From Impatiens glandulifera (Eukaryota; Streptophyta; Magnoliopsida; Ericales; Balsaminaceae): a stretch of 64,000 nt of DNA. A program made the translations under genes and the position numbers. How positions within the stretch are numbered: position 1 is the stretch's first letter; each line of letters opens with the position of its first letter. Shown here piece after piece: positions 1 through 64,000 of the stretch. The notes under the pieces were generated by a model. That model ran no database searches. It had not been told where the DNA came from and saw only the letters and a program-made list of their open reading frames with translations. Location of the stretch: NCBI RefSeq assembly GCF_907164915.1, contig NC_061863.1, positions 64,890,864-64,954,863 of the forward strand, written 5' to 3'.

Positions 1-3000
1 GCTGCATGTGGAGTCTATTCAATCCCAGAAGGAGGAGCATCGTCCTACACAGTGGAGAGGAGATTTGCAGATTGATGAAGAGGATGTTCAATGTGTATTG
101 AACATACCCAGAGGTGAATTAGTTGTGGCAGAGTGTTTAGGAAATCACACGGACGACAAGGTGTACAAGGAACATCTCACGGCGTGGAGAAGGAGATGGG
201 GATTCGAGAACAGTGGAGGTCCTTCAACCTACCAAATGCCGGACAAAATTCTACAAAACACAGAAGGAGACAGTAACTTCAAGATGGACTTCGTGGTGTT
301 TGTTGTATCCAGTTTTTTGTGGACATCCCAAAATCCACAGTGCAGGTAAACCCAAAGAACCTAGCATTAATTCTGTGATCTCATTTAGAACTTCTATATC
401 ATTTTACATGGCTTGAGTCACTACTTTTTTATTTTCAGATTCAAAGTACTGAAATCCCTCCAGGATGTATCTAAAATCAAAGACTACAACTGGTGCAAGT
501 TCACGTTAGACGGGCTAGTCGACAGTGTTTATAAGTGGAAAGCAAAGAAGACATCCTATTTCCATGGACCATTAACCTTTCTTTTGGTGAGTGTAGAAAT
601 CTATTTGCTGGAGGTTGTCCATTCATAATTTTTTGATGACTTTGAACGTAACATATATTTGTTCATGCTAATGTATCAGTTGTGCTACTTGGACCGTGTG
701 GTTGAGTCAAGGTAAACAGTAAGATCTCAAGGAGTTTTCCTATTCTAGGATGCTGGGACGAGAAGAAGATGTACGAAAAGGGTTGATTATGAGGCTGCAC
801 AGGGGGGGTTTGGGACATGGTAGGGTGGTTGCTCGCATAGCCATGCCGAATGAGCAACCACCGATGCAACAAAATGTGCAGCCAACACCACCACAAACTG
901 GAGATGACCATCCAACTGAGCATGCTCCAATTACACAAAACCTGGCGTCATGTTTGAGGAAGGTCGCTGCCGCTGCCGAAGAATTGGCACAAGGGGCTAA
1001 ATATCTGAATGAGATGCACCAGATAAACGCCATGGAACTTGTACAGTCTGCGTTTGAGCCCTTGGCCACGGTGCTAAACTCCAATGCAATCCTGAGGGAA
1101 GGCTTACAGCGGAGTCTGGACCAAAACAAAAAGCAAGCAGCCCAGAGGAAGTGGCATTACCCCCACACGGAAGCCACCACCCAAGCGAAAGGCAACACCC
1201 TTCCTACCAACAACCATGCCACACCAATCCAACGGCCCCATCGAACAAGAACACATTCACCCCCCTCCACCGAAACGAAGACAAAAGCCAACCACCCACC
1301 AACGGCCCCATCCAACAAGAGCACACTTTCTCCCAACATCCAAAAAAAATATCAACGCAGACAACCAAGCCAAATCCAACACCCATCCTCTAAACACCCT
1401 AGACCACACACAACCCACCCTCACACCAACACCCCAATCCCACAAGAACCCCCTTCCACTCAAAACAGTTACCCAAACCCCAGCCCCACCCCCTCCAATG
1501 GCACAAGCCAACGCCAACCCCCTTCCTCCAATCATAACCACACCCACTCCAGTGGCACAAGCCAAAGCCAACCCCATTCATCCACTCAAAACCACACCCC
1601 CTCCATTGGCACAAGCCAAGCCCAAAACAAACCCCATTCCTCCACTCAAAACCACACCCCCTCCAATGGCACAAGCCAAGGCCAACCCCATTCCTCCAAT
1701 CATAACCACACCCCCTCCAATGGCACAAGCCAACCCCAAAACCAACCCCATTCCTCCACTCAAAACCACACCCCCTCCAATGGCACAAGACAAGCCCAAA
1801 ACAAACCCCATTCCTCCACTCAAAACCACACCCCCTCCAATGGCACAAGCCAAGGCCAACCCCATTCCTCCAATCATAACCACACCCCCTCCAATGGCAC
1901 AAGCCAACCCCAAAACCAACCCCATTCCTCCACTCAAAACCACACCCCCTCCAATGGCACAAGACAAGCCCAAAGCAAACCCCATTCCTCCACTCAAAAC
2001 CACAACCCCTCCAATGGCACAAGCCAAAACCAAAGCCAACCCAATTACTCCCAAAACAGAAACCAACACGAACCCCAGCACTACAACCACCCCAGCCTTG
2101 CCTCCTACCCTAATTATCCAAAAAAATGAGGAAGCAGGACCTTCAAAGGCCTTAAATGTCCAAAGAAAAGCCCCACGAAATTTGAAAACTGATTGGTTAA
2201 CCGATGTCATCAAAACCGAAACCAACAAAAACTCCCCTTCTTTGGCGATAGTTAAAAAGGAACCTGAAGAATGCATCTCCCGTCTACCACATCCACTTCA
2301 AACCGCCTCGTCATTGGAGACAGTGAAGAATGAACCTGAAGAATGCATCTCCCGTCTACCACATCCACTTCAAACCGCCTATTCTTTGGAGATAGTAAAG
2401 AATGAACCGGAAGAAGGCATCTCCAGTGTACTACCGCCACTTCAAACTGGCTCTTCTCGTCCAAACATGCGAACGACAGAATGGGTTAAAGCATTGGAAT
2501 TGCCTACAGCTTTGAAAACACCTCAATTCAATAAAATGTTTAGGGATGACAAGAAACTAACAAACTTTCAGAAGATTTTTGTGGGTTTCGTATTTGCTGG
2601 AGGACTTGAGCCAAGGTAATGTTTGCTGCAAATGCTTAATTATTCATAAAAAATAGGAATTGCACACCATCTTGAAAAATGTTTTGCTGTTTCCATGCAG
2701 TGAAATGTTATTTATTGCGGAACACCTATGTCTACACTTGACGCGCGGGGACATGCTCACAATGGCTAATGAAACCTGGGTAGACAGTATGATTATTGAT
2801 GTTTGGTCATACATTTTGCACAACCTTTGTAGGAAAAATGTCAAATCTCGTTACAAGAAGATTTTCTACACAACCGTGCTCACCGTAAGTTGTACTAGCA
2901 CTGTTATTTATCAATTATGTTATTCTTGTGAGACTAAAGACTGCTGTAAACAGATTTTTCGTGAAGGTGGGATAACTACGCGAGAAAAATTCAATGACAG

Positions 3001-3697
3001 GTTCTGTCTAGAAGGTCGTGCTTTCCAAATTTCCAAAATGGACCTCTGGGAAGTGGACCTCGTAAGTACATCTTTGGCTGTCATACCTTATAATATCATT
3101 TACCACTCAGTTCAAATCTAATCTTTTCTAATTCTATCCACAGTTGTTTTTCCCAATCATTGATGACAGACATTTCTACCTTGTTTGCTATAACTTCATA
3201 CAAAGGCAATTTCAAGTAATTGATAACCGCGAGTCACCTATGCAATCGCCCTTTGAAACAAGATATAAGAATGCACAAATCTTGGTATGACACTACAATT
3301 AAAATTTAAAACAGTTCAATTTTGGAATTCTAGTAGCACTAAAATACATTACATAATGTTGTTTGTAATGATGTATCAGGATGACTACATTCAACAATAT
3401 ATGAACGACGTAGACCCCGTTCTTGCTAAAAAGTATGGCGGTTTGGAAAAGACATGTCTGAAATTGCCATGGCAGGATTCAAAGAATTACACTGACTGCG
3501 GCATTTATTGCATGAGACACATGGAGACGTATGAAGGTGAGGTGAAGGGGTGGAAAACTGGCTTTGGAGTTAAAAGAAATGTAAGGAACCAAATAAGGAC
3601 ATTGAGGATGGAATACTGTTGGCGTGTCATTGGCTCGGAGCTCAACAAGGCCAGGAGCGAGGTCTACAATTCCTGCCGTAAATGGATAAGTCAATGA
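1..3697 (+). CDS. Transposon-borne Ulp1-type cysteine protease (C48 family), partial at 5' end, probable frameshift
   Basis: Spliced gene running in from the left edge. Exons placed by splice sites and phase are <1-345, 439-586, 680-711, 749-2615, 2701-2884, 2954-3061, 3144-3284 and 3380-3697. The N-terminal part resembles the conserved domain of plant Ulp1-MULE proteins, with LTFLL joined across an intron to LCYLDRVVESR. The middle is a long Pro/Asn/Thr-rich repeat. The C-terminal part is a Ulp1 catalytic domain with His in RHFYLVCY, Asp in QVIDN, the oxyanion Gln in LPWQD and nucleophile Cys in DCGIYC, so all catalytic residues are present. Upstream exons read in frame 0, which is open to 2129. 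The catalytic half follows frame 1, which is open from before 1216. One shift inside the big exon is therefore needed, by mutation, an unseen intron or a sequence error. Family members cleave SUMO-like conjugates; the role in the transposon is unknown. Confidence 0.78.
1490..2050 (+). repeat. Coding minisatellite in the Ulp1-like gene, about ten units of 54-60 bp
   Basis: The motif ctccaatggcacaagcc recurs at intervals of 54, 57 or 60 bases from about 1493 to 2030. Every unit length is a multiple of three, so two forward frames stay open through the whole array. One frame reads repeats such as MAQAKANPIPPIITTPPP, the other repeats such as NGTSQGQPHSSNHNHTPS. Two reverse frames are also open, which is why long spurious reverse ORFs appear here. 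Units of two kinds alternate (PLKTT and PIITT versions), which suggests duplication of larger blocks. Confidence 0.85.
2245..2445 (+). repeat. Three tandem units of about 70 bp, each encoding a VK(K/N)EPEE motif
   Basis: Within the large exon of the Ulp1-like gene three near-identical units follow each other. Each encodes VKKEPEE or VKNEPEE followed by ISRLPHPLQT or a close variant. The Lys codons lie within 2250-2261, 2323-2334 and 2395-2406. VKxE fits the SUMO-attachment consensus (hydrophobic-K-x-E), with acidic residues after it. Confidence 0.8.
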
Positions 3698-4727
3698 TTT
3701 AGGAACTGTATACATATTGTGTAATTAAATTTTACAAATAATTTTAGTTCACATGAGTACAATAATGTACTCATAGACAGATGGGGTAATTAAACTATTC
3801 CTATAATTGTAATGATTTATTGTTACAATAAAGAATATGTTGGGTAATTTCAATTCTAAAAAATTGTTACTTCACATCCTCACACTTAGGAACGTGTTTA
3901 CATGAAGTGTTTTTTTTATGAAATTTGATTTTCAAATACTTGTTCAATTATGTGTTAAATGAATAAATTAAGTGAAATAAACATGAGCCGCATAAATATT
4001 CGCTTCAAACACCTTCTCTTCATAAAATATGTATGTGAAGCCTCTAATTTCATGAAAGAAATATGAAGAGAATAAATATTCGCCTCTAATACATATTTTC
4101 GATGAAGCGAATACATATTCGCCTCACGTTACTGATAATGTAAAGCCACCATCTCATCCATGAGAAGCGGGATGACTTGTCATGTCACTGCACTTACCAC
4201 GACATGTAAATACCAGTTTCAACATAAAGATCAATTTCATCAGACAAAGATGGTTAGGTTCAAGCGAAAACATCTTCGCCGCAGTATTATGTTTCAATTT
4301 CTCAATTTGCAACTAAAAGGATACTTAATATTAGTTGACTTGGGGCGAATAAATATTCGATTCATATAGGTGTTTGTAATTTTTTAGAAATTAATTAGTG
4401 TGGTCATTCATTTGGTATTTCATAAAACTTCGCATGCATACATTCGACCTTATTCTTTGTTTCAAATCCAACGTACATACAATACTATATACATATCAGA
4501 TTTCACATGAAACTGGAATTCGATAGTTGAGATGACAAAAGAACAGTGAACGGAGTATTGGCGTCCATGCTGAAACTTTCGTCCCATTGTTGAGGAGTTG
4601 AGAACTGAGGAGTTGTCGTTGGCATTGCACTTGATGGCTGGAAAGGAAGATCAAATTTATTTAAAAGTATGTTATTATATGAATATTAATAACACAATTA
4701 TTAGTAAAGAAGGGTAAGTCAGCAATT
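3698..4727. other. Spacer between convergent Ulp1 and transposase genes with palindromic GCGAA/TTCGC motifs
   Basis: This is the 3' flank of both genes. I see no coding sequence. Four or five copies of the element's palindrome are present: near 3990-4006, 4069-4086, 4104-4124 (gaagcgaatacatattcgcc, almost perfect), 4262-4280 and 4342-4363. Another part is ordinary AT-rich DNA with likely polyadenylation regions for both genes. Confidence 0.6.
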
Positions 4728-7108
4728 TCATACCGGAATATGTGATTCACTAGTTATTCTTGTTGATTTTCGTTTTCTTGAGTTCTTCTCCAGTCCACCT
4801 TTCCTTCTCTTACCCGACTTTGTTGGCTTCTTAGTTTTCATTCCTTTTGCTTGCACAGGGGCACCCTCGGCCGAACGTGATAAACCGGTTGGTGGAGTTT
4901 GCATATTTAAACTCTCCTGCAATTTTTTATCCACAAACGTGCACTGGCTCAGCATGATTTCTTTGACATGATTGTAAGTGTCATCTCTTTCGGCTGCCTT
5001 GTTAAATAAATGCATGGACAACCCACACAAATCTCTGTATCTTATGTTATGAAGCTCACTCGGATCAACATTAGTACTGTCCACGGTTGGATCAGTTCCA
5101 AATATTCCATCTTTGGCTGTTCTTGTCCACCTCTTCAATATCAACGCCGGAGGAATCTTCAACACGTCAATCGTTGTGAAAATCTTTAGGATGTGAGCAC
5201 ACAAAATCCCTCCAAATTCAAATTTACAGCAGCTACACTCGATATTCTTATCGTCATTCTTATGAACTGTAACTGTATGAGAGCATCTCCTAGTGTGGGG
5301 TGTTACCTTGTATTTTCTGTGTGTGTCAACATCCTCTAACATTTCAACACCACAATCATGCGACATAAACCATTGTTGTTCAAAGCACTTAAAGACCTCT
5401 GGGGTGTAAACTTTGCAGGCATCCTTTAAGATCAAAACTGGATAGTTAAGACTTGGTTGGCTGGTAATTGATTTGAAATCAGCCTTCAACACATCATATC
5501 TTCTTTCATCAAGTAGTCTTTCAAAGTGTTTGAAAAATTCTAAAAACTTGTGTTTGTAGGAGCAGTACCTTTTCAACATACTGTTCATACTCTCACTTCT
5601 CTGTGTTGTCGTCATATCAGCACAAAACATTTGTCGTCCATACACTAATGCCCACTTTCGCCTGATGCTAAACATGCGTTTCAACCAATCGTTGTTTTCA
5701 AGCCCGTAGTTTGTCAACATTTGATTCCAAGCTTCAACAAACTCTATCTCTTCTTCAAAATCATATATACACGAAGAAAAATCCTTAGAAAAATCTCTGA
5801 AATTATGGAACACCGAGCTAAGATGTATGGCTGCATTTTGAAATATGTGCCAAATACAGAGACGATGATTTGTTTCGGGCCATTGAGACGCCAAGGCCTT
5901 AGCCATGGCCGCGTCTTGATCTGTAAGAATGGTTTTTGGTTTTTTCCCATGCATAGCTTTGGTGAAAGTCTCAAACAACCAATCAAAAGTCATCGCAGTT
6001 TCATCGTATAATAGAGCTGCTCCAAAAAGAATTGATTGTTTGTGATGATTGACACCTACAAAAAGCGCAACTGGACGACCTTCATTATTCTTCTTGTATG
6101 TGGTGTCAAAACTGACCACGTCTCCGAAGTATGAATAATCGGACCGCATGTTGGAATCACACCAAAAAATATTCGTTATCAAATCGTCCGCATCAAGTTG
6201 AAAAGCATTATAAAAACCAGGATCATTGGATTGTTTGTTCTGCAAATACTCTAATACACCCCCTGTTTCCCCAAAATTACACTCTCTGGTTCTTTTCGTG
6301 CGCAGGTAATTTTTGTAATCCTCAGGAAGAAAACCTAGATTCTCCCTTCCACCGATTTGTTTAGACATTAGAGCATGTGATGACTTAGGAGGAATTCCCA
6401 CGTTAGTGGCCATCTCGATATGTAAGCCTGCAACTGCAGAAATATTCCTATGGCATCTATACAGGTGAGTTTTCTTTGGACTTGCAAGAGGATGACTATG
6501 ATCACTAATAAAATTTACCACTTGGAACTTTCCATTGTCTGCACGCTTTATCCTCAATTTCGCTTCACAACAGAACCGAGTCACAGAACGTCTACGTTTC
6601 ACATAGACATCACGTTTGTCCTTTCCCCGTTCACCCTGTGCACTACAACAAAAAACTCTATCCAGTATTTTACCCTCCTTGTCTACATGTTTTGAACTGC
6701 GCCTTATACCAAATCCTATTAGTTTAGCGTATGCTAAGTAGAATACGTAGCCTTCTTCTTCACTCTCAAATTCTCTACCTAAAAGTGGAATTAAGTTGGA
6801 TTCGATGTCCTCCAAAGGTTGGCCGTTTCCATCGAAATTCAATTGACGACGACAAGTAGCAGATTCGCTGTTCAGTTTGAACAAGTGGAAAATAAAGGTT
6901 TGTAGATTATTGGAAAATGAAAAAAATATAAGCGAAGAATGCTTCACTTCAACAGTATGAAGAATGTAATATTAGGCGAATATAGTTTCGCTTCATAAGA
7001 TATTATCTCATAATGTAGTAGTGAAGATATCTTCGCTTACATGTGCACTACAAAAATTGGAGAAGTTAAAAAATGTTACCTTAAATCAATAATATCATTC
7101 TCGTCCAT
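4728..7108 (-). CDS. FAR1/MuDR-type MULE transposase
   Basis: The main exon is 6867 down to 4728. A 29-nt first exon, 7108-7080 (MDENDIDL), joins it in phase and gives 722 residues. Reading the main exon alone from 6947 would start in intron-like sequence. Domains in order are: a FAR1-type DNA-binding region (GREFESEEEGYVFYLAYA, then FCCEAKLRIKR and SDHSHPL); an MULE transposase core with acidic residues in SFDTTYKKN, ILTDQDAAM and TQRSESMNS; and a SWIM zinc finger CSC-x-CAH. A basic, nuclear-localisation-like C-terminus (KKPTKSGKRRKGG) ends the protein. No internal stop or frameshift is seen, so the gene may be functional. It converges on the Ulp1 gene and is followed upstream by the BRCT gene on the same strand. 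An additional 5' exon is possible, because an acceptor-like site lies near 7142. A domesticated FAR1-related host gene is less likely given the repeat context. Confidence 0.88.
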
Positions 7109-7820
7109 ATCATTCTCGCTGATACGTATTCCTTCCTGATAATCAAAAAGAACATGACCTTTTCATGTCGATGATTCAAAAAACATAGAAAAGGTTGGGA
7201 AGAAAAGTAAAGGAGGTATAGATGACATTCAAAAACAAACCATTTTATAATTTAGGAAGACGGATTGATATTATAATGAAGTCTCCGGCGAAGGAGAGGT
7301 CGATGGTAGACAATGTAGTATAACTCCGGCGAAGAAATGGTCGTACAGTAGAGAGAGAGAAGAGTACAAAGTTGTCTAGCTTAGCAGCATGGCTTGCTGC
7401 ATGCAGCATTTAATGAAAAGGTGGCAGGTGTTAGGTGGCGGTGAGGTGACTTGTTAAAAAAATTATTTCATTTTAATAATTAAATGACAAAAATTATTAT
7501 GAAATTAAATTAATAAATCAATCAATCAATCAGTAAGCAATCAGTAAGCGAAGATTTCTTCACATTATTGTTTTGACAATTGTTTCACAAATATTATTTT
7601 GACAGTAGTTTTAAAAAATATTAATTATTTATCAAATTTATACTTCAATTTATACACTATTTGTTAATGTTTCAAGATTTAGTTAAATATAAGGCTGATG
7701 TTTAAAAAAAAAACAATTCGAAGAACAAAAAACATAATTCTGAAATCAAATATGACATTGAATTTTCAAGAATGCAAAATATTCAAATATTAAGTAAAAA
7801 ATTAAACCAACACATGTCTA
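7109..7820. other. Spacer upstream of the transposase gene
   Basis: No coding sequence is seen apart from a possible extra 5' exon of the transposase near 7109-7142. The region 7240-7440 is less AT-rich and contains ctccggcgaag twice (about 7281 and 7325) and a run of gagaga, which fits a promoter or 5' leader read leftward. One degenerate palindrome lies at 7547-7565. The rest is AT-rich. Confidence 0.4.
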
Positions 7821-8908
7821 TTACAAAAACAAAGGCTGCAAATCACAAGCAGCAATGGATTCTAGCAAGCTTGTGTGAGGAACACCAAACACATCCAAAT
7901 ATGTCTTCAGAGGATTCTCTGCCTCAAATACCCAAACAAGTTCATTAACATCGTGCCTAGACTTGTCGTATACAACTATAGTTTTGTCGTCCTCGGGCTC
8001 GACAAATGGATTCTCCATTTCTTTAGTTGTACCTCCTCCAGCAATTACAAACCCCATAAGATCAAGTTTGTAAGCCGGGATGAATTCCCCTGCAAATATG
8101 AAGGTGTAACTGTCGAAGAGTTTGGGCAGCTGAAAGAAAATACAATACATTATTAGTAATGATGGACAATTGAATATCATATGGAGGAGGGAATAAGACA
8201 AAACTTACATTGTTCAAATAACGCATTCTGCCAGCTCTTGGACCGCCCACAGTCCCATGATTATCTCGCTGGACCTCGTATGGTTCCTCGTCCACGTAAC
8301 AGTTAAATCTGATTGATGATTTTATCCCTGTATAAAAGCAATAGGTGTTTTTAGTTTCATATATGTGAAAATGAATATTGAGTTAACAGTAAAGGGTTAA
8401 GAATAACAGAGTCTCACAATCAATGGTAAGGACCCAACTCCCGTTCAATATGCCCTTCAATACTTTGATAGTGCGACCGCATCCACCATTAGAATCGGTG
8501 GATGCTATGACGTGGGTAACATCGTCTCGCCACCTCATTGACACCGTGGCACCACATGTGTTAGCATATTGTTGCATCAAGTGCTGTTTAAGAACAATCA
8601 TAAATATTTCAGTTAAACAGGATGAAAACTTAAACAATATGGAAAAAAAAGGGAGAAATGTAACGAAGAGTACTATCTCTTCACTTGTTAATTGATTTGG
8701 GCATAAAATCCAATCTTTGCCAAAGTTTTGGACGGATGCTGAGGCAGCCTGCACGTGCATGAAAAAAACATTGATTTACAGTCAAGGTAACATTTTGAGA
8801 GTAGGGTTTCCAAAAGATTAAAGAGACAACAACATCACATAACAGAATCTAGTGTAGTAGTTCCATAATCCTAAATATTAAAAGCTACTAGTCAGGAATA
8901 CGTACCAT
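7821..8908 (-). CDS. Tandem BRCT-domain mini-protein, BRCA1/BARD1 C-terminus-like, inside the MULE
   Basis: Five exons on the reverse strand join without a break: 8908-8906 (ATG only), 8748-8674, 8583-8418, 8327-8209 and 8129-7821. All introns are GT-AG and the phases agree, giving 223 residues. BRCT 1 (about residues 14-85) shows GATVS, VTHVIAST, GRTIKVLKGIL and WVLTIDW. The linker has VDEEPYEV and DNHG, a signature I know from plant BRCA1/BARD1. BRCT 2 (about 121-223) shows LPKLFDSYTFIFAGEF, VIAGGG and ends with LLESIAACDLQPL. No RING, PHD or ankyrin part is present. Host BRCA1/BARD1 are nuclear DNA-repair ubiquitin ligases whose BRCT pair binds phosphopeptides. Here it is flanked on both sides by the element's palindromes and lies behind the transposase. 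I infer capture of a host gene fragment that kept its introns. Function is unknown. Confidence 0.85.
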
Positions 8909-9035
8909 TGAGGAGTCGTGAAGATGTGGATTCAGGTTCGGTCGACGGGGAGCCGGTTACGAATCGCCGTGAAAAGGAGGCAGGAAGAGAGAGAGATGAA
9001 TCGGGCGGAAATGATAATAAAATAATCATATTAGG

Positions 9036-9050
9036 GGGTATATATATTCA
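9036..9050 (-). promoter_or_regulatory. TATA box candidate for the BRCT gene
   Basis: A tatatata core at 9040-9047, in a less AT-rich setting, lies about 130 bases upstream of the BRCT start codon read on the reverse strand. The stretch between is pyrimidine-rich on that strand (tctctctctcttcctgcc), typical of a plant 5' leader. It is placed by pattern only. Confidence 0.45.
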
Positions 9051-9057
9051 TGTAACC

Positions 9058-9215
9058 GGGGCGAACATGTCTTCTTTCGAAAAGCGACTTTTCATTCCAT
9101 GTAACATGACACAGGGACCAGGGGCGAATAAGTGTTCTCTCGAGAAGCGACTATTCAATCCATTTTACATCGAACATGGTCTAGGCGAAGAAATGTTCTT
9201 TTCCAGCGCAAAAAT
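9058..9215. repeat. Short tandem repeat of about 62 bp with GGCGAA and GCGAC motifs
   Basis: Three degenerate units begin at about 9058, 9121 and 9182, each opening with ggcgaa followed by a t-rich stretch and a gcga half-site. The first two are clearly related (ggggcgaa, then ctttcgaaaagcgac or ctctcgagaagcgac, then ttcca or ttccatt-like tails). The array carries the same half-sites as the palindromes elsewhere in the MULE. Confidence 0.6.
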
Positions 9216-9240
9216 TGAAATAAAGAAAAAAAAGTAATGA

Positions 9241-10345
9241 ATTAATTGAAGCAAATATATCTTCGCTCCAGAGAGTCTCGAGGCAAAAAAAATGAAATAA
9301 AAAAAAAATACGAAAAAAAAAATAGCCGGTAATTGAGGCGAAGATTTGTTCGGTTGCTGCATGTCATCTTCAATTAATTGTATTTATATTTAATAAACGG
9401 AAATATCAAATCCATGTAATTTTGGTCTTCACATAAACGGGTAAGTGTCTTTACATGGTATTCAAGCGGTCTTTACATGTGTGGGTAGGGTGGATTTACA
9501 TGGGGTTTTTGTTAAAATTAATTGAAGCAAAGACATCTTCGCTCCAGAGAGTCTCGAGGCAAAAAAAATGAAATAAAAGAAAAACAGGAAAAAAAAAATA
9601 GCCGGTAATTGAGGCGAAGATTTGTTCGGTTGCTGCATGTCATCTTCAATTAATTGTATTTACATTTAATAAACGGAAATATAAAATCCATGTAATTTTC
9701 GTCTTCACATAAACGGGTAAGTGTCTTTACATGGTATTCAAGCGGTCTTCACATGTGTGGGTAGGGGGGATTTACATGGGGTTTTTATTAAAATTAATGG
9801 AAGCAAATATATCTTCGCTCCAGAGAGTCTCGAGGCAAAAAAAATGAAATAAAAAAAAAATGGGAAAAGAAAACAAGCCGGTAATTGAGGCGAAGATTTG
9901 TTCGGTCGCTGGATGTCATCTTCAATTAATTGAATTAATATTTAATAAACGGAAATATAGAATCCATGTCATTTTGGTCTTCACATAAACGGGTAAATGT
10001 CTTTACATGGTAGTCAAGCGGTCTTCACATGTGTGGGTAGGGGGGTTTTACATGAGATTTTTATTAGAATGAATTGAGGCAAATATATCTTCGCTCCAGA
10101 GAGTCTCGTGGCAAAAAAAATTAAATAAAAAAAGTAAATAAAAATTCCTAGAAAATAAAAGATTGAATTACTTGAAGCGAATATTATATCGCTGCCTGTG
10201 TTATTTAATAAATTAAATTAATATTTAATAAACGTAAATATAATATGACTGTCAATTCGGTCTTTACATGGACGTGTAAGTGTATTTTCATGAACGGCAG
10301 ACGGTCTTCTCATGGGTGGGTATGCGGGGTTTACATGAGGGTCAT
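9241..10345. repeat. Four tandem repeats of 276 bp, subterminal array of the MULE
   Basis: Units start at 9241, 9517, 9793 and 10069, an exact 276-bp period. Each opens with a gaagcaaatatatcttcgct-type site and ctccagagagtctcg, then an A-rich run. The first three continue with gccggtaattgaggcgaag and then segments with cataaacgggtaa, tttacatgg and catgtgtggg. The first three units are very similar; the fourth is diverged after about 10130 but keeps the order of the motifs. There is no coding potential. Clustered subterminal repeats with half-sites are common transposase-binding platforms in other elements, so I infer that role. Confidence 0.85.
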
Positions 10346-10410
10346 GGCAACGGGCGTGTAGATCAGAGCGAAGATATCTTATCTGGGTATTATCTGAATA
10401 TTATATTATT

Positions 10411-10570
10411 TCCGGGCGTTAACGGGCGCTTCCGTTAACGGCGTCTGGTGTGAACCCGGGCCTAAACCCGGATTCCGGATTCTCCCTCCCTCCGTCTCCT
10501 GCCCAGATTGATTTATTATTAAATTAATAATGCTGCAATCTGATTGGTGCGCCACAGGGGAACACGGCAA
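10411..10570. other. GC-rich block at the presumed right end of the MULE
   Basis: The block stands out from AT-rich surroundings. It contains two copies of a cgttaacgg palindrome (10416-10424 and 10433-10441), then aacccgggcctaaacccgg. The element's last palindromic site lies just before it at about 10365. It may be the terminal inverted repeat, but the opposite end is not in the window, so this is unproven. Confidence 0.35.
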
Positions 10571-20738: not shown

Positions 20739-22136
20739 TTAACGCAACAAAGAATGTGAATGCCTCATCAACAAGTTTCCGAGAGTTCTACTTTGAGCTG
20801 TTCGCAATAACCGAGTTACGTTTTCAGTCACCTATTACAAAATTGAATAAGAACAAACACATAATTATTAATATTCTAAATTTCACAATTAATATATGTG
20901 ATATAAATGTGAACATGCTAATCACCTGTCCTAGGTTAACCCTTGCATAAGGAAGATTAGTTCTATGATAGCTACTATATGTTGTCTTCTTGCTCTTACT
21001 AATTTCTTCTCTACAATTAGCTGTAGGGAACTTCCCATTGCTTCGGCTTCTCGTGATAACTTTTTTGTAACCAAGAGTTGGCGAGATTTCTCCTTCGTGG
21101 CTGCCCATCGCCAATGTATCATTTGTTAGACTCCGGTTCTGTCACAAATTTCAATTGCATGCACGCATGCATGTTAATTAATTAACTAATTACCCATAAA
21201 AAGGTTGAAGCCAAATGACCAATTATATACCATAGGGTTAGCCCGGCTTCTTGTCATAATAGTGCTACAAGATGCCTGAATATTTCGGTTGAACGTGTGA
21301 TTGGGAAGGCTCGATTCCTGTTAAAAAAATGACAATTCTCTCATTTGCTAGCTCGGGTAGATTTAATGACTAACAAAGTGTATGTACCAAAAATAACACG
21401 GTTGCACAATGTTTGAGGACTTCCAAATTCATGCGAACGTCGTCCAAACTCCTGCGAGAATATTCGTGTTTAGATGAAGATGACGTCGTTTTCGTATAAT
21501 CCATGGCTATAATTGATCAACTTAATTAATTTCACCTGTGCTTTTGCTGCCCTAATCCAAAGTAAGCAGCCAATGTTGCCATCTAGTCAACAAAAGAAAT
21601 CAGATATTAACTTTAAATCATTGTTTATTTGAATGTGTTGTGTTTATTAATTAGTTTAAAAGATTATTAGATAAAGGGGGTACCTTCATATTGCCAGCAC
21701 GTCTACCGAATTTATCGGTGAGTACTCCAAGAGAGTCAATAATCCCAGCCGGAACCGGAGCCGGTCGACCAACATCTGCAAACGCCTCCTTAAGGCGTAC
21801 GCAATCGAAACGACGAATGTTATGCCCTGCCCATATTCTCCCTTCAAGAATATTAAATATCCGATCGGAAACCTCCTCGAATGTGGGAGCCTCACGGACG
21901 GCCTCCCTGGTGATTCCTTCTGCTCGGCCGGATTTGACAGCCACCACGGACAGGTCGTCGGGTTTGATAAGGGTGGTGTAGGAATCGAGCTCCGACAGAT
22001 TTTTAGAGCAGACTACGATGGCTCCGAATTCGAGTACCCAGAATCTCTGACCTGTTTCTCTTGGAACAGTCGTTTCAAGGTCAAAGAAAACAATCTCTGA
22101 ATTATTAACGGTAGTAGTTGGGGGGACGATTGCCAT
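20739..22136 (-). CDS. NEN4: NEN-type DEDDh 3'-5' exonuclease (NEN4-like)
   Basis: Six exons join in phase: 22136-21684, 21582-21536, 21451-21388, 21317-21231, 21138-20926 and 20831-20739, giving 318 residues. The exonuclease domain fills about residues 12-175. It shows the DxE pair D19 and E21 (FFDLETTVP), the second motif AGHNIRRFD and the third motif HRSLDD, whose His and Asp are separated by the exon 2/3 junction. So all DEDDh residues are present. A Ser/Arg-rich tail without a known domain follows. From memory, Arabidopsis NEN1-4 are needed for nuclear breakdown in developing sieve elements, under NAC45/86. NEN4 is the short member, and the lack of a long C-terminus here fits it best. 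The next gene on the same strand, a TRAPPC12 homologue, also flanks NEN4 in Arabidopsis as I recall. Confidence 0.82.
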
Positions 22137-23516
22137 AATATTTGGTTATGTTTTTTAGATGTGTTTGCGGCGGCGAGGTGATCGGAGATTTAAAGCATTG
22201 GATTTGTAAGGTAAATAGAGAAAATGGGATAAGAATATTCTTCAAAAACAGAAAGAAAGAAGAAAGAAAGAAACAGAGGATTACGTAAAGTGAAAAAGAA
22301 GTGCAAGCGGAACAGGGGAGATTACCAAAACTGTGGGGCACGTATACGTGGCCAGGTTGTCCGTTATTACCGTTTCTTTCCTTCTCTACGTTTACTCTTC
22401 TTCATACTTTTTCTTTAAATTAAATAATAAAACATATTTCCTTCAATGTAATTTCCCAAACGACCCAAACCAATACATATATAGTTCTATCACAAAATTT
22501 AATTAAATAAAATCATCCACCTATTCAAAATGTCCATCAAAACTTTGAATAATTTTATATAAAACATACCCAAAATTTTAAATTTATTTTTTCCTAAAAA
22601 TGTCTGGAAAGTTAGATATTGATGGGGGTATGCAATTATTTTTAACATTTTGTAGAAATAATATAATAGTTTAATGTTAAGATTAATAAAAATAATTTAA
22701 TTTAATTAATTAATTATCTTTTTTTATATGTTTAATGACTATAAATGTAGGTTCAAACCTTGACAAAATATTTCTTTTTAAGTGACCCTATATAAATGCA
22801 TCACTCTACGGTACTAACCACTAAAAAAGATCGAGACATAGAAGTTTGTATAATTTTTGTTTTGGGTTGAACTATATACACTGTTAATGGAAAAATAAAT
22901 ATTAAAAAAATGATACTTTAATATTAGTTTTAATAATTACAAGAAATATAAAATCTTATAACTTTGAAAAAAAAACAATGTATTGATTTGAATTTTGAAT
23001 CATTAATAAAATAAACTTGGGTAAGTAACTAACTTTTATCAAAGTTTATCTTTGAATGCTAGCTTTTTATCAGCTATAATTCAGATCTCAACTCTTTTAA
23101 GTTTTAAGTGTCTTTTCTTGTTATTTATTGATCACATATTAACTATTTTAATAAGCAACGTTCACATTTATCACAATTGTGCTGACATAATTATCATTAT
23201 TATGTGATTGATTTTCTTACAAAACCAATGTTTCAAATTTGTGTTTTCTTCTATCTACATGATCCAGCAGCAACCAACATAACTAAATCCATGGTCTTCA
23301 AATTTGTCATTTTATAAATCAATAACTTGCTAATCCAACATAACTTAACCCTAAACTTCTTTCGTGTTCTACATATATAAACACAACTTCCTTCCACTAA
23401 TTCATCCTAATATGATCAATGATAATAAACCCACATCACATAAACAAATGAATATTTTTATTGAATTGGAAATGAATTAATCATTCAAATATATAGAACA
23501 AATCAAAGTAAGTACC
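22137..23516. other. Intergenic DNA, NEN promoter side then AT-rich
   Basis: The first 250 bases read on the reverse strand are CT-rich and look like the leader and proximal promoter of the exonuclease gene. The remainder is AT-rich and holds the 3' flank of the TRAPPC12-like gene. No further gene is seen. Confidence 0.5.
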
Positions 23517-24644
23517 TCATATCCGGGTACAAGAAGAATCAAAATCATCAGGAGCTACTCTTGCAATCCAATTGCTCAAGGTCTTCTTAGTATCCGAGTG
23601 ATTAACATAAGCCAATTCATACATACTACACAAATTCACAACAAGAGTCTCATTCAAAGCCATTACTGGAACTCTCTCCAATGATTTCTCCAACACTTGA
23701 ATTGAACCCGACAATTCCCTCAAATACATCAGACAAAGTGCCTTGTTATTGATCGAAACAACATCCGATTCATCCCTCTCGATGCATTCACCATATTCCT
23801 TAACAGCAGACACATAATCCTTCCCTACCAAGTAAACCAAAGCTTTGTTCCTGCTTACCATGTTCTTCATCTCTACATCCTCCTTACCTTCAACTAAGCT
23901 CTCAATTCTGTCAAATGTTTCCTTAGCACCCTCCAGATCCCCATATTGCATCTGAATATAACCCAATTTTGACAATGAAACAGGATTCGGATCCTTTACC
24001 TCACCATTGCGTATCATCATATCCCTAATCAAATGCAGACTAACCCCAAACTCTTTTCGACCTAAATGATGACAAATCATCGAATTCACAACGAAATTCT
24101 CACGCTGTCTCCATAAGTCGATGGAAACATTCAGATTGTTCGACATTTTCTTATTCAGTTCAGTTCGCACAAAATCGAGGAGTATGTATAATCGATCTAG
24201 GGTTTCCTGTTGCTTACCTAGTTTGGATGGGATCTCAGCGTGTATCCATCGGAGGACGAAAGGAACCATGGAGCCATGTCGGTTAGAATAATGTTGTACG
24301 TAGGACTCGTAACGGTAATGAGGGCTATCAAGATCGTCATCCAGGGAATCGATCTCGGCTGCGGCATCGGCGAAGCGACGGAGCTTGACTAAGGCGAGGG
24401 AATTGTAAGCCAGGTAGGTGAGATGCTCGTGGGGCTTGGAGAGAAGAGAGTGATTACGTGCTCGAGCGACCTTGTCGAGGATTGAACGCCACGAGCCACG
24501 AGTGGCGAGATCGTGGAGTGAAGAAAGCTCGTAGCAGAGGTCGTTCAGGGTGCTGAACGGGCTTGTCGGCGAGGAGTCGGAGGATTCGTCGTCGGCGACG
24601 GCGGTGGAGAGAGACACCGTTTGTTCAGTATCCGGAGGATCCAT
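23517..24644 (-). CDS. TRAPPC12-like tetratricopeptide protein (TRAPP complex subunit)
   Basis: A single exon of 375 residues. An acidic N-terminus (DDESSDSSPTSP) is followed by helical repeats, including EHLTYLAYNSLALVKLRRFADAAAEI, PVSLSKLGYIQMQYGDLEGAKETFDRI, NKALVYLVGKDYVSAVKEYGECI and NNKALCLMYLRELSGSIQVLEKSL, which have the TPR spacing. The order and wording match the plant homologue of human TRAPPC12, a subunit of a TRAPP tethering complex acting in ER-Golgi and endomembrane traffic; the length is close to what I recall for Arabidopsis. The start is the only ATG before the acidic segment. It is divergent from TSR3, with 366 bases between the start codons, so the two probably share a promoter region. 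Confidence 0.85.
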   Translation of the reverse strand: MDPPDTEQTVSLSTAVADDESSDSSPTSPFSTLNDLCYELSSLHDLATRGSWRSILDKVARARNHSLLSKPHEHLTYLAYNSLALVKLRRFADAAAEIDSLDDDLDSPHYRYESYVQHYSNRHGSMVPFVLRWIHAEIPSKLGKQQETLDRLYILLDFVRTELNKKMSNNLNVSIDLWRQRENFVVNSMICHHLGRKEFGVSLHLIRDMMIRNGEVKDPNPVSLSKLGYIQMQYGDLEGAKETFDRIESLVEGKEDVEMKNMVSRNKALVYLVGKDYVSAVKEYGECIERDESDVVSINNKALCLMYLRELSGSIQVLEKSLERVPVMALNETLVVNLCSMYELAYVNHSDTKKTLSNWIARVAPDDFDSSCTRI

Positions 24645-25010
24645 GATGAGGTAACCGTCTCCGATCTGCTCTTATATATATATGTAATTTTTTCATACAT
24701 TTTATTTGAAAACTTAAAATATAATATTTCAATTTACTCATTTTTTTCCAAATTTATATTAAAAATAATTTCAATTATTTTGTATATCAAATCTAGAATA
24801 TTAATAAAAAAATTAATTTAGTTTTAAATTTAACTATAATAATTAGTTTTATAAGTGGAATGAATATAAAGTCAGAAAAACAGAGGTTAGGGTTTTAGGG
24901 GTTAAGAAAAAAGTTACATCTCACTCGACCCAATTGCTGAGGTTAAGTTAATCGATCACAAGAAGGATTCTTGAACAATCGTTCCCCTCCGTCTGCGTGA
25001 TTGTGAAAAC
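24645..25010. promoter_or_regulatory. Shared divergent promoter with telo-box
   Basis: The 366 bases separate the start codons of TRAPPC12-like (-) and TSR3 (+). On the TSR3 side, 24887-24895 reads ttagggttt, the complement of the telo-box AAACCCTAA, with a second partial copy (ttttagggg) beside it. Telo-boxes are typical of plant ribosome-biogenesis and translation gene promoters, which fits TSR3. Confidence 0.55.
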
Positions 25011-28000
25011 ATGGGTTACACCAAGTCAAAGAAATTCAATGACAATCGGTCCAATCGGGGACAATCCAGTCGAGGAGACAGATCGGCAAGGTAATTTATC
25101 TGCGCGGCTCATGTTATATTTCTTTTGCATTTTTTATTCCTTAAATGTTTATTGGAATGGAATGATTCATCAGAATAGAGGATGGAGAGACTTTACCAGC
25201 TGAACCAGGTAAAATTTGTTCGCTCAATATTTTCTGTAATTGCAAATTGTTTTCTCGTGCGGGTTCAAATTGTTTAATGTAGTATCATGCAACAACCATG
25301 TTTTTACTTTACCCCAAATAGGTAGATGACGAGCTTTTAAATGTTTCAGCCACTGAAGATGATCGACTGATTCCAAAAGTTCAATTAGCTATGTGGGTAT
25401 GTAATCATGTTCTCTATTAAGGGATTGATTTCTGGTTTGCAGCTTTTCTCTGCACGAGTGTTGATATCCTGAACTTGCTTTAACTTACTCTCCTATTACT
25501 AAGCTGCAAGACATTGGTGGTAGTTGGTACTGCTGTATGTTTGGCAATAGTATATGGCTGCTTGATTGATACTACCGTCTTATTCATTAGTATATCCAGT
25601 AGATCATAGCTAGATGTATATATCTCAGACATCATTATTAGGTCTATGTGATTTGGTACTATCCAATGTAAAGGAAAGGTGATCAAATATCCCTATCAAC
25701 TTGATCATCTATATACTGAGTGAACGAGTCAAATAGGTCTTCCATCTTTGATTGTTACGAATCCCATTAGAAGGTACTAGGAACATGTGCTATCTACAAA
25801 AAAATTTCATTCTAGTCACAATATTTGATCAGAAGTCCCTTCTTCCACATTATGCATTATGTCCAATTTGTGATAACAATTTAAGGCATGTTTTCATCCT
25901 TCTATACTCCTTCAATGACGTGTATTCATAGAACATCACAGTATATTAGATGTTGATCTCTATAAACTACTAAAGTGGCTCTTTCTAATCAATTATATTG
26001 AAGATGTCACCATGTTTTTACCTTACATGCTGCTTATGAGGACATCTCTTTTTTTATAAATACTTAGTTAAAGATACTATTTCAGATGATCTGACCTCAT
26101 TCAAAAGTCTCAATTGTTTTAAACTTTTTTAATTACAAAGTTTAGCCTTTCCTGGATTATGAACATGATTGTGTCATTTTGTTCAGGATTTTGGTCAGTG
26201 TGATTCAAAGAAGTGCACAGGACGCAAGCTTGCAAGATTTCGTTTGTTGAAAGTAAAGTATTTATTTCTTCTGACAGACTAAGTGCACACTTAAAAAAAC
26301 CTATTTGCCAATTCTTCATTTTTTACTTGGCTCATAATCTTCGGTTTTAAAAAATGCTGCAGGAATTGAGAGTCACCCATGGTTTTGGGGGAATTGTTTT
26401 GAGGTATTCAAAACAATTAAGAAGTTTTATATGACTTGCTATTTCTTCTTGTTCTATTTTATGGGACATAAATTACGTTTTAACCCAATCAACCTTTTTT
26501 GCCCTCAATGTAACATTTTTTTTTAATACGAAGCCAATACTTTACCCTTGCAATTCACTTTACCAATAAAAAAGAAAGGGCATTTTGGTTAGATTTTTTT
26601 TTATCATTATTCTTGTTTGGAATCTGTGCATTCAGATCAGTTTTATACAAATGGGACAGAAAGAATACATAAGCTTAAATGCCACAAACGTCTTGCCGAA
26701 AGGCGGGGGTGCTAAACCAGCTTAAAGAAGATATAGATGCTATAGTTGTATATAACTTCATCAAGAAGTGAAAATGGTGTTAGTAGTAAACCATATATAT
26801 ATAATTAAAATTGTTACTTACTGAAATTGGCAGTATGAAGTAATATATCTATTATCAAACGGGCAGCATGATAGCGATATCTATTATTACTAGCTAGCGA
26901 ATCATTTTGTAGTTGCTGTGATTGCATCAAGCTGTCTAGCTATAATTTGTTAGCATCTTCTTGCATATTTTCTGAATGAACCGGGCAAACTGTAGATTTA
27001 GAAAGAAGCTACAAATTCATACATTTTTTAAATATCTCAAATGATACTCACATGGCATATTTGATTTTGTTTTTTATACTGAAGACTCTCTTGTTTTCAG
27101 TCCTACTGGAACTCAATGTGTCTCTAGAGAAGATTATCCGTTGATTCAGAGGAAAGGATTAGCTGTCGTGGATTGCTCTTGGGCACGTCTAGATGATGTC
27201 CCCTTCGCTAAGCTGCGTTGCGTTGCACCTCGTCTTTGTATGAATTAAGTCATTTATTCTTGGTTCTTGATAAGCAGTACCTGAATTGAATCTATACAGT
27301 TTGTCAAATTATTTGGGAGGAAAATGAATTTGTTAAAGGCTTAATCACATATTTCTTATAGATGAAGCATTTCAAGGTGGTTGTACCATGTTTATTGAAC
27401 TTATCATGTCTAAAATAGGATTAATGACATATGTCGGATATGGATCAATGTTGTTCATGTCATTTTCATTCCTTCTATGCTTGGCTACTGATGATGATCC
27501 ATTTTATAAGTTCCTTTATCTTTCCTGGCTCTTCAAAACTGACAGAACCTTTGGATTGCAGTACCATGGTTAGTAGCAGCAAATCCTATAAATTATGGCA
27601 GACCGTGTCAGCTGTCCTGTGTTGAGGCCTTGTCTGCTGCTCTAATAATCTGGTAATTGATTTCTCTCTTTCTTTTTTGTTTTGTTAATTACATGTTAAA
27701 ATAGATATTGTGGTGCTTTATAGTTCAGCAATTCAAGATCTATGCGTTCAGTGTGCCTTACCTTTTTCTGGGGGTGCATAGTCATAAAGGGTAATTATTT
27801 TTATTAAATATTAAAACTTGTATTAATTAACGATTTATTATGAGATCATAAAGCCCTATTCGGTAAGAATTTATTTTTCATAGTTGGGAATGGAGTGATC
27901 CCTAGGTTCCTCGTTAAAAATCATAGATCAGTGGAAAAAGAGAGGTGAAAAAAATATTTGAGTTAAAGAGAAGCCTTCTCCTCCACAAATTGAAAGAAAG

Positions 28001-29712
28001 AAAACTCATCAGCTCGACCAGGCATATGGTATATGACGACCTCATAAGGGTGATTTTATGGCCCGTTAATACAATGTTGTCAAGGCAAGGAACCCTGCTG
28101 GTCAGTCTAATCGAATAAAGAAGCATACCTGTCTGGAATATGTACCAGAAGGAAAATCTCTTTCTGGATTCTATACCAGAATGAAATCTTTCAACAGGAG
28201 ATAGTTTAATATCTGTTACATCACATGATATCTTCCTCGAAGCAGTCTTAAAGAACCAAGTGATTTGATATGTATAATGATGTTTAACACATGGAATTAT
28301 ACGGAAAATCTGTGATATTTGATTGAATTAGGGATGAAGAAACTTGATTTTAACTCTATTACGTACTTTGGTCTCTTTATTTTCCCTCTGTTTTGATGTG
28401 AGTTACACTAACAAAACATGGTTACCCTTAAGAGAGGAACTTACACACTCGTCGTATTGGCATTGTATTTGCATGCTTTAACAGCGGAGATAAGGAAACA
28501 GCTGAAATACTTCTTGGCAAATTTAAGTGGGGTCATGCATTTTTGTCTCTCAACAGGTACTTTGTATTCTTCATCTTCTTCACCATTAATGTTATGCTTT
28601 CAAGAATTTTGCTGCAGTTTTCCTCTGTAACAAATGCTTCCTGATGGCTTAGTTTTGTTCTATGAGCTATGATTAATGAGGAGTTTTATTTGTATTGTGT
28701 CATGCACACCCTTACATATCTTACTGTTTTGGTATGCATTTTCTTCTCTGTACTATGATCTAGAAAATAATTTGGATTATGATATAGAAAATAATCTCTA
28801 TACCCAATGACGCAATACTCTGGATCATATCCAATAAATCTTATTGGTTCAGTGTACTTTTTTTTGCTAAAAAAATCAATGTTCTAACTTGATTATATTC
28901 TTCATCTTGGATGTTATCTGTCTGGCTTACTTGTAGAGTTCTATTCTCAATGTCGTTTTATACAAAAAAAAAAAAAAAGTAAAAAAATAAAAATAAAATG
29001 TGTACATCACTTTTCTGAATTCTTATATTGGATATTTAAATTGTGATCTTAATATTACTTATAGCTTAAGCTTAGCTAGCATATGTGTGCAGAATCTTTT
29101 AGGCTATTCTCTACCAGCTATATGTGTCATTTGATTTGATTTTTCTTTGGTAATGATAGTTGAGATGATTTAATACAAAAATATTTCAATGCAATTATGT
29201 TTTTTGCTATGACTATTACTTTGAAGTCGGTGATTTATAGGAGGGTTTGAAAATGTAGGGAGTTGCTGAAGGAATATTCGAAATGTGAAAACAGTTCTGA
29301 AATAATAGCAGTTCAGAATTCTTGGCTATCTCAACAAACCAAGCCCAAGGACACTGTTTCAGATCTACAAGAAGGTATCTTCTATCTTCTATTCATTTTT
29401 TGTAAGTTTGGTAAACAGTTATCCTGTTTGTAGTCATCATAGATGGGAAAAACATGCATTCTTTTGGTCATATTTCTTTACTGAAACAAACATGAGCACG
29501 AAAGAGATCAGAATGCAATAACTTTGGTTGATTTTCATTTGGCAACAACAGGAGAAGGAGGTTCACTGCGAAGTGAAGACGATGATGAAGGCGGATCTGA
29601 TTCTGATGAATCAGATGATGGGCTTCCACCTCTTGAAAAGAACTTTAACCATTTGAACATGGAAGATGAAAGTGAAGAAGAAGAAGATGAAGAAGAGATT
29701 GACAAAGACTAA
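25011..29712 (+). CDS. TSR3: 18S rRNA aminocarboxypropyltransferase TSR3
   Basis: Ten exons join in phase to 289 residues: 25011-25090, 25174-25208, 25326-25396, 26187-26252, 26363-26403, 27101-27237, 27562-27652, 28485-28556, 29259-29374 and 29552-29712. The enzyme adds the aminocarboxypropyl group from SAM to a hypermodified pseudouridine of 18S rRNA late in small-subunit maturation. The core shows [81 protein letters not shown] and [12 protein letters not shown], all hallmarks of the family. The N-terminus is basic and the C-terminus very acidic (EDEEEIDKD), as in other eukaryotic members. Exon 3 uses the second of two neighbouring AG sites (start 25326), because the first would bring in a stop. 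Introns total about 3.8 kb, the longest between exons 3 and 4. Confidence 0.93.
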
Positions 29713-30420
29713 ATGAGATTTTTGTTTGTGACTTGGGTTCATGACCTCCTTTAAATCAGAAAATAATTTAATATATTTACAGACATATATCAGAGTCTCT
29801 TTATATGTGTTTGTTAATCATCTAATCATGTGTTCAACTGTGTTTTCTTTTGAATTAGTTCTTTGTCATTGTTATTATTATTATTATTATACCATATTTA
29901 GCATTTTCATTAATACATTGATTGGTTTTACTTTTTTTTTTTTAATTTAAGAAATTCTCATAACCCTTATTTCAACTTAATTCTATGTGATATTAGAATC
30001 CATGTCTTTGTTCTCTAAAACAACTCATCCTAGTATGCTACAAATATTGTTGAAAAACTATTTCTTATCCTTGTTATGATATTTGTGATTAAATATATTA
30101 ATATGTTACAAATAATTTTAATTCATTTTTGATTATTTGTGTACAACAAATTTTATTTATTAATAAAATATTAAAGAATTAAACAAAAGTAAAATTCGTG
30201 TGTCAAATTAAACTATTTGTACAAATTGGGAGTAAAATTGAGAGTAAATTTGCTGTAGTAAGTAGTAGTAGTAACTAATAATTAAAGGGTATCATTGTCC
30301 GATTAGATGGTCAAGAATACGCCAGCTCACCACATTGAAGAAAACTATAGGGGCAATTCCGGTATAAGTAATACCATTCATTCATCCATTTCATAACATC
30401 GTATCGTCTTCACCAACAAG
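29713..30420. other. Intergenic DNA between TSR3 and Acinus
   Basis: The first part is probable TSR3 3' untranslated sequence, then AT-rich DNA, then the Acinus promoter. No gene is seen. The last 100 bases are less AT-rich and lead into the 5' exon with aaaaccctag. Confidence 0.5.
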
Positions 30421-30450
30421 GGTACACAGTTTATCTAAGCAAAACCCTAG

Positions 30451-31066
30451 GTATGCCTTTCTCTCTCTCATTCATCCCTCGAAAATGTCACCAAAGATCA
30501 CATCACACTTCTTTCATCGTTTTCTGATTCTTGAGACTCCTGTTCATCTTTTAACATTATCATTTTTCTTTTTCTTTCTGATTTGTAGGAAACAGCAATG
30601 ATCGCTGCAGAAGATAAATTCTTCGCTAATGCTGCAAACTCCTCGTCCTGAATGTAGCTTGGATTACTTTTCTCTGTTACTTTCCTTCTAATTGTTTGGT
30701 GTCTTGCTTTCCGTAAAATTAGGGTTTCGCGTGGAAGTTTTGATCGCAAATATCATTCCTTTCTAGCTTCCGTTTCTTCAACGCAGTAAGTTAGATGTTC
30801 TGTTTTTGTTGTTTTGATTTTCGCATTCTACTGAGATCAGCCTTAGTTCCACACTTTTTTGTGCCCTTCTATTTATAGATTAATCTGTCTGTTTGCTATT
30901 TTATCTTGTGGATTTTCCTTGTTTAGCTTCCCTTCCACCCAGTGTCAAAATTATTTATGGAACCGTGACTATGCATTTCTGTAATTTGTGTTCTCGTTCT
31001 TTCCATTATGAGAGGTATTACTGTATTCTTCTGGGTTATTTCTGATATAATGATTGTGGAACGCAG
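30451..31066 (+). other. Probable 5' UTR intron of the Acinus-like gene
   Basis: A donor (cctag, then gtatgc) at 30451 and an acceptor (gaacgcag) ending at 31066 bracket T-rich sequence. The acceptor lies 12 bases before the start codon. Leader introns of this kind are common in plants. The reverse ORF inside it is a chance reading. Confidence 0.6.
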
Positions 31067-31078
31067 GAGGAAAATATC

Positions 31079-34000
31079 ATGTCGTCATACCCGGTTCTTG
31101 GTAATCGACCGATTGATCAATGGAAAGTTACAGAGCTAAAGGAAGAGCTCAAGAAGCGGAAATTGAAGGCAAATGGTCTGAAAGATGATTTGATCAAACG
31201 ACTTGCAGAAGCAATTGAGCAAGAGGTTGAGTCTGAAGAGGAAGATACTACTAATGGTGTGGATGGTGAAGAATCTAATGCTGTAGGAGCTGCTGAAGAA
31301 GTGCTAGTTGCTGTTGAAATACCTCATGATGCTTCAGCTGATGCTGTTCAGCAAGATGGGATCCATGATGAAAAACAACTTGACACTTCGGCTGATGTTG
31401 TTCGCCAAGATGAAATCAATGTTGAAAAACCCGAGATTCAATTTGAAACTAGAATTGCATCACCTAGTGAAGTGCATGTTGAAGCTGGTTATACTAAGAA
31501 AGTAGAGGTGGTAGTTCAAGATTCCAATCCAGAAAAGGATATAGTAGGAAGTGTTATTGATACAGAGAATGACAATCTAGTCCCTGAAATAGCTGCTAAA
31601 GCTGATTCTACAATAAAAGAAAATTTCTCTGTTCAAGAAGCAAATGTTGAAAGTATTCCCATGGAAAGTACAGTTGAAACAATCGACAATAAAAATGATA
31701 TAATTCCTGAAATAGCTGTTAGTAAGCATGAGTCAAAAAATGAGTGTGATGTCAAGCCAGAGGAAGAGAGTCAGGATATAAAGGTCCCTTGTGATGATGA
31801 GGGGAAACTCGACTCTTCCCAGCCAAGTAACCAGGTATCTGTGGTCAGTCCAACTTTAGGGTTTACGGTAAAATCTAATTCTGTTTCTTCTGATATTATC
31901 TCAACTAATGAAAAAAATGATCTAAAGGATAACATAATTGCTGATAATGTGAAATTAGAACTAGATGTTAAGCCTGAGATGGTGCAGCCATCATCAAGTG
32001 ATTTTCTCTCAGATGGTGGCTCCCCACATCCCATGGATGTTGAGAAGCCACTGGAGATCAAGATAACTATTGATGAAAAGGATGAAGAAAAAGCTACTAA
32101 TGAAGAAATGAGCACGGAAAATGATGCAGATTTGATAGCATCGGAAAGGTTAAATCTGGACCGAAGTTCTGGTGATGATTCTATGGAGGATGATGCATTA
32201 GATAATAAGCAATTGGATTCAGTGAATGCTATTGCTGAAACTATTGCTGGTGTTGAGAAACCTGAAGCATCTGTTCCTATGGTGGTGGAGGAAACTGAAG
32301 TTCCTGTTGGCATTATGAAGGCTGATTCTTCTGTTATCAAGCACGAAATACATGTTGAAAAGAAGGATGCCTTCTCTGCACCATCTGCAAAAAGAAAGCC
32401 TGGTAAACATGCATCTATGAGCTTGTTTGATGTAGATATATATATTTTAAAAATAAACATATTTTAATGGAGCAAAACCTTGTGTGATGAAAAAGTGGAT
32501 TATTTGTGGTAATTTGGATTAAATGACTAAAGTATCCATTGTTTTTGATATTTTAAATTGTCGTAACAAATAAATTAAGTGTATTTTAGTTGATGATTTT
32601 ATTGATAAATGTATAAGGGATTATTTGGATAACCCTTCACAAAGCAAGGCATATGTTTCTTTGAAGTCCCTCTTGTTGTAATTTGTATGATTGATATGTA
32701 GCGAACTTCTGTTCTCGCATGCTGTTATTGTATTGTTATGTATAATTGAAGATATTATACATTTATCGATTGCCTTTTTGTACTGCTTTCTAAATGTGCG
32801 GGTTATGATTGAAATGGTGTTATGCTCACACTTCTTCGAATGAAGAGGATATAACATCTTTCTTTCTTTGCCAATAAAAAAATGAATTGTTCAAGATATT
32901 TTTACCTGATTCTTTGAAATTGTTGTGTTAGACCAAGAAGGTATAGAAGGAGGGGAGGGAAATAATTCTTCAAAGAGACTAAGGAGGTGGAATACCAATA
33001 ACCTACAAGTTGAACGTGAGAATGTGAATGGGTCTTCCACTGTCCCTACGGCCAATGCACCGATAAACATTATAAAGAATGAATTCTCTAGATCTGATTC
33101 AACAGCAAGTGAGGGTACTCCAAAGGACCGCATTGGTAAGCCTTTACTTCTTTTTTATACAATGTCAATATGTCTTATTACTGTAAGATGGTGAACTGAA
33201 CTATGTCCTTTGATTACTTGTTTTAATCTGACAGTGCCTCCATCTCCAAAAGCTCCTTCAATTTCTTTGAGAATTGATCGTTTTCTGCGTCCCTTTACTC
33301 TGAAAGCTGTTCAGGAACTTCTTGGGAAAACTGGCACAGTTACCAGTTTCTGGATGGATCATATTAAAACCCACTGCTATGTTACTGTGAGTCCTTTCAA
33401 TTCCTCTTTTTTTGTTTTGAGTTCTTGGGTTTCTTTATTTCTGTCTTTTGTCTTTATAATGATTTTGTCAAATGAGGATTGTTGGCAATACTGCCTAAGG
33501 CCTTGTTTTCTTTCTTTATTTTTGCGGAAAAGTAAAAATCTTTGTATTAATTTTTGATATGAGACCTCAATAAATGCAAAAATATACATCATAAATATTG
33601 ATAGTCAAATACAAAAGTATAATGACTAGCCTAATAAATATAACTGCATGTGTCTAGTTGACTCTGATCTGGATTCAATCCCCGTTCTTTGCACAACATC
33701 CGGTTATATAAGGCCTTATTTGATGTGGGTTATTTTAGATATATTTCAAATAACTAATTAACAATCTACTCATCAATTGCATTATTTAAATTATGAATTA
33801 AAATGCAGAATACTATATTTTTTCCTTCTTTTCTAAATAGCATTATATGTTTATATTCCTAATGTCTTTTACCCAATCAAGGTTATTTTCAGTATCCACT
33901 TGCCTGCCTATGTTTTTAATTTTGTGATAATTATGTCCTGAAATTGTGAGTTGACATGGAAATGACAGTATTCTAGTGTGGAAGAAGCTATGGAGACTCG

Positions 34001-34448
34001 AAATGCCATTTACAACTTGCAGTGGCCTCCAAATGGAGGGAGGCTTCTTGTTGCTGAGTTTGTAGATCCTCAGGAAGTGAAATCGAGAGTGGATGCTCCT
34101 CCTAAACAGACATCTTCTGCAACACCAGTGGTTTCTGCACCTCCTCTAACTGCCATGGCCACCACCCCTCGTCAGACTCCCAAGCAGCAGCAGCAACAGC
34201 AACTCCTGCCTCCACCACCACCTTTGGCAAAAACCTTGACGGTGGTGAGGGAACAGCTTCCTTTACCACCACCGCCACCTCCACCAGCAGCTAAAGAGAT
34301 AGTAGTAGAACAACCACCTCCCATTCTGACTCTTGATGATCTTTTCAAGAAGACTAAAGCCACACCGCGAATCTATTATCTTCCTTTGTCCGATGAACAG
34401 GTGGCAGCAAAGGAAACAACACCCCAGAATGGAAAGAAACATCACTAA
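31079..34448 (+). CDS. Acinus-like SAP-domain protein (exon-junction/splicing factor)
   Basis: Four exons join in phase to 719 residues: 31079-32402, 32932-33135, 33235-33386 and 33969-34448. The SAP DNA-binding domain lies at about residues 10-46 (PIDQWKVTELKEELKKRKL, GLKDDLIKRLAEAI). A long acidic, repetitive, low-complexity middle fills exon 1. An RRM-like domain at about 518-600 follows (LRIDRFLRPFTLKAVQELL, GTVTSFWMDHIKTHCYV, GGRLLVAEF). After a Pro/Gln-rich linker the end has LTLDDLFKKTKATPRIYYLPL, the RNPS1-SAP18-binding motif of Acinus. In animals Acinus forms the ASAP complex with RNPS1 and SAP18 in the nucleus; plant Acinus acts in splicing and developmental signalling. The assignment is from this domain order. 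Exon 1 continues open for about 20 codons past the chosen donor, so a truncated, intron-retained form would also be possible. Confidence 0.9.
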
Positions 34449-35073
34449 GCAAGCTGACAGAGAGAGGGGAGTGGTAAGAAGGTGATTAATTAGTACTAGT
34501 AATCAAATCTCATATGGTTTTTCATATATTCTCGCCAGGATTGAGTAGGGAAATGCTGCTTCAAGTGGGGAAGAACATCATCATCTGAAGTAGTAAGAAC
34601 CAAATTTTGGAGTCTTCTGAAATGTGGTGTGGTCTTTTTTGTTGTCGTGTTGTTTGCATTACTACTATTGTCTGAATTCTATATTCTCTAATCTCTATCG
34701 CGACTTGTTTTATTAGAAAACTCTGTTTAGACTGTTTTGCTTAAGTCAAATGTTACTTGTATTTGAGATGTTTATTGGGCCAGTTAGACAGAATTGGAAC
34801 AATAATACTGGTTGAGTCTATTTAAGTTTATGTACTAATAATACTAATACATTGGTTGATTTTCATTATGGATGGGGGGGTACATTATAAAAATCCAATA
34901 ATGTATTATGCTGAGGAGTAGGTTAAAGCATTGGATTAAACATGAAGAATGGTTATCTTTATTTAATAAATATCTTTATTCCACAAATTAAAATATCTGG
35001 AAGAATTTAGTTCATAACATCCATGTAATTCTTCCCCAATCCTAAGAAAGGGAAAACAAAAGATAACAAATTT

Positions 35074-37107
35074 TCAACATTTCATTGCCCTTCTAAGAAG
35101 AAAATCTTTCAAAAACAGAGGTAGATGATATACTATCGCCATTATAGTAGAGTATTGACCAGATGAGAACCAAGATGGCGGATCTTTCTTCATAACAACC
35201 GCCACTACCTTCTTCGCAAACTCATCTGCAGGTGTTGCTTTTGACCCTTGAGAGAAATATGCTCTTGCATGTATTGCAGCCTCATACGGTTTATAAATCT
35301 TCCATTCTGGCATCTTACTATAGCCTGCTGCAGCTGAATTTCCCAAATTTGACTTAATTGCCCCCGGGACAACCAGTGTCACGTCTATTCCAAATGGCCG
35401 AAGTTCCAATCTGCAAATTAATTAAAAATAATCCTTAATAGTTGAGAGTGTATGGTATATTTAAGCAGAAGGTCATTGGTTAAACCTTAATGTATCATTC
35501 ATTGCATGTAAAGCAGCTTTAGATGCAGTGTAGGCACCAGCCCATGGCCCTGGGGCCATAACTGTAACACTCCCAATGTTCACAATCTTTCCCTTCTTCC
35601 TTGACACCATGTTAGGTATCACAGCTTGGGTCAACCGCAAAGAACCTGTTGCTCAGGAAGGAAAAAAATTGATTTATTTTTCATTTTTTGTAACTTGAAT
35701 GTTCGGCTCAGTTTTTAGTACATCTAACTAATCGCTACAAAGAGGCTAACACTACAACTCACAATCATATAAGGCTTTCAATTAGTCCAAACCTTCTTAT
35801 AACCAAGAATATCAGCTGAATCCTTTCTACTTTTACACTTGCTCCCATTCGTGAATTAGAGATTTGTCGTTACTTTTTTCATTTTCATCAAAGGAGCCAA
35901 GATTCGACTATCTCTTGGTTTTTGTTTGTTTGAGACAAGGGTTTTTTCTATCCAGGAGACTAAACACATCCTCCCCTCCACTTTAATCAAAGTGTTCTTA
36001 GGTTTTTTCTTTTAATTTCATGGTTCTAGTGGTCGTAGCCTCCAAGAATGATGATGCCTTAAAACATATTCCAAAAATCAAATGGTCCAATAAAACCAGA
36101 ACATGAGTAGAAATAAAAATTAAAGAAGCATGGATGAAGGTCAAAGTGGTTCTTGTAAAAGGACTGATAGATGAAGGATGATATGCATACACAACATAAG
36201 TGGTCGGCAGTATAATGAATAAAGAGCTGAAGGAGTTGACTTTAGAGGTAGTATAAGTCTAACACACATAACTTCTGTGACTCAATCGCCAAGGATTCGA
36301 CATGTTAAATGTTTGTACTCAAGTAACCTAATTGAAGTGTTTCATACTACAGAAACAAATAGCCCCTTTCTACTGTTGTCAGATTGAAAGATAGAAACAG
36401 ATTTTACCCATTTTGGAATCCAATGAAGATAATCACATGTATCAAAAAAGTCAAGTAGCAAATGTTTACCAATAAACCCTTTAGATTTCAATTTTCAACT
36501 CGATTTTTAACATGTTTTCCAACCACAACTGGTAGCTCTTCACCAGCTTATGATTGTTTGCTGTCCAGGGTTGTCAAAAGTGGCTAATAAAACCTTGATG
36601 TGATCACTTAGGCATAACTCAGAAGTACTATAAACATCAATTGAAAATGGTAAGATACACAAAAACTGAACCCCTAAGGAAAGTCAAAACCTATGCAGAA
36701 TCAATCCTAAAGGAAGACATAAAATCAGCAAAGCAATGGTCTTCAATCAGTAAATTGAACTAACCGAAGGTGTTGGTGTTAAAAGCTTGCTGAAGAGCGG
36801 ACAGAGGGAGTTCAGCAAGAGGACCAATGCACTGAACTCCGGCATTGTTAACGAGGATGTCGATGCGTCCAAACTTCTCCAAAACATTGAAGACAACACT
36901 ATTGACGTTTTCATCAGACAGAACGTCGAGCTCTTGAAGAAAGAATCTAGGATCGTCGGCGAGATCAATCATTGAGGAAAGAGATCGAGCAGTGGCTACA
37001 ACCAAACACCTCGCGGAAGCGAACGCTAGAGCCAAGGAGTGACCGATTCCGCCGGTGCTACAGCCGGTGATCATCACCACCACCTGCTTGTTGTCGTAGG
37101 ATTCCAT
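35074..37107 (-). CDS. Short-chain dehydrogenase/reductase, 1-acyl-DHAP reductase-like
   Basis: Three exons join in phase to 279 residues: 37107-36765, 35645-35486 and 35410-35074. It is a classical SDR: the cofactor loop TGCSTGGIG (about 14-22), the NNAGV motif, the active-site serine region [11 protein letters not shown] and the catalytic YTASK are all present. The helix after NNAG reads [20 protein letters not shown], and the end has [16 protein letters not shown], which may bind membrane. The closest family I recognise is plant NADPH-dependent 1-acyldihydroxyacetone phosphate reductase (yeast Ayr1-like), acting in ether lipid or phosphatidate synthesis. The substrate is inferred from family likeness only. 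The intron between exons 1 and 2 is about 1.1 kb. Confidence 0.88.
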
Positions 37108-37637
37108 AGTCGCCGGCGACGGAATTCTGGTGAGACGCCGATCTTTCTGATTTTAGTACGAACTTCAAATTGAAAGAATTTTTTTTTTTTTTTATAATAG
37201 CACCTCGTTTCAATAATTCAACCTCAATCTTTATATAACAATAAAATGAATAGCCCCCTAAATATTATTATTAATTGTATATAAACATGGTAAATATATC
37301 ATTTAATTTATTTTTATTTAAAGTTAGTTATTATAATTCAATATTTTCACTATAATTTAAGACATTTTTAATATAAATATTACTTAATTTCTCTTATTTT
37401 AATTGTTCTAAGATCTTGTTTAGTTTTTTTTTTTAATCCAACCATAATAAAATATTTTTTCAAAATCTTTACCAATTTTAATATAATTTAAATAAATTAT
37501 AACTGAACAATCTTATATTTGTTTTCAATAATACATCATGTTTCTAGTCATAAATAAAATTTTGGGTGATGCTTTATTTAATGTTAGCCTGTTAGGTCAG
37601 TGATATTAAATTATTTATAAAATATTAAATCAAGTAA

Positions 37638-37713
37638 GTAAGGATGTAATTAATTTTGCGGTTTCTATCCATTTTGTAAGGATGTAATTAATTTTGCGGT
37701 TTCTATCCATTTT
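37638..37713. repeat. Perfect 38-bp tandem duplication
   Basis: Two copies of a unit beginning gtaaggatgtaattaatttt and ending ctatccatttt follow each other with no change. This suggests a very recent duplication in neutral DNA. Confidence 0.9.
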
Positions 37714-38799
37714 GTTTTTTAGTGTCATTGATTGTTGTCCGTAATTAGGGGGTAATTAATATTTATGTTCCCGCTTTAATTATAATAAATAAATATAATG
37801 TCATTAATCATTTATTTATCTTTCACATTATATAAATCGTTATCTTTTTATTATTTATTATTATTATTATTATTTATAAAGTAAGAAGCTAATTACTCAC
37901 AACTATTACATTCACTTCTATGTATTTGGTTTTTTAAAAACCACCATTTTTATAATAATATTAATTTTTAATATATTAAACTATACAAATATAATATTTT
38001 TATCAACAAATTATTTTTTATAATATAGTATAAATTGGGTTTTAAAAGAATTTTCTAAAACCAACAAAAATCTAGAATGATAAGTTTAATACTCTCTTTA
38101 ATGTGATGTACAAAGATTTCTTAAATTCTTAATTAGGTTAGATATTCTCAAACATAGGTTTATTATGCTCCACGTGAATCCAAATTTTAGGATCATGTTA
38201 ATTGTGTGGATGAATAATGTTAGGATTTTTTTTCTCATTTTTTTCTTATTATTTCATAATGCAAACTTTAAAGTTCAACTATAAATAATTAGTTGTCAAA
38301 AAATATATATTTTTTAAACCTTTTTATTATTATTTCAAAACTCTTAATCAATTAATTTTTTTAAAGTACAATTTATCGTCTATATAAAAAGTTAACACAA
38401 TTGAATGCAAACATGGTTGACTCTAGATTAAGCCCATATAGTCATTAAAAAATAATTAGTAAATACAATAGGTTGAAGTCAATTAATAGATCACTAAATT
38501 TTCTTCTAATTTATTATTTATAAAAATTCAATAATTTAAAAATAAAAGAATTAAATTATATTTACTTAGTGAAAAAATTTTATAGGTATGAAATATTTGT
38601 TAAATATTTGGGACAACTCAATAGAAGGAATAGAGGGTCAATAGTGAATGCACATTGAGCTTATTAAATGATTTTGCTAGTTAAAATTATGATTCTAGAG
38701 AGGAGTCTTACCTAAATTTATTCTTTAAGAAAAAAAATTTACTTAAACCTATGTATACGTATTATTAAAAACAGGTTTACTTAGCCTCCTCTAGTAAAC

Positions 38800-39042
38800 T
38801 TAATTAATTTTTATTTTTTAATTTATATATTTATTAATTAAATGTTAATATACTTTATCTCTCCTCTTTTTCTATTAATTATAAAAAATAAAATTAAAAT
38901 AATTAATAATAAATATTCATATAAGAATAATAATAAATTTATAAAAAAATAAAAATAGAATTCATTAATCAATGAAAAAAATGAGAAATAAAATATATTA
39001 ATATTTAATTAATAAATATATAAATTAAAAAATAAAAATTAA
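38800..39042. repeat. Inverted repeat, possible AT-rich MITE core
   Basis: The arm 38800-38857 (taattaatttttatttttta onward) is matched in reverse complement by 38988-39042, with about 130 bases between. Element ends and a target duplication could not be fixed because the whole area is AT-rich. Confidence 0.5.
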
Positions 39043-42000
39043 CAAATAAAAATTAACTATAATTTAGTTAAAGAAGTCAAATGAGTTGATAATACATGTC
39101 AATCACATTTTATTAGTTTACAAGTCAAGGGAACTAATTGTACAAGTATATACTTAACCTTTTTTTTTTCTAAAAGAAAAATTTATTCTCTTAACATTAA
39201 TATTAAAGTCAATTAAAATTATACTAAATCATTTAAAAAAAATAAAAATTAAAAAGTCTTAATCAATCAAACTAACCTCAGTTTTAATCCACCCGAGTCT
39301 AACCGCTTGGAATTTTCATAACATTTGTTATATTTATTTATATTTTAATTTAGAAAATAAATGTTAATACTCATTATTCAATTTTAAGTAATTTTTTAGC
39401 GAAAATACGTTACATTTAATTTTATAATATTCATTTATGATTGTTAATTTGTTTAAACTTACAAAATTAAATAATTACTTTAAATATGAGTAATTAAAAT
39501 ATTTTAAAACCTTGTAGTACGCTTGACAATTTCAATTAATTAATTTTATTTTAAATTGCTACTTACAAAACATTTTCTTCTCAATCTCATGATAGACCCT
39601 TAACAGAAACTATAAGAGCTTGTATGATCTTGTTTTTTTTTATGGGATTTTGAGAGTTTGTCAAAAAACTTTGTTCTATAAAAAAAATTAGATTACTTGA
39701 GTTTATAATTATTAAAATGTTTTTTTTTTAAATTTAAATTTAATAAAAAATGTTTTAGTTAATAAAATTAGTGATTTAATCATTAAGATATATAAAGAAT
39801 CTCTAAAAAAGTAGTTGAAATAAAAAAAATCCTAAAAACTCATATCAAACAAGCTCTAAGAGTTTGAATGAAAAATAATCCGTAAAATGTCAATTAAAAG
39901 ATTGTATATTAATATCAAAATAAATTATATTTTAAATGATTATAGACAAAAATAAAAAATGTTTAAGGATGAATTATAAGAGGCTACACAATGGGCTTAA
40001 GTCTTTGCCAAAATTCTTGTTAATCTCAGCCCAAACCCGATCCCTTATTAAGTTCAAGCCTTCAAACTTTAATTTTCAGGACCTGACCTAAATATTTTGT
40101 CTTAGAAAAAAAGATACAAAAAAAGGTGAAACTTAAACCTAATAATATTTATCAAAAACTAAAAATAAATAAAATTCCCATTGTTAACAAGAAGACAAAG
40201 CAGAGGTAGGGGACGGCACAAGAATCCGACACGTGTCCATAGCAAAATCTCATGAAAATAATAATGATTCATAGTATGGGGTCATGTTTTTTTTCTTGCT
40301 GGCTAAGAGGACCACTTTCCATGGGCATGGCTCTGGCTCCATTCCAGCCAGATCCACATGCAATTGGACTCTACTTCTTCTAGGTCACCATTTTATATAT
40401 GTAGATATTTATTTAAATAGTAACAGTTCAATATTCGAAAATATTCTTTGGAGATCATGGTTCTAATAATATTGGTGGAGGAGACAATATTGTAAGAAAG
40501 GGCCCTCTTAAGCTAGGAAGGTAGCTATTTTACTTTGAGAAAGAACGAAGGAATTGCGATAAAATTTGGTTATATTCTTCTATCATTATTGATGCCTTAA
40601 GATAAGATAACGACATTTACACATAAATATATCTAGTTTTCTTATATAATAATAATGGTTATTGGAGCCCACAATTTATCGATATGAACCTAATTAAAGG
40701 AGTTCTTGAAAATTAACACCACTAAAAGAAGCAGTCTCCCGTCATGAACATCTAATTTAAGATGATTGTTATATATTTATTATAAAGAATTATTTAAAAT
40801 CTCTTTCATCTGAGAATATAACTAGATTTTGTTAAAGAACTCAAACAATTTAACCCTAATTCTAGCTGGAACATATAGCCATTTTGATTGAAATCCCTAA
40901 AGACATCCATTTAAATTTTGGATGCATTAATTTATTGGGAAATATGATATATAGTATCTTTATTGGTTGAACATATATAGCCATAAAGATCATATTATAT
41001 ATTATTTAGAACTGGATTGTCCACTTAACAATATCACCAAAATCATTACTGAAAAAATATGTTATTTTGGTCTTTATTAATTATTGTCATTGTAATCTAA
41101 CCTTAAAATTGTGTCATATCAACTAAATTTACAACTTAGAAGCTCAAATTGATCCATTTTTCAATGTCTTAAACTACTAATCATATATATTTCTAAATTG
41201 GCACAGTATAAACTAACAAGCTTCTATTGTGACGAACAGACAAGGAAATAACATTCATTTAGTTTTGACATAAACACCAGATACACAAATAGAGAACAAA
41301 TATAACTTTCACGATTTTTTTAAATTATTTAATTATTGTTTTGTGGGAAAAAAAGTGCTTAGAAATCTATAAAGATATAATTGAGATCAAAATTGTTTTC
41401 TCATTTGAAATGATATCATATCAAGTCTCAAGCTACCTGGTGTACCTACCTATTACATACACTGCCCATTCCTTTTATGTGTTTTCTCAATAGAAATGAT
41501 TTCATATCAAATTTCTACCTCTACCAACCTATTACATTCATTCAATTCTGGTCTATTCCCATTAATATATGAATATAAGAAAATCCTAGTTCATTTATGC
41601 CAATAGTAGCCATAGGAAATGCTACATGTCACGATCAGGGTTCCAAAATATTATAAAATGACCAAAGCTTAAAATTCAAATTATCATGTTTTGAAAGACT
41701 ATCCGACTGGAAATGAATCAGATCGTATTATGACACTTTTTAAGATTCAGTAATATGAGATGAGAAGCCCGTTAAGTTAATTGGGGAGCTCGATCGTCAC
41801 CCTTCTTAGGGACCTTTGTACTCGTTAATTTTTTGATTTTAAATGATTTTAGTTATGCTTAAATGACAATATTTTTCATTAAAAAAACATATCAAAACAG
41901 TATCAGTGATTACTCAATATTAAGATATTTTTTGATGAGTGGATGCCTTGATGGATGTATATGGCTGTTAATTACAGGGGGGCTGATCTAGCTAGTTTTA

Positions 42001-44123
42001 GATGTTCTTGACTTTTAGGTTTTCTGTGGACCATGTGGCCATCATTGCTTTTTAAGCATTATTGAGGAATTAGAAAAGCAACATTAGGAATGTAGCCACC
42101 CAATATTAGTCTGTTTTTAGTTACTCATTTATTTTTTAAGTCCATCCATAAGATGAAGTTTTGTTTTGAGGACTTAAATGGACTTTACGGGCTCAATAGA
42201 AGGTCCGATCATGACTTGTCGAGTCGTCCGGGAGATTTATTTATAAGAGATTAGTATGAAATAATAATACTTATTTCACGATCAAAAACTTACATAATCT
42301 TTTTTAACAAATTCTAATTTTATTAAACTTAAGGACAAAAAATGTAAGGAACCCATAAATAGTGATATAGTTCTCTATTTTGTACTGACATGACAAATGG
42401 GATGAAAGCATATTTGAATCTGAAGACAAAGCATTATATACATATATATTCTTTTATTCTTTACATTCTAAGTAAACTATGAAATGATGATTGGAAAAAG
42501 AATCCATTCCTTAATCATTTTTGAGAACTTGTACCATCTTATCCCATTCATCTCAAAATATATACTTTTCATTTATAGGGTCACTAAACATTTGATCAAA
42601 TTACAAGTTTCTAAATCATGGGTTTGTTTGATCATGTAGGATTATTTTAATTCCATGAAAAAAAAGAAAAAGTGTTTTGTACCATGATAATGAATGCCCT
42701 ATTGAAACACAAATCTGTCTCCCACATGATGAAGCAATAAAAAAAAAACCTTAAAAATGTGAAATGGGAAGAATGCTAATAATCCATCTTTTCAATCAAC
42801 TCCTAGTATAAATAATTACCCACTGATGAATTAATCCATTATTTTGAATTGTTTTCAAACATTTTATTTTTCAAATAATAATAATGAGCATCATTGATTG
42901 ATTAAGGTGGTCGGTCCTCATGCTCATGTAAGTGACGTGGCTGCTTAAACACCACTAATTAGGGAGGGTAATTAATTAGGAGTTAGTTAAGCCACCCACT
43001 GATAATTAATTATTGTGGGTCTTTTCCAAATTAATTAACCTTATCTTATATTTTCTCATACTTACTAACTAACTAATTAATATATTAAGTCCAAATAAAA
43101 TCTAATCATCTAAGATTTTGAAGAGATTGCCTACACGTCTGAAGTCTTCAGAAGTTATTTTCTCATAAAATAAATTTCAAAAACTAAACTCAAAATTGTA
43201 ACATAAATAAATGTAATATTATATATTTTGAAATATGAACATTTTTGCACTCCTTTGAGTAACATCGAAATAAAATAAACTAAATTACGGATTTTTTTTT
43301 GGTCACAAATTTAATCTCATAACATCATCAAAGAAAAAAACAAATATTGAAGCATCAAAGAAGAACTAAAATATCATCAATCAAGGCATCAATTCCATGA
43401 TCATGATACTAATTTTCAACTGAATATTAATACCATTTTTCTGATTTGATTTCGGAAATTTTGTTATGCTCTTGTGATTTATGTCGCCGCATAATTTACA
43501 ATATTCTTCTCAATCTTATTGCGATTTAGCTTCTTCGACTATTTTGTGAACGAGTTTCGTCGACTTTATTCCTTTTTGTATTTTTAAACAATCTTTTCTC
43601 TTCATGAATTTATTTGTTTTATATATATTTAACATTTTTATACAAAAGAAACTTTTGAATATTTTATTTTTATGATTTACATATTTTATTATTTTGAAAG
43701 ATAAATTTAAACCAACAATAATTTTTAGAATAAATATAATTAATTTTAAGGATAGATTGTAAGCTAATTAATTTTTTGAGAATAATTATAATTAATTTGT
43801 AGGGGTAGATTGAACAATAATTTAAATGGAATCGCTATGTTAAGGGTAAATTTGAAAGTATCTATCATTTGATGAAGGGTGATGTAAATAATATTTTGGA
43901 TAGATTGAAATTGTGTGCATTTATGAAAGAAGAGTACAAATATTTTTAAAATAACTATATATATATATATATATATATTTATTTTAAAGATAATTCTGAA
44001 ATCATGCAAAATTTGTTCCTAGCAAATTTGATTGAATATTTATATTAATTATTATGACTCTACGTTTTAAAATAAATAGAATCGTGCATGGTGGATAAGT
44101 ATAACGAGATGATCATGACAATG

Positions 44124-44440
44124 GAGAAATTTGATGATGATTATAAAGATCAGTTTATTTGACTTTTTGGTCAGCGCATAAAATAAATGCGTTGGTGACA
44201 CTTTTTTAGACGAAAATGCTCCTTTTGCGAAATGTAACCTCCTGTTGCGAGACGCAACCGGATGCCATGTGATTTTTTATTTGAAAAAATAAAAATATTT
44301 ATCTCGCGAATGCTGGTTGCGTCTTGCAATTGAGGACGTCTCGCGGCATGGGCAAAATCGTCCAAAAAAAACTGTCACTAGCGCTTTTTATTTTAAGCGC
44401 CGGTCGTCAAAAAGTCAATCTCATTTTTGTTAAATTTGTT
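44124..44440. mobile_element. MITE copy B, 317 bp, with 8-bp target site duplication
   Basis: The 8-mer tgacaatg flanks both sides (44116-44123 and 44441-44448). The terminal inverted repeat is imperfect (gagaaatttga against aacaaatttaa). An inner inverted pair begins tgactttttg at 44160 and its complement ends near 44416. The core holds gcgagacgcaaccgg and atgccatgtga as in the copy at 12927-13336. It has no coding capacity. It is the same family, but shorter and diverged at the ends. Confidence 0.85.
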
Positions 44441-44900
44441 TGACAATGTTGTTTAATATTAATTAAGATGGAGAGAAAAACATTTTAATGTGAAAGTGAT
44501 TTTGTTTTTGTTTAATATGTTATTGAAATAGATGGAACATTTTTTTTTAGACAAAAGTGGATTAACAAGTAATTTTTAAATAAATGTTTAGATAAGTTAT
44601 AAAATCATTAATTTAAATGATTTTATTTGATTATTTATTAATTATTTAATATTAATATTTTAACTTATCTATATCTATCTAATGACGCTTAATTTTGAAA
44701 TGATGGAGGTGTACATCACGCTCTTTTTAAAATGATCTACATCATAGATAATTTTATGGGTTAGATATATATATTTCTCTCTCTTCATTTATCTTTATTA
44801 ATTAATTTTTTTATTTCCCTTACCATATATATATTTTCTCACTAATAATATAAAATATATATTTTTTCATCAATTCTATTAACTAAGTTTCATAATTATC

Positions 44901-46023
44901 TGTCCGTTACTCTTTTATATATATATATATATATATTAATATTTTTTATGAATTGAATTTAACATTAATATTAATTATAAAAATTTGTTAAAATAATAAG
45001 AGTTTCAGTTATTATATTATATTTATTATAAAATTATTTTATTTATATTATTTCAGTTTTGCATTAAATATTAAATATGAAAATATATAAAAATAAAAAA
45101 TTTCAATTATTATATTATAATTAATGAAAATATGTAAAAATAAAAATTTCAGTTATCGTATCATAATTAATGAAAATATGTAAGAATAAAAAATTTCAGT
45201 TATCATTTTATAATTATCTATTAATTGAATTTAGCAATAAATATTAATTATATCACCTAGCAATAAATATTGATTATATCAATTGAAAAGAGAAGAGTGA
45301 TATCTTCATATACAATACAGAGCATTTTATTTTGTGGATCTCATTTTGTCGTGTGTGCTATCTCTATTCATAATCTTCTCAATTTCAATATCAATATCAT
45401 GCTTTCAATAATTGAATTTGCATTATGTTATATTTCAACCCGTTTTCACTGATTTGTATTTTTTTCCAGGAATTTGATCATTTCAGACAGCTGCAAAAAC
45501 ATCCTTGGTCTCTTTTGTAGCTTATAACTCTATAATCATTCACAAAATTCAGGTAATTTCTCTTTCCTAATTTATTTATCTTACTTATTTTTTCTCTACT
45601 TATTTTCTCTCTCATAATATAAGATCATCTTCAACCCACCCGCAAAACAACTCCATTATAGGTCACTCATCTGCATTTTAAGTTTTCCTACAAAATTTTT
45701 CTCCTCCAAACCCAAATATGTAGGGACATTTTTCATATACTCAAAAGGTTTTCAAAACTTTCATCGAAGTCATTTTAGTTTGTTTTTAATTAATTTATAT
45801 AACTTATTTATATTTTAATTTGTTTACATATTTTATTTATTTAATTTATTTATATGTTTATATAATTTTAATAAGGTTTGTTTTGTTGTATTTTTTTTGT
45901 TTGTGAGATGTAATTTGTGTTTATGTAATGTTTAATTTATTTTATGCAGTTGTATAAATAATTGAACGAGAATTTTAAAAGAATTAATAAGTTGTTGTAA
46001 AGTTATGGGTTCAATTTGTAATT
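44901..46023. repeat. Direct repeat, copy 1 of about 1.1 kb
   Basis: From tgtccgttactcttttatat to gggttcaatttgtaatt this block is repeated at 46237-47388 with high identity. It contains an exon-like piece: an acceptor (ttttttccag), then gaatttgatcatttcag, gcaaaaacatcc and a donor-like caggtaattt near 45551. No protein is evident; a 60-codon ORF at 45270 is present in both copies. Confidence 0.85.
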
Positions 46024-46236
46024 TTAGATAAATATATAGATAATATTAAAAAAATTAAAATTTATTATAAAAATGAATATTTTGAGAATATTCTTTTGAG
46101 TTTGAGTTTTTGAGTTGGAGATAAATTACTGATATGTTTACTATATTTTAAGTATGAGAATAGGTATTTGGGTTAAAGATTGTATAAATTTCTTTCATAA
46201 TATATATATTTCTTTTTCTTAATCTAATTATTAAAA

Positions 46237-46246
46237 TGTCCGTTAC

Positions 46247-46295
<49 letters not shown>

Positions 46296-47388
46296 TTTTT
46301 TATTAATTGAATTTAACATTAATATTAATTATAAAAATTTGTTAAAATAATAAGAGTTTCAGTTATTATATTATATTTATTATAAAATTATTTTATTTAT
46401 ATTATTTCAGTTTTGCATTAAATATTAAATATGAAAATATATAAAAATAAAAAATTTCAATTATTATATTATAATTAATGAAAATATGTAAAAATAAAAA
46501 TTTCAGTTATTGTATCATAATTAATGAAAATATGTAAAAATAAAAAATTTTAGTTATCATATTATAATTATTTATTAATTGAATTTAGCAATAAATATTA
46601 ATTATATCACCTAGCAATAAATATTGATTATATCAATTGAAGAGAGAAGAGTGATATCTTCATATACAATACAGAGCATTTTATTTTGTGGATCTCATTT
46701 TGTCGTGTGTGCTATCTCTATTCATAATCTTCTCAATTTCAATATTAATATCATGTTTTCAATAATTGAATTTGCATTATGTTATATTTCAACAATCCGT
46801 TTTCACTGATTTGTATTTTTTTTCCAGGAATTTGATCATTTCAGGTAGCTGCAAAAACATTCTTGGTCTCTTTTGTAGCTTATAACTCTATAATCATTCA
46901 CAAAATTCAGGTAATTTCTCTTTCCTAATTTATTTATCTTACTTATTTTCTCTCTACTTATTTTCTCTCTCATAATATAAGATCATCTCCAACCCACTCG
47001 CAAAACAACTCTATTATAGGTCACACATCTGCATTTTAAGTTTTCCTACAAAAATTTTCTCCTCCAAACCCAAATATGTAGGGACATTTTTCATATACTC
47101 AAAAGGTTTTCAAAACTTTCATCGAAGTCATTTTAGTTTGTTTTTAATTAATTTATATAACTTATTTATATTTTAATTTGTTTACATATTTTATTTATTT
47201 ATATAATTTATTTATATGTTTATATAATTTTAATAAGGTTTGTTTTGTTGTATTTTTTTTATTTGTGAGATGTAATTTGTGTTTATGTATTAATGTTTAA
47301 TTTATTTTATGCAGTTGTATAAATAATTGAACGAGAATTTTAAAAGAATTAATAAGTTGTTGTAAAGTTATGGGTTCAATTTGTAATT
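46237..47388. repeat. Direct repeat, copy 2 of about 1.15 kb
   Basis: Second copy of the block at 44901-46023, separated by 213 unrelated bases. Differences are a few substitutions, a longer TA run at 46255-46290 and small insertions. There is no primer-binding site after copy 1 and no TG...CA ends, so LTRs are unlikely; a segmental duplication fits better. Confidence 0.85.
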
Positions 47389-47412
47389 GATTTTATTTTC
47401 AAATAATAAATG

Positions 47413-48194
47413 GAAAGAATGTCAATTTTACACACCAAGTTGTAAGAAGGTGTCAAATTTACTCATTAAGTATCAAAATTCTATTTATATATATTAACTT
47501 GTCAAAAAGTGTCAAATTTATTTAAAATAGCAGAAAAGTTAAACAGAGTTGAAAATTTTTCCACAAGTAATATCCACCTATTTTTTATTTATTTTAAATT
47601 TACATTACTTTAATTTTTTTCATTCAAAAAGACATTTAAATTTTTTCTTTCTCTCTTTACCCCAAACTCTTCATTCTAATTGTTCCTCTTCATCACTTCA
47701 TCTCTAATATGAGTATTCATCTCTAATATGAGTAATCTTTTTTTTTCTGAAATCTCTATAATGTTCATGAACACCATAGCTCTGATCGTCTATTTTTGTT
47801 TAGGTTATGCTGAAATTAAAATTGATCTGATAGAGTATGAGTTACTGCAATAAAGATTAAATAATGAAATAATGAACTAATTATCTATAAAGATGAAGAG
47901 ATGAAGAGGAAAGAAAATGAAGATTTAATGGGTAAAGAGAGAAAAAAAATTAATAAGAAAAAATTTGAATGTTTTGTTTGAATGGAAAAAAAATTAAAGT
48001 AATATAAATAAAAAATAAATAAATAATAGGTGGATATTACATGTGGCAAAATTTTTAACTACCTTTAACTTTTCCGTTATTTTAAATAAATTTGACACTT
48101 TTTGACAAGTTAATATATATAAATAGAATTTTGATACTTAAAGAGTAAATTTGACACTTTCAAACAACTTGGTGCGTAAAATTAACATTCTTTC
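47413..48194. mobile_element. Foldback element with arms of about 250 bp, just upstream of the BEL1-like gene
   Basis: The left arm starts gaaagaatgtcaattttac at 47413 and the right arm ends with the near-perfect complement at 48194. Arms extend to about 47665 and from about 47925 and include accaagttgt, gtgtcaaatttac, atattaacttgtcaaaaagt and a taggtggatatta complement. The loop of about 260 bases has no coding sequence. No target duplication is apparent. It ends about 50-60 bases before the probable 5' leader of the homeobox gene. Confidence 0.8.
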
Positions 48195-48347
48195 GCTCTA
48201 TCCCTCTTCTGTATTGTTTTTATAATATATAGTTTCCTTTTCTGTTTTATTGGAGATGATAACTTGCACAAGCTGAATCTGACAAGAGACAAGAGATCGA
48301 TCAGCTTCATTTCACTTCAAATATTCAAACATCATCTGATCGATCAG

Positions 48348-48507
48348 GTGTGTTCTATATCAATTAATGGTCCTATTTATATATAATATATTTCTCCTTT
48401 TCAATTTTTGATTATTTTTTTCAAATAATTATATATATGGTCAACTCATCGGTTTCTTCTTTCTCTAGGGGAATTATGGAGTTGAAATTGTGAATTTGAA
48501 ATTTCAG
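48348..48507 (+). other. Probable 5' UTR intron of the BEL1-like gene
   Basis: A leader exon rich in ga/ct (about 48250-48347) ends cgatcag with donor gtgtgttc. The acceptor atttcag ends at 48507, 13 bases before the start codon. Confidence 0.6.
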
Positions 48508-48520
48508 GATATATTTATTT

Positions 48521-50361
48521 ATGGCGACGTACAGCTTCCATGGAAGCTGCTCAGAATTAATCCAACAACAACCTGAATCAACTCTACAGACGCTTTATCT
48601 GATGACTCCTAATTATCATCATAAGCATCACAGCCAATCGCACCACCTTCATCCCACCAGCATGCTTAATTCAGGGTTTCAGAACGGCTTGTTTATTAAT
48701 ATGGGGTCCAAGTACTTGAAGGCGGCGCAGCAACTTCTCGATGAGGTGGTGAACGTCGCCACTGAGGCCCCGCACGACGGCGGCGGAGAAGAGATGAGAT
48801 CATGTAAAGAGAAACTGGAGAGATTGGGTGGAGTAGAGACTAATGAGTTGAATACTGCTCAAAGACAGGAACTCCAGATGAAGAAGGCTAAACTTCTTAA
48901 CATGTTTGATGAGGTAATATATAATTAATTTCTTATTAATAGTGTTAAATAGAAATTTAATATTAAATATTTGAAGGTGGAGCAAAGGTACAGACAATAC
49001 AACAACCATATGCAAATAGTGGTTTCATCGTTCGAGCAGGCGGTGGGGATAGGATCGGCAAAGTCTTACACGGGTTTGGCCTTACAGACCATATCGAAGC
49101 AGTTTCGGCGCCTGAAAGATGAGATAGGAACCCAGATCAAGGCGGCAGCTAATGGATTAGGAGAGGATGATGATGATCACGAGCCTGCAGGGTCGGAAGG
49201 AGGGTCAAGGCTGAAGTATGTGGATCATCAGCTCCGGCAACAAAGGGCGTTACAACAACTAGGAATGATGCCGCCGCCGCCGCCGCATAATGCTTGGAGG
49301 CACCAAAGAGGTTTGCCGGAAAAGGCCGTCTCTGTTCTTCGTGCATGGCTCTTTGAACATTTCCTTCATCCGTTAAGTATATATCATTTTTATATTAATT
49401 ATTAATTAATAATTAACCAATTATAATAATTATAAATTTCTTCTTATTTTATTCAGATATCCTAAGGATTCAGATAAACACATGCTTGCCAAACAAACAG
49501 GACTTACTAGGAGCCAGGTATACATCTTTTTCATTACATTACATTAACCAGGGATAAAAACAAGAAGTTACATTTAAAAACGGATTTAAGAATTATATAT
49601 AGTTAGAGTGAGCTTGAAAAAAAAAAAATTTGAAATCCGCTGCGATCTAACCTAAAATGTGCATGCAGGTGTCGAACTGGTTCATTAATGCTAGGGTTCG
49701 ATTGTGGAAGCCGATGGTCGAGGAAATGTACTTGGAGGAGATAAAACAACATGATCTAGAAAACATCAATGGAAAAAACAAAACATTAAATTGCACTATT
49801 AATGTTGGAGAACCAAACATGGAATTGGGAGGAAGCTCAAAATCTATTTCCTCAAAAATTGATCACCATCAAACTACTCAAGCTATTCATGCCAATATCA
49901 ACCCCTCTTTCCCAAACCATTTGCCCATTCAAAATCTAGCCCCTAAAGATCAAACAATCCCAAATAAGCCAAAGCCCTCAGAGAACAACATTTTACGTAA
50001 TTCTTCCCCAAGTAGCATTGAAAACCCTAATGAGAAGAGATACTCGTTCATTACGGGCAATAACAATGACTTCGGGACTCGGTTTGATCATGAACATTTG
50101 ATTGTTGATCATGCTTCGGGAGGATTCAATGGAATCGGTGGCGTCTCTCTCACTCTTGGCCTTCCTCGTTGTCACGAGAGCCTCTCCCGACACAACTTAC
50201 TCTCGGACGAGGGAATCATGGGCGTCGTCCAAACGAGTCATTATGGGGGCATGGGTACTACTAGTGCATCACCTCCCCATTCAAGCAATGGATATGAGGC
50301 TATGGACATTGATAATAGTAAGAGGTTTGTTGCTCCATTGTTGCCAAATTTTGTTATTTGA
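48521..50361 (+). CDS. BEL1-like homeodomain (TALE class) transcription factor
   Basis: Four exons join in phase to 513 residues: 48521-48913, 48977-49371, 49457-49517 and 49669-50361. The POX (SKY-BELL) region covers about residues 57-180 ([15 protein letters not shown], then [32 protein letters not shown]). The homeodomain lies at about 238-300 ([29 protein letters not shown], then [14 protein letters not shown]), with the three-residue-loop PYP typical of TALE proteins. A C-terminal VSLTLGL motif is at 442-448. Exon junctions inside the homeodomain, including the tiny 61-nt exon 3, match the family's layout. Such proteins act in the nucleus as dimers with KNOX proteins in meristem, organ and hormone control. 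The subgroup is not clear. A 5' leader intron precedes the start, and repeats and a foldback element crowd the upstream DNA. Confidence 0.94.
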
Positions 50362-50642
50362 ATGAAGGAAAATGAACATATTTGTATTGCTTAGTGTAAT
50401 TAAAGGTGGAAAGAACTAGCTAGCTAGAGCACTATATATTATTTTATAGCTATGTATAGTTTAATTAAGCTTAAGTAAAAGATTGGAGATTGTGTAATAA
50501 TGCTGAGTACATCATGTTATATTATTAAATATATTGATATTGGAATTTACTCTCAATCATAAGTATTTTATATTTTTCTTAAGCAACAAAAATCTAGAAT
50601 ATAGAACAGATCAATATGTGCAAATTAATTATATCAATCTAG

Positions 50643-50686
<44 letters not shown>

Positions 50687-53674
50687 TGTTCAAAATTAAA
50701 TTATATCGAAATTAGAATTGAAGAAGATTTTATGTGATCAAAGATTTGAAAAAAAATTCAGTAAAGATAATATCTTGTTAGTTCAACCTCTCTCTTGTAT
50801 TGGACAAATTGGATTATCATCCTATAATTAAGAAATGTATTTGCCGTAACAATTATGCTATTAAAATAGTTGGCTATATATATATATATATATAGGTAAA
50901 TTTATCAAATTCATTAATTTACTAGTTTATTTTACAAAAATATTAGTTATATAATATTATTTGTATATAAATTAAGTATGACATTATTTTTTTAAAACAA
51001 CCTTTACAAAAAAAAAAAAAAAATATCAATTATATTAATTTGTTCATTTATTTGAATAAAAAATAATTTTTAAACTCAAATTCTGTAAAAGGATATAAAA
51101 TCAAAATAATTGATAAATTCTCAAAATCTTCAAATAATAAATTTAAAAAGATAAATAATTTAATTAATTTGAAAATTTAATTAATAATTAATAATTTTAT
51201 TTAAAATCTTAAAATTTTGTTCCATTTTTTTTTTGTAAAGTCCATATTTGTATGAATTTGGAATCCAATTATTTATTTTTTAAATGGGCCTAAAAGGCTA
51301 AAATTTCACTCAATTTTTTTTTCTGAATTTTGTAAAACTTATTCACCACGCTTCTTACAAAAAAAAAAAAAAAATTCTTTCCCGGCTCTGCTCGCGCCAA
51401 AATTGGTTGAGCATCTTTCCCGCTTTCTCCGTATATTCGCCGATCCGGCCACTTTGACGATATTGCGATTCGGAAACGGCAAACGAACAGCTTCATTCAT
51501 CGCATTTCTGGTCACGGTAAGCTCGTCCGTTCTTCCTCTTTCATTAATACGCGTTTCTGCCATTCAAATTTTGCTTCTCTCTAGGTGTTAGTTTCGTAAG
51601 GTTTAGTTTCTCTTAATTTCTCAGGATATTTTTACTGATTTTGATGGATTCGGTGTTGCATGTTCTATCTTGATGTTGACATTGTGGTAATAGATTTGTT
51701 TCTACTTCAATTAATTGCTTAAAAAGCCTTTAGTTAAAGGATATAAAATTTGTGTAAACCCCTGAAGAGGAAGAATTAAACTGAAATCGATATCTACCCA
51801 CTGAAAACTGCAGTTCAATCGAATTTGGCGTCCTTTTTATGATAATTGGAAGATTTGGACTAGTGCATCGCTACTGATATTAGTATGGCGTATACATCTG
51901 CAAAAAAAGACATATGTCCTTTTTAGGTGCTATTGGATCAATATATTTTATCCTGCATTAGAATAAGCTAGAACAACTTGCCTTTTGGTATGAATTAGTG
52001 AATTTTCAGATCCAGAAACAGCTACAACTATCATTCATTTTTCATATAAAACTATGGTCTCACCCAATCACATTTTTGATCAAATTAAAGAAATCTGTTC
52101 TAGACAATAAATTGATGAAATCTCATTAGGAGATACAACTGTAATTCTTCTATAAACAAAAACACTTCCCAAATGAGCCCATGGCCGGTTCTATGAAGTG
52201 TTTGATGCTTTCATTTTCCATTCAAAGAGTCCTTTGAGGAGCCATGTTTGCATTAATCATTCAAGAATACTGCAACAAAACGAAGGTTGTTATGGTTGGG
52301 GTTTTTAGTTTTTCAGAAATCAAGTTTTGGAAAAAATGTTCTAGTTCTGTTGAGAAGTGTTAGAGATATATGTAGGTTGGTTTTGAATCAGTGATTTGAT
52401 AGACAAAGAAAGAGGAAACACAATGTACTAAAACAACATGAACAGTTAAGAATGTAATAATTTTTTATCTATTACAGTTCGCACTGCATACTTGAGAAAG
52501 CCAGAATTGAATTATCTTTCATTTCCTTGATGAATTCCTTAACCTATATGTTCCATTTGCTTTTAATACTTTCTTTTCTTTTCTATTTTGGATTTCCTTA
52601 ATTCTCTTCTAGCAAATCTAATTAAGGAAAATAAAGATGGTTTTGTAAATATTTGTGACTTATCATGATACCATGGCACTGAAATTTACTGTATGTTAAT
52701 TTTAATTGTTTCTTTATATGTTCTTTTCAATCTGAAAACCTATCATATTTCTAGTGGAGAATGATTCATAATTTTCAATTTTTTATGTGGAAATAAGGAC
52801 AAAGAAAATTCTTGAACTTTGATACAAAGGACAAATGAACCTTTAAACTCTGAAGAAATGTACATTAGCTCAATTTGTTTTCTTTAAAGAAAGATACATA
52901 TATACTAGCCATCCATTAAAGAACATCTCACTGATAGCAATAGTAATTTCCAATTTAAGCGGATTAGACCTGTATTTACTGGAAGCAGCCATTAATTACA
53001 TAGGCAGTCATTGCGACTGCTCCTTCAGGAGAGCTAATATGTGAAGTCTTAGAAAGCTTTTGGGATGAACTATATTTTTTTCAGAGTTTAAAGGCTTATT
53101 TATTCCTTTTGTTGAAATTCAGGGAATTTCCACCCTTCTTCCTCCTTATGCATTGTTTGTTTTTGACATGTTTTATACTTTGTTCATTTTACCTGTTTAT
53201 ATGTATGCATTCTTTTTCATGTATCTTAAATATCATTCACAGTCACAAACCATAAGACCAAGAACAAAAAAACATATCAAAGTATAGAAGATAATAATGT
53301 TCCTTAAATAAACACCAAAAGGACTAGACACGACCCTTATTGGTCCCATTGGCTAGGAGTTGCCAAAAAACTAATGGATAAATAAAGGCAGACTCCATTA
53401 CAATACATAGACAACAGACAAGACACTCCTCCACCTAGTCAAAGATTACTTGTAAGAACAGACTTGGAAAAATAATATAAGGTCTTTGGTCATCCACTAA
53501 ACCAAGTCTTCTTTCCTTCCTTCCTTAATATATGCTTTATTTATTTTTCTGAACAAACTCTTTTACAAAGAGTTGAAATGAGATATTTATGCTGAAATTA
53601 GAAGTAGAGATATATGAGTAACATATAGTAAGTAGCTAATAATAGATAGGAACGTGATGCGAGGACGAAATTAA
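50362..53674. other. Intergenic DNA with microsatellites and one GC-richer exon-like patch
   Basis: TA runs lie at 50647-50682 and 50875-50894. At about 51380-51530 the sequence becomes GC-richer and open on both strands, with a donor-like acggtaagc at 51515-51523; no ATG begins the forward reading and I recognise no protein. From about 51600 to 53640 the sequence looks like intron or intergenic DNA. The last few hundred bases before 53675 may be 3' untranslated sequence of the FAF-like gene. Confidence 0.5.
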
Positions 53675-55171
53675 TCAGGATGTGGCAACGCAATAGGGCT
53701 CACAAATTTGAAGTGACTTCTTGGAAGAATCATTGCAGCCTCTCACCAAAGGAACCAAGTATTCGGCATTGTTCCCTCTGAGGAAGACTGGCTCTTGTTG
53801 TTTGTCTGCCTTGGAGCTATTGGGTAGAATGGTCATATTGTTGCTGTATTTCTGAGCTGGGCTCTGTTGGTTGATTGGATTGATCATGGTTGGCTTGGTC
53901 CTCCAGAAGTAGTCATAAGCATTGAAAGAGCCAGCTGCTCCTGCTGGAGCACGTATCAGCCGAGCCACAGGTGGCAGTGATTGTGGCATTGCCGTCAATT
54001 CCTCCAATTCTTCTTCTTGATCTGATTCCACCTCAATTTCCTCTTTGTTGATCCTGTTTGTTGGCGGCCATGTTGGACTCTTGTTGTCGATTCTCATAAT
54101 ATTTTTGAACGGTATGGTTGATCTAGGGGCGGTTATTAGCTCTTGTGTAACCATTTCTTCCACTTCTCCGTCCATTTCATCTTCTAGTTCTGATTCAAAG
54201 TCTTCATCAATGTAAATGTCATTGTCAACGTCAATGTCATCTACTGGATCCATTTCTTCTTCGTCCATTTCATCTTCCTCATCTTTCATTTCTGAAAGAT
54301 TTTGATTGTCGTGGAGTTGAAGTACAAGGCGCCCATCTTGGCGTTGAGCATGAAAACAGTTTTGTGAAGGAACCGAAACAGCTTCCAGTAGCAACCTTCC
54401 TTCTAGGCGACGAGATTGCATGTGAAGAGTGGGGCCAACACTTTGGGCCAGGGAAGGAAGAGGAGGAGGGAAAGAACGAGGTGTCGTCGATTTAGTAGAG
54501 TACATGCACTTTATAGCTTGCCATTCTTCTCGATCACAAGGATCTGAGTATTTCTCAACCGGGGCTTCCTTTTGTTGTACTTCTTCTTCTTCCTTGTCCT
54601 CTTCCGATTCACTTTTCTCAGGGGGCGTGTATGAGGAAAATCCTTCAGACCCAGTCTCTGAGCCAAGGCTCTCAGTGCAAATCTGAAGGCTTTTTTCACT
54701 CAAGGAGCCGGTGGATGTCTTGGCAAGAGGATGTACGTATGGTGGAAGGTTGTTGGAATCCTCTTTGGCATTCTGTGATAGTATTGAGCTCCATGTATCG
54801 AGCTGAGTACAGACTGGCTTTTCATTTTCAACCTCTGTCTTCTTCTTCTTCAGTTGGATTGACCTCCACACATCGTCCTGTTCTGGCACCTTCTCCTCAT
54901 CATCCTGATTATCCTCCAAAGAGATTGCTAGTTGCTCAGATGAGGCAATCTTCTTCATGGATGAGGATAATCCATTTTGAGGCAACCATTTTGCAGAGGA
55001 CATGTCTGCTGAGAGATTTCTCCTCAGGGAAGATGTGGCTATCTTTGCCTGTGTAGGCTCTGATAGTAGGATTGAAACTATGCCTTGTTTTTCATTGATG
55101 ACCTTAGTTTCTTCTTCAACCTTGAGAGGGGAAGCCAAGAGAAGGCATTTGCCAACTGCACCTGATAGCAT
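53675..55171 (-). CDS. FANTASTIC FOUR (FAF)-like protein
   Basis: A single coding exon of 498 residues starting at 55171. The upstream in-frame extension to 55246 reads through an acceptor site (ccag near 55183-55188) and is hydrophobic intron sequence, so I excluded it. A leader intron from 55317 to about 55186 fits the GT-AG rule. The FAF domain is at about 228-288 (PRSFPPPLPSLA, then HMQSRRLEGRLLLEAVSVPS and NCFHAQRQDGRLVLQL). Acidic runs lie at about 188-200 and in the region after the domain (DEEDEMDEEEMDPVDD). The length and layout fit the larger plant FAF-like proteins, of which Arabidopsis EAR1 is a member acting on PP2C phosphatases in abscisic acid signalling, rather than the small FAF1-4 that limit shoot meristem size. 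Function here is inferred from family only. Confidence 0.86.
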   Translation of the reverse strand: MLSGAVGKCLLLASPLKVEEETKVINEKQGIVSILLSEPTQAKIATSSLRRNLSADMSSAKWLPQNGLSSSMKKIASSEQLAISLEDNQDDEEKVPEQDDVWRSIQLKKKKTEVENEKPVCTQLDTWSSILSQNAKEDSNNLPPYVHPLAKTSTGSLSEKSLQICTESLGSETGSEGFSSYTPPEKSESEEDKEEEEVQQKEAPVEKYSDPCDREEWQAIKCMYSTKSTTPRSFPPPLPSLAQSVGPTLHMQSRRLEGRLLLEAVSVPSQNCFHAQRQDGRLVLQLHDNQNLSEMKDEEDEMDEEEMDPVDDIDVDNDIYIDEDFESELEDEMDGEVEEMVTQELITAPRSTIPFKNIMRIDNKSPTWPPTNRINKEEIEVESDQEEELEELTAMPQSLPPVARLIRAPAGAAGSFNAYDYFWRTKPTMINPINQQSPAQKYSNNMTILPNSSKADKQQEPVFLRGNNAEYLVPLVRGCNDSSKKSLQICEPYCVATS

Positions 55172-55318
55172 GTTGCAGCGAACTGGCTGGAATAAAGAGT
55201 ATATGAGAATCAAACAAAGAAAACACACTAGTACTATATCTAACAAGTTAGGAAGCTTTTTTTGTTATTTTATTTTATGAGTAAGATGAAGATGATAAAG
55301 AAGAAGTAAGTTCTTACC

Positions 55319-58112
55319 TCAAGCAAACAGGAACAGGCAATGGAGAAACAGAGAGATAGAGAGACAGTTAATGAGTGAATAATAATGCGTTTGGCTTCTG
55401 AGTGCAAATGGAAGGTGGGAGCATTGGGTATTTGTAGGAGCGTAAAGATGCCCTGGAACCATTTCCATGGGTCCCAGTTCGCCACCATGAATTGATGGCC
55501 TTTTCTTATTGGTTTATACATCTTCTAAGTTATTATTTTTTCTTAATAAATTATATTTTGTCACATTGTTTTTACACAAATAAGCTCTAGTTGAATTATC
55601 CTCAAAGTTGATTTTCAACTTAAACCATTACAAATTAAGTTATGATATGTTCGTGTAAATTACGAGGAGACATTAAAAAACATCACAAAAACTCAAATCG
55701 AAGAAGCTGAAATCAGCTTGAAGCTCAGCTCAGCTCAGCTCAATCTCTTAGTAGATGCTTAAAATAAGTGATAAATCATTCTTATTTGGTATAGAAAGTG
55801 TGACCGAATTAGATGACTGGAAAGCTGGAACATAAGCTATTAAAGTATAATTTTCTGAAATAATCTTGAGCAGATGAAAAATATAGTAAACTACTCTTTA
55901 TTATGAATTAGGTGTACGTAGTAGTGTGTAGGGGAATTCAGAGGATGTGATTAATATCCTCATTTTAAGTTGGTTATGGGTCTACATGGCCTTCTTTCCT
56001 TGTTTCTTACATTAGTATCTCTTTCTCAAATTGGAAAATAATTGGTTAAGTGAACCTATCAAGTTATATGTTTTTACTGTACTCAACCCCTAAACCATAT
56101 CGGAATTGCTCACCTTAAACATGAAATTTCTTCTTCTGAAAGCTATTTGTCAACCTTAGCATCTATACAACTCATTCTTAAAGATGCCAAATTAATTAAC
56201 CCCCCCCATAATAAACTTAATAAATTCTTTATGAAGGTTATAACAGTATTGTATAAGGTGATCAGCTTTGCATAACTATTTTTTTCTTTTTTAATAAAAT
56301 GAACTTTATTCAAAGAAAAAATAACAATATAAGTTTGAAATGTTAACTTCTGGATATTTGATATTAATAATTAGAGATTTGATTTCTTAGTCTTTTTTAA
56401 AAAATAAAAGAAAATGACCTTAAGAAAAGAAAGAAGAAGGATAACTTCTAAATAAAAGACATCTAGATATATGCTATAGACTCTTTGGATCTATGAGGTG
56501 CAAGAATATATGCTATAAATATCTTAGATAGAGCAACTGTGATAAGGAACTTAGAGTAATAGGCTTACCACACCCCGTTTGATTTTCACTAAAAACACCT
56601 AAATTGAAATGAGTGGTAGGTTGTCTGTTAGCCCGGTTAGAAGCAACTGGGAAACCGCAACTTAAGCCTAAAAGACCTAGGAATATATATATATAACTAT
56701 AGCTCATTAGCCGTTAAGGAGCTCTAATTTTCCATTTATGACCCGTTTAGGACTTGATCCACATGACACTTTGTTCTCATTCACGTGTCACCGTTCTCTC
56801 AATGGATACAATTTGTTGCACCATTAGGTCAGGGCAACTCTAGCTCAGATACTATTTGTGATGTTCCCGATACTTGTGAAAATATAGGTTATAGATAGTT
56901 TAGGCAAAACAACCGAACTACCTTAGCCCAATCCCAAAAATGCACAAAAGGTACATATAGCCCATTACAATAACCAAGTCTATATCTAACTTTTAAAGTT
57001 TTATATTTGATTAACAGAGTGAGTAATCAGAATCAAACATTGCTCCTTCTGTATAGAGAGTGGTCTAAGTACCCCTTGGTTCCAGCTATTCTGGCAACCA
57101 GTTATAGTGATTAATTAGGTATTTTTTTAGGTTCGAATGCTGGACTTTTGCTTTACCCAATTTAAGAGAACGTGATGTTGATTGAGTACAAATGAATATG
57201 TTTTTAGTTAGGGTAAAATCTTGTAACTTAGAATTTTGTAGATAAATTCAATAAAAGGATGTAACCACAAACAGAACAATCAAGCACAATATAATTATAT
57301 TATTGATTAGCTGATGATGGCAAGAGTCTCTAATAAAAATATACAGTATATGTGTGTGTATGTATTGCATGCACGTACGGTCTGAGCCAAAAACAAAAGG
57401 AAAAAGCAAACGAAAAGCTTCAATTGTATGGTCATATCATCGATCACCTTCATTATAGGCTAATATATTATACTCCCAATTTGGTAAAAATAGGAAAGGG
57501 GATGTTTGATTGGACGAAAATGGCTTAAGGAGGAAGCAAAGGAATCCCCTTTCAGAGGCCACCACCATGGTTGGGCGGCTAAAATTTGTTGATCCTCCTT
57601 TTGTTCAAAAGAATCATCTATTAATTAATATATTATGTGTATGAGAAGAGAAGAGAAGTATAGAAAAAGAATAAAAACATGTATATGGAACAATGGAAAA
57701 GTGTCACATCTGTATGGAGAGGAGAGTAGGACTAGTACTAATTAATTAATATATATTGTATTGTATTGTATTTACCCTTTAGGGCCTTTACTTTCTCTAT
57801 AGTCTGTCTATATTTATGAAGCTGCCATTACGTCCTCCACTCATACTAAAAGTCAGTGACGTTGATCACTTCAGTGCGTCCACACTAATATATTATTATA
57901 TAAGTTCTATTCAATTATTCAATTTTCATTTCCTAGAATATTCTCTTCATTTTTTTTACTTACAGAGAAAACCAATGGCTATAGCTTTAATTAGAAGACT
58001 AAAGAGTGAAATTTAAGTGTGTCATAAAACTTATTAACTTGAATTTGATAGGTAATATTTTCTTGTGATGTGTAAGACCATCTCATTAAACATGTGATCA
58101 CAAAGATCGCAA
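55319..58112. other. Intergenic DNA, no gene seen
   Basis: The first 200 bases are probable promoter and leader of the FAF-like gene. The remainder is AT-rich with no supported coding sequence, and includes an agctc run at about 55720-55741 (agctcagctcagctcagctc). Confidence 0.5.
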
Positions 58113-58117
58113 CTCTG

Positions 58118-58553
58118 TGTTACGAGAGGATTTTAGGGTTAGGTTTTCTAACCCTTAATAAGTCGACGGATTGTTAACGAAGTCGGCAGGTTCGGTAATT
58201 TCGGTAATTTCGTTGTTAATAAGCTGTATTCACACAGCAGGTTTTAGTTTGGAATAAGCTGTTACACAGTATATGAAAGGTCTTGTAGCAGTTGAGTAAC
58301 TGCATTAGTTATAACAAAAGGGTAGTAACAGCTGGCCTTGCCAGCTGACAAAGGCAGTTAGAGAGTCTTCTAATCTCTTCTTCTAATATCTCTTCTTCTA
58401 ATTCAATCTCTTCTTCTTATCAATTGCAGATCTGCAATTATTCTCATTCTCTACTCCTCTAATCTCTCACTCTAATCTCTCATCTTATCGGCAGTTACTA
58501 AGGTACTGTCAAACCTAGATTCATATTGTATACGTATAGTTTTCATAATATCA
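58118..58553 (+). repeat. 5' LTR, 436 bp
   Basis: It starts tgttacgagagg and ends cataatatca, giving the canonical TG...CA ends. It differs from the 3' LTR by about six substitutions counted by eye, a one-base indel and length differences, mainly lack of a 108-bp segment present in the 3' LTR at 61991-62098. Confidence 0.95.
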
Positions 58554-58569
58554 TTGGTATCAGAGCAAC
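58554..58569 (+). other. Primer-binding site (tRNA-Met type)
   Basis: The bases directly after the 5' LTR, ttggtatcagagc, contain tggtatcagagc, complementary to the 3' end of initiator tRNA-Met, the primer used by most plant LTR elements. Confidence 0.9.
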
Positions 58570-58581
58570 TTTCTTGGCATT

Positions 58582-59883
58582 ATGGTGGAAACGCGAATGG
58601 AAGGAGAACTGAATGAGATACGTAGCCGTAGCCAGGCGCAGAAAGAACGCTTACAAGCGCAAGAAAATCGTTTCGATCGGATGGAGGCAATGATGACTTC
58701 AATGAACGATGCACTTATACAGCTAACTCCAGCATCCAGTAGGAATAATCCAGATCCGAGAGGTGAAGGTGGAGGTGAATACGGAGGTGGACGCCAACCT
58801 GATCGCAGACGTGGTGAAGAAAGAAGATATCGAGGTGAACATCCTGAAGAAAGAGAACCACGTGATTATATGTATCAACCACCGACGAGACTATCAAAAA
58901 TGGATTTCCCGAAATTTAATGGCAAGGATGTAGATGACTGGATATATGAAGTGGAAATGTTCTTTCAGGTGGATCACACATTGGAAGAATCAAAATTAGA
59001 ATATGCTTGTGCACACTTAAAAGGAAGAGCCCGATGTTGGTTTAGTTCTCATCTACAACACAGGTTACCGGGAAGAGCTATGACTTGGCAGGAGTTAAAG
59101 GCGCTCGTACTAAAAGAGTTTGGTCCGAGTGAATTTGATGATCCGTTAGACGAATGGAAAGATCTTAAACAGTCAGCTTCGGTTAAGGAATTTGGTAAGA
59201 ATTACTTGGATGTCATCTACAAGTTACCACACCTTACGAATGAGTACTCAATTAAAGGTTATTTAAACGGATTGAAAGAGGAGATTGCAAATCCAATCAG
59301 AATTCAAAAACCGGGATCATTATCGGAGACTATGGGAATGGCTAAACTGCAAGAGAGAACAAATATTAAATTGCAAGAGGCAGTGTGTGATTCATTGGTA
59401 CGCCGGGGCTATCTAGCAAATAAAGGGAGTCCTCTACTGTCCAATCCTAAGCAACCTGCATTTGGCAGCAAAAACAACTATTTGGGAGGCTATAATCGAT
59501 CAGGTTCGAGTACTTCTATTACTGCTATTAATGATGGAGCAGTGTCGAAACCAGCCGTCACTAATCAGAGTTCTCGAAGGTCTAATATCGACCAGAAAAC
59601 TTTGGATGAACGAAGAAAGAAAAATCAATGTTTCTATTGTGAAGAAAGGTGGAAATATGGGCATAGATGTAAGTCTGGGCCTGTAGTTATGAGTATTGAA
59701 GTGATGGAAGCTGAAAGTCAAGTGAATGATATTGACGGAACAGAAACAGAAGAAATAACAGTAGAGGCATTGGCAGTGAGCCTCGAAGGAGCTACCACAT
59801 TTGAGACAATGAAGATCAAAGGCAATGTGGGTAAAACACTGTATATGTGTTGGTGGATTCAGGCAGCACACATAATTTTGTGA
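58582..59883 (+). CDS. gag: Retrotransposon gag polyprotein
   Basis: 433 residues in one frame. A charged coiled N-terminus is followed by the gag domain (about 105-235: LSKMDFPKFNGKDVDDWIYE, FFQVD, YACAHLKGRARCWF, TWQELKALVLKEFGP). A zinc knuckle of the plant gypsy kind follows (CFYCEERWKYGHRC, about 348-361). The frame then runs past the start of the protease and ends at 59883. Gag forms the particle that holds the RNA. The protease continues in another frame, so a one-base indel near 59845 probably broke a formerly continuous gag-pol frame. Confidence 0.9.
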   Translation: MVETRMEGELNEIRSRSQAQKERLQAQENRFDRMEAMMTSMNDALIQLTPASSRNNPDPRGEGGGEYGGGRQPDRRRGEERRYRGEHPEEREPRDYMYQPPTRLSKMDFPKFNGKDVDDWIYEVEMFFQVDHTLEESKLEYACAHLKGRARCWFSSHLQHRLPGRAMTWQELKALVLKEFGPSEFDDPLDEWKDLKQSASVKEFGKNYLDVIYKLPHLTNEYSIKGYLNGLKEEIANPIRIQKPGSLSETMGMAKLQERTNIKLQEAVCDSLVRRGYLANKGSPLLSNPKQPAFGSKNNYLGGYNRSGSSTSITAINDGAVSKPAVTNQSSRRSNIDQKTLDERRKKNQCFYCEERWKYGHRCKSGPVVMSIEVMEAESQVNDIDGTETEEITVEALAVSLEGATTFETMKIKGNVGKTLYMCWWIQAAHIIL

Positions 59884-60140
59884 ATCCCAGGGCAATTCGA
59901 GGTACTGAGTTTGTCACATCTCTTACAAGACCGTTAACTGTAACAGTGGCGAACGGGCATCAGTTAATAACCAACAGTGAATGCAGGGGTCTGAAATTGT
60001 CTTCCCAGGGTGAGGATTTTGTTGTTAATGCAAGACTGATGTCCATACCAAAATATGATATCATTTTGGGGATCGAATGGTTGTCAACCTTGGGTAATCT
60101 AAACTGGGATTTTAATGTATTGGTAATGTCCTTTCAATAA
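59847..60140 (+). pseudogene. Retrotransposon aspartic protease region, cut by a stop
   Basis: 97 residues in a frame different from gag. The active-site motif is LVDSGSTHNFV with catalytic Asp, and the IIL-GIEWL region completes the fold. A TAA at 60138-60140 ends it. The same frame continues just after (60150 onward), so the stop is a point disruption within pol. Downstream, reverse transcriptase and RNase H are absent. Confidence 0.82.
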
Positions 60141-60149
60141 TCAGGAAGA

Positions 60150-61760
60150 ATGGTGAATTTACACGGTAATACTACCAAGGAAGTGAAAATGTTAGAAGGC
60201 CGAACCTTGGGAACTACAATCAGAAAGGGATTTTGCTCAGCAATATCAGAATTTTCATCAGTTTTATTGAAAAAAATTGAGAAATCGTGGAGTCAAGATT
60301 TGAACTTAAAGAAGATCATTTCAACATTAGAGACAGATCCGTCAGGGATAAAAGAGTTTTCCTTCATCAAAGGCCAGCTGCGTAAAGAAGGGCGTTTGGT
60401 GGTGGGTTGTGATAGAGATCTGAGAACTTATGTTATTTCAACAATGCATAATTCAGCAGTGGGCGGACATTCAGGAGTAATGGTCACATATCAGAAACTG
60501 CGTCAAGCGTATTTTTGGAGGGGAATGGAACGAGATGTTAGAGAATTTGTGAGAAACTGTGTTATTTGTCAGCAACAGAAATGGGAGAATCAAGGGTATA
60601 AAGGGTTGTTGCAACCTTTGGCTATTCCTACATCAATTTGGAGTGATATTTCCATGGATTTCATTGAAGGTCTGCCTAAAGTCAATGGGTATTCTGTTAT
60701 TTTTGTAGTGGTGGACAGACTCTCCAAGATGGCTCATTTTGTTAGGTTGAAACATCCATTTTCTGCTAGTGATATTGCTCAAGTGTTCATAGATAATATA
60801 TATCGATTACATGGAATGCCGCTGACCATTGTAAGTGACAGGGATAAAATCTTTGTGAGTAATTTTTGGAAGGAATTGTGTAAATTGCAAGGTATTGAGC
60901 AGGCCATGTCATCAGCATATCACCCACAAACCGATGGGCAGACGGAAGTGGTTAATCGAAGCCTGGAAACTTATTTGCGTTGTATGGCAGGTCAAAAACC
61001 TAAGTCATGGGTAAAGTGGCTTCCTTTAGCTGAATGGTGGTACAATACAAACTTTCACTCGGCAGCGTTATCGTCACCATATGAAATCGTGTATGGTCAA
61101 CCTCCACCAGTTCATCATCCATACTTAGCAGGGGACTCAAGGATTGAGGCAGTGGACCGCAGTTTGTCGGCAAGGGAAGAGACATTGAAACTTTTGAAGT
61201 TTCATCTCCAACGGGCACAACATCGGATGAAGCATCAATCAGACAAAAGAAGGGTCGACTGTGTTTACCAAGTGGGGGATTGGGTGTTTGTTAAGCTACA
61301 ACCATACAGACAATCTTCGGTGAGAGGAAAAATGCACAAACTCAGCCCTAAGTTCTATGGACCCTTTCAAATAATGGAAAGGGTGGGGAAGGTGGCTTAC
61401 AAGATTGACATTCCGTCCACAGCAAAAATGCACAATGTTATGCACATTTCTCAGCTAAAGAAAAAGGTGGGAAATGCAGTAACCAATCCTCATATTCCTA
61501 TCCTACAAGAGGACAGCCTTGTGGAACCAGTGGCAATTCTAGATGAGAGAATTGTTTGGAAGGATGGAGTCAGTACGGGACAATTCCTGATCAGGTGGTC
61601 TAACGCTTCAGATGATGATGCTAGCTGGGAGGAAGAGTCATGGTTGATGACAAAGTATCCTCAATTTGTGTTGACGGTGGGAGACACACCTTCCTTCAAT
61701 CAACTTGTTCGTGGGCGAACAAGTGTTGATGGGGAGGCTAATGTTACGAGAGGATTTTAG
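60150..61760 (+). CDS. Retrotransposon integrase with chromodomain, after an RT/RNase H deletion
   Basis: 536 residues. The first 30-40 are remnant protease/RT linker. The HHCC zinc-binding domain follows (HNSAVGGHSG, CVICQQQK). The integrase core has DISMDFIEGLP, TIVSDRDKIF and, for the Glu, the YHPQTDGQTEVVNRSLE block. A GPF-type region (HKLSPKFYGPFQI) and a chromodomain-like end (ILDERIVWKDG, FLIRWSNASDDDASWEEESWL) complete it. No YxDD or other reverse transcriptase motif occurs between 60140 and 60400. Integrase joins element DNA to the host genome; the chromodomain in this group directs insertion to marked chromatin. The reading frame is intact, and it runs into the 3' LTR. Confidence 0.9.
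   Translation: MVNLHGNTTKEVKMLEGRTLGTTIRKGFCSAISEFSSVLLKKIEKSWSQDLNLKKIISTLETDPSGIKEFSFIKGQLRKEGRLVVGCDRDLRTYVISTMHNSAVGGHSGVMVTYQKLRQAYFWRGMERDVREFVRNCVICQQQKWENQGYKGLLQPLAIPTSIWSDISMDFIEGLPKVNGYSVIFVVVDRLSKMAHFVRLKHPFSASDIAQVFIDNIYRLHGMPLTIVSDRDKIFVSNFWKELCKLQGIEQAMSSAYHPQTDGQTEVVNRSLETYLRCMAGQKPKSWVKWLPLAEWWYNTNFHSAALSSPYEIVYGQPPPVHHPYLAGDSRIEAVDRSLSAREETLKLLKFHLQRAQHRMKHQSDKRRVDCVYQVGDWVFVKLQPYRQSSVRGKMHKLSPKFYGPFQIMERVGKVAYKIDIPSTAKMHNVMHISQLKKKVGNAVTNPHIPILQEDSLVEPVAILDERIVWKDGVSTGQFLIRWSNASDDDASWEEESWLMTKYPQFVLTVGDTPSFNQLVRGRTSVDGEANVTRGF
61728..61741 (+). other. Polypurine tract
   Basis: tggggaggctaa lies directly before the 3' LTR, the usual position for plus-strand priming. It overlaps the end of the integrase frame. 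Confidence 0.75.
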
Positions 61761-62254
61761 GGTTAGGTTTCTAACCCTTAATAAGTCGACGGATTGTTAA
61801 CGAAGTCGGCAGGTTCGGTAATTTCGGTAATTTCGTTGTTAATAAGCTGTATTCATACAACATGTTTTAGTTTGGAATAAGCTGTTACACAGCATATGAA
61901 AGGTCTTGTAGCAGTTGAGTAACTGCATTAGTTATAACAGAAGGGTAGTAACAGCTGGCCTTGCCAGCTGGCAAAGGCAGTTAGAGAGTCTGGTAAAGGG
62001 TGAATTATTCTGCCTTAAATATTTGCGGAACTGGAATAGAAACCACGCCTGATGAATTGACTCTTCAGGTAACCCTGATTAACTCTTCCTATTCCCATCT
62101 AATCTCTTCTTCTAATTCAATCTCTTCTTCTTATCAATTGCAGATCTGCAATTATTCTCATTCTCTACTCCTCTAATCTCTCATCTTATCGGCAGTTACT
62201 AAGGTACTGTCAAACCTAGATTCATATTGTATACGTATAGTTTTCATAATATCA
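61742..62254 (+). repeat. 3' LTR, 513 bp
   Basis: It has the same TG...CA ends as the 5' LTR and is followed by the ctctg target duplication. It carries an extra block at 61991-62098 (beginning tggtaaagggtgaattattc) not found in the 5' LTR, and lacks a short ctcactctaat repeat that the 5' LTR has. Confidence 0.95.
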
Positions 62255-62259
62255 CTCTG

Positions 62260-64000
62260 TGACAGGAAATACAGAGAAAAACACCTCTAGAGTAGTCACT
62301 TAATAGCTCACAAGACTCGAGATCAGTGTAGAACTCGATTATCTTTTCACTACCTTTATTTTCACTATCTGTTTATTGCTACCGACTATTTGTGGCTTCC
62401 ACATCTGACCCTGGCTTCCATATACAGTTAGTGAAAGAGCCAAAGAGAAAAAATGATCAGTTGTGGTGATACCATAGGTGAAACCATTTTTATTTGAGAG
62501 GGAATATTGAAATATTTAAAATATCATTAGAATAATATTATATCATGAGATTAAATATTATTAATCTCAATCTATAATAATTTAAAATAAGCTTAGGTAA
62601 GATAGGATAAGAGAATTTGGAAGAAAAAATCATTATGGTTTGTAATACTATTGTAGAGTAAATTTCATTGATTAAGATAAAATCAAGTTTACATTAGAGG
62701 TTATCAAAGGTCACGGTTTCATTCCCACATAGAACATCTTAAGCTGAAATCGGTGCCGTGTTAGCTTCTTAAACTAAAAAAAAAAGAATTTCAAACTTTA
62801 TTAATCAATTGCCTAGATATTAGGAACTATGCAAAGCATACAAAAAAAAAAAACTCAGATTTTTGAATTTTAAGTTCTGGGATGGTTATTATCAGCTAAT
62901 TACTGGCCAGGTTAACTTAGATTGAACCCTTTTTTTTTCTTTTTTCTTTTCTTCTAAATGGTCACAAAGGCTCCAATACACAACCTAGCTTGTGGCAATG
63001 AGCCTTTTGGCCTATACCACTATAAATTAAACCTTGTATACTTTGAATTTACATAAAACTATTATTAATTTTGGATTTGAGATGGTGCTAGCTCAACTCA
63101 TATTCAGGTTAGGGAAAGTTGGTTCTTAGATTGGTTAGAATATGTGCAAACAGAATCCAGAACAACATAGTGGTGGATGGAGGTATTTTGATTGATGACA
63201 TTTGGAAGAAAAGTGGGAGGGAGGGAAGAAGGCACTCTCTGCCCTGCCCAAAAAGCAAAGCCCCATGGCCACTCACTCACTGATCATGATCCTAATGGCT
63301 AATGCTGATATTGCTAATATATTAAGTCTTATCTGTTTCACTATTTTTAACCTCTCCTACTTGGTTTCTAGACTCCTCGGCTAAGTACCCTATTCCCTTT
63401 TCTTTTCTTCTGTGTTCCCCCCCATATGCTAATTAATTATTAAGAGAACCCCCAACCTTTCTTTATTTTTTCTTTTACTCATATTATTATGTGGAGCACT
63501 TCTTTATTAATTATGCACCTATTTTAAATTATCTGTATATTGTTCCTTATGACTTATGAGAGGTTCCTTTACATTAATGTAGATAACTTGTTTTCCCTTG
63601 GTGATTTGTTCTTCTATTGTAGAAAAATAAATAGAGGGTTTTGTTATATTGTACGGCTTAGCTAGCTTGATAATGTATATACATCCATACATCAACCATT
63701 CCCCCACTTGGTTTCTGTATATATATAGTTACGCGATTTGGCCCTCTACCACATATGCCTATTCCTTTTTCTTGGTGCAAAACCTGTATATAGATCTAAA
63801 GTTTTGTTCTTTATGCTTTGGAAATGCAATGCAAGTAGTTTTTTGGTTATTAAAAATGCACCCCTTTTATGCTTTTATAGCCATATGAAGACCTTCTGAT
63901 TAATTCTACATAAGTTAAAGCATCTCTTTTGTACTCCCAATGCATTTCAACCAATCATCAGTACTTTCGATTTGACACAATGTTCAAATGAATCCAATAT
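62260..64000. other. Intergenic DNA to the right edge
   Basis: No gene could be supported. The sequence is AT-rich. The patch 63200-63300 is less AT-rich (gggagggaagaagg, then gccctgccc and ccatggcc) but gives only a 60-codon ORF with no recognised features. Confidence 0.5.

Follow-up and report, generated by a model that had tools for sequence, protein, structure and literature searches.

A tandem-BRCT gene lies inside an autonomous-type MULE

The window analysed here, a 64,000-nucleotide stretch of the Impatiens glandulifera genome (C2:64890864-64954863), carries on its minus strand, at positions 7821-8908, a BARD1-type tandem-BRCT gene whose five exons join across AG/GT junctions into a frame of 672 nt, encoding 223 amino acids and a stop codon. 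Splice reconstruction assigns the start codon alone to exon 1 (8906-8908). Exon 2 (8674-8748), which also occurs in further copies, is followed by exon 3 (8418-8583), where Pfam places the core of the first BRCT repeat (BRCT1), by exon 4 (8209-8327), both boundaries of which agree with host BARD1, and by exon 5 (7821-8129), which specifies the second repeat (BRCT2, with an AlphaFold model) and the stop codon. The 5' flank on the same strand (8909-9060), as read by eye, contains a TATA-like run at approximately 9040-9047 and a CT-rich leader. The original prediction made from the letters of this locus had described a gene of five exons with correct splice sites and phases, an uninterrupted 223-residue product, its own start codon and a TATA box, and the reconstructed frame bears out both the coordinates and the start codon, and a TATA-like run is seen by eye.

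The product had also been described as a pair of BRCT repeats. Pfam identifies a BRCT domain at residues 19-87 (4.1e-10), and the top solved-structure match to the 223-aa protein is human BARD1 (8.2e-15), which extends over residues 15-170 and across both repeats; chance similarity was rejected. The second repeat alone receives no call from Pfam, and its support from AlphaFold is modest, the model of exon 5 by itself having a BRCT-like order of strand-helix-strand-strand-helix-helix at a mean pLDDT of 65.5, with a poor C-terminus. Pfam detects neither a RING nor a PHD domain in the 223-aa protein; P0008 shows both.

Only the right half of the MULE in which the gene resides falls within the window. 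The element spans 21,010 bp (~21.0 kb), from C2:64880447, which lies outside the window, to window position 10593, and is bounded by inverted repeats that are 97% identical over 1021 bp, the right one at 9572-10593. Ten other copies, drawn from 60 transposase copies that were scored among 3532 candidates, align with the window through the transposase and the BRCT gene and then stop at window positions 10590-10598. In all ten (10/10) the end falls at 10593, each time against a different flank, so we can rule out that the BRCT gene is a host gene that merely neighbours the MULE. Target-site duplications of MULEs are about 8-11 bp long; no clean repeat was found at the ends of the window copy.

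Adjoining the BRCT gene on the same strand is the transposase, an ORF of 747 aa from stop to stop (4728-6971, minus strand) with FAR1, MULE and SWIM domains in Pfam (PF10551, 8.4e-30; FAR1, 3.7e-20; SWIM, 8.4e-8), and this frame is without stops in 57 of the 60 scored genome copies. The prediction that the BRCT gene sits next to the transposase of an autonomous-looking MULE was thus correct. On the plus strand, positions 1-3697 hold the 3' part of the second of two Ulp1-domain genes, which we call KIU/VANC-like; its C48 peptidase match is just over the cut-off (21.4 bits vs 20.7), with a weak hint of DUF1985 (15.9 bits, 0.013) that falls below the cut-off of 35.1. The first Ulp1-domain gene, read in the copy L009, scores 35.9 bits for C48 against the same cut-off of 20.7.

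The non-coding DNA of the element is marked by a palindrome, GCGAA(N6)TTCGC, which we counted allowing up to two mismatches. Five matches lie between the Ulp1-like gene and the transposase (3707-4727, clustered at 3966-4370), one in the transposase interval (4728-6971), five between the transposase and the BRCT gene (6972-7820), and 12 upstream of the BRCT gene (8909-10440), with none in the BRCT gene itself (7821-8908) and none in 1-3706. The cluster between transposase and BRCT gene runs from 6926 to 7563, its first match lying at the margin of the transposase ORF, and upstream of the BRCT gene the palindromes occur with three to four copies of a 276-bp tandem repeat (9240-10340). The claim that the palindromes of the element lie on both sides of the BRCT gene therefore stands. 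Across the 21-kb element there are 43 palindromes, present in both terminal repeats and in every gap between genes; 39 are in these places and four are inside other gene spans. The remaining 53.6 kb of the window have two matches, compared with eight in shuffled sequence, although such shuffle counts are a rough guide only because the pattern was picked after the sequence had been viewed. Local alignment of the intergenic DNA against shuffles, a weak test, also returned a repeat match between 4138-4214 and 10258-10336, to which we give no weight because two of ten host controls likewise beat all of their shuffles.

The BRCT gene is retained in every family copy examined

In 30 of 30 further copies, which amount to one recent burst and not to 30 independent tests because they were picked from transposases 99-100% like that of the window, the BRCT gene has an open frame and sits in the same slot. 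Ten of these copies were followed for ~10 kb on the BRCT side, covering all five exons, and 20 were inspected at the slot only, covering exons 2-5; the latter were chosen from the same 60 transposase copies and include the three whose transposase has a stop. One copy (L022) has lost a splice acceptor dinucleotide of the BRCT gene. A search for family members without the gene thus found none among these 10 + 20 copies.

Searching the genome with the BRCT gene as DNA gave 754 first-look candidates, and the 40 that were scored are 99-100% identical over 7821-8750. For 28 of these, a transposase from the list follows 832-850 bp downstream in the same orientation; the other 12 have no transposase nearby among the 60 listed. 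With the Pfam BRCT profile we obtained 646 candidates and scored 150, of which 144 are stop-free stretches, mostly of a single exon, and a few are host genes. Beyond the family itself, both examined copies of a sister subfamily whose transposase ORF has 723 aa (L057 and L058; 2/2) have the BRCT gene in the slot, and a more distant MULE (P0015, 58% transposase identity) has no BRCT within the 1.4 kb of the slot examined (1/1).

The transposon BRCT gene derives from host BARD1

The I. glandulifera genome retains a BARD1 gene (L053, C5:50.70 Mb) with PHD-like and BRCT exons. The window BRCT is 59% identical to it over 194 codons, and the two have in common the introns at TID|W and LNN|LP. In a phylogenetic tree, the transposon BRCTs, drawn from four sources, group as a single clade (100/100) that is sister to host BARD1 (99/99); the tree also holds seven other sequences, including one BRCA1, all of which fall outside the transposon-BARD1 group. 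When the BRCT1 exons of host BRCA1 are added, which cover only 38% of the tree columns, they join Silene BRCA1, and the transposon-BARD1 grouping is recovered at 100/99. We therefore rejected BRCA1 as the donor, and of the original description of the gene as BRCA1/BARD1-like, the BARD1 half stands and the BRCA1 half does not.

The capture is old, as dS between the transposon BRCT (TE1) and host BARD1 is 0.94, and residues have changed in common among the transposon copies. At residues 18-20, GSA has become PNQ in the three transposon rows with coverage and is invariant in the four BARD1 hosts with data, and the Trp at residue 208 has become Ser or Lys in the three transposon rows with coverage and is invariant in seven hosts. 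The single clade, the common introns and these common residue changes point to one capture of genomic DNA, followed by divergence along with the transposons. Aligned with the phosphate site of human BARD1, whose residue roles are described in the available portion of PMC12805184, the transposon BRCT retains the Lys and has Asn 19 in place of the Ser; on our reading of the alignment, this Ser would correspond to human S575 and its pocket partner to K619. With Asn for the aligned Ser and the Lys retained, classical phosphoserine reading is probably weakened, and docking on nucleosomes or partners could persist.

A second MULE lineage carries the same BRCT gene

Among the scored Pfam BRCT matches, all seven distinct transposon loci that we examined (L003, L004, L005, L006, L007 [the same as L032], L008 [the same as L031] and L030) have a BRCT gene that is 67-69% identical in DNA to that of the window, and the second-lineage BRCT is 62% identical to the window BRCT. 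L030 is a short form of ~4.0 kb with inverted repeats of ~600 bp that are 95.5% identical and, judging from the printed junctions, an 8-bp target-site duplication, GGTTATTT; no match to the window transposase was found in it. L031 and L032 have a longer unit in common. In L032 the BRCT gene is followed by a MuDR-type transposase of 729 aa (PF10551, 5.4e-23; DBD_Tnp_Mut, 2.3e-10; SWIM, 1.1e-7) and then by a C48 gene on the opposite strand (4e-27), which is the gene order and orientation of the window element; the two transposases are of different kinds, 20% identical over 168 aa. The transposase frame of L031 is broken.

An NCBI gene model on C1 of I. glandulifera (P0007, RICESLEEPER 2-like) joins BRCT exons of the transposon clade to a hAT transposase. 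We did not take this as a true BRCT-hAT fusion but treated it as a chimeric gene model with its BRCT part within the transposon clade; it is probably a chimeric annotation, or else marks a third context in which the BRCT gene occurs.

The BRCT gene has evolved under purifying selection

Comparison of the window with the two sister copies, on which the between-subfamily estimate rests, gave a dN/dS for the BRCT gene of 0.20 with L057 (12 synonymous and nine nonsynonymous changes; Fisher p 3e-4) and of 0.05 with L058 (10 and two; Fisher p 8e-6). By the same measure, the transposase has a dN/dS of 0.27 against the sister copy L060 (23 and 25; Fisher p 1e-5). Within the family, 25 full-length copies including that of the window, six BRCT copies of other length being excluded from the count, have eight synonymous and 10 nonsynonymous BRCT variants (dN/dS 0.34, p 0.024). 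A dN/dS among copies had been proposed as a check on the original prediction, and the values of 0.20 and 0.05 against the sisters and 0.34 within the family are not near 1. With the introns as the yardstick, the BRCT of L057 is constrained (p 0.010) and that of L058 is not significantly so (p 0.21), because the introns of L058 differ by only 1.2% from those of the window. Synonymous divergence between L058 and the window is 7%, higher than that of the introns, which suggests mosaic exchange between the subfamilies or constraint on the introns.

Constraint is also seen between the two BRCT families. Between the window and a second-lineage BRCT (L030), dN/dS is 0.38 (95% bootstrap 0.25-0.54), and six rows spanning the two BRCT families give 0.38-0.41. 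Among the second-lineage BRCTs themselves, pairwise ratios range from 0.39 to 1.22 and two of five distinct copies have a stop. We also scored substitution types against P0007, where 15 of 26 changes are conservative and none of 2000 neutral runs reached as high a value; dN/dS was used instead.

Possible roles of the BRCT gene in the transposon

Position inside the element, presence across copies, single origin, donor, common introns and constraint are all supported by the results above. They lead us to propose, with a probability of roughly 0.87, that the BARD1-derived BRCT serves as a selected accessory gene of the MULE. On this proposal, an autonomous-type Impatiens MULE would have taken up the 3' part of host BARD1 once, as genomic DNA with its introns; the captured piece would have become a free-standing 223-aa tandem-BRCT gene retained by selection, and the same gene would now also be found in the second MULE lineage. 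The original idea that the element has made a BRCT module part of its equipment agrees with its presence in 30/30 copies and 2/2 sisters and with dN/dS of 0.05-0.34, and since a piece of BARD1 taken long ago has been kept intact by selection, the transposon probably uses it.

As to how, we tentatively favour a model in which, at transposase-induced breaks, the BRCT pair would dock either on nucleosomes or on repair complexes of BRCA1/BARD1 and bias repair or chromatin for the benefit of the element, for example towards gap repair from a template, by which the donor copy is restored. The protein would act without the RING/ubiquitin-ligase part of BARD1, and the loss of the Ser suggests docking on chromatin or protein rather than classical phosphoserine reading. 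A broader possibility, which we hold as tentatively, is that transposase, Ulp1 protease and BRCT may be a recurrent functional set, two unrelated MULE lineages having converged on or exchanged a BARD1-derived BRCT gene ahead of the transposase; its protein might be a handle on host repair or chromatin that raises copy number, with recognition altered by replacement of the Ser and of the BRCT2 Trp.

Docking at breaks seems to us somewhat likelier than either of two other roles, both of which we consider doubtful. In the first, the BRCT gene would work not in repair but with the Ulp1/VANC-like genes, as a chromatin or anti-silencing helper that keeps the element open. In both MULE lineages the BRCT gene does occur together with C48 genes, the arrangement of palindromes and tandem repeats, mostly in non-coding DNA, is reminiscent of the VANC targets in the available text of PMC5735166, and KIU elements are described in the excerpts of PMC13317346 as hypomethylating their relatives. 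The DUF1985 match that would tie the Ulp1-like gene to such a system is nevertheless weak (0.013, below cut-off). BRCT pairs are, to our knowledge, not established as demethylation factors. In the second, a BRCT-only protein would be a decoy or dominant negative, competing with host BARD1/BRCA1 at breaks or chromatin and so lowering repair or silencing. A protein of 223 aa without the rest of BARD1, with no RING or PHD match and with the Lys but not the Ser of the human phosphate site (roles as given in the accessible part of PMC12805184) could act in this way; yet a competitor should retain the host binding surface, and residues 18-20 and 208 are altered at positions where the sampled hosts are invariant. 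That the gene is instead a functionless, Pack-MULE-style host fragment hitch-hiking on a successful element and intact only through a recent burst would fit the 99-100% likeness of the scored copies, the short BRCT-only form (L030, ~4.0 kb) and broken copies of the second lineage and the non-significant intron-based test of L058, but it is already disfavoured, and we think it very improbable, given dN/dS well below 1 both between subfamilies and from one MULE lineage to the other, a frame that is open despite an old single capture (TE1-host dS 0.94), and the same place beside the transposase in both lineages.

Relation to known transposons and to BARD1

The nearest known counterparts of the BRCT-carrying element include Ulp1-carrying MULEs, which are known in melon, rice and grapevine (PMC13317346), and the VANC anti-silencing systems (PMC13317346, PMC5735166, PMC10398659). 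The KIU/VANDAL elements of Arabidopsis, with VANA, VANB and VANC, resemble the window element in combining a MULE transposase with Ulp1-domain genes, several genes to an element (PMC5735166, PMC10398659, PMC13317346, available excerpts), and in having non-coding DNA with tandem motif repeats; the VANC protein of this group acts in sequence-specific hypomethylation. They differ in that KIU is described, in those excerpts, as non-TIR, whereas the window element has 1-kb TIRs, and in that the excerpted descriptions mention no BRCT gene; the function of VANB, the third VANDAL gene, is given as unknown in the accessible part of PMC6446971. The melon, rice and grapevine elements are likewise MULEs with a Ulp1 domain, and their descriptions, as excerpted from PMC13317346, mention no BRCT gene.

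Pack-MULEs share with the window element a captured genomic host fragment with introns, and the short L030, with no match to the window transposase, is Pack-MULE-like; however, Pack-MULEs are non-autonomous and without transposase, whereas the window element is of autonomous type and its fragment is under purifying selection. Plant BARD1 and the transposon BRCT have the same tandem-BRCT C-terminus and common intron positions, but the latter has no RING, no PHD, its own start codon, CPNQL for CGSAL and HTS for HTW. In openly licensed PMC text, no BRCT-carrying MULE was apparent from the title or start of the abstract among the matches listed, and nothing was found for Pack-MULE together with BRCT.

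Host genes captured by MULEs are usually viewed as role-less fragments, with Ulp1 as an exception whose role is still described as unknown (PMC13317346, available text). The strong sequence evidence presented here indicates that a BARD1-derived BRCT would, as a MULE accessory gene, extend the known Ulp1-MULE kind: a DNA-repair module is under purifying selection in autonomous-type MULEs, in many copies and two lineages. Because the module is retained so widely and the donor gene is still present, the question of a plant transposon steering host repair or chromatin can be put to a direct test.

Additional features of the element and the window

Several further observations concern the genes around the BRCT. 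Between the two Ulp1-domain genes, L009 has a 461-aa ORF (L009:5899-7284) with a DUF7745 match (1.8e-4) below the cut-off, a putative extra accessory gene of the MULE. At window positions 1100-1240, the second Ulp1-like gene has frame-changing indels relative to nine of nine other copies compared, and at 1394-2083 its coding part contains 54/60-bp tandem repeats with two frames open; VANC proteins are reported, in the accessible part of PMC5735166, to have repeats in their variable regions. The top-scoring annotated relatives of the transposase are from Zingiber officinale (62%), above those annotated in I. glandulifera (55-56%), which could reflect horizontal transfer or repeat masking during annotation. 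Elsewhere in the window, positions 58549-61760 carry frames of a Ty3/gypsy-type retrotransposon, with a gag-like region recognised by eye and an integrase and chromodomain.
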